Assembly (NCBI GenBank): GCA_017506865.1
Contig: JAFCMP010000044.1
Coordinates: forward strand, 351,979 to 415,978
Source: Tribonema minus
Taxonomy: Eukaryota; Sar; Xanthophyceae; Tribonematales; Tribonemataceae
Direction: 5' to 3'
Length of the DNA stretch: 64,000 nt
A model generated the notes under the pieces. That model worked only from the letters and a program-made list of their open reading frames with translations, was not told where the DNA came from and searched no databases. Position numbers and translations under genes: made by a program. This document shows positions 1 through 64,000 of the stretch, in pieces; within the stretch, counting starts at the first letter, position 1; every line of letters starts with the position of its first letter.

Positions 1-409
1 GGGTTATCAAAGGCGGCGGCGAGCAAGGGCAGTCATGGGGAGCTGGTGAAGTCGACGGCTGCCAAGGGCAGTCACGGCGAGCTGATAACGGCGACGATGA
101 CGGTGGCGGCGGCGGCTGCGGGCGGCGGCAGCGGCAAGGGCGTACGAAGCGGTGGCGAGCTCGCAGCGACGGCGGCTGGCGCCAAAAACAGCGAGCTGAT
201 CACCTCCTCCAGCTTGGAGGAGCAGGTCCTGCCGCGGCAGTTGAGCCAGGGCAGCGTGGCCTCATCTGACAGGGGCCAGGCGGCGGCTGTCACCACCGCC
301 GCCGTCGTGAGCAGCGCGGCGCGGAGCCCTGTGGCAACCGGCGCCGCCGCCTCCGCCGCGACGCACGCCTACGCCGCGTCCATGGGGTCTGTGGCCTCCC
401 TCGCCAGCA

Positions 410-452
<43 letters not shown>

Positions 453-3400
453 GCTGGGGGAGTCGCTGGGGCGGCTGCACGTGCGCACGGCGTCGATAGG
501 GCTCGCGCGGCGCGGCGCGAGCCACGCGCCCATCACCATGGCCGGCTACCTGCTCAAGAAGCGCAAGGCGGGCCTCAAGAACTGGAAGCGCCGCTGGTTC
601 GTGCTGGAGGGTACGCGGCTGCTGTGGTACGGCGACAAGCGCTCGTACCCCAAGGACCCAAAGGGGGCCATGGAGCTGGCGGGTTGCTACCTTGTGCGCG
701 GGCGCGAGTGCCGCTGGAAGGTGCTGCACTCGTACGGCGCGGCGGACACGCAGGCAAGTGGGGGCGGGATGAGCGCTGTTGCAGTGCTCAGTTCTGTCAA
801 GGGTGCGCGCAGCGAAAAGCGCAGCAGCGCGTGCGTGTGATGGTCCTAAGGGTGTGGCCGGATGCGCGAGGCGGAGGTGCTGTTGTGTACTTGAAATAAT
901 GTTTTCTGATTGCTGCTGTTTGAGGGGCCGAAGGCGTATCCAGTGTACTTCAATTGAATTACACGAAAATCCGTACTTGCCACACGCAAAGTATGATTTC
1001 AGCACATCTGACCTCATTATCATGCAAAGCATCACTGTTGACAGGTTAGTCGTATTATGAGGCGAGGTAAAACCACATACACTGGCGCAGGCATCACGGA
1101 GACCCAGCAGTGGCTTCCAGGTCACATTGTGCTCTTAAAAAGCACATGCTTTCAACTTCAACTTCAAGGTTGCTTGCACCGACAGGAGAAGTGCCGCAAG
1201 CTGCCCGCCAAACGACACAGGACAGTCGCTCTAGGAGATATACGCACATGTGTATGTACATGTATACAGTACGTATTTGAGGTTTTCAGGAACACCGCGC
1301 ATCACGTACCCTACCAACAGAAGAATTGCCGCAAGCTGGCTGCCAAGGACAGCAAGTAGATGGAACAGTGGCTGGAGACAGTTTATGGATACTGCGCCAA
1401 AAACATATAGGTTTTCAATGACTCTGCGTATCAAGTACCGTCACCGACAGGAAAACTGCCGCGAGCTAGCCGCCAAGGACACAAAAGAGATGGAGCAGTG
1501 GCTGGAGGCGGTATTTGCATACATTCACATATTTATATATATATATATACACGCACACAGTACATGCTCGAGATTTCATCTTTGCGCGACATGTACTCAC
1601 ACCGACAGGATAACTGCCGCGAGCTAGCCGCCAAGGACAGCAAGGAGATGGAGCAGTGGCTAGAAGCGCTGCAGAACGCCATGGACGCTGCGGACACGGG
1701 CGATAACCTCCCCGAGCACATCGACACGCCTCTCACCGCCATCGACTCCGTGGCACGCCTCGTCAACTCCATCAACGCCGCGGACACCGGCAAGACTGCC
1801 AGAGCGCCTGCCTCTACGGCGCCGCTGCCGCACAGGCAGGGCGCCTTCATGCTGCATCAGGTGCGGCGCCATGCGGAAGACGTGTGCAGCAGTTTATTGT
1901 GCTAGTATGTGGGGATGAACTTGTTGAAGTACGCAAATGGATCTGCCCTTGTACGTGGATCGTGCACAATGCAAGCTGCAGACCGCGTGCACGTTGCTGG
2001 AGGCCGGTAGCTGCCGGCAGCACATGCAGCGGCGCCATCGGGACTTGGCCGCCGCGCTGCAACTTGCAGTACTTTTGAAGTACATTCTTGCAGTACACAC
2101 ATACCTTGAGAGGCACATGAACATGGAGCAAAAACCGTAGCGCGCCGCCAAGCCCTAACCCCCTAACCCCCCAACGCCGCGCCGCCCCGAACCCGCAGAC
2201 GGTCGAGCAGTGGCTCGCCAGCCTGAAGCTGGACCACCTGCTGCCGACCTTCATCAGCGCCGGCTACACGGACATGCTCATGATACAGGAGCTCGGCCTG
2301 AACCGCGACGACTTTGCCTACCTGGGCATCACGGGCAAGGCGGAGAGGCGCGTGCTGGCGGCGGCGGCGCGCGGCGTCGCGTCGGGCGCGCTGACCGCGG
2401 GCGTGAGCGGCTTCTTCAGCTTCGACAGGGAGACGGTGTTCCGCGTGGAGTCGCAGTGGCGCTTCCTGCGCGCGTACACGTACTTCTCGCTGCAGAGCTT
2501 CGAGGACCTGCACAAGAAGGTGCGCGGCGACGCTCCACTGGCCGTGCGCGCATTGTTGCTGTTGGCAGCAGCGCTCATCGTTGTCAGCGCTCCGCAGTGC
2601 TCGTCGTCGTCAGCGGTTCGGCGTTTTTTGCATGGGTATGTGCTGAAGCGTGCTGCGCTGTGGAGGCAGCATGTTAAGCGATAAAACATGTGCCGTTGCG
2701 GGGCAGCCTGGGTGCTCAGCGCGCTGCTCACCTTGTATGTTGTTGACTAGACTGAAAAGGGGTGAGGGCAACTTCAAGCGTGTGCGTTGTATAAATTGTG
2801 CAGTGCTCAGGCTCTGAAGGAAGATGAACGCAACGTTGCCATGCCGTCAGAGTCTGCAACAGCTTGCTCATGCTGGTGCAACGTTGCGCTTCACTCGCAG
2901 ATGAAGGGGGCCATGCGGGACACCAAATACGCCAAGATCCTGCCCTCGCTGCCCCCCAAGCCAGCGCAGCCGCTGCTGAGTCTGGGCAACGTCGACCGCG
3001 CCGCGCAGATGGCGCAGCTGCAGCAGGCGCTGCACCGCTACATCCAGCGCGTCACCGCGGTTGTGGGCACCAAGGTATGCATGTATGTGTATGGCTATGG
3101 TATACGTACGCGGTGACACGCAAGCAGAATGCGGGCGCTTTACTGTCGTGCCAGGGTTGTGAGTATGTATGGCAGTCGCCATGAACGGTCAAATGAAGGC
3201 TCTGCACACATTAGGTATCCTGAGCTCTGTGGTAACATGGATATCCATTGATTTCAAGTTTGTTTTTGGCGCATCTTGCAGCAGTGAGCAGCGGACTCAC
3301 AGTTAGCATCCATACAACATGGTCCCTAAAGCGCATGCAGGCTCGCTCGTGTGCACTATACATGAGCATGGCAGCTTTGAGGTGACATCCCAGGTTGCAT

Positions 3401-4036
3401 GTTTCTGAAGCCTTCATGATTCCATGAGTACGGCCATGGATCGCGGAGCAATACCACCGTTAAGGAAGTTCTGTGCGCGATACGCTTAGTGCATTGATAC
3501 CCATGCTGCTGATGGTGTTGTCAAGCAGTCTCATGACCTTGTGGTGATTATCGCTCAGGGCCCACACACAGTGCCGTTCACTTCGACTTCAAACCGTTTA
3601 CTTCTACTTCCACCGCGCTTGGGGTGGCTTCGGCAGTGGCGTAAGCGATGTGTCAATGTTGCATTGTGTGCAAACCATTTGGTCAGACACACGACCCAGC
3701 TCAGGCATTTGCCACAATTGACAAATGTCAGTTCTGGTCGTATACCATGACACCGCCTGTAATACATGGCACCAAAAAAATCTAGATGCGTGCACGCACA
3801 GCACACTTGAGCAGCATTTGCCGCGTTGCCCGCTGCGCACCCTCTGCGTGTCTCTACAGGAGCCCTTCTTCACCCTCCTGTGCGGCTTTTTGGAGATACT
3901 GCCGTGGGACGAGCGGCGCCTGCCAGACCGTTCCGCAGAGCTCATTGCCAAGATCACAAGCCTGGAATCCCCCTCCCCCCGAGCCTGCACGCCGACCATG
4001 GCGCGCAGTCGCGACATGCGGCGCGAAGGATCCTGA
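1..4036 (+). CDS. PH-SAM-PX domain adaptor protein (5' end outside window)
   Basis: Likely a membrane-recruited adaptor: PH and PX domains bind phosphoinositides and SAM mediates oligomerisation. Exons read as 1-753, 1609-1860, 2199-2519, 2901-3074 and 3860-4036; every junction is phase 0, giving 558 residues in the window. The frame is open from base 1, so the start is missing. Residues 1-179 are low complexity, with KGSHGEL repeats, Ala runs and a Gly run. The PH domain starts at MAGYLLKKRKAGLKNWKRRW (about 180) and finishes in exon 2 with the EMEQWLEALQNAM helix. Exon 3 holds the SAM domain (TVEQWLASLKLDHLL, about 336-400) and the start of PX; exons 4-5 complete PX (ILPSLPPKP, PFFTLLCGFLEILPWDERRL). 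Intron 1 has a GC donor (CAG|GCAAGT). Decayed copies of exon 2 lie in intron 1. Domain calls are firm; the exact function is inferred. Confidence 0.85.
1178..1510 (+). repeat. Three decayed tandem copies of PH exon 2 boundary
   Basis: Copies at about 1178-1220, 1311-1380 and 1441-1510 each carry an acceptor-like CAG followed by a version of the exon-2 start (NCRELAAKDSKEMEQWLEA). The functional exon starts at 1609. The intervening intronic DNA also resembles the intron before the real exon, so the repeated unit is intron plus exon start (spacings about 125, 130 and 158 bp). The middle copy has an in-frame TAG; the third has an open frame and a GT after the homology, so it could be an alternative cassette. 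Confidence 0.8.
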
Positions 4037-4358
4037 CCTTTTAAAGTGCTGCTACAGTGCTGAAGTGGTGTATTTGACTCGTGTAGCATCTTCATGTAGT
4101 ACCTTTTAGAAGGCCTCGCAATCACTGTTGTCAGTGGTCTGCGTGAGCTGATGCCATGTGGGCGTGAAGCAACTTGACAATTCAGCGTTATTCGAGCTCA
4201 TTCCCACCACCATCCGATAAAATGTCAGCACGGTCATCCCAGGCATAGTGGCGCATTGCTTAGTCTCAATTGCATGTGAACCCCTCCGTATCTGCATGTG
4301 AACAGTCACCACACCCACCAGTGCACAGGGGGTCCTGCTTTTGGCATATATTGTTTCC
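4037..4358. other. Intergenic, no gene seen
   Basis: Downstream of the PH-SAM-PX stop. No convincing ORF or conserved motif was found. Confidence 0.5.
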
Positions 4359-4612
4359 ATGCACGCGGCATCAGTTTGTGAATAGACATGCAAAAAAATA
4401 TTGTGGTCCTTCATTGCTGCTCCCCTGTTCTTGGTCTACGTTGCTCTCGCTCTTGCCAGCGCATGTGCTGAGCCGTATGCACGCGGCATCAGTTTGTGAA
4501 TAGATATGCAACAACTGTTGTGGTCCTTCATTGCTGCTCCGATACGCAACACCAATTGTGGTCCCCTGCTCTGGTCTGTTTTGCTCTCGCTCTTGCCAGC
4601 GAATGTGCTGGG
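4359..4612. repeat. Two-copy tandem duplication, unit about 119 bp
   Basis: The segment beginning GCACGCGGCATCAGTTTGTG at 4361 recurs at about 4479. Both copies continue through TTGTGGTCCTTCATTGCTGCTC and GCTCTCGCTCTTGCCAGCG in parts, with scattered differences. It is non-coding. Confidence 0.75.
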
Positions 4613-4695
4613 CTGCATATTGGCGTGCTGCGCGCAGGCTTTCACCAACTGATACTGCTGGCATGGGCAGCACCAACGTTGTACATCACAAGAGA

Positions 4696-4740
4696 GGGCT
4701 TTTCACGCCCCTTGCGAAGCGAAATTAATAAAAGTACATC
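4696..4740. repeat. Dispersed hairpin-plus-AT element, copy 1
   Basis: A GGGC...GCCC hairpin followed by a GCGA-rich stretch and AATTAATAAAAGTACA. A closely similar copy lies at about 32184-32228 inside the CNNM gene. This suggests a small dispersed repeat, possibly a non-autonomous element; only two copies are seen here. Confidence 0.5.
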
Positions 4741-5517
4741 ACTGCAGTCGCAGGATGGCGACCATGCTGATGGCCACCTGACTGTCATTGCAGGCTGTCC
4801 TTGGATCCCAGCGCACTTGTTCTCGTGGTTATGTGCATGTCCAGTGGGGTCACTGTGTCGTTATCGGCAATGGATGCCAATGGTGCATCCTGACAAAGAG
4901 CCGTGATGTTGGTTCTGATACAAGTGCTGAGCTCACAAGAGGCGCCGTTTACGCGGTGTACGCAAGCATCATCAATCTCCCATGCATTACAATTGATATC
5001 ATTGATGAAAACGAATCAAAAGATCGTAGAGCTCTAGGTGACAAGGGATGGTTAGCCGCAAGTGTCTTCGATATCATATCAAACATACGGTGTTGCTTTG
5101 CTGTCTGGCGCATCTTGCAGTGTACAGGACAAGGCCAACTTGCTGATGCAGATGAACAAGTAGCGACGGACCAATGGAACTCTCAGCACACTGCTTGAGT
5201 GCCATGTAGATGCGAACTAGTACCGCTATGGCTGCGCAAAATGCTTGTCAAGTCAGGCAAGACCACAGCAATGCAGATCACGCTGCCAAGAGCAGCAAGA
5301 AGCCTTCATCACCACTTGTAAAGGGAGTGCATTGACATTTTCGGCCAGGACTTGGGGCCACAGCTACCATATGCTGACAATTCAAGGTGCACAGCCCTTG
5401 TGCCACTGCAAGTCGTTCTTCTGCACTGCTATACGACAAAACCCGCAGGGTCGAGCATTTTCTGTACACGGCGAACGCCGGGCGCCCTGTCGGCGCGCTA
5501 GAGAGGGGCTGGCTTTA

Positions 5518-6189
5518 CTACGGCTTCTTGGCGATCATAGCAAAGATGTGGCACCGGCCACAACCCGGCGGACATGGTGTACCGGCCTGCACTACCGCCA
5601 CGCGGTGCTGCTGCACGGCGGCGAGGAGCCTACGAGTGGAAGCACACAACGGGTCCGCGCACCCCTGCGGGCAGGCAAACACGTGCTTCATGCCAACGAT
5701 GAGGGACTCGACCTGATGCTTCTGCACGACACATACAGCCTGCGTCTGCTGGGGCTGCGGCCGCAGTGTGGTGGTCACGGCGGCACCCTCCTGCTCCTGA
5801 GCCTGTGGCTGCTGTTGTGAGCTGCCAGCGCCTGCGCCTGTGCTGTTGCACGTCCTCGAGCAGCAGCAGCATGGGCCTTGCCTGGACGAGACCCCCTTGC
5901 GGATGGCACTGCGGCCAGCCTTCCTCGCGTGAGCGCGCATGGCGCTGCCGCCTGCTCCGGACGCTCCTGTCGGACACCGCATAGTAGTATTACTCGGTGC
6001 TGCTGTTGGAGCCTCGCCTCGAGGTTCTGCTAATTGACTAAAGGGGCTCGCTGGATGAACGCCGGTGGTGGTACGCGCAGCTGCTGGGCCTGAACTAGAG
6101 TTAGCCTCAGCAGGCGCGACAGCAGCAGCAGCGCATTGTGACTTGACAGCGACAACAGCGGTGGGTCGTGGTCGCCTCGGTCGTCGCAA
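5518..6189 (-). CDS. Doubtful Cys/His-rich protein (possible TAZ-like zinc finger)
   Basis: A 223-codon minus-strand frame with Ala, Pro and Gln-rich sequence for about 150 residues. The C-terminal 60 residues carry spaced Cys and His (CPQGCADPLC, STRRLLAAVQQHR, PCPPGCGRC) that vaguely resemble a TAZ-type zinc finger. The track start is a non-ATG codon, so an upstream exon or an internal Met is needed. A plus-strand frame over the same bases is also open for about 110 codons at 5387-5716. No splice structure was worked out. Treat it as a possible gene only. Confidence 0.3.
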   Translation of the reverse strand: MRRPRRPRPTAVVAVKSQCAAAAVAPAEANSSSGPAAARTTTGVHPASPFSQLAEPRGEAPTAAPSNTTMRCPTGASGAGGSAMRAHARKAGRSAIRKGVSSRQGPCCCCSRTCNSTGAGAGSSQQQPQAQEQEGAAVTTTLRPQPQQTQAVCVVQKHQVESLIVGMKHVFACPQGCADPLCASTRRLLAAVQQHRVAVVQAGTPCPPGCGRCHIFAMIAKKP

Positions 6190-6680
6190 GTGCCGCTCCA
6201 GAAAACATCTTGTCTCAGAGCCTAGAAAAGCATTGTGGCGCGGCTCTTGAGAGGGGGGGTATGTGGCGGTGCAGAGAGTGCTTCTGGTGCTTCTGCGTTT
6301 ATCGCTGTCCTCTCGTCGTGTGCGGCTGCTCGTGTGGTGTCTGGTGTGCAGCAGTCCAGCACCACGCCGTGTGGAGGTGTCGTTTGCGCATACATGAGGT
6401 GGTTTTTTCGGAGAGACACTTTGCTATATGTTTTCGCCAGGTCAGCTTTCGTCGACAGACGCGCAATCATTCAAAGCGTGCGAGCGGCAGCGAAGGCGAA
6501 GGAGCGCAAGGGCAAGGCGCCCAACCCCCACCATTAGCGAGCAGAGGCAGAACCACCTTTCACTCATCAACAAGACGGCGGTCGCCATGTTTTAACTGCA
6601 CAGCGCAGCCATGCACCAGCACGCCCTACCAGCTTCCGTTCTCGCCTTCCTGAAGGAGAAAGACCGCCATCGTCTCGACG

Positions 6681-7460
6681 ATGACCCAGCTCTACTATGA
6701 CGGGGGCAGCGCCCCCAAGGCGGCAGCCACTGAGCAGGCTGCCGCCATCGACGACCTGCTCGACCTCATCCTTCTCTCAGACGGTGTTCGACCCGAGGGA
6801 GCTCCCACATCGTCTCCGCACTTCAGCCCGAGTTTCTGGTCCATCTTCTCGGACCCCGATGCCCTGCCAGCCGCGGAGGACTGGCTGCTGCCCCCTCCCG
6901 CAGCCCCCGCGGCTCCGCTGGTGGCGCCGGAGCCCCGCCACGTGATCGTAGTGCGCTCTCCAGAACAGCAGCAGCAACATCTGAATAAGAGTCGTTATCT
7001 CACGGAGGTCAACAGCGCGCCGCTGTCGCAGCGGCAGCAGCCGCAGCGCCCCTTCAGCGCCGTGGGCGGTGCCTCGTCGGCTCCCTTCAAGCCCCAGCCT
7101 GCCCCTACTACGTCCTTCGCCTTCCTCGACCTCATACCGAAAGTGGCGTCCATCCCTATCGAGGGCGACGGGCCAGCAGCGCACGCTCCCACGACCATCA
7201 CGCCAGTCCACCACGGGTGGGCCGCGAAAAGAACGGTAACGGCGGCGGCTATCGACCTTGGAGCCGGCGCAGTCAAGGCGGCGCCGCGAGAAAAGAGAGC
7301 CAAAGTCGAAAGGTATTTGCAGAAACGGCAGAGGCGGATGCAGCAGGCCTCGCGGCCGGCCGTATATGTGCGCCGCACCGAACTGGCTAACGCACGCCCT
7401 CGGGTGGCTGGCCGGTTCATATCGCAGCCCAGCGGTTTCGTTCCTGTAACCCGCCTGTAG
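6681..7460 (+). CDS. CCT-domain protein
   Basis: Single-exon frame of 259 residues. Residues 203-246 match the CCT motif of CONSTANS/TOC1-type regulators: the basic start REKRAKVERYLQKRQRRM and the end ARPRVAGRF correspond to the family's RYREKRKxRxFxKxIRY and TRPRxKGRF. The rest is Pro, Ala and Gln-rich with an acidic, hydrophobic N-terminal patch (IDDLLDLILLSDG) that could be an activation region. There is no B-box or response-regulator domain in the frame. Known CCT proteins are nuclear and act in light, clock or nutrient signalling; the role here is inferred. The ATG at 6681 is chosen because it opens the conserved-looking acidic N terminus. Confidence 0.75.
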   Translation: MTQLYYDGGSAPKAAATEQAAAIDDLLDLILLSDGVRPEGAPTSSPHFSPSFWSIFSDPDALPAAEDWLLPPPAAPAAPLVAPEPRHVIVVRSPEQQQQHLNKSRYLTEVNSAPLSQRQQPQRPFSAVGGASSAPFKPQPAPTTSFAFLDLIPKVASIPIEGDGPAAHAPTTITPVHHGWAAKRTVTAAAIDLGAGAVKAAPREKRAKVERYLQKRQRRMQQASRPAVYVRRTELANARPRVAGRFISQPSGFVPVTRL

Positions 7461-8858
7461 GCAGCGGTCGGCGCATCTGTGCATTGTTGTTATGCGAGGG
7501 GGGACAAGGTTTTTGGGTTAGCAGCGAGTGAGGGCTATCTGTCTGAGGTTAGCTGCGATCAACCAGCCACAGTCTGCGGGCTTGCGGTTGGTCTGAGCGT
7601 CGGTTGGATGAGCAGGATTGAGGTCCTTGATTTTTGTTGGCGCTGTCAAGAATACTATGTGTTTTTGCATCCACCTACATGCGGCCTTTATAGCAGGACC
7701 TTTTTTGCTGGTTTTCGCTGCTCATCATTCATGAATGTGGTGCATCTTGCCCGCTTGCTCATAGAGCTTGGCAGACATATAAAGCTGTCACCAGCCCACC
7801 CAACCTTTGTTTCTGAACTGCTGCTGTTGTATGCTTAGCCATTGCTTAGGATGCTGCGTGATGAGTATGGCGTTGTGATTTATAATACTATCAAGCGACA
7901 TTGGTGTGCATGAGACATCCATTAAAAGCCTAGTCCTGCGTGTGTTTCTAAGCACAAGTAGCCAGTCTATTGCGTATATGGGTATTAATTTATGGCTATT
8001 CATCTAAGGCTGTGCTATATACATGCTCATGTATGCTGTGTTCAGTTGCCATTCAGGGTGCTTCGACAGATCTAATTGTGTCAAGTGATGAAGGCCCCTT
8101 CTGCAGTATATATAGGATGGGTTACGACCATTGCAAGGGGAGCCTAGGCACTTGCTCTTACCCTAGCCCTTGTGCCAGGAATCCCTTCGCGCACATGTAT
8201 GACGTTCATCATGATAACGAATGATGAGAACACCTTGGCGGACAAACACCTTGGCGGACGCACATGCACGCAAAAAAACTGCAATGAATAACGATGGTCT
8301 TTGAACAAAGCAGCAAACCATTGGCGGAGTGCCGCAAAGCTCGTCCCTGCACGCCTCACCAAACACCCTCAAAACCAATCTCATCAACTTGGCGAGAGTG
8401 ACTGAACCCCACAAACCTTCAGTTGACACTCATCAAAACACACGCATATGACCGAATGTACAGTCGGCGACTGTACATCATGGTCTGTCAATTACCTATG
8501 CTTTTGAGTGGTTCGAACCTCAACCTGAACGAACCTGAACGATGCAGACAGCACGGAGTGCCACCCTCAGGAACATGTGCACCTGCGCTTCACCTTCAAA
8601 AAACCATACCACCACAAGTGTTGTGCGCATGCACACGCATTCAGCGACGAGTTGTCACAACACTTTAGGCAACGCGCATTCTGTCTGAGAGCACTTTGCC
8701 ACCACTCGCGCCACTGCTCGCCCGCCGAACCCATGCACGCGCATAGCCTACACCGCAGTACGGCAACCAGAGGACAGGCACACATAGCGAGCACCGACAC
8801 CATTGATACACACAAATAATATTAGCTACTCGCAGCACGCACGCAAGCGCGCGCTCCG
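7461..8858. other. Intergenic, no gene seen
   Basis: About 1.4 kb between the CCT gene and the 3' end of EXO84. Base composition is lower in GC than the flanking exons. Only short open frames occur. A GGTTCGAACC box at 8511 is not part of a tRNA. Confidence 0.6.
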
Positions 8859-11800
8859 TCAGAAAGTGGGCATGTCATCAACGTCGTCGTCGTCATCGCC
8901 ACCGATCGGCTGCGCCGGCACCGGCGCCGCCGGCGGCCGCGCCCTCCCCAGCCCCCCATCCGCCGCCGGCATATCATCCACGTCGTCGTCCGTTGGCGCG
9001 CGTGACCGCGACCGCGAGCTGGCGCCGCGCACGTGCCCGCGCGAGCCGCGCCGCGCGACGCCAGCGTCGGGCGCGGCCATGTCGTCCGCGGCGTCGCCGG
9101 CGGCGGCAAGGCTCGCGGCGCGCGAGTGCTCGCGCGACGACGCGCGCGACGACGAGGTGCGCTCGCGCGAGCCGCGCCGCGAGCTGCTGCTGAGGCGCCG
9201 CACCTCGCGCTCGATGGCGGCGGCGCGCTCGATCGCGGCGTCGCGCTCGCGCAGCAGCGCCGCCTCGCGCTCGCTGAGGCCGCGCTCGCGCGACGGCGCG
9301 CGCCGCAGCTCGCGCTCGCGCTCCCGCGACGCCGACGGCGCGCGCTCGTGGTGGTGGTGCGACGACTTGTGCTCGCGCGACGCCAGCGAGGCGCTGCTGC
9401 GGGACGACGGGCGGGCGGACGCCGCCGCCGCCGCCGCTGCTGCCGCCGCAGCGGCGGACTCGCGGTCGATGCGCTCCTTGGAAGCGGCGCGCTTCATCTC
9501 GCGCTCGCTGGGGACGCGCTTGGCGGCGCTGAGCGCGCGCGCCTGCTCGATGACGCTCAGGCCCCGCGATGCCGAGCCGCGCCGCACGGGCTCCGCCGGT
9601 GCCGCCGCCGCTGCTGCTGCCGCCGCCGCCGCCGCCCTGCTGCTGCTGCTGCTGCGCTTGCCGCCCATGTCCATGGCGGGCATGTCGTCGACGTCATCCT
9701 CGCTCAGCTCCCACGCGGCGCTGTTGCTGCTGGCGGGCGGCGACGCGGGGTCCGGCGGCAGCGTCTCGCCGACCTTGCTGATCTGCCCCGCGGCGCCGAT
9801 GCACGTCTTCTGGACCGTGGAAAGTACGGCATCGAGGTCGCCGCGGCCCTGCACCTCCGGGAACACGCCGCCGCACCACAGCGCCAGCAGCGGCGCGACG
9901 CGCTTGCCGTAGACGATGGCCGCCTCGCACGCCGCGCGCGCCTCCGACTGCCGCAACAGCCCCTCGTCATCGCGCCGCAGCGTCGCCGCGAGCGTCGCCG
10001 ATGCGCCCGCGCTCGCGATCGACGCCACCAGCTTGAGCACCTGCGGCTGCAGGTCCGCAAAGTGCGCGCGCGAGTAGTAGCTGCCGCCGAGCACCGCCGC
10101 CGCCGCGGCAGCCTCCGCCACGCTGCCGCCGCCGCCGCCGCCGCCGCCGACGTCCGCCGCCGGCAGCGGCGGCGGGTCCAGCAGCATGAGGCAGCACTCG
10201 AGGAAGGAGCGCGCCTCGCAGACCGCGGCAGCGGCGCTGGAGTTGAGCCAGACGACGAGCGTCTGGTCCGCCCACTGCGGGCCGCCCGCGGGGCCGAGCA
10301 GCGCCTCCGGCGGCGCGAAGCGGTACTCGTGGACGGCGAGGGCGTCGCGCGAGGCGGCCTCCAGCACGGCGTCGCGCGCGCGGCGCGCGAAGGCCTCGAG
10401 GAACGCGCCTGCGTGCGCGTGCAGGCGCGACGCGAGCGCGACCCCCACGGGGAAGCCGTGCCTGTTGAGCCGCGCCGCGGCGCCGAAGGCGTCCTCCAGC
10501 ATGAGCGAGACGGTCGCGAAGAGCGTCGCGGCGACGGGGTCGACGGGGTCCCCCGGGGGGGGGGATTTTGGGGGGGGGGCGGTGCGGGGAAGCGCGGCGT
10601 CGGCGGCGCGCGCGGCGTGCGCGCCGAGGCCCACGGCGGTGATCTGGCGGCCCACGAGGCGCGCGTACTGGTCGACTTGGTTGTCGAGCCACATGACGAG
10701 GCGGCAGAACGGCGCGGAGCCGCACGCCTTCATGCCCGCGTACACCTGTGCGGGTGGGTGGGTGGGTGGGGCGGGTGGGACAGACGGGGGGGTGGGGTGG
10801 GTGCAGAGAGAGATTAGCATGTCAGCGAGTGAATGAGTGAGTGAGTCGGCGGGTAATACGGGCGGGGGGGGGGGGGGGGGGGGGGGGCTGGGGATGGTAA
10901 GGCTCCCTCCATGAGAAGTGCTCAGCCCTGCAGATGCTAGTACAGTGCATGATGGAAAAACAACAACGCACACATGTTGGTGGATGGCATCCTGTCCATG
11001 TGCTGCAAATGGTCAACAGCAATGAGCTTGACTCGCGACATTGACCAAGACTCTTTTGTGTTAGAGGTTATGAGATCTAAGCCATTGATTGCATACAATT
11101 CGGCACAACGCCTTCATGACAAGCCTATCCCTCACCCTAAGAGCCCATGATTACCTGCATGTAAGCTGGGCTCCTGCCGGTCTTGGCGGCTCGGCTCTCG
11201 TGCTGAGCAATGTTGTTGCTGCAGAACAGCTTGAGGAACGCTGCCACAGTGTCCATGAGCTGCCCGAAAAATGTGCCGCTGATTTCGCGTACATACGTGA
11301 GTGGGTCAGCAGTCGCCTCCACCTGTGCGCCACACACAAGTGTAAATAGCGCCGGGTGACATGAAGTTAATCGGCTCAGCACAGCGGTATTCGCGCACTG
11401 CATGTGACTGGTTGTCTGCTATTGCACTGTAGAATGGCTGTAAGTTGCAAGATGTCAAGTGCTTGGGGCCTGACCCAACCACAGCTCTGACCCTGCTCGC
11501 ACCTCCGAGCAGATCAGCCTGTGCTGTAACGCTGTTCACAGAGGACATACATTGAAGGCTGCAGGCAACATCTGCAGTACGCTTACATACCGCCCTATGA
11601 CTCACTCGAAGTTGAAGTCAAACTTGGAGTGGGGTGTCAGGCACGCGTCACATGAGCTGCAGAAACCCTGTGTGCCTGACTTGCTCATTTTCTGCATGTA
11701 CCCGATGTGAAGCATATGTGTGTGTGCTCGCATGTTCTACTGCAGCGCTGCTCCCTCTACCGCAATCCGCAGAACGCAGGGATGAGCAATGGCGGCGTCC

Positions 11801-13138
11801 GATGAACTGTCAATCAGACGCTGGAGCACCCCAAGCACTGCCAGGTACAAGAAGTCACGTGCTCCCAGACACATGCTGGTCGAGTGCTCGCTGCAGCACA
11901 CATAGGCAATGATAAAAGCATCAGCAGCAACGCGAGCACCCCCATCTGAGCCCCCCTCTGTGTCGACTGCGACGCTCACCATGTGCAGCGAGCGCCGGAT
12001 CAGCGCGCTGCGCTCCTTCACGAGCGCCGCCGCCGCGGCGTCTGCGTAGCCGAGGTCGATGAGCAGCTCAAAGTTCTTCTTGTGCTCGCGGAAGCCCCAC
12101 GCGGTGAACGTGTTCGTCCCCGTGATCTCCGTGATGAGGCGGCACGAGAGCTCCGCGGCCATGGCGTCCGCCTGCGCGAAGATGTCCGCGACGCCCGCGC
12201 CGAGGTTCGTCGCGTTGCGCACATTCGCCGCGAACGCCTTGACCTGCCGTATGAGCCGCACCGCCGCCTCGTGCTTTCGCTCCAGCAGCAGCTCCTCTAG
12301 CTCTGTCGGCGCCTTATCCAGCCACTCGGGCAGCTTCAGGCCGCCGCGCCCCGCGCCGCCGCCGCCGTCGCCGCCGCGGCCGGTAGCGCCTGCTCGCAGC
12401 CCGAACGCCCCCCCCTCGGCGTTGGTGGGGGAGAGCTTGGAGGCGGGGTCGGGGCGCTCGACGAGGCGGATGGACTGGAAGGTGCTGAGCGTTGTCGCGG
12501 CGGTGGAGAGGAGGTTGCGCAGCGCGTCGATGTCCTTCTCCATGGACTGGATCTGCGCCGTCGCGTGCATGAAGGTCTGGTAGTTGCGCACGACCTCCTG
12601 CCTGCAGCAGGGAGTGGGCGTGTGTGTGTGGGGGGGGGGCAGCGGTCGCGGGCGTGTGAGCGGTGATGGCGGGTGCTCAGCCGGTGCTGATGTGGCGGTG
12701 CGTGCTGCACTGCAAGTGGGTGAGTTGACCGACCACAATTGAAGCAGCAGGTCTGTTTGTGAGGTCCCAAATAGGCGCCAGGCACACAAAGCTTGGCATC
12801 ACTCTGATCATGTACGATACGCCGAACGGCAGCATTCTGGATGCCTAGTGGGCGAGTGCAGAAACCCCAGTAGTACACATCGGGATATCTGCAGGTAGTA
12901 GTACTTGGCAGCAGCGGAGGCGCCACAGCCGATAGAGCGAGCCGAATGAGGACATCTCAAGAAACACTTGTTGTCGGTGCCATGGCACTTGCCTGAGGCT
13001 CTCCTCTGTTTGCCTCCGCAGTGACTCCAGCTCCTCGCATCGGGCGGAAGCTCCGCTGGCGGAGTTGTTCTCATAGAACTTCTTGACATACTCACCCGCA
13101 TCGAAGTTCTCATCGCCAAAAAACTCTATCAGATCCAT
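8859..13138 (-). CDS. EXO84: Exocyst subunit EXO84 (EXOC8-like)
   Basis: Part of the exocyst, which tethers secretory vesicles to the plasma membrane. Exons on the minus strand: 13138-12989, 12597-11980, 11322-11155 and 10745-8859, about 940 residues, all in phase. The N terminus has the Exo84/Vps51 start (DAGEYVKKFYENN) and heptad helices (NYQTFMHATAQIQSMEKDID). Exon 2 contains LDKAPTELEELLLERKHEAA, the start of the Exo84 C-terminal fold; exons 3-4 continue it (DPLTYVREISGTFFGQLMDT, FCRLVMWLDNQVDQYARL). The last 290 or so residues are a low-complexity, Arg/Ser-rich tail with three DDVDDMP motifs, the last at the very C terminus. The intron 1 junction is ambiguous: a GT donor at 12988 or a GC donor at 12992 give the same protein. 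It is divergent from COG2, with 308 bp between starts. Confidence 0.9.
10562..10887. repeat. Poly-G tracts in EXO84 exon 4 and intron 3
   Basis: G runs at about 10551-10579 (inside exon 4, encoding Pro on the minus strand) and an uninterrupted run of more than 20 G at about 10864-10887 in intron 3. They are possible assembly weak points and quadruplex formers. Confidence 0.7.
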
Positions 13139-13446
13139 GCCTGCTCTGCCGTTGCTGATTTGGTGAATTGAATTGCTCGAGTCCCCTTCTTGTGTTGTGG
13201 ACTGCTGTGAATTCCCACTGCTTGACGATCGCAATGAAGTTGTGGATTCACACACGGCCCACGTTAGATACTGCCTCCCAATCAAGCCACACCACGCCTG
13301 GAAAAAATAACTCAAACTTCTCATGGAACTTCAACTGTTACCTGGAAAGACCTGTGTGTTGGACACCTGCGTGCGATGCAGCGAGGTGAAAGGCGCTGCA
13401 TTGCAACCCTTATGCAATAGCAGCGAGCATCTGCGCCGCGGGTGAG

Positions 13447-16400
13447 ATGCAGCAGCAAGATCACCCGCAGGATCACCACTTTCAGCAGTCTCAGCTTCAG
13501 CAGGGTCATGTTCAGCAGCAGCAGCAGTACCACCGCTTCAGCTTTGATCCTCGAGAATTTGACAGCGGCGATTTTGATGCCGGCGCCTTCATTGCAAGAG
13601 CGCAGGCTAGCGCTTCGCTGGAGCAGCTACATGAGCAGCTGGACGCGTACCTGGGCACCCTAAAGAAAAATCTGTACGAGCTTATCAATAGGGATTATGC
13701 GGACTTTATTCTCGTCAGCACCAAGCTGTCCGGCGTCGAGAACAAAGTATCCGACCTGGCAACTCCAATAGAGGCGCTATGCAGTCAGATACAGGCGCTG
13801 AGGGCCGCTCTGAGCAGCGAACTGGACCGAATCGAGGGTGTTCTAGCAGAGCGGACAGGCGTGCAGACCAGAAGAAGAACAGTCAAGCGATGCCTGCGGT
13901 TCCTGGAGTCGCTCGAGAGCGCAGAGATGCTGCTGGGCATAAGCGACGCAGTCCCAGAAGCACAGGATGCTGCCGCCGCCGCTACTGCCGCCGCTGCCAC
14001 AACACCAGCTGCATTGCCATCGTGGCAATTGGACAGCACCGCCTTTGCTGGCGGCGACGGTCACGCCAGCTGCTGGAGCGACAGCGACAACGACGACGAC
14101 GTCGCCACCTCGAAATCAACACCTGATGCTGCCGTCGCTGCCGCCGCCGCCGCCGCCGCCGTCAGCCGCCGCGAGCTGTGCTCGAACCTCGAGCGCGCCA
14201 GCCACTACGCCCTCATGCTCAACGCCGACGCCGGCATGGCGGCCACGGCGGAGCCCGCGGCGACCACCGCCGCGACCGACACGGCGCTGCAATCGCTGGC
14301 GGGCATGTCGGTGCGCGCGGCGCGCGTGGAGGCGGAGGTCGCGCAGCGGCTACGGGCGGCGTTCGGCGACCTGGTGCAGCCGCCGCCGCTGGCAGCAGCA
14401 GCGTACGCCGCGGTGGGCGGTGGCGCGGCAACGGAGGCGGAGGGGGGCGGGGGGCTGGATGTTGAGGCGTTCTTGGCATGCCTGCGCGCGTTTGCGGCGC
14501 TGGGCTGCGGGCGCGATGCGGAGAAGCAGTATGCCAGCGTTGCCGTGCAGCCGTTTCTTGACGGTGAGCGGGGCTGCCGCGGCGCGGCGATGATATCGTG
14601 ATTTGCGCTGTAGCACTAAGTTTGTGTGGCAGTGAAGGGGAACGTGCATGCGTGGCTGGCAGCTGCCTTTCACACGCAGGTCGTTTGCTCATAGTGCCTT
14701 CAATAGAAGTACCTCAGAGAAGGCGCAGCGGTTCACAGTGCATGCTGAGGGACAAGCGGCTGCACATCAGAGGTCACAACTGCGGGAATCATTGGCATTA
14801 CACGCTGTAATCACCCCATTCACAAAATCTGGCAGCAACCCTCCCTGTGCTTCAGCATGACCACACCCTGCCCCCGAGCACACTCCCCTTCAGCAGCGCT
14901 CACACACACCCCACGCTCGCCTCATCCCCATCAACCAGGCGTCCTCACGCAGGGGCGCCTGGACGCCGGCGCCCGCGGCTCCTGCCAAGGCCTCGCAGCC
15001 CTCTACGACGAGATCATTCACTACGTGGCGACGGCGTGCGCGCCGGCGGTGCGCGCCGCCGCCGCCACCTTCGCCGCCGCCGACGCCGCGCCCGTGGACC
15101 TCCTCGGCAACGCCGTCTGGGCGCCGCTGCAGGCGTCGCTCGTGGCGCGCCTGCCGAGCATCTTTGCGACGGGCCTCGCCGACGTGTTCCACCGCAACTA
15201 CGCGCTGTCGCAGGCGCTGCCGCGGCGCCTCGCGGAGGCGTGCAGCGGCGGCGGCCGCGAAGGCGGCAGCGCGCAGCAGCGCCTGGAGGCGCACCCCGCC
15301 TCCGCCGACTTCCGTGCGCGCTGGAACCTGCCCGTCTACTTTCAGCTGCGGCAGCGCGAGATTACCGCGGCGCTCGATGAGGCGCTGGCCGCGACGGACG
15401 GCGGCGCCGGCGCTGCCGCCGCCGCCGCCGCGCCCGGCGAGCCGGAGGCCGCGCTGGCGGCGACGGCTGCGACGTGGCGCGCGCTGACGCGGTGCTGGCA
15501 CGCGGACGTGTTTTTGCCGCCGCTCGCGCACCGCCACCTCAAGCTCACGCTGCAGCTGCTCTCGCGCTACCTCGGCTGGGCGGAGGAGGCGCTCTCGCAG
15601 CGCACCGCGACGCCGGAGGCGTGCGCGGCGGCGGCGGCGGACCTGGCGGCGCTGGCGGCGGCGTGCGCGCGGCGCGGCGCGCTGGCGGAGCTCATGCGGC
15701 AGCGGCTGCAGTCGGCGGAGGCGGCGGCGGTGGCGGCGGAGGCGGCAGCGGCGGCGGTGGCGCCGTGGGCGGAGCGGGCGGCGGAGGCGTGGGGGCGCGC
15801 GGCGGCGGCGGTTGCCGCGCGGTGCTGCGCGCTGCTGCAGGCCGTGCGCGGCGTGGCGGCGACATACCGCATGACAAACAGGTGTGTGATGTGTGGGTAC
15901 CTCGATGATGTGTACGGCACAATGATGGCAAGGACTGATGGCGGGGACCAATCTAGCTTGCGACGCGAAGAGAGGAACAGCGTTAGAGTTTAGTCGCGTG
16001 CTGCAGCGTGATCCGGTAGGTGAAGCGCCTTTCAGTCAGATGCCTGGGAGTGCCTCAGCGCAGTTGGGAGCACTGCAATTGAATCTGTACATGCCTTCAC
16101 AAGGGAAATGCAAACGGATGCAGCTTGGTCCTGATGAAACTGATGAAGTCAGCCATCCAATGTGTCAGCAAGTCAGGTGCGTAACATAATTACTAACATG
16201 TGCTCGCGGGCTGCAACAATAACTTCACCGTCTATCAGATATCTCGACATTTGTCTGGAGTTGACTTGTTGCTCAAAACGCAAAGGTAACGACTGAAGAG
16301 AACGGGCATTTGGTGCCCTTGTTTCAGTTCTTTGAGAGCCCGCCTCCCCTTCACTGCACGACGGCTTGACGTGCTGGTGTTCGCAGGGTTGTTCACTGTC

Positions 16401-17059
16401 AAATTCCATGCATGTCAACCGAGGACGACATAGAATAAGGCAGCTTCACGCTTTGCAGCAGCTGCAATGCAGCTGCACAGGCAGCTGACTGCACACCTGC
16501 CACCACTACTTCACCAAACTCCAGCACACGACCATGTCGCTCAGGGCACTATGCCTTACGCCACCGTCGCCATACTCTCAGGCCGCCGCCAGAGCGCCCC
16601 TCCGCATTCGTGCACAGCATACTGCGGCCGCTGCGCGACTTCGACGCGGAGTGGGGGGCGCGCGCGCCGCCGCCGCTGCCGCTGCCTCCAACTTCAACTT
16701 CACCTCCCCCCCTCCCCTGGCGCGCCGCGGCGCTGGAGAGCATAACGGAGGCGTACGTGGCGGCGGCGCGCGACGTTCTCAAGGCCGCACGCCTCACAGA
16801 GGAGTCGCTCAAGAAGCGGCGCAGCGCGCGGCGCGGCGGCAGCGGCGGCGGCGGCGGCGGCGGCGCGGGCGCGCTCAGCGACGCGGAGAAGATCGCGCTG
16901 CAGCTGCAGCTCGACGCGCACGAGTACGGGCGCGAGCTTGCGGCGATGGGCGTTGATCTAGGCGCGAGCGCGGCGTATCAGGCGATGCTGGCGGAGGTCG
17001 CAGATGCGCCGCGCGGGGGGCTGGGGGATGGGTCGTCGTTGCTGGGGCTGAATGATTAA
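13447..17059 (+). CDS. COG2: Conserved oligomeric Golgi complex subunit 2
   Basis: COG2 is a lobe A subunit of the COG complex, which tethers retrograde vesicles at the Golgi. Exons 13447-14563, 14939-15881 and 16582-17059 join in phases 1 and 2 to give 845 residues. The N-terminal signature is present after a Gln-rich leader: FDAGAFIARAQ, then LYELINRDYADFILVSTKLS and the coiled-coil helices. Exon 2 begins at the conserved GVLTQGRLDAGARGSCQGL and ends at TYRMTNR; exon 3 continues PPPERPSAFVHSILRPL and carries the C-terminal TEESLKKRR and LSDAEKIALQLQLDAHEYG. All are typical of the family at the expected order and length. There are many Ala runs. The ATG at 13447 is the first in frame. Confidence 0.92.
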
Positions 17060-18220
17060 CGATAGTGGCCCTGTTTGCAGATCGGGCATTGATTGGATGT
17101 TTCACACAGTGTTTTTTTTTGTGTCTTTCTTTGTAGCTGTGGTCTGCCTTTCAAAAGAGGTCGGCACTGTTGAAGTGTTTCTCTTGCCGCTCTGGTAACC
17201 TACCAGCATTGATGGTGGATTCATTCACAAGGCATACATACGCATACACAGGCAGCATGGCAAGGCAACATTCAAACGCATTCTCTGTTGAACACTTTAT
17301 GGTCAAGTACAGCCTGTTCAGCGCAAGCATGTGCACGTCAACACACTGAGGTCAGTGACCATGCAGGCTGCGCTACTATTGATGACATTGCAGGCAAATT
17401 CTCAAGTGATCCTCAGCATCTTATCAACCCAAGTATGAGAGCGCAGCAGCACTAGGGTGACCATCACCATTGACACTGCACAACGGCCAAGCCACTATGC
17501 TACCTACACTCATTGGATCTACTGCCTGTGACCTATGCTGTAATTGCACTGGAGTGCACATTGCAGTGCAACGAACCCAGTGCCACGAAAGGTGATAGGA
17601 CGGGCAGAATGCAGCCAGCCACATGCGTGCATTCACGGTACACAGCAAGAACATTGTCCAGCAGGATCCAACCAGTTGCAAGATGACAAACAGGCAATAA
17701 TATACAAGCGCACAACTTGTGACTGTGACGTTCCTATTGCCGGCACCGTATGATGCGAGACAGCACTGCGTGCTGCCCCCCGCCACATGCGGAATATCAC
17801 CTGTCACGTTGCAACAGCAACCCTCCGTATTATTGCTAGCCGTCTCGATGAAGCGTGCTGCAGCCGTAACCCAGCATGCTAGCAGCCATATTGCCACATG
17901 CAGCTGATCAGGATCTGCTAACAACGGTGTGTTGAACACCGGTGAGTACAGCTCCTGAGGCAGACACACTTTGAAGTTGGTCCGCCTCTATCGTGGCACA
18001 CTGCACCTGTCAGGTCACATGCGCTGTCGGCAGTTGCCTGATGCATGAGGTGAAGTGTTCGGACTGAAACCTGCTCATTGAGCATTAATGTCCAGCTAGA
18101 TGGAGCTGCTGTTGCGGTGTCAAGCAGCGATGCAAACGGCGCTTGGAGCTGCCACCAGACCGACGGTGGGCAAGGCTGTGCACACCCTGGAAACTACCAA
18201 GTTGTTCGTGCTGCTGCCGC
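17060..18220. other. Intergenic, no gene seen
   Basis: About 1.2 kb between the convergent 3' ends of COG2 and the 18221 gene. A minus-strand frame of 181 codons (17424-17969) has no recognisable features and is probably chance. Confidence 0.55.
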
Positions 18221-18787
18221 TCAAGTGCCTGTCACAGCAGCAGCATCAACCTGTGACTCTTCGGTGTGCTCGCTGTCTGCTGCTGCTGCTAGTGCCGCAC
18301 TCTTCTCTCTCATAAGCGTAGCTGTGTTCGAGCACCTTTCCAGTGTGTAGCGCTCCAGCTCGTGGTCCTTGGGCCCCCTGACGCGCACCTTCACCGTCCC
18401 CTCACCTCCCAACAGGCCCTCACGCTTGCAGGCCTTGAACACCCACAGCCGGCGGTTATTGAGGCTGAAGTACCATGAGCTTCCATGCTCCGAAGGACCC
18501 TCTATGACGGTGATCACCGGCAGGTCTGTGATTTTGGTGGCGCCACTGCGGATCTCTTCTAGAGTTGTCTGCAATGAGCGGCCACACCCACTGAATACCG
18601 GACGTATCTTGCTGTGGGCAAAGCGTATCCGGTCTGGATCGATGTCCATGTGCACAAATGTGGTCGCTGACAAGCGAGGCTTGCCTGTGGAGCTGCTGCC
18701 TTTGCCTTTGCTACCTGCACCGCGCTGGTGCTCCTCGTCGTCGGAGCTCTCATCTCCTTTCCTTGCTCTGCCTTTGGCTTTGCCCAT
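18221..18787 (-). CDS. Conserved protein with HSKIRPxFSG/SLNNRRLWVFK motifs
   Basis: Single-exon frame of 188 residues. After a charged N terminus (GKAKGRARKGDESSDDEEHQ) the core has strongly protein-like blocks: DPDRIRFAHSKIRPVFSGCG, TTLEEIRSG, DLPVITVIEGP, SWYFSLNNRRLWVFKACKR, VKVRVRGPKDHELERYTLER. I recognise this as a conserved eukaryotic family without an assigned function. The arrangement (IRPxFSGxG, then DLPxIxV, then SLNNRRLxVFK) recalls the ParB/sulfiredoxin-like fold, but that is inference. It is divergent from the LRR gene, with 169 bp between the starts that could hold a shared promoter. Confidence 0.7.
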   Translation of the reverse strand: MGKAKGRARKGDESSDDEEHQRGAGSKGKGSSSTGKPRLSATTFVHMDIDPDRIRFAHSKIRPVFSGCGRSLQTTLEEIRSGATKITDLPVITVIEGPSEHGSSWYFSLNNRRLWVFKACKREGLLGGEGTVKVRVRGPKDHELERYTLERCSNTATLMREKSAALAAAADSEHTEESQVDAAAVTGT

Positions 18788-18956
18788 GTTGACGAGTGTC
18801 GGCGACCGTGGTCAAAGCGTTAGAGGATGCGACTTCGGAAACTCCCAATGTCACGTTGAAGTTGCATCATGCCTTCCAGGAGACCGAAGCTAATACCGTG
18901 CGATACACAGGAGACACAGCTTTACTGATCGAGGAATATCGACTAATGCAATAGCA

Positions 18957-21900
18957 ATGCCAGCAGCTCAGCAGCGCTGTGCGGGCTGCAGCAGCAAAAT
19001 GCGTCCTCGCGAAGAGGGCGATGGTTCAAGTTTCCCCAAAAAGAGGGTTTGCCACGAGAACAGCCGGCAGCCTGACGCTGGAGCTGTGCTGCAAATTCTG
19101 CTGGCCAGCGATGCTTTGTGCTGGGTGGAGGTGCTCGCCTTGGCATCCGTCAGCAGGACGATACGCTTTCACGCGATTGAGGTGCGCAGCTTGCATGTGG
19201 CGCACTTGAGTTACCTCTAGTTAGGTAGCGAAGGTGCCCCGCCTGCATGATGAGCGCGCAGCAGTCAGCGAAAGCAGCGAGCATTCAGGTGATTATCCGC
19301 ATCTTCTTCTGAGCTGATGCGCCCCTGATCTGTTGAGCATCCCTTGATCAAAAGCGCACTTGTTGGTATGCCACACGACACTGTGCTGGGTGTTCACCTA
19401 CTTTACCTTGGCGCATCGGTGGTGCCAACTGCACTCACACGGTGAGACTGTTATGACAAGCCACTGCTTAACAGTGTTTTGCAACGGCGCGCGCCTCTAT
19501 CTTGTAGCGTCGTGTCACGACTGTGTTGTCTCCGAACTAGCAGTAACTAGCAGTTCGTGACACACAAACAATCTTGTAGCTGTATACGCAGGAGTCATGC
19601 TGTTCACATTGATCATATCCCTCAGTCGTTCACATAGAAGCGGTGCATTCCTGGGTGTGCAAGAGCAGAGGTGCTCGCTGTTTGCGAAAAGCTGGTTTCC
19701 GAGTAGTTCATCATGCCCTCGCCAGCGCTCAGCTCTCTGTCTGCATTGAACAGCTGCTGCAGTAGAGAAGCTGCAGCAGTCCTCAGTGTATAGCACGTAG
19801 CAGAGCGCTGACAGGTCATGATGACAGGTGATACGTGTCGTTGTCATTGTCATTTCAAGTATGCTGGACACACAACAAACTTCCCTTTATGCAAGGCGAT
19901 GTTCTCCCCGCTCTCTCCTCGACGAAGTCTTACAAAGTTGCTGCCTGACAGATGATGCAGTTCATACGCAAATAGCCGAAAGGAAGTGCAGCAACACGCC
20001 AATGCTTAAAGCTCTTATCCAACTACCTCAGTCACTCTTTGGCAATTACTCAATGAATCTGGCATTTCAAAGCGGTAGATCAGTGAGCTTGTGCATTCTG
20101 TGCACAGGCCTGTACACAGGCGTGTCCCCCATATTTTTGCTGAGCACCCCTAGCCATGCACATACATCATGTGCGTCACCATGTTCTGCACACATCTCAC
20201 CTATACTCAGCGCCTGGACTTCAACTCACACAATCAAACCGCAACCGGCGACCCCCCCCCCCCCCCCTCGCCGCAGGCCCTCGCCCACTGCTCGCTGACC
20301 TTCCACAACACGGCCCGCTTCGCGCACCGCTGGTACCAGCTCCCCGTGGCCCGCCTCCTCAAGGCCATAACAGCGCCCGAAGCAATCCGCATCCACAGCG
20401 TCAACAGCGAGGGCCGCGCCGACAGCCCGGACCCCGGCTTCCGCGCGCTGTGGCGGCGCCTGTGCGACGGCATCCTTGCGGTGGATGCGCACCCCACAGT
20501 GCAGCGGCTCAGCGTGTGTGGCTTCGGCTGGGACGACGGAGGCCTGTCGGCAGTGCTCGACGGCCTCGCGCGCGGCGCCTTCGCGCAGCTGCGCGAGCTC
20601 GACCTCTCGCACAACGCGGGCGGCGCGCGCCGCGGCGGCCGCGCGCCGCCGACGTCGTGCTCGCTCCACTTCCTCTGCAAGCACGTGCTGCTGCGCGGCT
20701 GCTGCCCGCGCCTCGCCGCGCTGCGCATCCACGACGCCGTCGCCGCGCCCGCGCAGCACCAGCAGCAGCAGCAGCAGCAGCGCACCGCCGCCGCCGCCGC
20801 CGATGACGCGCCAGCGGCGGCGGCGGCGGCGGCGTGCGCGGTGCGCTTGCGCGAGCTGGAGGCGGACGTCGCCGTCGTCCTGTCCGCGGAGCTTTTTCCG
20901 CAGTCGCTGCTGCGCAGCCTGAGGACGCTGACGCTGTGGGGCTGGGCGGCGGCGCGGCCCGCGGCAGGCGCAATAGTGGACGCGCTTGCGTGCGCTCCGT
21001 GCGCCGAGCTGCAGTCGCTCACGCTGCGCCAGGTCGACTTCGGCCCGCCTGCCGCGACGGCGGTGGCGGCGGCGGCGGATGCGCAGGAGGCCGCAGGAGA
21101 GGGCGACGCGCTGCTGCGGCTGCTGAGCGGCGCCGCGCTGCCGTCGCTGCGGCGCGTGCGCCTGTGCGATGCGCGCGCGCTCGGCGTGGAGATCGCGGAG
21201 CTCGTGGCGGAGCTGCCGGGGCCGCAGTTCTGCATGCTAAAGCTCAGCGCGCCGCGGCACCGCGCCGCCGCCGACGCGTCCGCCGCCGCTCTCTTTCCCG
21301 CCAAGCTCACGGGCCTGCTGAGCAGCGGCGGCAGCGGCAGCGCGGCGGCAGCAGCTGCGGCGGCAGCAGCGCCGACGCTCAGCGCGCACTTCAGCGGCTT
21401 GGCAGTGCTAGACCTGTCCAACGCGTGCCCGTCGCACCTGCCGACGAGCGCCGCGCTGCTGCGCGCCGCCGCGGCCGCGTGCCCGCGCCTCACCGCACTG
21501 ACGCTTGCCGGCAACGACCTGGGGTGCCCAGGCGCCGCGGCGCCGCTGCGCGAGGCCCTCGCAGCGCGCCGCTGGCCCGCGCTCGAGACGCTCGTACTCA
21601 ACGCCACGGACCTGGAGGATGCAGCGTTTGCGTCGCTGTGCTCAGCGCTCAGTGGTGTCGTGCCTACGGCGGCACTGGGCGCTGCTGTCGCCGCGGGGAG
21701 CGCTACGGCGGCGGCGCCGCGGCTCAGGCGCCTGGAGCTGCGCTGCTGCGGGCTGCGCGCCGCCGCCATGGCCGCGCTGCGCGCGTGCGCCGCCGCCGGC
21801 GCGCTGCCGTCCCTGGAGCACCTCGACGTCAGCGGCAACCCCATCGGCGACGCCGGCGCGGCGGCGCTGGCGCGCGCGCTGCCGCACGCGCCGCGCGCCG

Positions 21901-22292
21901 CCGCGCTGCTGGCGATGGGCTGCGACATTGCGGCGCCGGGGCTCGGCGCGATCGTGGGGTGCATGCGCGAGGGCCACGCCCCGCGCCTGCGCCTGCTGCA
22001 CATCTGCTGCAACCAGCTGCTGCACAGGGCGCAGCAGCAGGACGGCGGTGCTGGTGGCGGCGGCGGCGCGCTGCTCAAGGGGCGCGGCGGCAGGGCGGCG
22101 CACTGCGGCGGCGGCAGTGGCGACGGCAGCGGCGCGGGCGGCTATGGAGAGCTGCGGGACGTACTGGTGCGGCGGTGCTGCCCCGACCTGAGGGAGCTGT
22201 GGGTGTGCGGCAGCGGCGCGCTGCGGCACAGCCTGCACGGCGCGCAGCTGGCGGGGCTGCAGCTCGGCAGCTGCGGCTTGTGCGGAGTCTGA
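18957..22292 (+). CDS. Leucine-rich-repeat (RNI-like) protein with F-box-like N terminus
   Basis: Two exons, 18957-19181 and 20277-22292, joined in phase 0, about 746 residues. Exon 1 has a short F-box-like helix pair (VLQILLASDALCWVEVLALASVSRTI); its assignment is tentative. Exon 2 carries irregular 26-30 residue leucine-rich repeats of the ribonuclease-inhibitor type, for example LRELDLSHNAGG, LAVLDLSNACP, LTALTLAGNDLGCPGAAAPL and LEHLDVSGNPIGDAGAAAL. Long Ala, Gln and Gly runs interrupt them. Such proteins bind partners in ubiquitin ligases or signalling. The acceptor lies after a run of about 16 C. A long antisense frame over exon 2 is a composition effect. Confidence 0.75.
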
Positions 22293-23258
22293 CGACTTGT
22301 GCTTAAACACGTGAAGGGGGGGGACGACATAGGGGGAGGCGGGGAAGGCTGCCGAGGAGTCTCCGCCAATTCAAGGGACGCTCGCCCAAACAACGTTGTG
22401 AGGCTGCAGCAAGCACGTGTGTCGTGTCAAGAAGATGAGGTTGTTGCCTCAGCAATGTTGTAAGAAAGCGATTGTCGCACAGTCTTTCACGCTATACAAG
22501 GTTACAGGTCACACAGGCCTGATAAACAAACAGTGAAAGCGAGAGCGACAGCCAATGTGTATAGTAGGCGTTGGCAATCAAGAGATTGAGAGGGTATGTA
22601 CAGTACGGCCGGGCAAATACTGCAGTGTACACAGCCTGTACATGGTTTAAGCAGTAGCTGCGCACTTTGAAGTGTTGTATATACTACATACACAGGCAGT
22701 AGCGCTGTGGCGCGTCACCGAGGCATCTGCCATTATCTCTAAATTGCTAGGGGGGCAACGGCTTCTAGCAGTGTCAAGTGGAGTGTTGCGTGCAAGAGTG
22801 TGTGTCTGCGGAGCAGTGACAACAATAGAGAGCTGCATGCACCATGCTTCTCAGTTTTTTGCTTATCTTGTCGACCATCTTCTGCGATGCTGCACTTCAC
22901 GGTGTGCTGTTGGAATGCTGCCATGACATTCAACGACCGCCCATGACGTTGTGCATCGGCGCCGGCGCACAGGCTGCGTATGCGGATGACCACATTGCAC
23001 ACTACAGCCGCAGCATCAACACTGCGGCGGCTGCGACCGGCCACATACTGCACCGGCCGACACCATTGCACACATACAACACAGGAGGCACTCTGATGAA
23101 TCCACCGACCTTGGCCAGAGAGAAGCAGCGTATATCTGAAAAAGTATTTGATTTTGAAGCGCATCACGGCGCTGAGCGCTGTGGTAAATTCGACGTGCGC
23201 CGGCTGATGCGCGGGAGTTCGGCGGCGACACTCGTGAAGCAGAAGACGTGGCGAGCGC
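22293..23258. other. Intergenic, no gene seen
   Basis: No supported gene. Several short open frames overlap on both strands without recognisable motifs. Confidence 0.5.
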
Positions 23259-23523
23259 ACCTGAGCCGGCGGCAGCAGCGGTACCTGAGCCGGCGGCAGC
23301 AGCATTGCCTGACTTTGCATGCGTCATGTGACGTAGTGAGCGTGCGCATGCAGCTAGTACGCCACGGCAGCAGTCGTTGCGAGCAGCGCAGCGCGGCATC
23401 GAGTAGTGATAATGGTACTTCCATGTACATTGTGCGCATGCAGTGGTACGCACGGCGGGAGTCGTTGAGAGCAGCGCGGTGCGGCATCAATGGTGATAAT
23501 GGTACTTCTATGCGCATTGTGTG
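23259..23523. repeat. Tandem repeats (24 bp x2 and about 92 bp x2)
   Basis: A 24-bp unit containing CTGAGCCGGCGGCAGCAG is doubled at about 23262-23306. A unit of about 92 bp containing GTGATAATGGTACTTC and GCGCATGCAG recurs at about 23343-23434 and 23435-23523. Confidence 0.7.
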
Positions 23524-23590
23524 AGCGTGACACCACTGAATCATGCCGTGCGCGCTTTTTCCTGTGTGTCCCTGACTTCTGTATCAACGG

Positions 23591-24780
23591 TCACTCCGTG
23601 CGTGCCTTCTTGGGAGGATTCGGGAGCTTGTCCAACCCGACTTCGATCTCGTGATCAAGCAGTCGCTCGTTGATGCTGCGCACACTATCGCTGCGCCAGA
23701 TTTTGCACATCAGTACCTCTAACATTATCTTAGCATCTGCGAGTTCGTATGCCGCCTCGGTGCACGCCCGAGCCTCCACCTGCAATGCCTCCACACCTCC
23801 GCGTGAGTGGCTTCCGGCGACCGCAACTTGAACTGGACCAGCTGCACCTTTTTTGTCCAAGCAAGCTGCACTGCCTGTTGGTGTCTGTCATTCAGGTCGT
23901 TCACGTGCTGCAGGTACCGGTCCATGCAGGAGCAGTACTCCTGAGCAATTGCCTCTGAGCGCTGTACTTCTGCGCGGCAAGCTGCGAGTGCAGCCTCAGC
24001 TCCCTGGCCGGCAACTGTTACACACGGCAACGCACCCGCCGCCGCTGTAGCCGGAACGACGCCGCCAGTCGCTGGCGCCGCCGCAGTTGCCGCCGCCGCC
24101 GCGCCTGAAGCCGATGGCGCCGCCGAAGCTGCGTCTCGGGGAGGCATCATGCGGCGCACGCCGTCCGCGCCTGACGCCAGTGCCGCCGCCGCCGCGACAT
24201 CGCTGGTGATGGCGGGCGCAGAGCTCGCAGCAGGCCGAGGTGGAGCATCTGCACAGGAGTCGCTCGCCAAATCCCTCCGTCCTTCGGCCGGCATTTTGTG
24301 CGCCTGTCGCCGCTCGCTGCCTTCATAGGAAGCGGCGGCCTCTGCCAAGATGGACATCGCGTTCACTGCTGCAGCACCCTGCCTCTGCCCCCCCGGTTTC
24401 TTTGCTCCATCGCCTGGGGCCGCGCTGCTGTTGTCGCCGCCGAGGTCCGCGCTGTCGCTTTGAGCACACCTCACGTTCGCCGTGGCGCCAGCATGGTCAT
24501 CAGCGTCAGCAGCACCAGCACGAACAGCGCCATCACCTGCGGAAGATGATCTCAAGGCAGCAGTAACTGCCTTGGGGGGTTCCGGCTGCAAATAGACGGA
24601 ACGCCTTTTCTTTGTCCACATCTTCCAAGCCTCGTGTTCCTTTCCCCAGCGCTCCAACATTCTCTCGTGTCGCTGTTGGAGCCAATCCTTGTTCGAAGGC
24701 GGCAGAGGCGGGCGCATACTACTGCTAGCATGCTGCTGCTGCTGCTGCTGCGCTGTCGATACCTCCATCCTCCTACGCAC
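23591..24780 (-). CDS. Unrecognised two-exon protein with C-terminal helical region
   Basis: Exons 24780-23848 and 23779-23591 join in phase 0 over a 68-bp intron (GTGCAG...TTGCAG) to give 373 residues. Without the intron the frame would run into a sequence that looks non-coding. The N terminus is Gln-rich, followed by a basic, Trp-rich helix (KDWLQQRHERMLERWGKEHE, WKMWTKKRR) that may contact nucleic acid. The middle 170 residues are Ala/Gly/Ser-rich. The C terminus is helical (EIQRS-type heptads, CTEAAYELADAKIMLEVLM) and ends PPKKARTE. I do not recognise a family. The intron call is supported by the better C-terminal frame but needs transcript evidence. Confidence 0.55.
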
Positions 24781-25864
24781 TATATACTGCGACGGCTGTA
24801 GATCTCGATCACATCTTAGCCCAAGTGGGAACTTAAAGTTGCTCGCACAGCGCGGTTAGACGCTGTGGAAGACGCGGTGTGCTTCGGTGGCGGCACGGCC
24901 CCGGGCACGGAAATGTGACGGCGGCCGATGGGGGCCAGCAGATATGCATTACTGCCATTGCCAGTGGGGGCGGCGCGCACATCACCCCCTGCCAGCGGTG
25001 ACGTGCCAAGGTGCCAGGAGCTGCCCGGAGCTGCGGTGACGGTCACCAAATGGGGGGGACAGCAGCCTTGCCGCTGGCTGTGGCGTGGACTTGCGCTGCT
25101 GCCCGTGGAGGCGGCGGCAGCAGCGTGTGCGCTTGAGCTGCACCACAGCATAAGCGGGGGGGGGCGAATCCGAGGATTCATCCTCAACATGAATCCACAG
25201 ACTATTACACAAATCTCACTTTTCGGAGACTGTGCTCGCGCCCCCCCATCATGCACAGGAAACATTAAGATCAGAAACGCTTGCGAGCTGTTGGGCAAGC
25301 CATCCGTCACATCATGTTGTCAGGGTGCGGCACGCTTTCAGGCGCAAACACCGGCGCGCAGCGCTCTGCAACACCAAAGCATACGACGCTGTGCATGCAC
25401 GGTTAGTATTTTGATACTACAGAAAACTCTCACCAACGAGACGTCTGCCGCCAGGTGGACCGACTGGGCCACAGACAGCTGGCAGACACAGGCAGCCCTT
25501 TACTGAGACGTGCTGCAGCTCTGAGACTATTCCCAGCCCCCCACACCCTCTTCTGCTCACGCTACCCACCATCTACAACTTCAACGTGTGCCCTGGCCCA
25601 CGTTCCCTATGACAAAGACACTGGCGTTTGCACGACTTCCAGCGAGCCCTCTTTCCCGTGCCCTCTGGCAACCGACCTCTGTCTAGAATGTGAACTTCAA
25701 CTTCAACCCGCTCACACCCGCTGTCTTGAGGGGACTTTTAGAGGAGGGCAGCCTGCGCCCTATGCGAGCAGTCGCAATCAGCGGCGCAGGGCACTGTGCA
25801 AAAACTCACACAGGCGGTTACAGCGCTGTAACCGCTGAAATCGCCGTGTGAGCGCGCCGCGGCC
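24781..25864. other. Intergenic, no confirmed gene
   Basis: Contains overlapping open frames on both strands (for example 24816-25310 minus, 24928-25506 plus) with no recognisable domain. The minus frame is rich in Ala, Ser and Pro and could be a 5' exon of the preceding gene, which I could not show. Confidence 0.45.
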
Positions 25865-28800
25865 TCACACCATGGACGCGCTGACGGGCAGCTGCATGGC
25901 CTGCCCCGTCTTGATGGAGATGAAGTAGTAGTAGAAGAAGTCGCCCATGATGGCGATGTGGATGAACTGCGTCGCCAGCACCAGCATGCCCACCGACTTG
26001 CTGCCGGCGGCATCGGAGAGCTCGTGGTACGAGTACAGCCAGAAGACCATATCGAGGACGCGCGCGAAGCCTGCACGGTAGTTGGAGAGTCATGGTTGGG
26101 TTTTCGTGTGCAGGTCATTGGGGCGGTGCGTTACTGTTGTTCGCTGTCAATGGTGCGATGGTGCATATGTCACCGGAGTGGTTGTAGCATACCTTGCAAG
26201 AAGTAAGTGGTGCGCTACAATTGCAACTGCACTAATCGAAGAAACGGTACATCACGCCACGTGATGAAGAGACAATGTGTTCAACACGCTGTCATAATGA
26301 TCTTGTACATGTCATTAAGCTCCCAGTATGATCAAGCAACTGGTGTATTGCAGTTGCACCGGCGCCTCTTTCAAGACATGGTACATCAGGGAGATGGTCA
26401 AGAGATACCCATGTCTATCGTGATGCCATGATGCACATTCATATTGTACGCCAACTATGAGTGGTGGGCTGAGACTCACTCATGCAGACGCTCCTGACCT
26501 TAAGGACAGGGTTGAAGTTAGCGTAATCCTAGCTCAGCATTGGACCCAAACCCATCATTGTCACTGTGCTCCAGCGACAGTATGAGACACTTTTGGTGAC
26601 ATCGAGTTCGCATCTGATCAAGGTACGTTGATGTTTGCAACGATGATGAAGCGCAAGCAACCTAAGCATGCTGGCGCTAGCGGTGTATGCCGGCTGCGAC
26701 ATACAACAGACTGCTTCAGATTCTTTTTACGCTATTGCTGTTGCAGTACAATCAGCTGCAGAACTGCTCAACGCATGCCGCGTCTCACCTAGCGCAAAGA
26801 CGCTGTGGCTGACCAGCACCTCCACCACGCCCTTGTTGACTGCGCTGCGCTGGAACATGAACAGCTGGGGCACTATAGCGCATGTTTCCATGTACATGCT
26901 GAGAGTCCACGTGGTGTCTGCGGCACAGCAAGGGACAGGAGTAGAATGAGGGCTGGAACAAGGTCTGCGACACTTGACAAGGGCTGGGGTTTTCAGAGTT
27001 TGGGTTAAGGTTAGGGTTAGAGAGCATGACGCATTAGCGCTCACCATCAGCTGAGTGCGGGCAATCAGTTGCGCTATGTAGTGGGTTTATGGTGCAGCAT
27101 ACGTGGCTCGAGATTCAGACTCCTGCATGGGCGGCACGCTATCACATGCATGTGCTGCCCCATTGCTCAGCATGCACTGACAAGTTGCTGCTCATCACAT
27201 TTGCATCCACATGCATGGATGGTACAGCGTTCATGCATCGCTTCAAGCATCCATGAATTGGGCATGGTGCATCATTTTCCTAGTGATCATTGCTGAGCAT
27301 CATCGCTGAGCACAGACACGTCTGCTGCTACGATGTACTGCATACACACACAAGTACGCACAGACGCACTGTTCGCTAAGCACAACCACCTTGACCACTA
27401 GCGCATCATCACTCAGAGCCATGTGCCACCCGCAGTCATCACCTGAGATGAAGTCGTTGTTGAGGGTCGGGTGGAAGAGCACCGCCATCACCACGCACGG
27501 CACGATCATGTACAGCGTGCCGAAGCGCGCAGGGATGTAGATGTTGCCAAACGTATCGTAGTCGCGCTGGTAGCTGCGCGCGAAGCTCGTGTGCATGAAC
27601 ACCAGACACAGCAGCGCTCCTACGAGCGACAGCCCCTCCGCGGCGTGGTAGATGAAGTCGCCGGACTTGTCATACGGTAGGTATCCCTCGTGCCGGAAGA
27701 TGGACACGAGGCGCGGCAGGAAGACGAAGACGTACAGCTCGAGCGTCTTGCGCGAGACGCCCTTGGCGTGCTTCTTGATGAACATGCGTACCAGCAGGAG
27801 CGCGAAGCCGAACGTGCGCGCGAGCGCGGCGTACGTCATGAGGAACGAGAAGTCGCCGTCCGAGAACCTGCGGAGAAAACAACAGGTGGAAGGCGTGAGT
27901 GAGTCACCAACCTCAATGTCAAGTTTCAAGCGTATGTCATGAGGAACGAGAAGTCGCCATCCGAGAACCTGCGAAGCAAACAACGGGGGTGAAATGTGTG
28001 GTGTGTCACCAACTTTAATTTGAAGTATAATGTTGAATACACAAGCGCGGAGTACGTCATGAGGAACGAGAAGTCGCCATCCGAGAACCTGCGGACCAGG
28101 ACAGCGGGTGGAGGGCGTCGTGAGTCGCCTACTTTAATGTGAAGTTGACAAGCTGCGATTTGTTCCAGGGAAGTGGTGAACCATCAACTGAAGTTCAAAA
28201 TCATTCCGAAGATAGCGCAAGCGCGAGAAATGACAAGTAACAGTCAGAAAATCTGTGGATCAAGGTGCGGCGCCAGAGTGATGAGTCACCCATCGATGCA
28301 GTCATACACTTACGCTCAACACATACTGTCTATGACCATTCTTGAATCCAAGTTCTGCATATTAATTGGTCGCTGCAATGAGTTGGATTACTCAGTGCGG
28401 GCAAGTCCCTATATTGCTTGCTTCACTCTTCAGGACGCCAGGTGCACACTGCACACAAACAACTTATATCCAGTGCCTGGGCGTGCAATTGCAACAACTT
28501 GACCTTATGGCGGGAGCCAGCACAAAACAGTTGAGGTACAGCAAATGAGACATGTCAACTTCTGTTCCCATCCTCACAAAAGTGGTACATCAGTACCGTT
28601 CAACTCTATGCTGGGCGGCAGCGATGTCATCACAATATGTCGAGCAGCCAAGCCCGACTAGCACTACCAGTAATGACTAATGGATGGGCAGCACTTGTCC
28701 CGCAAGAAGGCAATGCAAATCGCAGATGTGGCGCAGCGGGTGATCCCTCAACCAATCAGCTCAATTGCAGCACTTTTTCATGCCACACATAGGCCATGGC

Positions 28801-29446
28801 CCTATGCTATTATTGCATCTTGTAGAACCACGTTCTGTGCGCGCACACTAGTGGCTGACAGGCGTTGCACCTATAGCAGAGAAATATAGTACAAGCTAGG
28901 TTGTTCCGTCAGCATGCACCCAGCAAAACACGATCAATGGGTGCGGTGTGAGTGCCAATCTACGTACTGAGTGCTCGATTGGTCGACGCACTCTTTGCTG
29001 TCGCTTGCACAGCGGGCTTGCACCCTTCTTTGAAGTGTGTTCAAACGCTTGAGAATCATTACATTGCTGGTGTGCACCTCCTCTTGAGATCAAGCCTGCC
29101 AAAGCTACATCTGCGACAAAGACACCGTAAGCTACGTGATTTCGGCGATAGCTCCGATCACTGGACCAGGTACACTGGCGCCAAGTGCAGTCTACGAGAG
29201 CCCTCCCTGAGCAAAGCAACGCACCAACATATCCAAGGTGGGCTACATATGCTGATGTTGCAGATGCTGGTATGCATGTAACTTCTTTTGACAACTGCGA
29301 CTGGAGTGAGAAACTCACTTGTAGTAGATGCCGAATGCGAAGGTGAAGAAGCCCGCCCATAAGAACAGCGTAGAGTTGTACTTCCTCACAAGGTCCAGGT
29401 TGGTGCTCCTAGGGCTCAACTTGTCGTAAGCCGATGGAGAATGCAT
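25865..29446 (-). CDS. ER lumen protein-retaining receptor (ERD2/KDEL receptor family)
   Basis: Multi-pass Golgi/ER receptor family that returns HDEL/KDEL cargo to the ER. Exons on the minus strand: 29446-29319, 27867-27443, 26917-26789 and 26070-25865; phases 2, 1 and 1 match, giving 295 residues. Exon 1 ends in a hydrophobic segment (NSTLFLWAGFFTFAFGIYYK), so this looks like the longer ERD2-like form. Exon 2 has the family core KGVSRKTLELYVFVFLPRL and later IVPCVVMAVLFHP. Exon 3 has WTLSMYMETCAIVPQLFMF and VLVSHSVFALG; exon 4 has MVFWLYSYHELSD and GDFFYYYFISIKTG, the conserved last helix. Two decayed copies of the exon 2 start lie in intron 1. Cargo specificity cannot be read from sequence. 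Confidence 0.88.
27925..28116 (-). repeat. Two decayed copies of KDEL-receptor exon 2 start
   Basis: Near-identical copies of the acceptor plus the first coding bases of exon 2 (encoding FSDGDFSFLMTY) at about 27925-27990 and 28042-28110. The real boundary is at 27867; spacings are about 101 and 120 bp. Each copy keeps a CAG-like acceptor region or its remnant. Confidence 0.85.
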
Positions 29447-29923
29447 GCTGCAGTAGCCTGGCAACTGTGCTGGCGCTTCGCCTCTGGAACAGCAGAGCGT
29501 CCAGTGCGTGCAGGCCTCCCCTTGCCTCCCTGTGCTCCTGTGTCTGGCCAAGCACTGCTACTGCACGCCACGTTGAAGTCGCTGTAAATGTAATGCAACG
29601 CTTCTAGAGCTTGATGCTGGACTTCTGGTGCAGATCTTGCGTGCAGGTGTTCACAGAGAGAGCCGTTTTTTTCTCCTGCACCAGGAAAACTGGGCAGGAA
29701 ACCTGGGTTTTTGAAACTGCCATCTTCAAGAGTCTTTGGTAGGGTGTGGCTGTTTTGTGTGTGTTGCGATGGTTTGAATGAACAGGAGCTGCGGCGTATC
29801 TGATATGGAGCGGCAACGGCAGGCTCGCATGGCCGCGAACGTGAGTTCTCCTCCCTCCAGACTTACATATGTTCATGCTCACCTGTTGCATGCATCATCA
29901 TCATCATGGAGGCTAGCTAGAGA

Positions 29924-36666
<6,743 letters not shown>

Positions 36667-38031
36667 CATGTGTTGTGATGCACACTCCTGTTGGATGTTT
36701 CGTTCTGTGGAAGTGGCAAAGGCCGGTGCTGCACGCCGGCCGGTACTTAACGTTGAAGTTTCCAGATGAGTGATTTTGGTGTAGATGTGTCATCAGCACA
36801 GCAGACCACTGCACCACGGTGAACTGTACATGGCATGTACCATTAAGGTGTGTCTGTGGGGGGTGAAAAAGCCATCATTACTGGCGTTGCGGTGGGGTGA
36901 AAGTATTCATTATCGGCGTTGTGCACGATTGAGCAGATTAGAATGAGCCGCCTTCAAACCAGTGGGTCAAGTTGTCATCCCAGGTCCGTGTCTAGTGGCG
37001 GCAGCTGAGAGTAAAACTGGCTGTATGATCTGTCCGCAGGTCTCGTGCTGTCCATGATGTTTTCTTGGTTGTTCTGTTGTGCCACATGCTCAGCACCGTT
37101 GACAACGCCTCCGGCCAAGACTGGCGGAACGCCAATGTGGGGCTTGCCAGCACATGCTGTCGAGTACTCCAGGAGTCACCTTGTACGGCGTGCAGCATGT
37201 ATTGCATGCAATCACACTTCGTGTATACATATCGCCTACCGCATCTCAATGAGCTGCACTGACGAGAGCAGCATGCGTGTGCCTGACGGAATAGGCCGCA
37301 ACCAGATGTGGGTTTGGCATCGCTGACTGCAACGCGGAGCAGATGGCGATGCTCATCAAATGCAGCTGTAACAAACATACTTCGAAGTACATACTGCTCG
37401 GCGTACGTGATTCCTCCGCAATGCAATGTCAGCAAATGCATGGCGCACAATCAGACAGTACACATGATGGCACGGCATGCACGGCCAGCTTGAATTGGTC
37501 CCGTTGCTCACCATTGTTGAGACTAAGAGCAGCAGTCATGACTGCAGGAGCACATGTTGAATTGAGTCAAACGAGTATTGCACCTGTGTGTAATCAGCAG
37601 CGTTCTATTTACAAGGGCGTTTGCAAACCTTGAGGCCAGCAGCACCTGGTTGACCAACCAGGTGCGCTGTGCCACAGGTGTGAGGAGCACTGCTGTGCAT
37701 GTAACCGACATTCAACCGTCACGCTACCGTGTGTGCATACAGAATCGCTGGCTGCGTGAGGCCAGAAGCGGGTTGTTGACCAAACCAGATTGCCAGACTG
37801 CGCGTCACTGCGCCGAATGCGGAGCACTGCTGTACATGTAACAGCCACAGTCAAGTGCAGGTGCTGCTCCGACGCAGATCCATGAAATACATCTGAACAC
37901 ACGGGGCCAGGGACTTCGGAAAGGAACACATGCACAGAGGAGCTGCACCGTGGTGCGGCGTCCCTTCGCTCAAGCAACTTCAACTTCAACCACTACCCCC
38001 ACGAGCCTTTCTGTCCTGCAGACCTGCAGAC
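36667..38031. other. Intergenic, no gene seen
   Basis: Spacer between the convergent CNNM and nucleoside hydrolase genes. No supported ORF. Confidence 0.6.
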
Positions 38032-41015
38032 CTACAGCTCCGCCGCTGCCCCCCCGCCACCCCTTACCGGCGGCAGAATCGACTCCCATATGGCCTGCAC
38101 GGCCCCTTCCAGCGGCGTGTGACAGTACAGGACGCGTCTAGACGGCCCATCGTGCCCCGGCGGCGCGCCATCGCCAACCAGCAGGTACGGCTTCAATGTC
38201 TCATCGCCGCCCAGTTCCTTTCCGCTACGGCCCTGGACCCCCGGGTGCGCGGCGTCGTCGGGGCCGAGCGCGACCCACGACTCCAACTCGTCGCACGCGA
38301 GTAGCTCCGGGTGAGTGACTCGCAGCGCCGCGAGCGAGTCGAAGGGGTGGAAGTAGCGGACGTCGAAGAGGTCGCGCCAGAGCCGCAGCCACGGCGCGCC
38401 GACGCGCGCGACGTAGGCGCCCACGGCGCCGCCGCTGCCGAGCGCTGCTGCCAGGTCCGTCTCCGTCACGCGCACCTGGCTCGACACCTCAAACGGCGCG
38501 TACGTCAGCGGCATGCGCGACGCCAGCAGCACCGCGAACGCCGCCGGGTCGTTCTCAAAGTTCAGGTCCGGGTGGCCGTGCTCCGTGGCGGCGCCCGTGG
38601 TGAAGCGCTGGCCGGGGCGGCGCCCCGCCACCACGACAACTTCCTGAATTGAAGTTGACACGCCGGGGTGCAGGGTGAGCAGCGAGGCGACGTTGGTGGC
38701 GGGCCCCGCGCACACGATGGTCAGCGCGCTGCTGCCATTGTCGAGCGTTGCTGTGTTGAGCATCGCTGCGACGGCGTCCGTGGTGACGTTGTGGTGGCCG
38801 GGGCCGGCGGCGCCCACGTGGACCTCGAGATCCCCTGCAGGGTGGAAGTTGTCGAGGAGATCCTGCGATGGCGCAGGGTGCAGCAGCCGGTGTAGAGTCA
38901 GAGAGCGTATTGCTGAGCGATGCGCGTGCTCTGAGCATCAGCAGCTGTGCCAACGGTACTCGGGGGTTAGAGTCAGGAGGGGGAGGAGCTGCCATGCAGT
39001 GCGAGCTGCGAGAGAGGGTCCCTCACTGCAGCTGATGTAATGCTAAGCCTGGAGGTGGCCATCTGAATAAAGCAGGCTGTAGTAGCCTTCACACTTACGG
39101 CCAAGGCATCGACGACATCAGCCGTGAAGTGCTCATCGTGATTCAGTCGCGTTAGCTATCCTTTAGGTTTGTATTGCACTGAACCAGGCACAGGCGGCAT
39201 GCCCTACCCATAGGGCTGCACCAACACCCCTATTGCTCAACAACAGGCGAAATGTGTAGCATACTCCCTCTTCCAAGAGCAGTGTGCACCAAGTATTGAA
39301 GCAGAACCGGCCTACGAGCAGTTGGCGGCGGCTGTACACATCTGTTGTCGGTGATGGTTAACTTCAACACTACCCAGTGGCGCTCATCCGCGCAATGTCA
39401 ACCACCTCCTTCAAATTGGTGTTGCCAAACAGCATTGGCCACAGCCCGTTGGCAGTGCTGCACAGTTGTTGTGAGTGATCGTCAACTTCAGCACTACGAA
39501 GTGGTGCTCACCCGCGCAATGTCAACCATCTCCGTCAGGTTGGCGTTGCCAAAGGTGACGCTCACACCCACCAGCTCAACGGCGGGGCTGTTGATGCATG
39601 CCAGCAGGCACAGCGCATCATCTGCTGTCACAAAGAGAGGCGGACAACTGTCATTGATTGTAACTGTCAGAATGGCCAGCGTCGCAGACCCTGTTTGGTC
39701 GGAATGTCGCAGCAGATGCGCATAGGGTGTGCACTGCGATTGCGTGGCCAGTGGCTGTGAAGACAGCGCAGCGTTTCTCTGGCTGTTTTTAGAGGCAGTA
39801 CAAAATGTGAAGGTGCTTAGTCCTGCAGATGGCCCTGTGGCTGTTCTAGGGTTAGGGTGGTGGCAGTGACAACATTAACACGCCGCAGCTAGGCTTCACA
39901 AGGAGTCTTGAAGTAGCACCAGAACGGTTATGTGCTGCTATGTTCTGGTTTGAGTCGAACATGTTGCCAGCCAATATGTTGCCTAGGCAGAATTCAAGAG
40001 CACCCCCAGCGTATGGTTTATCGTAGGAACTCTTCGACAGGGAAAGCGATCTGATTGTCACAGTGCTATTGTCAAAACCACTACTCTGAGGCTTCGGTTT
40101 GTGCAGCACGGTGTACATAGCAACGCACATCTGCCAGCCCCAGAAATGTTGTCTGAGCTGTTCAAGCTGCGCGTGCTTTTGACAAAACTCCATCGTGCAC
40201 ATCTGCAAAGTCAAATGCTGCAGCCGTCGTTCTGCAAAGTTAATCTAAACACTGGTCAAGTCCTGTGATAGCAGTACTGAACTGAGAATAAAAAACTGCA
40301 GCTCCAAGAGATGGCAATTAGCATGCAACAGCCTAGACGGTAGGCCGTGGCATGGTCTGCTGCTGCTAGACCAATCGAGGAGCGGTTGTGGCAGCAGGTC
40401 GCATCGTGGGTGGGGCGCATTCTTTTTGACATAACATGCCCTTAACTCACCCATCTGCAATGCCGCAGCTACCTTGTGGTGACATACAGTGCCTAATCCT
40501 GGTTTCTCGATGACTACCTAGCATAGCACCAAAAGACGATGAATGACCTGATAATTGCTTGAAATGACTTTTACAGCACGCTGCCGGAGTGCGTAACTCA
40601 CGGTCCAAGCAGCGCCCTTAAACGGACTTGCCTGGGCACATCATTGTGACACATAGTGTGCGCGAAGCTGAAATAGGGCTAGAAGCTGATGTCAGCGAAT
40701 TGCAGGCACTTCAGCGCAGCAGAGTTGATTGATTTGAGAGAGTCTAACTATTATTCGCACCAAATGATGCTTGATCCTGCTGCACTTGCCTATATCCCTT
40801 TGATGCAGTCCCGCAGACACATCGAAATCCAGCCATACACGCCTGGCCTCAAGGGTTTGCTGTGCCTCATTGCCCGATTGAACTCCGGGCTCCAGCGAGG
40901 TCGCATGAGAGCCTGACGACCCCAGCGCCAGCAGCAGCAGCAGAAACATCAGTCGTAACCTGCATGGCAGTAATAGCCAGGGCTGCTGTGCCATGGCGAG
41001 AGTGGCTTTTGTCAC
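38032..41015 (-). CDS. Inosine-uridine-type nucleoside hydrolase, probably secreted
   Basis: Hydrolyses the N-glycosidic bond of ribonucleosides. Exon 1 (41015-40790) encodes a signal peptide (LMFLLLLLALGSSGSHA) and RRVWLDFDV; a GC donor (ATAG|GCAAGT) joins it to exon 2 (39621-39512), restoring RDIDDALCLLACINSP and VELVGVSVTFGNANL, the metal-binding Asp cluster and core strand of the family. The last exon ends at 38032 and its frame is open back to about 38931 (DLLDNFHPAGDLEVHVGA, LTIVCAGPATNVASLLTLHP, and the late Asn/Asp block HPDLNFENDPAAFAVLLAS). Its 5' boundary is not settled, and about 40 residues normally found after FGN are not placed, so one more exon may lie at 38931-39512. ATG 40994 is an alternative start. 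Confidence 0.75.
39345..39440 (-). repeat. Decayed copy of nucleoside hydrolase exon 2 end
   Basis: Resembles the last about 60 coding bases of exon 2 (FGNANLTEMVDIAR) plus the intron start. It lies 3' of the real exon in the same orientation at a spacing of about 130 bp. Confidence 0.75.
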
Positions 41016-42122
41016 GGCAACGAGCTTGAAGTTGGCTCAAGCAGTGCACAGAGCCAGCGGAGGCCGCTGGTCTGTGACACAAATTTGAGTGGTGGTTGAT
41101 GTTGGCAAATCAACCTAGGTGCCGCTGCAAGTGGCGCGCGGCGGCGCCGACGGGGCATGCGCTGCGAGTTGCGCTGTCACTAGGCCGTATGAGGATCCAT
41201 CTAGCGGACCACACAACGACCGTACCAACAACTGTCGCGTTGAATGCCCTCTCAATAGCGGCAGCAGTCTGCTGCAGTCTGTTCACCGCCATGCCAGTGT
41301 GCGCGTGCCTGCCAGCGACGGGGCGCCGCCGCAATGCTGCCGCTGCTGCTGCGGCGGTGCGCTTATGCCCCTGGGCTGATGCTGAGCAAGGTTGAGGGCT
41401 GATGGGGCAAAAACCCTCGATGTGCTGTTTTTTCACTAACCAGGGCGGCAGGATTTGGCTACTGACATATTGTAGCATGAATCGCATGCCCGAAATGGAG
41501 GAATCGCATGCCCGAAATGGAGCAAGGCGCAGCGTATGCTTGCATCAACGCGTATGATGCAGCGCGCGTCTCAATGCGCGCAACTGAGCACCGACACACT
41601 GCTGCACTGCAACAGTGCACCACAAGCATTGGGGCAACTTGAGCCTCTCACATTACTTGCCTTGTTGACCATACGCATGCCAGATTGCTTGCAATGCACA
41701 CCCATGCACTTCAGACTACTCGGACCAAGTTGCCTGCCAGGCTGCAGCCATGGCCAGCCTCTCTTGTCTGCCTCTTGGCCACCACAAAAGTGTACTGACC
41801 CCACATTGCATCCTTGCAGTGCTGGCTGTTGTCTTCCTGCTGACTACTGCTGGTTGAACAAAGCTGAAAGCGACCAGCGTTGCTGCGTGACCACATCAAG
41901 ACAAACAAAATCGTAGCAGTCAATATGCAAGCTCAATCAGGATACAAGAGCGTGTATTGAAGCAAAGCGCTAAGCTTAATAAGACGATTGACCCTGTGCA
42001 TGCTTGGAAGGTGCAACATCATGTAATCTGCAACGCGTGTCGCATGTTCCCAACGCAATGCTACAGGCCTGTGACCTCATGACTAGTCACTACAGAGAGC
42101 TATGAGTGGCCCGCGAAAGCCT
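41016..42122. other. Intergenic, no gene seen
   Basis: Upstream of the nucleoside hydrolase. Short overlapping frames at 41096-41487 on both strands are low complexity. No supported gene. Confidence 0.5.
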
Positions 42123-43796
42123 CTAAGTGTCACGATACCTGAAGAAGTAACAGCTCTCGCGGGCCGCGTCATTTATGATGCTCAGCAGCGGCAGCTCGCC
42201 CACACCCTCAGGCACGCCATGGATGCCGCTTTTGCTGATATCTAGCTTCTTGAGTGCTGCCAAGTTGCTGATCCTATCGGGCAGCGTCACCATCCGCTCG
42301 CACCAGCTCACATCAAGCTCGCGCAAAGCCCGCAGGTCACTGACGCTGTCCGGCAGCGCTGTGAGACTCATTTCGCAGACGCTGAGCGCTGTCAGCGCCT
42401 GCAGCGCTCCGATGGCGTCCGGGAGGCACGCCAGCGCGACGCACCCCTGCAGGCACAGCGACCGCAGCGCCAGCAGGCCGCCGATGGTGTTTGGCAGGCA
42501 CGTCAGCGCTCTGCAATGGTAGAGAGCGAGCGTGCGGAGTGCTGTCAGGCTGCCTATGGAGTCCAGCAGGCGCGTCAGCCGCTGGCACAACCACGCCTCC
42601 AGCCGCGTCAGCGCGGCGAGAGCGCCAATGCTCTCGGGCAGCGCGGCGAAGCCGCAGCGCTGCAGATTGAGCGTCGTGAGCGCTGCGAGCCCGCCGATGC
42701 TGTCCGGCAGGCCTGCGAGTCCGTCACCGACTTGAAGCCCCTGCAATCGCGACAGCGCTCCGATGCTGCTGGGCAGACTCTCCATGCTATCGTGGAGGTG
42801 GACGTCCAGGTGCTCCAGTGCGGGTAGGTCGCCAATGCGGTGCGGCAAACGCGCCATACTGGGGGAGGAGCTGATACAAAGCCATTGAAGCGCCGGCATG
42901 CCGCAGATGCTGTCTGGAAGGCTCCGCAGGCACCTGCCGGACACGCGCAGGGACGTTAACGCCGCGAGCTTGCCGATTTGCGCCGGAATGGTCACCAGGG
43001 CGTCGCAGCTGTGCATATTGAGGACCGTCAGCGCTGCAAGGTCGCCGATGCGCTCTGGAAGCTCCGCGAGCTCAGCGCAGAAGTTCACGTCAAGCGCGGT
43101 GAGCGCTGCCAGATCGCCAATGCGGTCGGGCAGCCTCTGCAGCGCACGGCAGAAGGCCAGGTCGAGTATCGAAAGCGCCGTCAAGTCGCCGATCCGCTGC
43201 GGCAGGCCACTGAGCTGGAGGCAGTCCCCCAGGTTGAGCGTTGTCAGCGCTGCAAGGTCGCCGATGCTCTCGGGCAGGCTCCTGAGGCTGGCGCAGTTCA
43301 GCACTGCCAGCGTGCGTAGCGATGTCAACTCGCCAATGCTGTCTGGCAGGCCGGTGAGGGTGTTGCAGCGGTGGAGTTTAAGTTCTGTCAGCAGTGCCAG
43401 CTTGCGGATGCTGAGGGACGGGCGCAGCGATTCGGTCGGCAATGCGAGTGCCGCATTTGGGGCTGCTGTCAGCTCTCCTCCCTGTGCATGCGTAGTTGAG
43501 GAGCCCAGGGACAGCGCCGAAACGCTGGAGAGATCGGACTCGTCGACACGCATGACCTGCAGAGTGTGCGGCGGGTAGGCGAGGGGACCTCGAAAGCTGT
43601 TAAGAATAAGGGTCCGCGCATGTCCAAGCACGATTCTGAGGGCGTCTCGGGCACAGCCGGCATGGGAGGCGACGGCTATGGAGGCAAGAGGATCGATGTC
43701 AAACGAGCCGCTGAGCTCCAGCGAGAGTACCCTCGTGTTCATGCACGCGTGCACCGCTGAGATGGGCGGCACAGGCCCTGTCACGCGTAGTCGCAC
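42123..43796 (-). CDS. Leucine-rich-repeat protein (LPDSIG type)
   Basis: Uninterrupted frame of 557 codons with about 17 repeats of 23-24 residues, consensus LPDSIGDLAALTxLNLxxC. These typical-type repeats resemble intracellular plant and bacterial LRR proteins. The track start at 43796 is GTG. An acceptor-like CAG just upstream (about 43813) continues the frame, so a 5' exon is likely; ATG 43742 is the first internal Met. The N-terminal 130 residues before the repeats (RVLSLELSGSFDIDPL) have no known domain. It ends CYFFRYRDT. Function is probably protein binding. Confidence 0.75.
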   Translation of the reverse strand: MRLRVTGPVPPISAVHACMNTRVLSLELSGSFDIDPLASIAVASHAGCARDALRIVLGHARTLILNSFRGPLAYPPHTLQVMRVDESDLSSVSALSLGSSTTHAQGGELTAAPNAALALPTESLRPSLSIRKLALLTELKLHRCNTLTGLPDSIGELTSLRTLAVLNCASLRSLPESIGDLAALTTLNLGDCLQLSGLPQRIGDLTALSILDLAFCRALQRLPDRIGDLAALTALDVNFCAELAELPERIGDLAALTVLNMHSCDALVTIPAQIGKLAALTSLRVSGRCLRSLPDSICGMPALQWLCISSSPSMARLPHRIGDLPALEHLDVHLHDSMESLPSSIGALSRLQGLQVGDGLAGLPDSIGGLAALTTLNLQRCGFAALPESIGALAALTRLEAWLCQRLTRLLDSIGSLTALRTLALYHCRALTCLPNTIGGLLALRSLCLQGCVALACLPDAIGALQALTALSVCEMSLTALPDSVSDLRALRELDVSWCERMVTLPDRISNLAALKKLDISKSGIHGVPEGVGELPLLSIINDAARESCYFFRYRDT

Positions 43797-44519
43797 AAAG
43801 GCCGCATTCTGCGATGCTTAGATCGGCAAACGCTCCAGGCGCATTTGGGTAGCGCGCGCTTCTCCGCCAGCACTGCGAACACCGCAGGAATAAATGATCA
43901 GGACCATCACCATCCGCGTCAGCTTTCCCCGTTGCGCGCTTGTGGCGCTCTCTGCTGTCTATAGCTGCTGAAATTGTTCCGATGCAAACGTCAATTATTG
44001 GCGCAATCAACCCTGCGGCGAGCTCTTCTCACCCTTCTTCGAACCCCACTTCAAGTTGAAGAAGCATTCAGCTTGAAGTCATGCACTTCAGATGGGGGCG
44101 CACAGCATTGTAATTAACCAGGAAAAGTAGCCCTCAACCAGCGGATGATTGAACTAGAAAATCGGGGAGCAGAACAAGTCTGCGGGGTACGTGTATTCTT
44201 TGCATCGTACCTTCAACTCGATCTGCAACTCTGCTTTGTTTTTTTCAGACGGTGCACTATAATACCAGTTTGCAGGACAGAATCTAAACGAAGGGGAAAA
44301 TCATTGCCTATCCTATGGATGAGAAATTACAAGGCGCTTAGCAAGCGCTTTTGTGCAGCAGAATAAAACTCTGGCACAAGCCCGGACACAATGTGCTGAC
44401 TGCCACAGCTGTGAACAGTCAACAAATACAAAGTACATAGGTCACTTGCCGGCCCTGCTGCCAGCGCGCGGCACCACAATTGGCAACCTCAACAGAGTGG
44501 CGCATGAGATAGGCAGAAG

Positions 44520-44549
44520 TGCACAGGTAGAGAATTCTCTACCTGTGCA
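44520..44549. repeat. Perfect 30-bp palindrome
   Basis: Two 15-base arms, TGCACAGGTAGAGAA followed directly by its exact reverse complement, with no spacer. The next outward pair does not match. It lies 1.1 kb upstream of the PLV recombinase gene and immediately before a 10-bp tandem repeat. Confidence 0.9.
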
Positions 44550-44560
44550 TACCACGGAAT

Positions 44561-44592
44561 ACCGTTACATACCGTTACGTACCGTTACATAC
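44561..44592. repeat. 10-bp tandem repeat
   Basis: Three copies of ACCGTTACAT (one base changed in the middle copy), followed by related TATACCGG-type sequence to about 44700. Confidence 0.8.
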
Positions 44593-44894
44593 CGGGCCTC
44601 CAAACCCTAGTTAGCAGTAGGGCTTTGTTATACATATGATATACCGGCCATATACCGTATATGCTATGTAGTACGTGTGGTATACCGGTCATATATCGAC
44701 CGTGGGTATGACGCTGGTATAACCAGATTTCGACGCCCTTAAGCCCTTCCGCCAGCGGCGGCTGTATACGGTCATGTCCGGGTCTGACTTTCGGAGGAGC
44801 CACATGGGGTGTGTCTGAACGACAGGGTGTGTGATTACTGCTGGCGGCGGCTGCCTGATGTCAAGTGAAAGTGTGGTGATGCTCAGCTGCCGAC

Positions 44895-45010
44895 CTCCCA
44901 TCACTCGCGCATTGCCATGATGCTCGCGGATTGCCTCCCATCACTCGCGCATTGCCATGATGCTCGCGGATTGCCTCCCATCACTCGCGGATAGTGCCAT
45001 GATGCTCGTG
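44895..45010. repeat. 40-bp tandem repeat, 2.9 copies
   Basis: Unit starts CCTCCCATCACTCGCGCATT and contains GCCATGATGCTCG; two copies are identical, and the third is diverged. It may mark the left flank of the PLV. Confidence 0.85.
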
Positions 45011-45676
45011 GGGCTGCCATGGTTCATCGCGGCATCGTCATGATGCGTCGCGTGGCTGCCGTGGCGCTGATGGCACTGATGCTATCATGCCCTGATGAGT
45101 GAGGCCTGTGGGGATGTCTCGAGGTGCTGCCTCGCTCTGGCGCCGTCTCGGTATCTCGAGGTGCCTCGCGGCGTCGGCATGTGAACGATAATTGCTCGAA
45201 CCGTGGGCCACAGACCACTCGTCCTCCTTTACTCGCGTACCAGCAGCTTGCCACATGACACATTTTCTCGACCTCGATAAGAAAATTGATAAAGATGAGA
45301 GATGGGGGCTTTCGGAACTTTTAGATTCGTGCATTCGCCCTCGTCAATCGATTCTCGGAATGCGTCAGTAGATGTTCTCATTTTGCCCATCTCTCGCCTT
45401 TTCATCCTAAAGAAAGCATTGTTAGCATACACACTCGAGGGCACGGAGTGACCTACCACCCCTCTCGCCTTGTTAACGGACACTTGCACGTGGCGATCGA
45501 TGAGCATCGGTGTGTATGAGGCCTACCACCCCACTCGTCCTCCTCTACGGATGTCCCGATGTGCTCCGTGAGGCAGCGCAGAACGGTGCTGGAACGTGCT
45601 GCCTCACGCCAGTGGAATACCTCACGCTACGAACCCCTTGTTTCTTTTATACACACGTTGCACACAACCATCCGCC
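45011..45676. other. Left flank of PLV, no confirmed gene
   Basis: Holds a repeated CCACTCGTCCTCC motif (about 45215 and 45531) and small minus-strand frames without recognisable features. It is lower in GC than host exons. Confidence 0.4.
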
Positions 45677-46996
45677 ATGGGCTTCAGTCAAACCACCCCT
45701 CGTGTCGTAGACATGGGCAATGTCTTCGTGGAGACTCTGAGGTGGACAGCACTCGATCCTGCTGTCCGAGCGGCCATGTCACGAGAGGACGTCCAGGCCA
45801 TGGTGAATGCCCTCTCTCTGTTGTACTGTGGTGACAAGGAAGACTGTGTCAACCCAGATTTCCCTACCATCACGATATCCTCTTTCAGTCAGGCATGGCT
45901 ATTCACGCGGGCCAACATACTAGCCATGGACCCAGCGGTGCCAGACTTTGCCAAGTTCAAGGATCACGTATATGCAGCGAAGGCCACCGCCCAGAGGCGC
46001 GTCAAGAGCACAGAAACCCGCAACGCGCGCGCTAATGAGGGCCGCCTCGTGTACGACACGGCGCCTCTCATCGACTGGTGCCGTGAGGAGTCCCTGCTGG
46101 CCGCACGCGCATACGAGGCCGCCCTGTCAGCCGGCGAAGACGACGAGACAGACGACGGAGCATGGCGTGAGGCATGGAAGCTGAGTATTGCAGTTCGTGG
46201 CTGCGGCGGTCGGCGGTTTGTGGAGGAACTGGGCGCTGTCTCCGATGTCATCACGTTCATCGTCGACCCCGACAAGCCAGACACCCACGTCATAGCGTCT
46301 CGGCTCTCCAAGAAGCAGGTGGTGGTGAAGGATCACAGCTTCCCTATCGTCGGGGTGTCACCGCAGGAGTACTGCCAGGCCATCACCTGACTGCGTCGCA
46401 TCAGCGCCGGACACGAGACAACTGTGCAACTCGATGCCCGCAATAAGCTGCGCTCGATCCCCCAGCTCAAGGACCTGTCCGTGGCGTACGCCGGGAAGTT
46501 CGACGAGTGCTTCACGCCCCACCGCATGCGTGCCGTCTACCTGGCCAGCTACTTTTTCAACAACCACGTGGGGAAGGAGATGGGCTTGTGCTGCAAGGAA
46601 GTCTTCGCGCACAAGACGCTGGAGGTAACTCTTGCGTACTGCAACATCGATCACCAGACAGCCGACACCATCGCCGCCATCGCCGCCATCGCCGCGACCG
46701 CTGACGCTGCCCCGAACGCTGCCGAGAACTCAGAGAACGTCAGGATGAATGCGGCCCCCCCTGCGGAAATTGGCAGTGACTTCGGTCCCATCAACACGGA
46801 GGGCGGATCAGCCGAGGACATCATATCGCGCAAGCGTGCGAAGCTCGCGGCAAACGTCACGGTCGACGATAGCGGCTTCCGTGCGTCAATCGAGAAATTG
46901 AGGGCGGACGAGGCAGAGTCGCGCCAGAGGGCATCCGAGCAGCTTCGCAAAGCCGCAGCGTTGAAGTCTGCCTGCGAGGCGCTGGAGACATATTGA
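45677..46996 (+). pseudogene. Tyrosine recombinase, telomere-resolvase-like, one in-frame TGA
   Basis: ATG 45677 opens 237 codons to a TGA at 46388-46390; the same frame then continues 201 codons to a stop at 46996. Catalytic residues of the tyrosine recombinase family fall on both sides: Arg179 (in GGRRFVEEL), a Lys in RLSKKQ, then after the stop His282-x-x-Arg285 (HRMR), His312 (AHKTLEV) and Tyr321 (TLAYCNI), with the canonical 9-residue His-Tyr spacing. The block GGRRFVEEL...KKQ...FPIVGVSPQEYCQAI resembles the protelomerase/telomere resolvase subfamily. Such an enzyme could integrate or resolve viral ends. The C-terminal 90 residues are Ala-rich and charged. One stop in an otherwise clean 439-codon frame implies recent loss, readthrough or a sequence error. 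Confidence 0.8.
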
Positions 46997-47131
46997 GTGT
47001 TTGCGAATGTTTCGTGCAGCACGCATACATGTGACCCACGCTCAAGACGCCATGTCATGTAAATGAAGAAGTGTGTGCTTACAATGTCTGTGGCCGACTC
47101 GCCTCGCGCCTTGGTGTGTCGTCACATGGGT

Positions 47132-47215
47132 GTCGCGTGTCACATGATGCATGAGTGTCGCGTGTCACATGATTCATGAACGTCGCGTGTCACATGATGC
47201 ATGAACGTCGCGTGT
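47132..47215. repeat. 25-bp tandem repeat, about 3.4 copies
   Basis: Unit GTCGCGTGTCACATGATGCA plus TGAAC, with one or two base changes. It lies between the recombinase gene and the next PLV gene, possibly in its promoter. Confidence 0.85.
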
Positions 47216-47277
47216 AAAACTTTTGCATGACTTCGCTCTGTGGCGTTGAAAAAATGCTAGTGCATTGTAAGGTACAA

Positions 47278-47676
47278 ATGGCGAGCAAAACGAAGGACTG
47301 CAACTCAGGCGCCGACAGCTGGGTCGTCACTGTCAACAGCCTCGACCGCATCGCCGGCACGTCGTCGGGCTACACTGTCGCGCTCCCCGTCGATCTCCCG
47401 AAGAGGGCTTACAAATGCACTACGCGTTTCATCGCAGCGAGTCTGACTGTGACGCTGGCCTACGCCATGCTCATCAAGTCGCCGGCGCTGACCCGATGCG
47501 TGTCGACGACGACGGCACTCTGCTGTTTCAACGGCCAACAACAAGCAGAGCCTGGTATTCTCTACTTTAGCACGGCCCCAGAGCGCATCGATGTGACGTT
47601 CATGATCGTGTAGGCTACAGCGGCAGTTGCCGCTCCCGGTGAGCACCTCATCCTGATGCACTTCGAGCCTGTGTAA
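47278..47676 (+). pseudogene. Small PLV capsid-type protein, in-frame TAG
   Basis: ATG 47278 (MASKTKDCNSG) gives 111 codons to a TAG at 47611-47613; the frame continues 20 codons (PGEHLILMHFEPV) to TAA 47676, which looks like the natural end. Motifs NSLDRIAGTSSGYTVALPVD and PGILYFSTAPERIDVTF resemble short beta-rich capsid-associated proteins of polinton-type viruses. It ends 2 bp from the end of the oppositely oriented capsid gene, so the natural 3' ends of both genes sit tail to tail. The role is inferred; the longer start at 47227 is possible. Confidence 0.6.
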
Positions 47677-48656
47677 ACCTAGGCAGCAACTGTAAATTGT
47701 TTACTGGCCCCGTCTATAACGAAGCTCGCATCCGCCTCGCAGAAACAGTCGATATTACACGCCAGCGGTGCCGCGCTGTATGTGATCTCAGCTACGAGGC
47801 TGTTAGCCGAGGTCGATTAGCCGCTGATGAGCTTAGTCTGATTGCTGAACGCCTCGAGCTCTACGCCGGCGAGGAAGCTGCCCTCGACAGAGGTCGAAGT
47901 GGGCGGAACGTTACCATCAACTGTCCAGCTATCCGAGGCGAAGAGGCCGCAGCCTGACTCACTGGCCGGATTGGAAAAAACCTTCGTTGTCTCCACGTAA
48001 GCAGGCAAAGCAGATCCGATGCAGCTGACCGGAGTAGCGTTGATGTACTGACTGCCGCAGCGGACTTGGTAGCTCCTGAGGTTGTTCCTGAGCCGCTGTG
48101 TGACGCTGGACTTTGAAATGTCGTATTCGGCAGCCGATTCTCTCTGAGCAATAAGACGAGACTTCATCGACGTCACCCGGCTGGGAATGAGAATAGCGTT
48201 GCTCAGTTGCCCCGCACTGTGAACTGTCCTATACATGCGCCATTGCGAACTCGACCAATCGTACCGGTTATTCGTCAGAGCAACAATGGCCCGATGAGCA
48301 TCGTCGGCCAAAGTCACGTACTGACAATCCAACGTAACGTTCGTCACTGCGTACGTCGCAGCAGTTGCCGCTGCTGTTCCGCCTGAAGCGATTGCGGTTG
48401 AAGCGTTCGCCAGCTCCAGGTCGAGACGCAGCGGTGCACTCAAGGCGTGGAGGGGTAGGTACCGTTCGGTGTTACTCAACGTCCCTATGACGCTCACGAG
48501 CGGTATGGTGAACGAGAGGCTCGTCGTCGTACCGTAGACATTGGGAACCGGCGAGCGCAGCCTCGTTGGGTCAGATCCGAGGGTGATCGAGTCTCTCGTC
48601 CTGACCATGTCCTGGCTGGTGCAGCAGTCGCGCAGCGCCGCGTGCAGCGCATTGTA

Positions 48657-48836
48657 CTACAAGATATTCGAGCAATGAGAGAAGTGAGTGAGTACACGAT
48701 GTTGCGTTGCATCAAAAGCGAGCAATGTGATCAGCGCGTGATGCAGCATGCAAACGCTGCGCGTTTATGTCCGGACGACGCGTTCCCTACGGGAACATGT
48801 TCTCCGAACGCGTACACAGTCCAGCGCACCATACAC
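48657..48836 (-). other. Putative spliceosomal intron in PLV capsid gene
   Basis: 180 bp, GTGTAT...TTGTAG on the minus strand. It contains a cluster of small palindromes at 48752-48809. Removing it joins two capsid-like frames in phase 0. Confidence 0.7.
48752..48809. repeat. Hairpin cluster in PLV capsid intron
   Basis: Four palindromes in 58 bp on the plus strand: AAACGC-TGC-GCGTTT (48752-48766), GTCCGGAC (48769-48776), GTTCCC-TAC-GGGAAC (48782-48796) and GTTC-TCC-GAAC (48799-48809). Three have exactly three-base loops. Confidence 0.85.
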
Positions 48837-49418
48837 GTCAGTGAGACTCTTCTGACTGATTTGCTCGACCTGGTTGCTTCCCGCACTGGCCGATAACGAT
48901 AGAGACTGGATGAAGTTGTATCCGTGCGCCGCCCAGGTAGGAGCAGTACCCGCTGTCAAATTAACTGTTATTGTGAAGGTAAGCAGGGTAGCAGTGCCAC
49001 TCGGATCTAACCAACAATTGCGTTGACCCGATCCTGCAATGTCGATGGAAACCACACTTCCCCCCGCAAAACTCGTCCCTGACACGGGGACGCTACTGAA
49101 CTTGGAGCTCACCGCCTGCATACAGGGTTGCAAAACAAGTATGTTCGCGAACAATATACGGCGCATATGTGACGTATATCCACCGTAAAAACGATTCCTG
49201 CAAAATCGAAGGTGCCAACATGTGCGCATATGACGTGTATGGGGGCTTTCAATGCCTGTGCACCGTTTGGACTTGGTGAGAGTGAATTATGCAGCCTTTA
49301 TTGACAACAACAAAATCCTACCTGTACAGCGACATTCTTGTCTTGGGGATAAGCCAGGGATGCAAGTACACTCATCTCGCAGTTTGATCTCAATACAACA
49401 TTTTATTGATGGAAACAC

Positions 49419-49787
49419 TCAGCCTCGTGAAGTTCGGTACTGCTGTTGTAGCCGGGCCAGATCCTGTACAGATCTCTGCGCGCCGTGCGGCGTTTGAAAC
49501 CCGCTGACTATGTTCGGCGCAGCGTTCGTAACCTGGTGGGCGAACCCAGCCCCGGCACTCAGGGCGTTCATTGCGAGCCCCGCTTCGGGCCCCAGCACCG
49601 CGCTCGCCAATTTTTGAGCCAGCGGATTGGAGGCGACGTCCCTTAAGATGCCAGTGCCCACACGTAAAGCGGGGAGAGCGTGTTTGCCGATCCATTTGCC
49701 AGCTGTGGCAACACCTTTCACAGCCTTGCCAAGAAAACGACCAGCGGGCCTGAAGATCTTCTTACTGAGCCAGCTTCCGAATCCCAC
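49419..49787 (-). CDS. Small amphipathic PLV protein (pVI-like)
   Basis: 122 residues, intact. Begins MGFGSWLSKKIFRPAGRFLG, with Gly2 and Ser/Lys pattern that could be N-myristoylated, followed by amphipathic helices rich in Lys, Ala and Gly (GKAVKGVATAGKWIGKHALP). It then has an Ala-rich helical middle and a Gln/Arg C terminus. This recalls the membrane-lytic minor core protein VI of adenoviruses and its polinton counterparts. It is placed between the major and minor capsid genes on the same strand, as expected of a morphogenesis operon-like block. The homology is inferred from properties, not from a sequence match. Confidence 0.55.
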   Translation of the reverse strand: MGFGSWLSKKIFRPAGRFLGKAVKGVATAGKWIGKHALPALRVGTGILRDVASNPLAQKLASAVLGPEAGLAMNALSAGAGFAHQVTNAAPNIVSGFQTPHGAQRSVQDLARLQQQYRTSRG

Positions 49788-49808
49788 GTGCTTTGTGATC
49801 TTTGCATC

Positions 49809-50615
49809 TCACACGACATTATAATCACTCAAGCTGACAGCGAGCGACTCCGGGCGATCCAGTTGCAGATCCCGCTGCCCTGTAGGGACCTGCGAGAATT
49901 TGATCATGCAAAAAAATGGCAGCGAAGCCAATAGAGGGCGCCCGCCACTGTCAACCAGTTGTAAGTGCACTGCGCATACCGTACGATCGCTGATGAGCCC
50001 CCCTTGCCGTCCGTCAGGGTCGCTGTAGTGGAGCACGGCGAGGGGGCCGACTGTATTTTGGATGCTGGCGAGAAGTCCTCGCTTCCGCGCCGGTGTCGTG
50101 TCGAGGCTGTCGACTCCGAGTGAAGAGTAGACATATACGATCTGAGATGCACTCAAGTCAACATTATTCTGGCTCGAGAGTACGATACCGCTAGAGCCCT
50201 CGGCGATGTCTAGCACGGAGCACATGGATCCGCTGATGGACATGGTCGTGGGGCTGGAGAAGGTCATCTTCGATGTCAAGACGTTGAACGAAACAGAGCG
50301 AGCGGGGAATGCAGTCGCCAGTGCCGACGCCAATGTAGACGCAGAATAGTTACCCGGCTCGAGCACCTTCGTGAGCCCCGATATCGACGGTGAGTTGTTA
50401 TAGAGGTTGATGCACGTCTGCGTGTTCGGGAGAGTCATGGAGTGTAGGCTCATGCGGAGGCTGTAGCCGTCGGCGGCGATGATTGGCCGCGGCACCACCA
50501 CCTCGACGTCGTTGTGATAGGCGCCTGTCCGAGTGCTCTGCGTGCTACTGATGTAAACGTTGGAGTCAAGAGGCAAGGACAGCAACGACTGCGTCGTCAT
50601 GTCCGAAGGACGCAT
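49809..50615 (-). CDS. PLV minor capsid-type protein
   Basis: 268 residues, apparently intact. Features shared with the capsid-associated protein next to the hexon gene in polintons, adintoviruses and PLVs: an N-terminal beta-rich segment (SNVYISSTQSTRTGAYHNDV, YSLRMSLHSMTLPNT), a middle SGSMCSVLDIAEG segment, then KRGLLASIQNTVGPLAVLHY, DPDGRQGGLISDRTV and LQLVDSGGRPLLAS. It ends SLSDYNVV. The first six codons include a GTCC-NNN-GGAC hairpin encoding RPSD; Met6 (MTTQSLLSLPLD) may be the original start. It lies 21 bp upstream of the pVI-like gene. A small ORF overlaps its 5' end. Confidence 0.7.
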   Translation of the reverse strand: MRPSDMTTQSLLSLPLDSNVYISSTQSTRTGAYHNDVEVVVPRPIIAADGYSLRMSLHSMTLPNTQTCINLYNNSPSISGLTKVLEPGNYSASTLASALATAFPARSVSFNVLTSKMTFSSPTTMSISGSMCSVLDIAEGSSGIVLSSQNNVDLSASQIVYVYSSLGVDSLDTTPARKRGLLASIQNTVGPLAVLHYSDPDGRQGGLISDRTVCAVHLQLVDSGGRPLLASLPFFCMIKFSQVPTGQRDLQLDRPESLAVSLSDYNVV

Positions 50616-50778
50616 GCTTTCTCTCTGATAATCGCTGGACTAAAATTTTTTGCAGCTCTCTCGTCTGCTTCGCCTCCGTTCGCCGGATGTTGTCGACGAC
50701 TCGCTTGTGTTTGTCAGCGTTGACGGGTGTGTCGGAGCATATGAACTTGAAGATGTCGACCGACACGATGGTGTCCAT
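50566..50778 (-). CDS. Possible small PLV protein
   Basis: 70 codons from ATG 50778 (MDTIVSVDIFKFICSDTPVN) with a charged helical middle (KHKRVVDNIRRTEAKQTREL). Overlaps the start of the minor capsid gene by 50 bp in another frame. The end carries the hairpin-encoded ASFGHD. It is kept because the middle looks protein-like; no family is known. Confidence 0.4.
   Translation of the reverse strand: MDTIVSVDIFKFICSDTPVNADKHKRVVDNIRRTEAKQTRELQKILVQRLSERKHASFGHDDAVVAVLAS
50601..50611. repeat. GTCC-GAA-GGAC hairpin
   Basis: Three-base-loop palindrome in the first codons of the minor capsid gene. On the minus strand it reads in the longer consensus GCGTCC-NNN-GGACATG. Confidence 0.8.
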
Positions 50779-50811
50779 TATTATATCGACACACTGTATC
50801 ACAGAAAATAA

Positions 50812-51264
50812 ATGGCACGAACTGCAGCTCAACAAGCTGCATTTGCTAAGTGCCTCGCTGCGCGCCGGGCTTCACTGGAAGCCAAGGAACGCCCGCCGAC
50901 ACCGCCGGCCGATGTATCCGTGTCCGCACCACCGGACGCTGAAGGCGCTGCTGTAGCGAACATGTCCGCACCACTTGATGCTGAAACGACAGTCGAATCA
51001 CGTCCTTCGGACATTGCGGCGAGGACTTCGCCCCCCCCGGCGACCGCGTCCAAAGGACATGGCGCCGCCACAACTCCTTCGGAACCGGAAGACGACCTCG
51101 AGTTTGTGGATGCGGAGGAGTTGCTCGATTACATTCATGCGCACACAGGACAACTCGAGGATATCAAAGAAGAGCTCGCATTGCTCAAGGCCGGACAGGG
51201 TCGTGTGGTTGCAGATATGCGTCAAGCGAACTTCAGCAAGGCACACGCAATCAACTTTGTATGA
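50812..51264 (+). CDS. PLV acidic protein of unknown function
   Basis: 150 residues from ATG 50812. N terminus basic and Ala-rich (MARTAAQQAAFAKCLAARRA), middle Pro/Ser/Ala-rich with two hairpin-encoded patches (RPSD, ASKGHG), C terminus acidic and helical (DDLEFVDAEELLDYIHAHTG, LEDIKEELALLKAG). Divergent from the minus-strand capsid block with about 30 bp to the small ORF start, so 50779-50811 probably holds a two-way promoter (AT-rich). No family recognised. Confidence 0.55.
   Translation: MARTAAQQAAFAKCLAARRASLEAKERPPTPPADVSVSAPPDAEGAAVANMSAPLDAETTVESRPSDIAARTSPPPATASKGHGAATTPSEPEDDLEFVDAEELLDYIHAHTGQLEDIKEELALLKAGQGRVVADMRQANFSKAHAINFV
51002..51058. repeat. Two GTCC-NNN-GGAC hairpins in PLV ORF
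   Basis: GTCC-TTC-GGAC at 51002-51012 and GTCC-AAA-GGAC at 51048-51058, both inside the 50812 gene and both in frame. Confidence 0.8.
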
Positions 51265-51401
51265 ACTCGGTGTTTTTGTGCTGAGCGAGGTGTAAATGAA
51301 ACGATCACGGGTGTTGCCAGATCTCAATGCCAACCACCCAAAAGTCGAGCCCCTCACGAGTCGCTACCTCTCACGGATTCCAGCGATATTGACAATTGCA
51401 G

Positions 51402-51532
51402 GTGAGCACACATCCGTGGTTATGTGCATGCGCCCTTAGCTGTTCTTCGATTGTCGTCATCCACAACATTAATAACATCGCATTTCGCAACCCCTCTGGG
51501 GTTATGTCCTCCGGACGCCTACTGCATCTCAG
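51402..51532 (+). other. Putative spliceosomal intron in PLV ATPase gene
   Basis: 131 bp, GTGAGC donor and CTGCATCTCAG acceptor. It contains a double hairpin at 51489-51516. Splicing restores Walker A exactly. Confidence 0.8.
51489..51516. repeat. Double hairpin in PLV ATPase intron
   Basis: AACCCC-TCT-GGGGTT (51489-51503) followed by AT and GTCC-TCC-GGAC (51506-51516). Same composite order, in opposite orientation, as the capsid intron (GTCCGGAC-AT-AAACGC-GCA-GCGTTT on the minus strand). Confidence 0.85.
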
Positions 51533-52254
51533 GACACACTGGTTGTGGCAAATCGTGGCTAGCCATCGGACTCATTCAACTTCTCCAACGGGAGGGGTCT
51601 TGTACGCAAGTGTTCGTTATTTCCCCAACTGCTGCTAGTAACACGCTGTACCGCAACATCATCAACCCCGCTCGAGGGGACAAGGTGTACAGCGACATCG
51701 GCCCTGCCGTCTTCGACTCTCTCAACGAGATAACAGCTACGTGCGAGGCCGCAGCAGAGGTTTACAAACAGCAGTTGGAGTACAGTGTAGCTCTCGCTCG
51801 GTACACGAGGGGCGAGCCGGTCACCCCCCGTCGACGAGATGCTGCTGGAGGGCAGGGGCTTCATGCCACTCGTCCCGAGGCGGCCCAGCTTTCTGCTCTT
51901 CGTCGACGATAGTCAACAATCGGCGCTCTTTAGCAGGGGGTCGAAGAATCCATTTCCGAACTTCGTTTTGACCTCAAGACACATCGCCAATGGCCTCGGT
52001 TGTTCTGTCATCATGACAGCCCAAACGATATTCGGTCTGGTGTCCCTAGGGTGTTGCGATTGAAGTCCACTCACTGGGCGTTCTTCAAGACAATGAACGA
52101 TAAGGAGATGGAAGAGATGTGGGAGCAGCGTCGGGATTTTGCACCAAGGTCGAGTTCGAGCGCAGGTTCAGATGGTACACGAACGAACCTATTGGCTACA
52201 TGTGGTGCGACTTGCCGAGGCAGACGATAACCAACAGTTTCTGATTTTTTAAAT

Positions 52255-54025
52255 ATGTTGACAGTACAAGCGATGAGTACGAAGAAGGTTCTGTACCGGA
52301 GAAAGCGGCGTCTCCTCGTCAAGAGACGCAAGGTGCTCGTCGTGAAGAAGAAGAGCATCAACAGAAGTCAGATCACCAAGGTGAACGTCCGTGTCGGAGG
52401 GGGCACTGCGCCTGTGGGCGCTGCGCCTGTCGTCGTGAGCGGCGGCGGAGGGAGCGGCGGTGGAGCGAGCAGCAGCGGCGGTGGTGGCGACATCATGCCA
52501 CTGCTGCCATTTCTGATACCGCCACAGCGTCCTTCGGACGTCCCGCCCGTCACCACAGCTCCTGAGTGGCCGAATGCGTCCGGAGGACATGACGCAGCCG
52601 CCATGTTCCCTACGGGAACGCGGCCTACGGTAACGCCACCACCGGCAGTAACGTCGCTGCGTGACATGCAGGCTGAGGACGCCGACTCGTTCGCGCTCCC
52701 AGATTATCCCGTGAGAAGTGCTGAACGTGGCGTTCAGGCGACGCCTTCGACTGACGTGAGCGCATCGCAGACGCTTGACCCCTCGACTGCTGCGGTCGGG
52801 TCGCAGACGCGCCCTGCCTCGATGAACGCCATCGGCACGCAAGTGCAGCAGTCGCTCACAGCGAGGGGATCGCAGACATCGAATCGGCGGATGACTCACA
52901 CAGGTGCCCAGACCAGACCGATGACGCTGAACGACGGTTCGACGGCGCCGATGCTGGCTCTCGAGGCGCCGATGCAAGTAGACGACGCGCTTCCCCATGT
53001 GCCACCCGGCGTGGCGTCTGCACTGCGCGATGCGATCGCCCCCATCCAGCGTATGATCGCAGATCTTCAACGCGGCTTCGGTGACGCTTCGAGTGTCACG
53101 AGAATGATCGCTCAGCAACAGATCCAGTTCGGCAACTCGATAATCGGCGAGAACCGTGAGGCGAAGAGGGAGGTGAGGACGCTTTTCGATACCCTCCGAG
53201 GCGAGCTGCCGCGCCATGTCCCGCCGAGCGGCATGCCGGCGGGACCCGTCAACGCTGGACCTGGAGACCCTCGTGTTTACCAGGACAAGGGGACGACGTG
53301 CCTGGAGATTCATCCGTGGATTTTGACGCCGCCGCCGCCGTCGTGCCGCCGCCGCCGCCCGCGCAACACCCGCAGAAGCTGCAGCGGCGGTGGCAGCGGC
53401 GATGGAGGCGATGCGCGCCGCCGCGCCCCCAGCGCCCGCAGCGGCGCCGCTACCGGACTTCAACGCCGCCGCATCGATGGGGCCGGCGCCCGACGCAGCG
53501 CCGTTCGAGGCGCCGCCCAAGCCGAAGAGCAAGCGCGTACTCAACAAGTTATTTGACCACCTCTACCACCAAGGGAGAACGCACGGCGACGCCACGCTGA
53601 TCGCTGCGGCGAACACGGCGACCGATGCACTCAAGGGGAAAAGTCCAGACCTGATGGCGCTCACAATGGAGTCGTTGAAGCTGATCAAGCAGGCGAAGCA
53701 GCTGGAGGTGGCAAGACAGGCGTTCGGTCTGCAGGAGAGGGAGACGGCAGCAGCTGGGAAAGACAAGAGGAAGCCACCGAAAACCCACATCGTGGAAGGG
53801 ACCAAGACGCGAGCCAAGGCGCGCGCCGAGAGCGCGCAACGAAGCGCGCCGCCAAGCGCAGGCGAAAATAGAGGTGTACGCGCGCATTCCGCTGTGAGCG
53901 CTTCACCCATTCCGGCTGCAAGAAGCCTGGTGCATCAGGCGGCATCGACGGCCAAGTGCGTGACAGCTTTGCGCACTGGCGCTGCACGTCAGCGTCGCCC
54001 GCATGCATGCGCATGTCCGCCGTGA
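52255..54025 (+). pseudogene. PLV basic core-like protein, frameshifted
   Basis: Starts at ATG 52255 or 52273 (MSTKKVLYRRKRRLLVKRRK), a very basic N terminus typical of DNA-binding core proteins. Then a Gly/Ser run, a Pro-rich region holding three hairpins, repeats of SQT/GTQ type, and a helical part (IAPIQRMIADLQRGFGD). Frame 1 is protein-like to about 53290; the next segment (VPGDSSVDFDAAAAVV) is in another frame, and from about 53360 a third frame carries LPDFNAAASMGP, KPKSKRVLNKLFDHLYHQGR and LMALTMESLKLIKQAKQLEV. So two frameshifts lie in GC-rich triplet repeats, unless these are two genes. The end is uncertain: an alternative frame stops at about 53868 after a basic RRR tail. Confidence 0.55.
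52529..52619. repeat. Hairpin cluster in PLV core gene
   Basis: CGTCC-TTC-GGACG (52528-52540), GTCC-GGA-GGAC (52578-52588) and GTTCCC-TAC-GGGAAC (52605-52619). The last is identical over 15 bases to the one in the capsid intron at 48782. Confidence 0.85.
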
Positions 54026-54240
54026 GCGCTTCGCATACGCCGGCTTCGACAAGCCTGCCGTAGAGGGAGGCATCAACGGCCAATTCGCATCCGCGTGTGC
54101 GCAAGGTTTCTGCACATCAGCGCCGCGAGCATGCCCGCCATGAGCGCTTTGCACGCCGTGTCGGCGCCCAGCCATTTGCGTCAGGCGGCATCAATGGACA
54201 GAATGGCCACCACGCGGGTGCACCGCATGTCGCAGCTGAA
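53880..54240. repeat. About 120-bp imperfect tandem repeat, three copies
   Basis: Each copy has TGAGCGCTT followed by a GGCGGCATCAA/GACGGCCAA-like block and a GCACGTCAGCG/GCACATCAGCG-like block. Starts are at about 53894, 54022 and 54140. Reading frames differ between copies, so the repeat is conserved as DNA. It marks the right edge of the PLV block. Confidence 0.7.
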
Positions 54241-54249
54241 GCCATCGCA

Positions 54250-54802
54250 TCAAGCGTGTCTTTGCACACAGTGCTGGATGCATGTGTTGAGTTGGCAGTG
54301 ATGCAAGGGCACAAAGATGTTGGCGGGGTCTGGATTCTCGATGAAACCCTGCAGGCCCAGCACGCGCAGCTCCTCAAAACTCATGCTGCAGTCTGCCTTC
54401 AAGAGGCCAGCGCCCTTGTGAGAAAAGTCCAGGTAGTATGGCAGGTCGGGGTGGAATAGTGACTGAGCCCAGTGAAGCAGGAGCGGCAAAGCCACGCTCT
54501 TGCAAGCCCTGCTTGTGGAAGTGGACCACTTATCCTTGACTAAGGAACGCAGCCAGGGTTGTAAGGTCTAAAAAAACTGAGCCTTCTGCACCTCCTCGCT
54601 CAAGCCGCTCGTGATTGCTGTACTGATGATACTCACGAGCTTTGCCCTCGCCCACTTCGATGATACGATGCACCTCCTGAATCGCTGCCACAGAGTACAG
54701 GGGAGACCAGTACTGGTGACGTACAGCATCATGCGCTCGTCCCTAGGAAAGGCGTCATCTTGCTGCTGCTGCGCTTGCTGCTGCGCTTGCTGCTGCTGTA
54801 GG

Positions 54803-54845
<43 letters not shown>

Positions 54846-54897
54846 TACTCGGCTGCCTGCGCCCTGCTGCTTGGCACCAATCTTCCTCCACGGTCAT
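54250..54897 (-). other. Putative exons of an unidentified gene
   Basis: Two protein-like minus-strand stretches. 54897-54630 has a run of 13 Gln then DERMMLYVTSTGLPCTLWQR and RRCIVSSKWARAKL, followed by a GTGAGT donor at about 54638. 54460-54300 encodes HPDLPYYLDFSHKGAGLL and FEELRVLGLQGFIENPDPAN. They may belong to one gene or to a transposon; no family assigned. Confidence 0.35.
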
Positions 54898-57515
54898 CCG
54901 ACTTGCGCTTGCCCACTGTTGTGTGTCTCTGCGCTTGCCACAACAAAGTCCTTGTTGTGTATCTCATTGTTTGGTCAAACCTCAACGTAAGTTTGAACTG
55001 CAAATACGTGGCTTTAGCCTCGCAGCGGTAGGCTTTGATGAAGATGTTCCCTTCAGTAGAACACGCTGAGACTTGGTGTGTGCGATGCCAACGACCTCAT
55101 CTTGGCATGCTATAAGTTTGCTCTGTTGACACCGCAGGTACAGAGCGACATGCCCTGTCGCACTCGTCGCGGACATGCAGCTTCCAAGCGATGCAAGCGT
55201 CGAGGTAAGTTTCAGACAGCAACAGCTACAGCAGCAACGCCATTACAGCAGCAGCAGCGGCAGCGTCATCACAACAGCAACAGCTGCTACCGGACGCCGC
55301 TAGTTATTGAGGGCGCCGCAGTTGCTCTAGATGCTTGATTGTAGCGGCCAGTGCGATGGCGATTGCACGGTTCGGAGAAAGTGGCGTTTTTGAGGGGCTG
55401 GTCGCAGCAGGCTATGTGCGCTTCAAACTTGACAGCGCTTTAGGCAACATCTGCATGATGTTAGGACAACTGGAGCAGGCATTAGTTACAAAGGAGCTGC
55501 TGTCAAGTGTAGGCGCGAAGAGAATAAGCTGCTGCTGTAGGCGGAGAAGGAGAAAGCGCTCTTACACTGAAGAGATGCATGAATCTCCTTCGAGGAGCCT
55601 TTGCGTTAGGGTTCGAGAAGAATGAAGACACTGACATACACTGACATTGCATTGTTCAGGGGCAGAGTTGTGAAGATCTACAGCGAAAGACTAAATCACT
55701 ATCAGTCGGCACGTATCGTGAGTGAGACCAGGCCGCACCACTGGCTCTCACTTATTGAACATACTCAGACACACTGTACAGCACTGCGACATGACACTCT
55801 CTGGCCCACAGAATCGAACTGCATTTGGCTGAGAGCTCCATTAGCTGAACATGTTCACTGGTCACCCTCCAAATCGCGCTGGTGATCTTCGTCCATGAGG
55901 CCCTCATGTGCTCGCCTGATGGTGCCGTCCTGGTAGAAAGGCCCTTCAGACCCCGTTGCAGACCACATGCGCTCACAGTAAATCCAGTGCAGCAGCCGAC
56001 CCAACTGCGCCATGCATGTGTTCTCACTGTCGCTAGGCATGCGCATGCGGCGTTCCACGTGGTACACCATGTTCAGATGCTCGCTGATCTGGCAACCCTC
56101 GCGTCGAATGCGCTGTACCAAATCGTCAGACAGCACAGGTATTGGCGCATGCCTGGGCCGCTTGGATGACGCTTCACTTGCACGGCTGCGAGTGCAAGCG
56201 GTTTGGCTCAGCATGACGTCCTTGCAGCACATACGGGTCAGACATCTTATGATAATATTTTTTCACAACCCCATTTGCCGCACAGTAGATAATGATTGCA
56301 TAGGCGACCTGTGCCACACCGCTTGTGCAGTCAGTTGCAACGGCCCCATCCTGTGCAACGCGTTGCTGCTTTCTCATTTCGTCGACTTCCTCTCCTACCT
56401 CCCACAGCAGGGCTGCGCATTGCCTCAGCCACATGTCCATGACCAGGTCTTGGAAATTTTCATGCCTGTGCACAAGACATGCCAGGTATCATGTCACCAG
56501 CTTCTTTCACGACGAGTGGCTATCAGCACAAGCGCGTCAGGAAACCTCTGGCATCAAAGTCACAGCTTTGTGGAGCACAGTCGCACTGAAGCGCATGCAC
56601 TGAAGGGCCAGGCATATATGTACTGCGACACCTGGTGTCAATCGAAGTGAGCAAATTTTATGGCTTCAGCCAGCCCCGCTGCACAGACACTCTACACCAG
56701 TAAACAAAGCAAGCAAATTATAGCTCTCCGAGGTGGCAGCGCGAATGAGGCTTCAGCGGAAGGGAGAAGGGCAAGATACTGTGCCGTCATGCCTGCCTGC
56801 GCTGGGGCTTGCGGCAGCAGTTTTAAGGATACACTTGTGGTGCAAATCCCCCGGTTGTATCTACAGCACTCAGCGAACGCACCTACCCAGAAATGTTCAA
56901 ATTTGTGTTGTGCAGCTTGCTGCACGAGGTGTGAAAAGTGCATATGTGATCAAGCGTTGACATGACGCATAGGCAAAGGGGGGTGCCTGCCGAAATGCAT
57001 CAGATGTATGTCAGCATGGGCGCGTCAGTGACATGTGCGCACAGCATGATCAATGTGTCTCACACATGCCACAGCCTGTCAACACAGGGGCTCAGCTCCA
57101 AAGTTCTTGGTGCAAGCTGTATGTTATGTCAGACAAACCATTGTTGACGTCATGCAACTGATGGGTCGCAAAGACGGAAGGTGTTATACAATTGAAAGTA
57201 ATATGATGTCATTCAGGAATGACTCTGAGCACTACAGTGTTTTCTGTTCCACACCCTGCAGCAGCTTGTTTGGATGTTAACATGCATAACAGACATGGCA
57301 GTTCCTGCAATTGCAACGGCCATTGATTAGGGATGCCGGATCCCTTATGTGAGAATTTCATATAGGGCGTAAGAGCTCAGAACATATATTTGGGCGTATT
57401 AGCTCAAATTATAAGGTGTAAGAGCGTATATGAGCGTATATGAACGTATATGAGGTCCCCAAGCGCCAATAGGGCATAGATGTCGACCTGAAACATAATG
57501 GCATAGAATCCACGG
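54898..57515. other. Repeat-rich region, no confirmed gene
   Basis: Minus-strand frames at 55855-56232 and 56174-56473 look partly protein-like (ISEHLNMVYHVERRMRMPSD, VAQVAYAIIIYCAANGVVKK) and could be remnants of the transposase to the right. No motif allows a call. At 57390-57450 there are short repeats of GCGTATATGA. Confidence 0.4.
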
Positions 57516-58637
57516 TCACAGCAAGCATACAGCAGCAGCATCAAAGCAGCTCATTGCAGGTTGCACCTTAGGGCTGCGTAGTTGTGAATGAAGATGTATT
57601 GAAAGCGATGCTGCGTCTCTCAAGTGCAAACACAAGCACTGCTCAAAGCTGGCTGCAATCCAGTGCTGGTCCTTGACCACGCCTGCGGCTGGCACCACCT
57701 TGCAGAATACCGGGGCTCCGACAGCAACGAGGGCCATGACGTTGATGAGTGGAATGCCCCTCACTGCTGCCCTGCGACGCCATCCGTCTGATGAGAGTTG
57801 AACCAGCCTCGCTTGTTCCAGCCGCATGTCCTCGCCAGCGCGCACAGCAGCATACTCATCGTCCAACAGCTTGTTGAAGAGATCGTGGCGCGAAGGAGGG
57901 AGCAGGCCCACGTGCGCCAGGGCCTCTGTGAATGCTTGTCGCCAATCAGCTGCATGCCTCTCTCAAAAGAAGAAGCGAGCAATGCTCTTCTCAAAGAGCT
58001 GCTGCTGGTGCGCCGTCGCACACATGATGCCGATGCCGCCTGCCTTTTTTCTCGTGCCAACGGCGACCGTGATGGAGGATTCACCTGCTGCAGCAGCTGC
58101 GACAGTGCCACTGCTGCTATTGCCGCCGCTGCTGCTGCTGCCGCCGCCACCACTGCCTGCCGCTACCTTGGCCGCGGCAGCTGCTGCAGCAGCTTTGCGC
58201 TTCAGGCCTTTGCATGCCCGTTTCGTGAGATGAGGCTTAATTGATTGTGACGGGTTGGAGACCGACAGCAGGGTGTTGCAGTGTGTGCATTTGAGCTTGG
58301 GTTTCATCGACGCACCCTCTCCCTCCGTGCACACCTCCATCTCGCTCCATTGCTCGTTGTTGCTGCTGCGCTGCACCACGCGCAGCTTGCGGACCGCGGC
58401 CTGGCATGTGAAGCTCGTGCCATTGACTTTGAACATAACAGCAGCAGGAACGGCAGCTGCGCGCTGCGCCTCTGCCATCAGACCTGTGACATTGCCAGCT
58501 GCAGGCCCCGGCGGCGACATCCCATGGCCGAGAAGATCTGTGGGCTGCTGCGGCCTGTGTGGTTCCACACTCCAGACTTCACCCTTGAAGTTGATGACAC
58601 GCCTGAAGTTGCGTTGGGCCGCTTGAAGGAACAGCAC
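57516..58637 (-). pseudogene. hAT-type transposase fragment with in-frame TGA
   Basis: Frame from 58637 reads 224 codons to a TGA at 57963-57965 and continues in frame to 57516. The first part has a BED-like zinc finger (KLKCTHCNTLLSVSNPSQSI, then KPHLTKRAC) flanked by Ala/Gly/Ser runs. After the stop comes the hAT/DUF659 block LLPPSRHDLFNKLLDDEY and LVQLSSDGWRRRAAVRGIPL, GAPVFCKVVPA. These are the usual N-terminal half of hAT transposases; the catalytic C-terminal half and dimerisation region are not found. No terminal inverted repeats identified. A dead element. Confidence 0.65.
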
Positions 58638-58787
58638 GCCACAGCAGCAGCAGCTGTTGCTCCTATTGCGCCCTACGCCACTGCTACATGCGCACAGGCA
58701 CAGGCGCGCAGCGTGCAGGGCAGGCTGCAGAACGCTTTTGAAAGAGCTCAGATGTAAGCTTAGATGGCTTTTCGTATACGGCGTAGA

Positions 58788-58811
58788 CTACGTAGTTTCC
58801 AAACTACGTAG
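58788..58811. repeat. 11-bp-arm palindrome
   Basis: CTACGTAGTTT-CC-AAACTACGTAG; the arm itself contains the palindrome CTACGTAG. Followed by AATCTACG. It lies 150 bp from the hAT fragment and could be part of a transposon end. Confidence 0.85.
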
Positions 58812-59353
58812 AAATCTACGTCCAAGGTTCGTCGCATCCTACCAATGATTTGCCGGTCGTTGGACGCACTCAATATGAGGGCACCAGGCAAGGACTCTAG
58901 CCGCGCTCACACACGCGTCCGGCCAAGGATCGACGGTCTAGGATTGTAAATACCCCCAGTTCCATGCTTCGGAAGCGCCTGCGTCCTCAAGAGTTGAGGG
59001 ACAAGGCGATGAAGTACCTTTCCAACTTCGCTTGAGGTAGTGAAAACTTTGTGCAGTATGCAATCATGGGCATTGCATTCAGGTAGCTTGATCACCTCTG
59101 CTTCAGGGCGTGAAACCTCTGTGAAGCATGCTGTCCTGCACACTTGCACAGAATGTGATGTGCATTCATGAAGACGCGTGCTAGCTGAGGCTAGGCCACT
59201 CGGGTGTGGCTTTTCACTAGGATTGCAAGTCTTGCGTACTTGTGAAGTTGCGAACACACAGGCGCGCAAAGCGCCTCATTCAGTACTTATGAGGAGCAGC
59301 GATGCTATGCTGCACGGCACCACCATATTTACTTTGCTGGGACATGACGTTGC

Positions 59354-60097
59354 TTGAGCACCGACGAACGCGGACTACGCCAATCTGCGCAAATACTCAT
59401 CCGCCCTTTCTTGCGGCCTGACAGCGAATATGAGCATTGTGCGCAGCCTAAAGACGTGGGTTGTGTCCGGTTGAACTTCAGAGGGCGCTATCACGTTTCA
59501 GTAACCCAATTCAGAACAGAACACTTTTGGGTCAGCAACCTGACGGCTAGCAGCATAGAGTCTCATTGTCAGTCAGGCCCGCCCCTGCGCTGCTACATGG
59601 AGCAACCCAGAGGGCTCTCTGCTTGCATCACCTTTCTGCCAAGGCACAATGCAGTCCTGCTCGCTATCATTGTTGCCAACACAAATCAATCTTGGCTTTG
59701 GCTCACCCGCTTTCTGCCTTGGGCGCTGGCCTGTAGTCACAGAGATACCAGTGCTACTAGCAGTGCTAGATGTGAGACGGACGATGTGTCCACTATCAAT
59801 ATCACTGAGTTTTACAACCATCATGGCATGTTTCACCTGAGCGTGTTATATCTGTCGTGCCCTGTGCCGCTTCCCAATGTGCCAAAATGCGAGATTCCCT
59901 CCAAAATGTTGCACATTGTTGAGTTCACAGCATTGATATCAGTAGGTGAACTCGTCCGAATGAAATATGGACCGGGCGAGCCTATACAGGCCCTCGCCCC
60001 AGATACCACCACAAGGGTGGGAGACAAACACAGCGGCGCACAGTATGAGCCACACCTATCGTTGCCGATGTTTCCATCTCTTGCCAGTGGTCGCTGA
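59354..60097 (+). other. Unassigned 247-codon open frame
   Basis: Long for this base composition, but rich in Ser, Thr, His and Cys without domain-like pattern. A competing minus frame (59573-59836) contains VVKLSDIDSGHIVRLTSSTA. Coding strand undecided; may be transposon debris. Confidence 0.25.
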
Positions 60098-61278
60098 CGC
60101 CGGAAAGCCGCAGTTTATGTACACAAGTCATGCTCAATGGTGCTCGAGCGGAACTCGGCGCTGCTGAGAACAATGATTGCGAGATGGCCAACAGGCCGCC
60201 GCAGCGAAGTTGGAGGAGGCATCACAAGCGTATTCGTGTCATAACGGGCTGGATGTAGTGTGGTGACTTTGACCTCTTTTGGTCGGTGGAAGGTGTTCTA
60301 CTGATCGGCTGCTGCGTTGGAATACGGTGTGAATATCCACGCTGATGAGCCCAGTGTGTGTAGCTGCCAGTTTTGCTTGTCTTTTTCATGCTGGGTTGCC
60401 CACTCTGAGGCAGCAGCAGGGCAATACACCTGTTCAGCACCGGGACGCCGCTGCTACTCAGGAGGTCTGTTGTTTGTCTCTTTGTCAATCCAGCCTTGGT
60501 GGCTCTGCTTTCTCCTGGTAGGCAGAGTTACATCAGTAGCTGTGGCTTCCCCACTCACAATTTGTGTCACAATTGCGGTAAAGCCACGGAAATGATTATA
60601 TCTGCACCGGCTACACATCATACAATGGCTGCCATGGGCACAAACGTGATACAGAAGTAGCAAAAAGCAATGAGTGTCTGGGCACTGCCGACCTGTGCTC
60701 ACGTGTACTTCAGTATCTAGATGTGCATTCGCTGATGACATTGTATTGGTTGAGGTCCGTGAAGCAGAAGCTTTGTCGCATCTTCAACATCTGCAACCAT
60801 TTGAATATAACACGCCTTTTGTAGTGTGTTCAATGACAGCGGCCCAGGGACAGCGGCTGTGTGTGGAATGCGAACAATACTACTAGCAATGCTAACCCCA
60901 CACAAGGCTCATGTGTTGTTGATTGCTTGCGTTTGTGATGTGTATGATGCTCAGCACAGGGGCAACAATTGTACGCATCGATCTGCACATGTAAATATGT
61001 GTAGGTATCGCAAACACTTGCACAGAAAGTTAAGGGTGGGTGCACATCTGTAAATTCTTGGTTATTTTTGCAAAGCATGTACTCTTGTGCTTGCAGCCTG
61101 TTGTGAAGTCACCAGTGCTTATGTCATATGCCTGCAAGCGTCTAGGGCGCCTCTGAGATGCAAAATGTGGGGTGGCGCATCTCCAACGCAAGCTGCTACT
61201 GGAGCAGGTGTTGCTCACTGCTGACGCTGTGCTGGCTTGCTGATGCAATGGTGATGGCGTTGATGTACACCACCTCAC

Positions 61279-61917
61279 TCACCCAACAAGAGGGCTGTAC
61301 CACGCAACTTTGTCCTTCTCAAGCTTCTCAAGCAAAGCTTCTAAGTTACCCTTCTCCAAACAAGCTTCACCCCTTGCCTTCTGAAGAGAAGCAATCTTGT
61401 CATCTAATCTGCTTATGTCGTCGACTCGCCGATTGAACGAGCCGCGCACTGTCTTGATGTGGCTGTCAGCCTGTGTGATCTGCTGTGTCACAATGGTGCC
61501 AACTCTGTCGCGTGCAACAACAGCCTTGCCGTTGTCTTCAGGCTGCGCCGTGTCGGATGTTGAAGTAGACCCGGCACTGGAATCATCGCTACGCCCTTCA
61601 TCTGTTGGACCTGTATCAGGGCAGGTGACAGTTCGCCATGTACGAGTTGAGGTAGAACCTAGGAGTGACAAAATGAAGCCATCTGAGAAGCTGTTAAGGA
61701 TATATCCACTTAAGGTGCAGGATAATTGCTTGTAATCAGTGTGAAGTGACTCGACTAAGCGATTCGCTTTCCAGTTGAAGTAGGCTGTCCAGAGGTTCGG
61801 ACTCCAACAAACAAAAAATCCAGCCACTTTGGTCCAGAGAGCTGCTAGCCTCAAGTTGCCCCCATCACGGGCTTGGAACTGTGCGGGGACGCCTTCGGAG
61901 GCACAAGTCCTATACAA
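61279..61917 (-). CDS. Possible coiled-coil protein
   Basis: 212 codons. The last 80 residues have heptad-like helices (TIVTQQITQADSHIKTVRG, RRVDDISRLDDKIASLQKAR, EKGNLEALLEKLEKDK), preceded by a Ser/Thr/Asp-rich linker and a Trp-rich hydrophobic part (GFFVCWSPNLWTAYFNWKAN). No ATG-based start clearly preferred; no family recognised. Could be transposon encoded. Confidence 0.35.
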   Translation of the reverse strand: MYRTCASEGVPAQFQARDGGNLRLAALWTKVAGFFVCWSPNLWTAYFNWKANRLVESLHTDYKQLSCTLSGYILNSFSDGFILSLLGSTSTRTWRTVTCPDTGPTDEGRSDDSSAGSTSTSDTAQPEDNGKAVVARDRVGTIVTQQITQADSHIKTVRGSFNRRVDDISRLDDKIASLQKARGEACLEKGNLEALLEKLEKDKVAWYSPLVG

Positions 61918-62067
61918 TTCAAGAATTAAGACTTCAAGCCTGGCATCATGTGCAAAACGGTAGCCCTACCATAATTGTACCAGTGTCCCGCCAATCAGTG
62001 TTGTGGGTCATGGTGGCAAATGGCTTCCCAAATAGCAGTGTTGGATCTCCTGGGGTTGGGGCACTGA

Positions 62068-62409
62068 TCAAGTGTGCACATAACAGCCACAACACATGCA
62101 GTGCATTCCCGGCACACCTGGCCCAGACGTGGCGCCAGTAATTTTGTCCATAACGCCACCTGCTGCGCGCGCCATAATTTCCCCACCAGGTATCATGGCA
62201 GCAGCGGGCCCCAGTGCGCTCGCAACGTCTCCAAAGAACCCACCACCTCGGGTCCAGAGTCCTCTACGGTAACCGCCACCTGCCGGCATCACATCGTTGG
62301 CACCACCGAGACTGGCCGCTGTGGCCACGAACATAATGGCACATCCCATCGCTAGGACGCGGAGTCGGACGCAAATTGCTGCCCAGCGGCTGTGCCCATC
62401 GCACTTCAT
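62068..62409 (-). CDS. Possible small secreted or membrane protein
   Basis: 113 residues from ATG 62409. Residues 12-35 are hydrophobic (LRVLAMGCAIMFVATAASLG), signal-peptide-like, then a Gly-rich part (GGGYRRGLWTRGGGFFGDVA) and an Ala/Gly helix (GGEIMARAAGGVMDKITG), ending in a Cys-rich tail. No family recognised. Confidence 0.3.
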   Translation of the reverse strand: MKCDGHSRWAAICVRLRVLAMGCAIMFVATAASLGGANDVMPAGGGYRRGLWTRGGGFFGDVASALGPAAAMIPGGEIMARAAGGVMDKITGATSGPGVPGMHCMCCGCYVHT

Positions 62410-63169
62410 TGTGTTGCGCCGTGCTGTGTCCGTGTACACGAGAAGAGAAAAGAGAACTTCAGAGTTGATCATCTCTGACAAAACAGAAGTGCTGCTTTCG
62501 GGGTCAAGCCTGACGTTGCCGCCTGAGCTTCGTGGCCAATGCTGCAAGTGTGTGCGCACAGAATGTCAGGAGAGCGACTGCTGCCGAGATAGCCAGGATC
62601 GTAGGACAAGCCGAAACAAGCAGAAGGTGCACGTGCCTCTACACAACTTCTCGTGCGGAGATTGCTAGTCGCTGGCAGCGCACGGTGGCCTTACGAAATG
62701 GTGATGAGATTGCGAGCTAGCCTGAGGGCTTGGAAATAGGTAGAAGGCGTGCAACTGGTACCGTGCGATCAAAGGCGCATGCCGTGCCTGGGGCTGCCCG
62801 TGGCCTCATTGCATATATCTCCTGCGCAAATTTTTGGCTACGTCCGCGCTACCTCTACGTACCCGCGCCTGCCGTTTCAGCCAAGAAGGCCGATGTGCCT
62901 TGTTGCCCCAGTTTTCAGCCGGCTCTCACTGACCAGGATGCTGTCCTCCGCTTTCGTTTTTGTTTCATGGGCGTCAGGGCCTGTAGCCTTTTTACATCCT
63001 TGGGTCAACGCGAAAGGCTTCGTGCGCATGTCCTGAGCCCACGTGCGTAGCGCAGATACACAAAGGGTCGCCCGCGAGCAAACCACACTGAAGAACATGA
63101 AGTTGTCATTGCTGAACTGAACTGAATCAATCTAATATATCAGAGGGACAACGCGGCCTTTTACGCGTG

Positions 63170-63312
63170 GGGTCAAACCCTGGTTTGACCCACTTGGGAG
63201 CTCTCCGGCGAAACAATTTGAGCCGCGCGGCGCGCGCAATTGGGGGAAGTGGGTCAAAGTTTTCAAGCGGGGTGTCAAACTCAGAGTTTGACCCCACAAG
63301 TTTGACCCCAGC
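63170..63312. repeat. GTTTGACCC palindrome cluster
   Basis: GGGTCAAACC-CT-GGTTTGACCC at 63170-63191 and GTCAAACT-CAG-AGTTTGAC at 63274-63292, with further single GGGTCAAA/TTTGACCCC units at 63251 and 63301 and one near 63938. May be the end of a small transposon. Confidence 0.7.
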
Positions 63313-64000
63313 CCACGAGCAACCTTCGTTTAACGCCGAGCAGTCCTGCTTGCGGTTGCTCTCCAGCGAAGCAGCTGCGCTAGCTGTGTGGAAAGGCAGC
63401 ACACTAACAGCAGAGAGTGCTGTGCACACTCTGCACACACCAGCCGGTCGTAATCTGGTGTGCAGCAAGAGTTCTTGCCTGGAATTGGCGGCCCCAAACA
63501 CGAGAAATTGTTATACACACGCAGCAGCAGTAGCCTGAGAGGCTTGGATCATCCAACAATAACATTTACTGCCTTCGTCAAATCCACAGCGCTCAGCGCG
63601 GCCGCACAGCAGCAGCAGTAACAGTAAAAGCAATAAAAAAGCAACGGCTTTTCGCAACACATCACAGTTTGATGGTTGCTGCTGCTTACACGCCACTTGA
63701 GGACAGCGCAACTTGCAGGCGAGAGCATTAAAGCAAAAAGGGCCAGGAGCAGGCGGCACAGCGTGCGCACGTGCTCCATAGCGCTCCCAAGCGCCGTACA
63801 ACTCTATGCCGCTTAAATAAGAAAAACGCTTGACGATGGGAAATTCGCCCACTTGTTGTACGTGTCTGCGTGAGGGATCATACGTACACGAAATCCGATC
63901 GAATTGAGGTTCACAAATTCAACTTCCGCCGGCGGGTCAAACCGGGCCCCGGAAAACGCGTTGTCCCTGTAATTAAATACAGTAATTTAAGGCTTCAAAT

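What the first reader, a model, noticed from the sequence alone, without database searches (positions are those of the whole stretch)
48752..51516. Both PLV introns contain the same composite double-hairpin element
In the ATPase intron, AACCCC-TCT-GGGGTT is separated by AT from GTCC-TCC-GGAC. In the capsid intron, read on the minus strand, GTCCGGAC-AT is followed by AAACGC-GCA-GCGTTT. The order (GTCC palindrome, AT, AA...TT hairpin with three-base loop) is the same when both are oriented alike, although the stem sequences differ. Stems are conserved by pairing rather than by sequence, as expected for a mobile or structured element. This could be an introner-like or double-hairpin unit that spreads in this virus.
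Basis: seen in the sequence. Interest (0 to 1): 0.9.

Follow-up and report, generated by a model that had tools for sequence, protein, structure and literature searches.

The report
Tiny double-hairpin repeat in algal provirus
A virus integrated in the genome of an alga carries several copies of a 32-letter DNA unit made of two tiny hairpins whose arms change together so that they still pair; it sits inside and outside introns, so it looks like a miniature repeat of this virus and not an intron-making element.

Summary
Both introns carry one fixed 32-nt unit, read on the minus strand: GC-[4 bp, 3-nt loop, 4 bp]-AT-[6 bp, 3-nt loop, 6 bp]-GC. The capsid intron holds two in tandem sharing a GC, the ATPase intron one; a fourth overlaps the penton start. 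A covariance model of these four found a fifth, held-out unit in the longer copy of the same provirus on contig C75. Four degenerate copies lie in two ORFs. Strict units: 4 in 6.7 kb against a mean of 0.006 in 2,000 shuffles. In the 6-bp helix 5 of 6 pairs changed on both sides. A pattern search of the 158-Mb Tribonema minus assembly found the scaffold with a fully paired long stem only in this provirus. Both introns are private: 19 of 19 other capsid loci and 8 of 8 ATPase loci examined are uninterrupted. Outside the unit the introns are not alike, and each is single-copy. "Introner" is not supported; "double-hairpin unit that spread in this virus" is the best reading. GNA-type loops point to single-stranded DNA hairpins. 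Mobility is inferred: no insertion with clean ends was seen.

The parts
48750..48781 (-). Unit A1, capsid intron: GC-[GTCG TCC GGAC]-AT-[AAACGC GCA GCGTTT]-GC; one broken inner pair in the short stem
   Evidence: 31.9 bits with model R1 (training sequence)
48780..48811 (-). Unit A2, capsid intron, in tandem with A1 and sharing its GC: GC-[GTTC GGA GAAC]-AT-[GTTCCC GTA GGGAAC]-GC
   Evidence: 44.5 bits (training sequence)
51487..51518 (-). Unit B, ATPase intron: GC-[GTCC GGA GGAC]-AT-[AACCCC AGA GGGGTT]-GC
   Evidence: 45 bits (training sequence)
50582..50613 (-). Unit C, overlapping the start of the penton-like gene (not an intron): GC-[GTCC TTC GGAC]-AT-[GACGAC GCA GTCGTT]-GC, outer pair G.T
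   Evidence: 43.7 bits (training sequence); deposited protein P0007 starts MTTQ inside the unit; an in-frame ATG at its upstream edge opens the longer ORF 49809-50615
52576..52621 (+). Copy D, in frame in ORF 52255-53556: GC-[GTCC GGA GGAC]-AT, 12 nt, AT-[GTTCCC TAC GGGAAC]-GC; reads as two truncated units
   Evidence: model R1, not in training, 52576-52601, E 1.5e-4; inside a 69-nt in-frame stretch absent from C157, C112 and C57
51046..51068 (+). Copy E, in ORF 50812-51264: GC-[GTCC AAA GGAC]-AT, then a short GGC-GCC-GCC; truncated
   Evidence: model R1, not in training, E 3.8e-4
51000..51031 (+). Copy F, in ORF 50812-51264: full 32-nt geometry AC-[GTCC TTC GGAC]-AT-15 nt-GC, long stem mostly unpaired
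   Evidence: rests on the word GTCC-N3-GGAC; model only E 0.11, weaker than a chance-like hit at 12164
52527..52546 (+). Copy G, in ORF 52255-53556: GC-[GTCC TTC GGAC]-GT; short hairpin only
   Evidence: rests on the word GTCC-N3-GGAC; model only E 0.08; the stretch is 9 nt longer than in C157, C112, C57
51402..51532 (+). ATPase intron, 131 nt, GTGAGC...CTCAG (predicted, no RNA evidence)
   Evidence: uninterrupted in 8 of 8 other ATPase loci examined; single-copy but for C75
48657..48851 (-). Private 195-nt insert in the capsid gene that contains the predicted intron; acceptor TTGTAG, in-phase donors at 48836 or 48815 leave 15 or 36 nt
   Evidence: uninterrupted in 19 of 19 other capsid loci examined; single-copy but for C75; deposited model P0007 uses this acceptor

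Best explanation
It is a miniature, non-coding double-hairpin DNA repeat (32 nt: GC, a 4-3-4 hairpin, AT, a 6-3-6 hairpin, GC) that multiplied within the genome of one polinton-like provirus of Tribonema minus and settled where extra DNA is tolerated: two introns, a gene start, a 3' flank and flexible linkers of two proteins. Shown: fixed geometry, paired stem changes, copy number, no match found elsewhere in the assembly by pattern, absence of the host stretches from relatives. Inferred: that copies arise by insertion (possibly at GC dinucleotides, since the tandem pair shares one GC), and that the hairpins act as single-stranded DNA, for example while the virus replicates, with arms kept paired by fold-back copying or by selection. 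The introns are not made by the unit.
For: Four gapless 32-nt units in one register; 5 of 6 long-stem pairs changed on both sides, 97.5% of 40 cells paired against 76.1% in column shuffles and at most 52.5% when partners are slid; a fifth, held-out unit at C75:312949-312980, E 6e-6, 102 nt after the integrase stop; held-out truncated copies D and E, E 1.5e-4 and 3.8e-4; strict units 4 against a mean of 0.006 per shuffle; in 158 Mb the scaffold pattern has 9 matches, of which the 6 with a fully paired long stem are three units on the two contigs of this provirus; relatives lack the 69-nt stretch at D; both orientations occur; GNA-type loops in 8 of 9 short and 4 of 5 long hairpins against 30 of 381 (either strand) in background 4-bp hairpins.
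Against: No private stretch is just the unit, and no target-site duplication was shown. Minimum-energy folds of the natural segments never form both hairpins of a unit together; the long one forms in most, the short one only in E. Short stems are weak by the energy tables (-0.3 to -1.1 kcal/mol). No transposase for it was found. Only one provirus, held on two contigs, carries it, so copies cannot be dated. The GNA pattern was seen after the fact and copies are related. The unit's form was read from the same sequences that then scored well; only the fifth unit, D and E are held out. A 12164 window hit (E 0.0075) shows that model scores near that level arise by chance.
Confidence: 0.6

Rival explanations
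1. The GTCC-N3-GGAC palindromes are binding sites of a dimeric DNA-binding protein of this virus lineage (replication, packaging, recombination or silencing), scattered over the genome; the second hairpin is part of the recognised structure.
For: Half-sites GTYC/GRAC, AT and GC are far better conserved than the long stem; copies lie in both orientations and in coding DNA.
Against: The long stem varies freely while keeping its pairing, which a sequence-specific site does not explain; sister PLVs with the same genes lack the sites; copies sit in private stretches and, apart from C at the penton start, none was placed at a promoter-like position.
Confidence: 0.2
2. Introner: the unit, or a larger segment carrying it, inserts into genes and is spliced out, so it created both introns.
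For: Both private introns of this PLV carry the unit, and the introns are absent from 19 of 19 capsid and 8 of 8 ATPase loci examined.
Against: No similarity between the introns outside the unit; no other copy of either intron; splice sites lie outside the unit; opposite orientation to the gene; 6 of 9 copies are not in introns.
Confidence: 0.07
3. The units are RNA structures (splicing, processing or RNA-binding signals) selected as RNA.
For: Compensatory changes; modestly low folding energies, z -1.0 to -2.5 in six segments.
Against: Sense in some genes and antisense in others; predicted RNA folds do not form the two hairpins together; no Rfam family at E up to 1 in 44000-54000; the loops fit the stable DNA loop GNA.
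Confidence: 0.07
4. Chance: hairpins of this size are common and the reader picked two.
For: Any-spacer composites are about as frequent in shuffles (12 of 300 reach the observed 7); a relaxed unit averages 1.5 per shuffle, observed 6; overall hairpin density is not raised.
Against: The fixed form and the GTCC word exceed every shuffle, and a held-out unit was found.
Confidence: 0.01

Closest known systems
Double-hairpin elements (DHE) of fungal mitochondrial DNA, first in Allomyces (Paquin, Laforest and Lang 2000; not held; known through citing passages)
   Same: Two adjacent hairpins, dispersed copies, optional between relatives, taken as mobile
   Different: Here in an integrated DNA virus, not in an organelle; GC-rich; one strict 4-3-4 / 6-3-6 geometry; no sequence homology tested
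Repetitive hairpin-forming elements of sponge mtDNA (PMC2800124, passages) and short palindromic repeats of Volvox organelles (PMC2670323, passages)
   Same: Short hairpin repeats in intergenic and intronic DNA, sometimes in genes, often in tandem or nested, in both orientations
   Different: Organellar, longer (Volvox average 50 nt), far more copies; Volvox copies in the nucleus are held to be inert transfers from organelles
Introners (PMC9860276 and PMC12768974, passages)
   Same: Occur in introns that relatives lack; candidate introners are reported in capsid genes of mirusviruses
   Different: The introns here share no sequence beyond the unit and are single-copy; most copies of the unit are outside introns
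Bacterial REP/REPIN hairpins moved by Y1 (RAYT) transposases (recalled, no call)
   Same: Tiny hairpin pairs with covarying stems and a short conserved word
   Different: Bacterial; no Y1/HUH gene was seen in the few PLV genes scanned with Pfam; not tested further

Membership tests
Double-hairpin elements | Two hairpins joined by a short spacer, repeated at dispersed sites | tested here: met
   Five complete units, four in the window and one on C75
Double-hairpin elements | Stems kept by paired changes (feature recalled, not taken from a call) | tested here: met
   5 of 6 long-stem pairs changed on both sides
Double-hairpin elements | Copies optional between related genomes | tested here: inconclusive
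   The stretches that hold A, B and D are absent from relatives, but no absent stretch is the unit alone
Double-hairpin elements | Located in mitochondrial DNA | tested here: not met
   In a provirus flanked by other DNA on contig C44, an LRR gene on its left
Double-hairpin elements | Common descent with the fungal elements | not tested
   Allomyces sequences were not at hand
[quoted passage not shown]
   Score 15.0 outside the units, 261 of 500 shuffles as high
Introners | Many copies as introns in the genome | tested here: not met
   Each intron matches only C44 and C75
Introners | Introns absent from the same site in relatives | tested here: met
   19 of 19 capsid and 8 of 8 ATPase loci examined are uninterrupted
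Introners | Transcript shows the intron is spliced | not testable with these tools
   No RNA data; only deposited gene model P0007
Polinton-like virus (the host of the unit) | Double-jelly-roll major capsid protein | tested here: met
   Model of homologue P0005 (mean pLDDT 60.3) matches PBCV-1, virophage and PRD1 capsids
Polinton-like virus (the host of the unit) | Packaging ATPase | tested here: met
   Walker A; weak Pox_A32 match below cut-off, E 0.0012, in C146; homologues carry PF04665
Polinton-like virus (the host of the unit) | Integrase | tested here: met
   rve, E 5.5e-12, in C146; its homologue in C75; the C44 copy is cut before it
Polinton-like virus (the host of the unit) | Terminal inverted repeats | tested here: inconclusive
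   None seen in self-comparison of the window, of 30 kb of C75 or, apart from a local repeat, of 20 kb of C146; the ends of the provirus were not defined

The most novel reading that the evidence does not exclude
A viral micro-element borne by single-stranded DNA: each copy's long stem is rewritten by fold-back copying at a GNA-loop hairpin during viral replication, so stems change in pairs while the geometry is inherited. It would be a self-propagating structure whose heritable part is shape more than sequence, and a double-hairpin element of a nuclear DNA virus.
Probability: 0.18. Interest if true: 0.85.

Novelty: new variant of a known kind. Interest (0 to 1): 0.58.

Why it matters
Double-hairpin repeats have been described in organelles, with no known mover. 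One of fixed 32-nt geometry in a small DNA provirus, with paired stem changes and GNA loops, would tie such repeats to viral DNA replication and give a system in which fold-back copying can be tested against insertion. It also shows that private introns in viral capsid genes that share a repeat need not be introners. I found no report of it in this library: searches (0 papers; 4, listing only; 3; passages of one, PMC5799277; 6, listing only; 0; 1, listing only).

Tried and rejected
Relatives in IMG/VR: the capsid as one protein and as an alignment found none. Element patterns in IMG/VR gave 9, 1 and 109 stretches. Of the 10 loci one has a single GTCC-N3-GGAC, the rest none. Of the 109, the 80 that became loci were tested: 4 have 5 of 6 long-stem pairs, none has 6 when wobbles are counted on one strand; one, L076, has 6 when wobbles of either strand count. 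I take these as chance. Host-wide spread: GTCCNNNGGACGC 337 places against 710 for the reversed pattern; ATGTYCNNNGRACGC 57, 10 of them in this provirus on two contigs, against 75 reversed; GTTCCCNNNGGGAAC 9 sites, 4 of them here, against 23 reversed. Several hits on contig C133 were followed at three sites: by eye no long hairpin beside them. A masked intron comparison was spoilt by N matching N and was replaced. A model hit at C75:302017 (E 0.009 and 0.03) and one at window 12164 (E 0.008 and 0.06) I treat as chance; the latter outranks copies F and G, which therefore rest on the GTCC word and not on the model. Scanning 15 other PLV-bearing regions for a dominant palindrome word of their own gave mostly low-complexity words; I drew no conclusion from it. 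Rfam: no match.
Full report
What the window is. The window is C44:351979-415978 of a 158-Mb, 554-contig assembly. Capsid homologues on contigs of the same lengths (C44, C133, C146 among them) are named Tribonema minus, a xanthophyte alga (the class is recalled). From about 47.2 kb to 53.88 kb lies part of a provirus: a capsid gene on the minus strand, a penton-like gene (the label is mine), an ATPase and other genes. Contig C75 holds 13 kb of the same with no mismatch, one 21-base difference and a few one- or two-base indels, so C44 and C75 count as one provirus here. C75 continues past 53,879 into a homologue of the rve integrase of C146. The related provirus on C146 is 66-79% identical in the longer aligned blocks. 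A model of a homologous capsid protein (P0005, mean pLDDT 60.3) matches double-jelly-roll capsids of giant viruses, virophages and PRD1, and a Tetraselmis virus protein.

The observation. GTCC palindromes with loops of 0-6 nt number 8 in the window, 7 of them in 48.7-52.6 kb. Written on the minus strand, four stretches of exactly 32 nt align without gaps: A1 and A2 in the capsid intron (tandem, sharing a GC), B in the ATPase intron, C over the penton start. The form is GC-[4-3-4]-AT-[6-3-6]-GC.

Beyond chance. Strict units (GC at both ends, at least 3 of 4 and 6 of 6 pairs, wobble allowed on either strand): 4 in 6,680 bases; mean 0.006 and maximum 1 in 2,000 dinucleotide shuffles; 0 in the rest of the window; 5 in 1.27 Mb of other fetched loci, only one of these with GTCC arms, and that one preselected. 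A looser form is common (6 observed, mean 1.5 per shuffle, maximum 7) and a composite with any spacer is not unusual, so it is the fixed form that matters.

Pairing. On the four units 97.5% of 40 cells pair (76.1% in column shuffles); in the 6-bp helix 5 of 6 pairs have a change on both sides and all cells pair; sliding the partners by 1-3 columns drops pairing to at most 52.5%. The structure was read from these sequences, so that control leans towards it. The held-out test is stronger: a covariance model of the four, run on 17 loci, hit a complete fifth unit at C75:312949-312980, 29.6 bits, E 6e-6, with a new long stem; its first GC reads AT. It lies 102 nt after the stop of the integrase homologue, whose frame is itself broken. 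With five units 96% of cells pair, 6 of 10 pairs have a change on both sides, and the covariation score is 0.62 against 0.20. The four-unit model also scores the degenerate copies D (E 1.5e-4) and E (3.8e-4); G (0.08) and F (0.11) score no better than a chance-like hit at 12164 (0.0075) and rest on the GTCC word.

Confinement. The scaffold GCGTYCNNNGRACAT-N15-GC has 9 matches in the assembly and 6 for the reversed control. Six of the 9 are A2, B and C on the two contigs, with 6 of 6 long-stem pairs; the other three have 2, 4 and 3. The pattern cannot see A1 or the fifth unit, and the assembly could not be searched by structure. Over 35 sources (303 kb: the window, the C75 pieces L012 and L014, and loci of other PLVs) the five-unit model has no match outside this provirus below E 0.02; the best are 0.027 and 0.055 (A1, which overlaps A2, was not listed there). 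In 219 kb of other PLV-bearing loci, partly overlapping, there is 1 GTCC-N3-GGAC and no AT/GC-flanked form.

Sites in relatives. At the capsid junction 19 of 19 other proviral loci examined read through, one with a one-column gap; one search lists 23 such loci, four of which I did not fetch. At the ATPase junction 8 of 8 do. Some sister capsid genes have introns elsewhere. Copy D lies in 69 in-frame nucleotides that C157, C112 and C57 lack; the stretch with G is 9 nt longer than in them. C146 and C133 are also shorter at D but align less well. So the DNA that holds these copies is private, but in no case is the private stretch just the unit.

Not an introner. The ATPase intron is 131 nt, GTGAGC to CTCAG. 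The capsid insert is 195 nt, ends in TTGTAG, and has in-phase GT donors that leave 15 or 36 extra nt. A deposited gene model uses the same acceptor, joined to the penton-like exon (P0007); no RNA was examined. Outside the units the introns are no more alike than shuffles (15.0 against a mean of 15.1), and each is single-copy apart from C75. The unit is sense in the capsid intron and antisense in the ATPase intron, and 6 of the 9 copies (C, D, E, F, G and the one on C75) lie outside introns.

How it may work. The loops are a clue. In model orientation the long hairpins have GCA, GTA, AGA, GCA and GAA (GNA in 4 of 5), closed by an invariant C-G; the short ones have TCC, GGA, GGA, TTC, GAA, GGA, AAA, TTC and TTC, which is GNA on one strand or the other in 8 of 9. 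Background 4-bp hairpins with 3-nt loops in the rest of the window have this in 30 of 381. DNA mini-hairpins with a GNA loop and at least two G-C pairs are described as extraordinarily stable and nuclease-resistant (PMC4686876, passages). I noticed this after the fact, and the copies are related, so I give no probability. It suggests hairpins of single-stranded DNA. Against it, the minimum-energy folds of the natural segments, six as RNA and four as DNA, never form both hairpins of a unit together: the long one forms in most, the short one only in E. Whether the energy tables credit the GNA loop I did not check. I infer that the unit multiplies in viral DNA, settles where tolerated, and has its stems rewritten in pairs by fold-back copying or kept by selection. 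No moving enzyme was found.

Known kinds. The nearest are mitochondrial double-hairpin and other hairpin-forming repeats (PMC7218506, PMC5910586, PMC2670323, PMC2800124: passages). It works like them in form, spread and tolerance, but it is not in an organelle, so I do not file it as a member; homology was not tested. For introners (PMC9860276, PMC12768974: passages), two of the three features tested are not met.

Noticed in passing
C157:1093037-1094666 (L037), with C112, C57, C133 and C146: Capsid introns are very labile among close PLVs of this genome: C157 has four GT-AG introns (95, 105, 106, 85 nt), C112 and C57 share its first, C133 has one elsewhere, C146 none. C157's introns are not clearly alike.
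   Followed up: partly
window 53879 and C75:316010: The C44 copy of the provirus breaks off at 53879 while C75 continues it; the last 600 bases of the C44 copy differ from C75 by small indels, which may be assembly trouble.
   Followed up: partly
genome-wide: At least 23 further loci with a PLV-type capsid gene, in whole or in part, besides C44 and C75; the contig count may include duplicates.
   Followed up: no
window 44520-44549; C146 at L015:6806-6835: A 30-base perfect palindrome lies left of each of the two proviruses, with different sequences.
   Followed up: no
window 52653-53860: This part of the ORF 52255-53556 region is 77-79% identical to other PLVs, against 64-69% over most of the rest: stronger constraint or exchange.
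   Followed up: no
window 51533-52241: ATPase exon 2 is broken by frameshifts and stops in this copy, so the provirus is decaying although the penton-like ORF is open.
   Followed up: no
window 42126-43817, minus strand: Leucine-rich-repeat protein (LRR_14, E 1.8e-51), probably a host gene on the left of the provirus.
   Followed up: no
window 47135-47211: Short repeats of GTGTCGCGTGTCACATGATGCATGA type just upstream of ORF 47227-47613.
   Followed up: no
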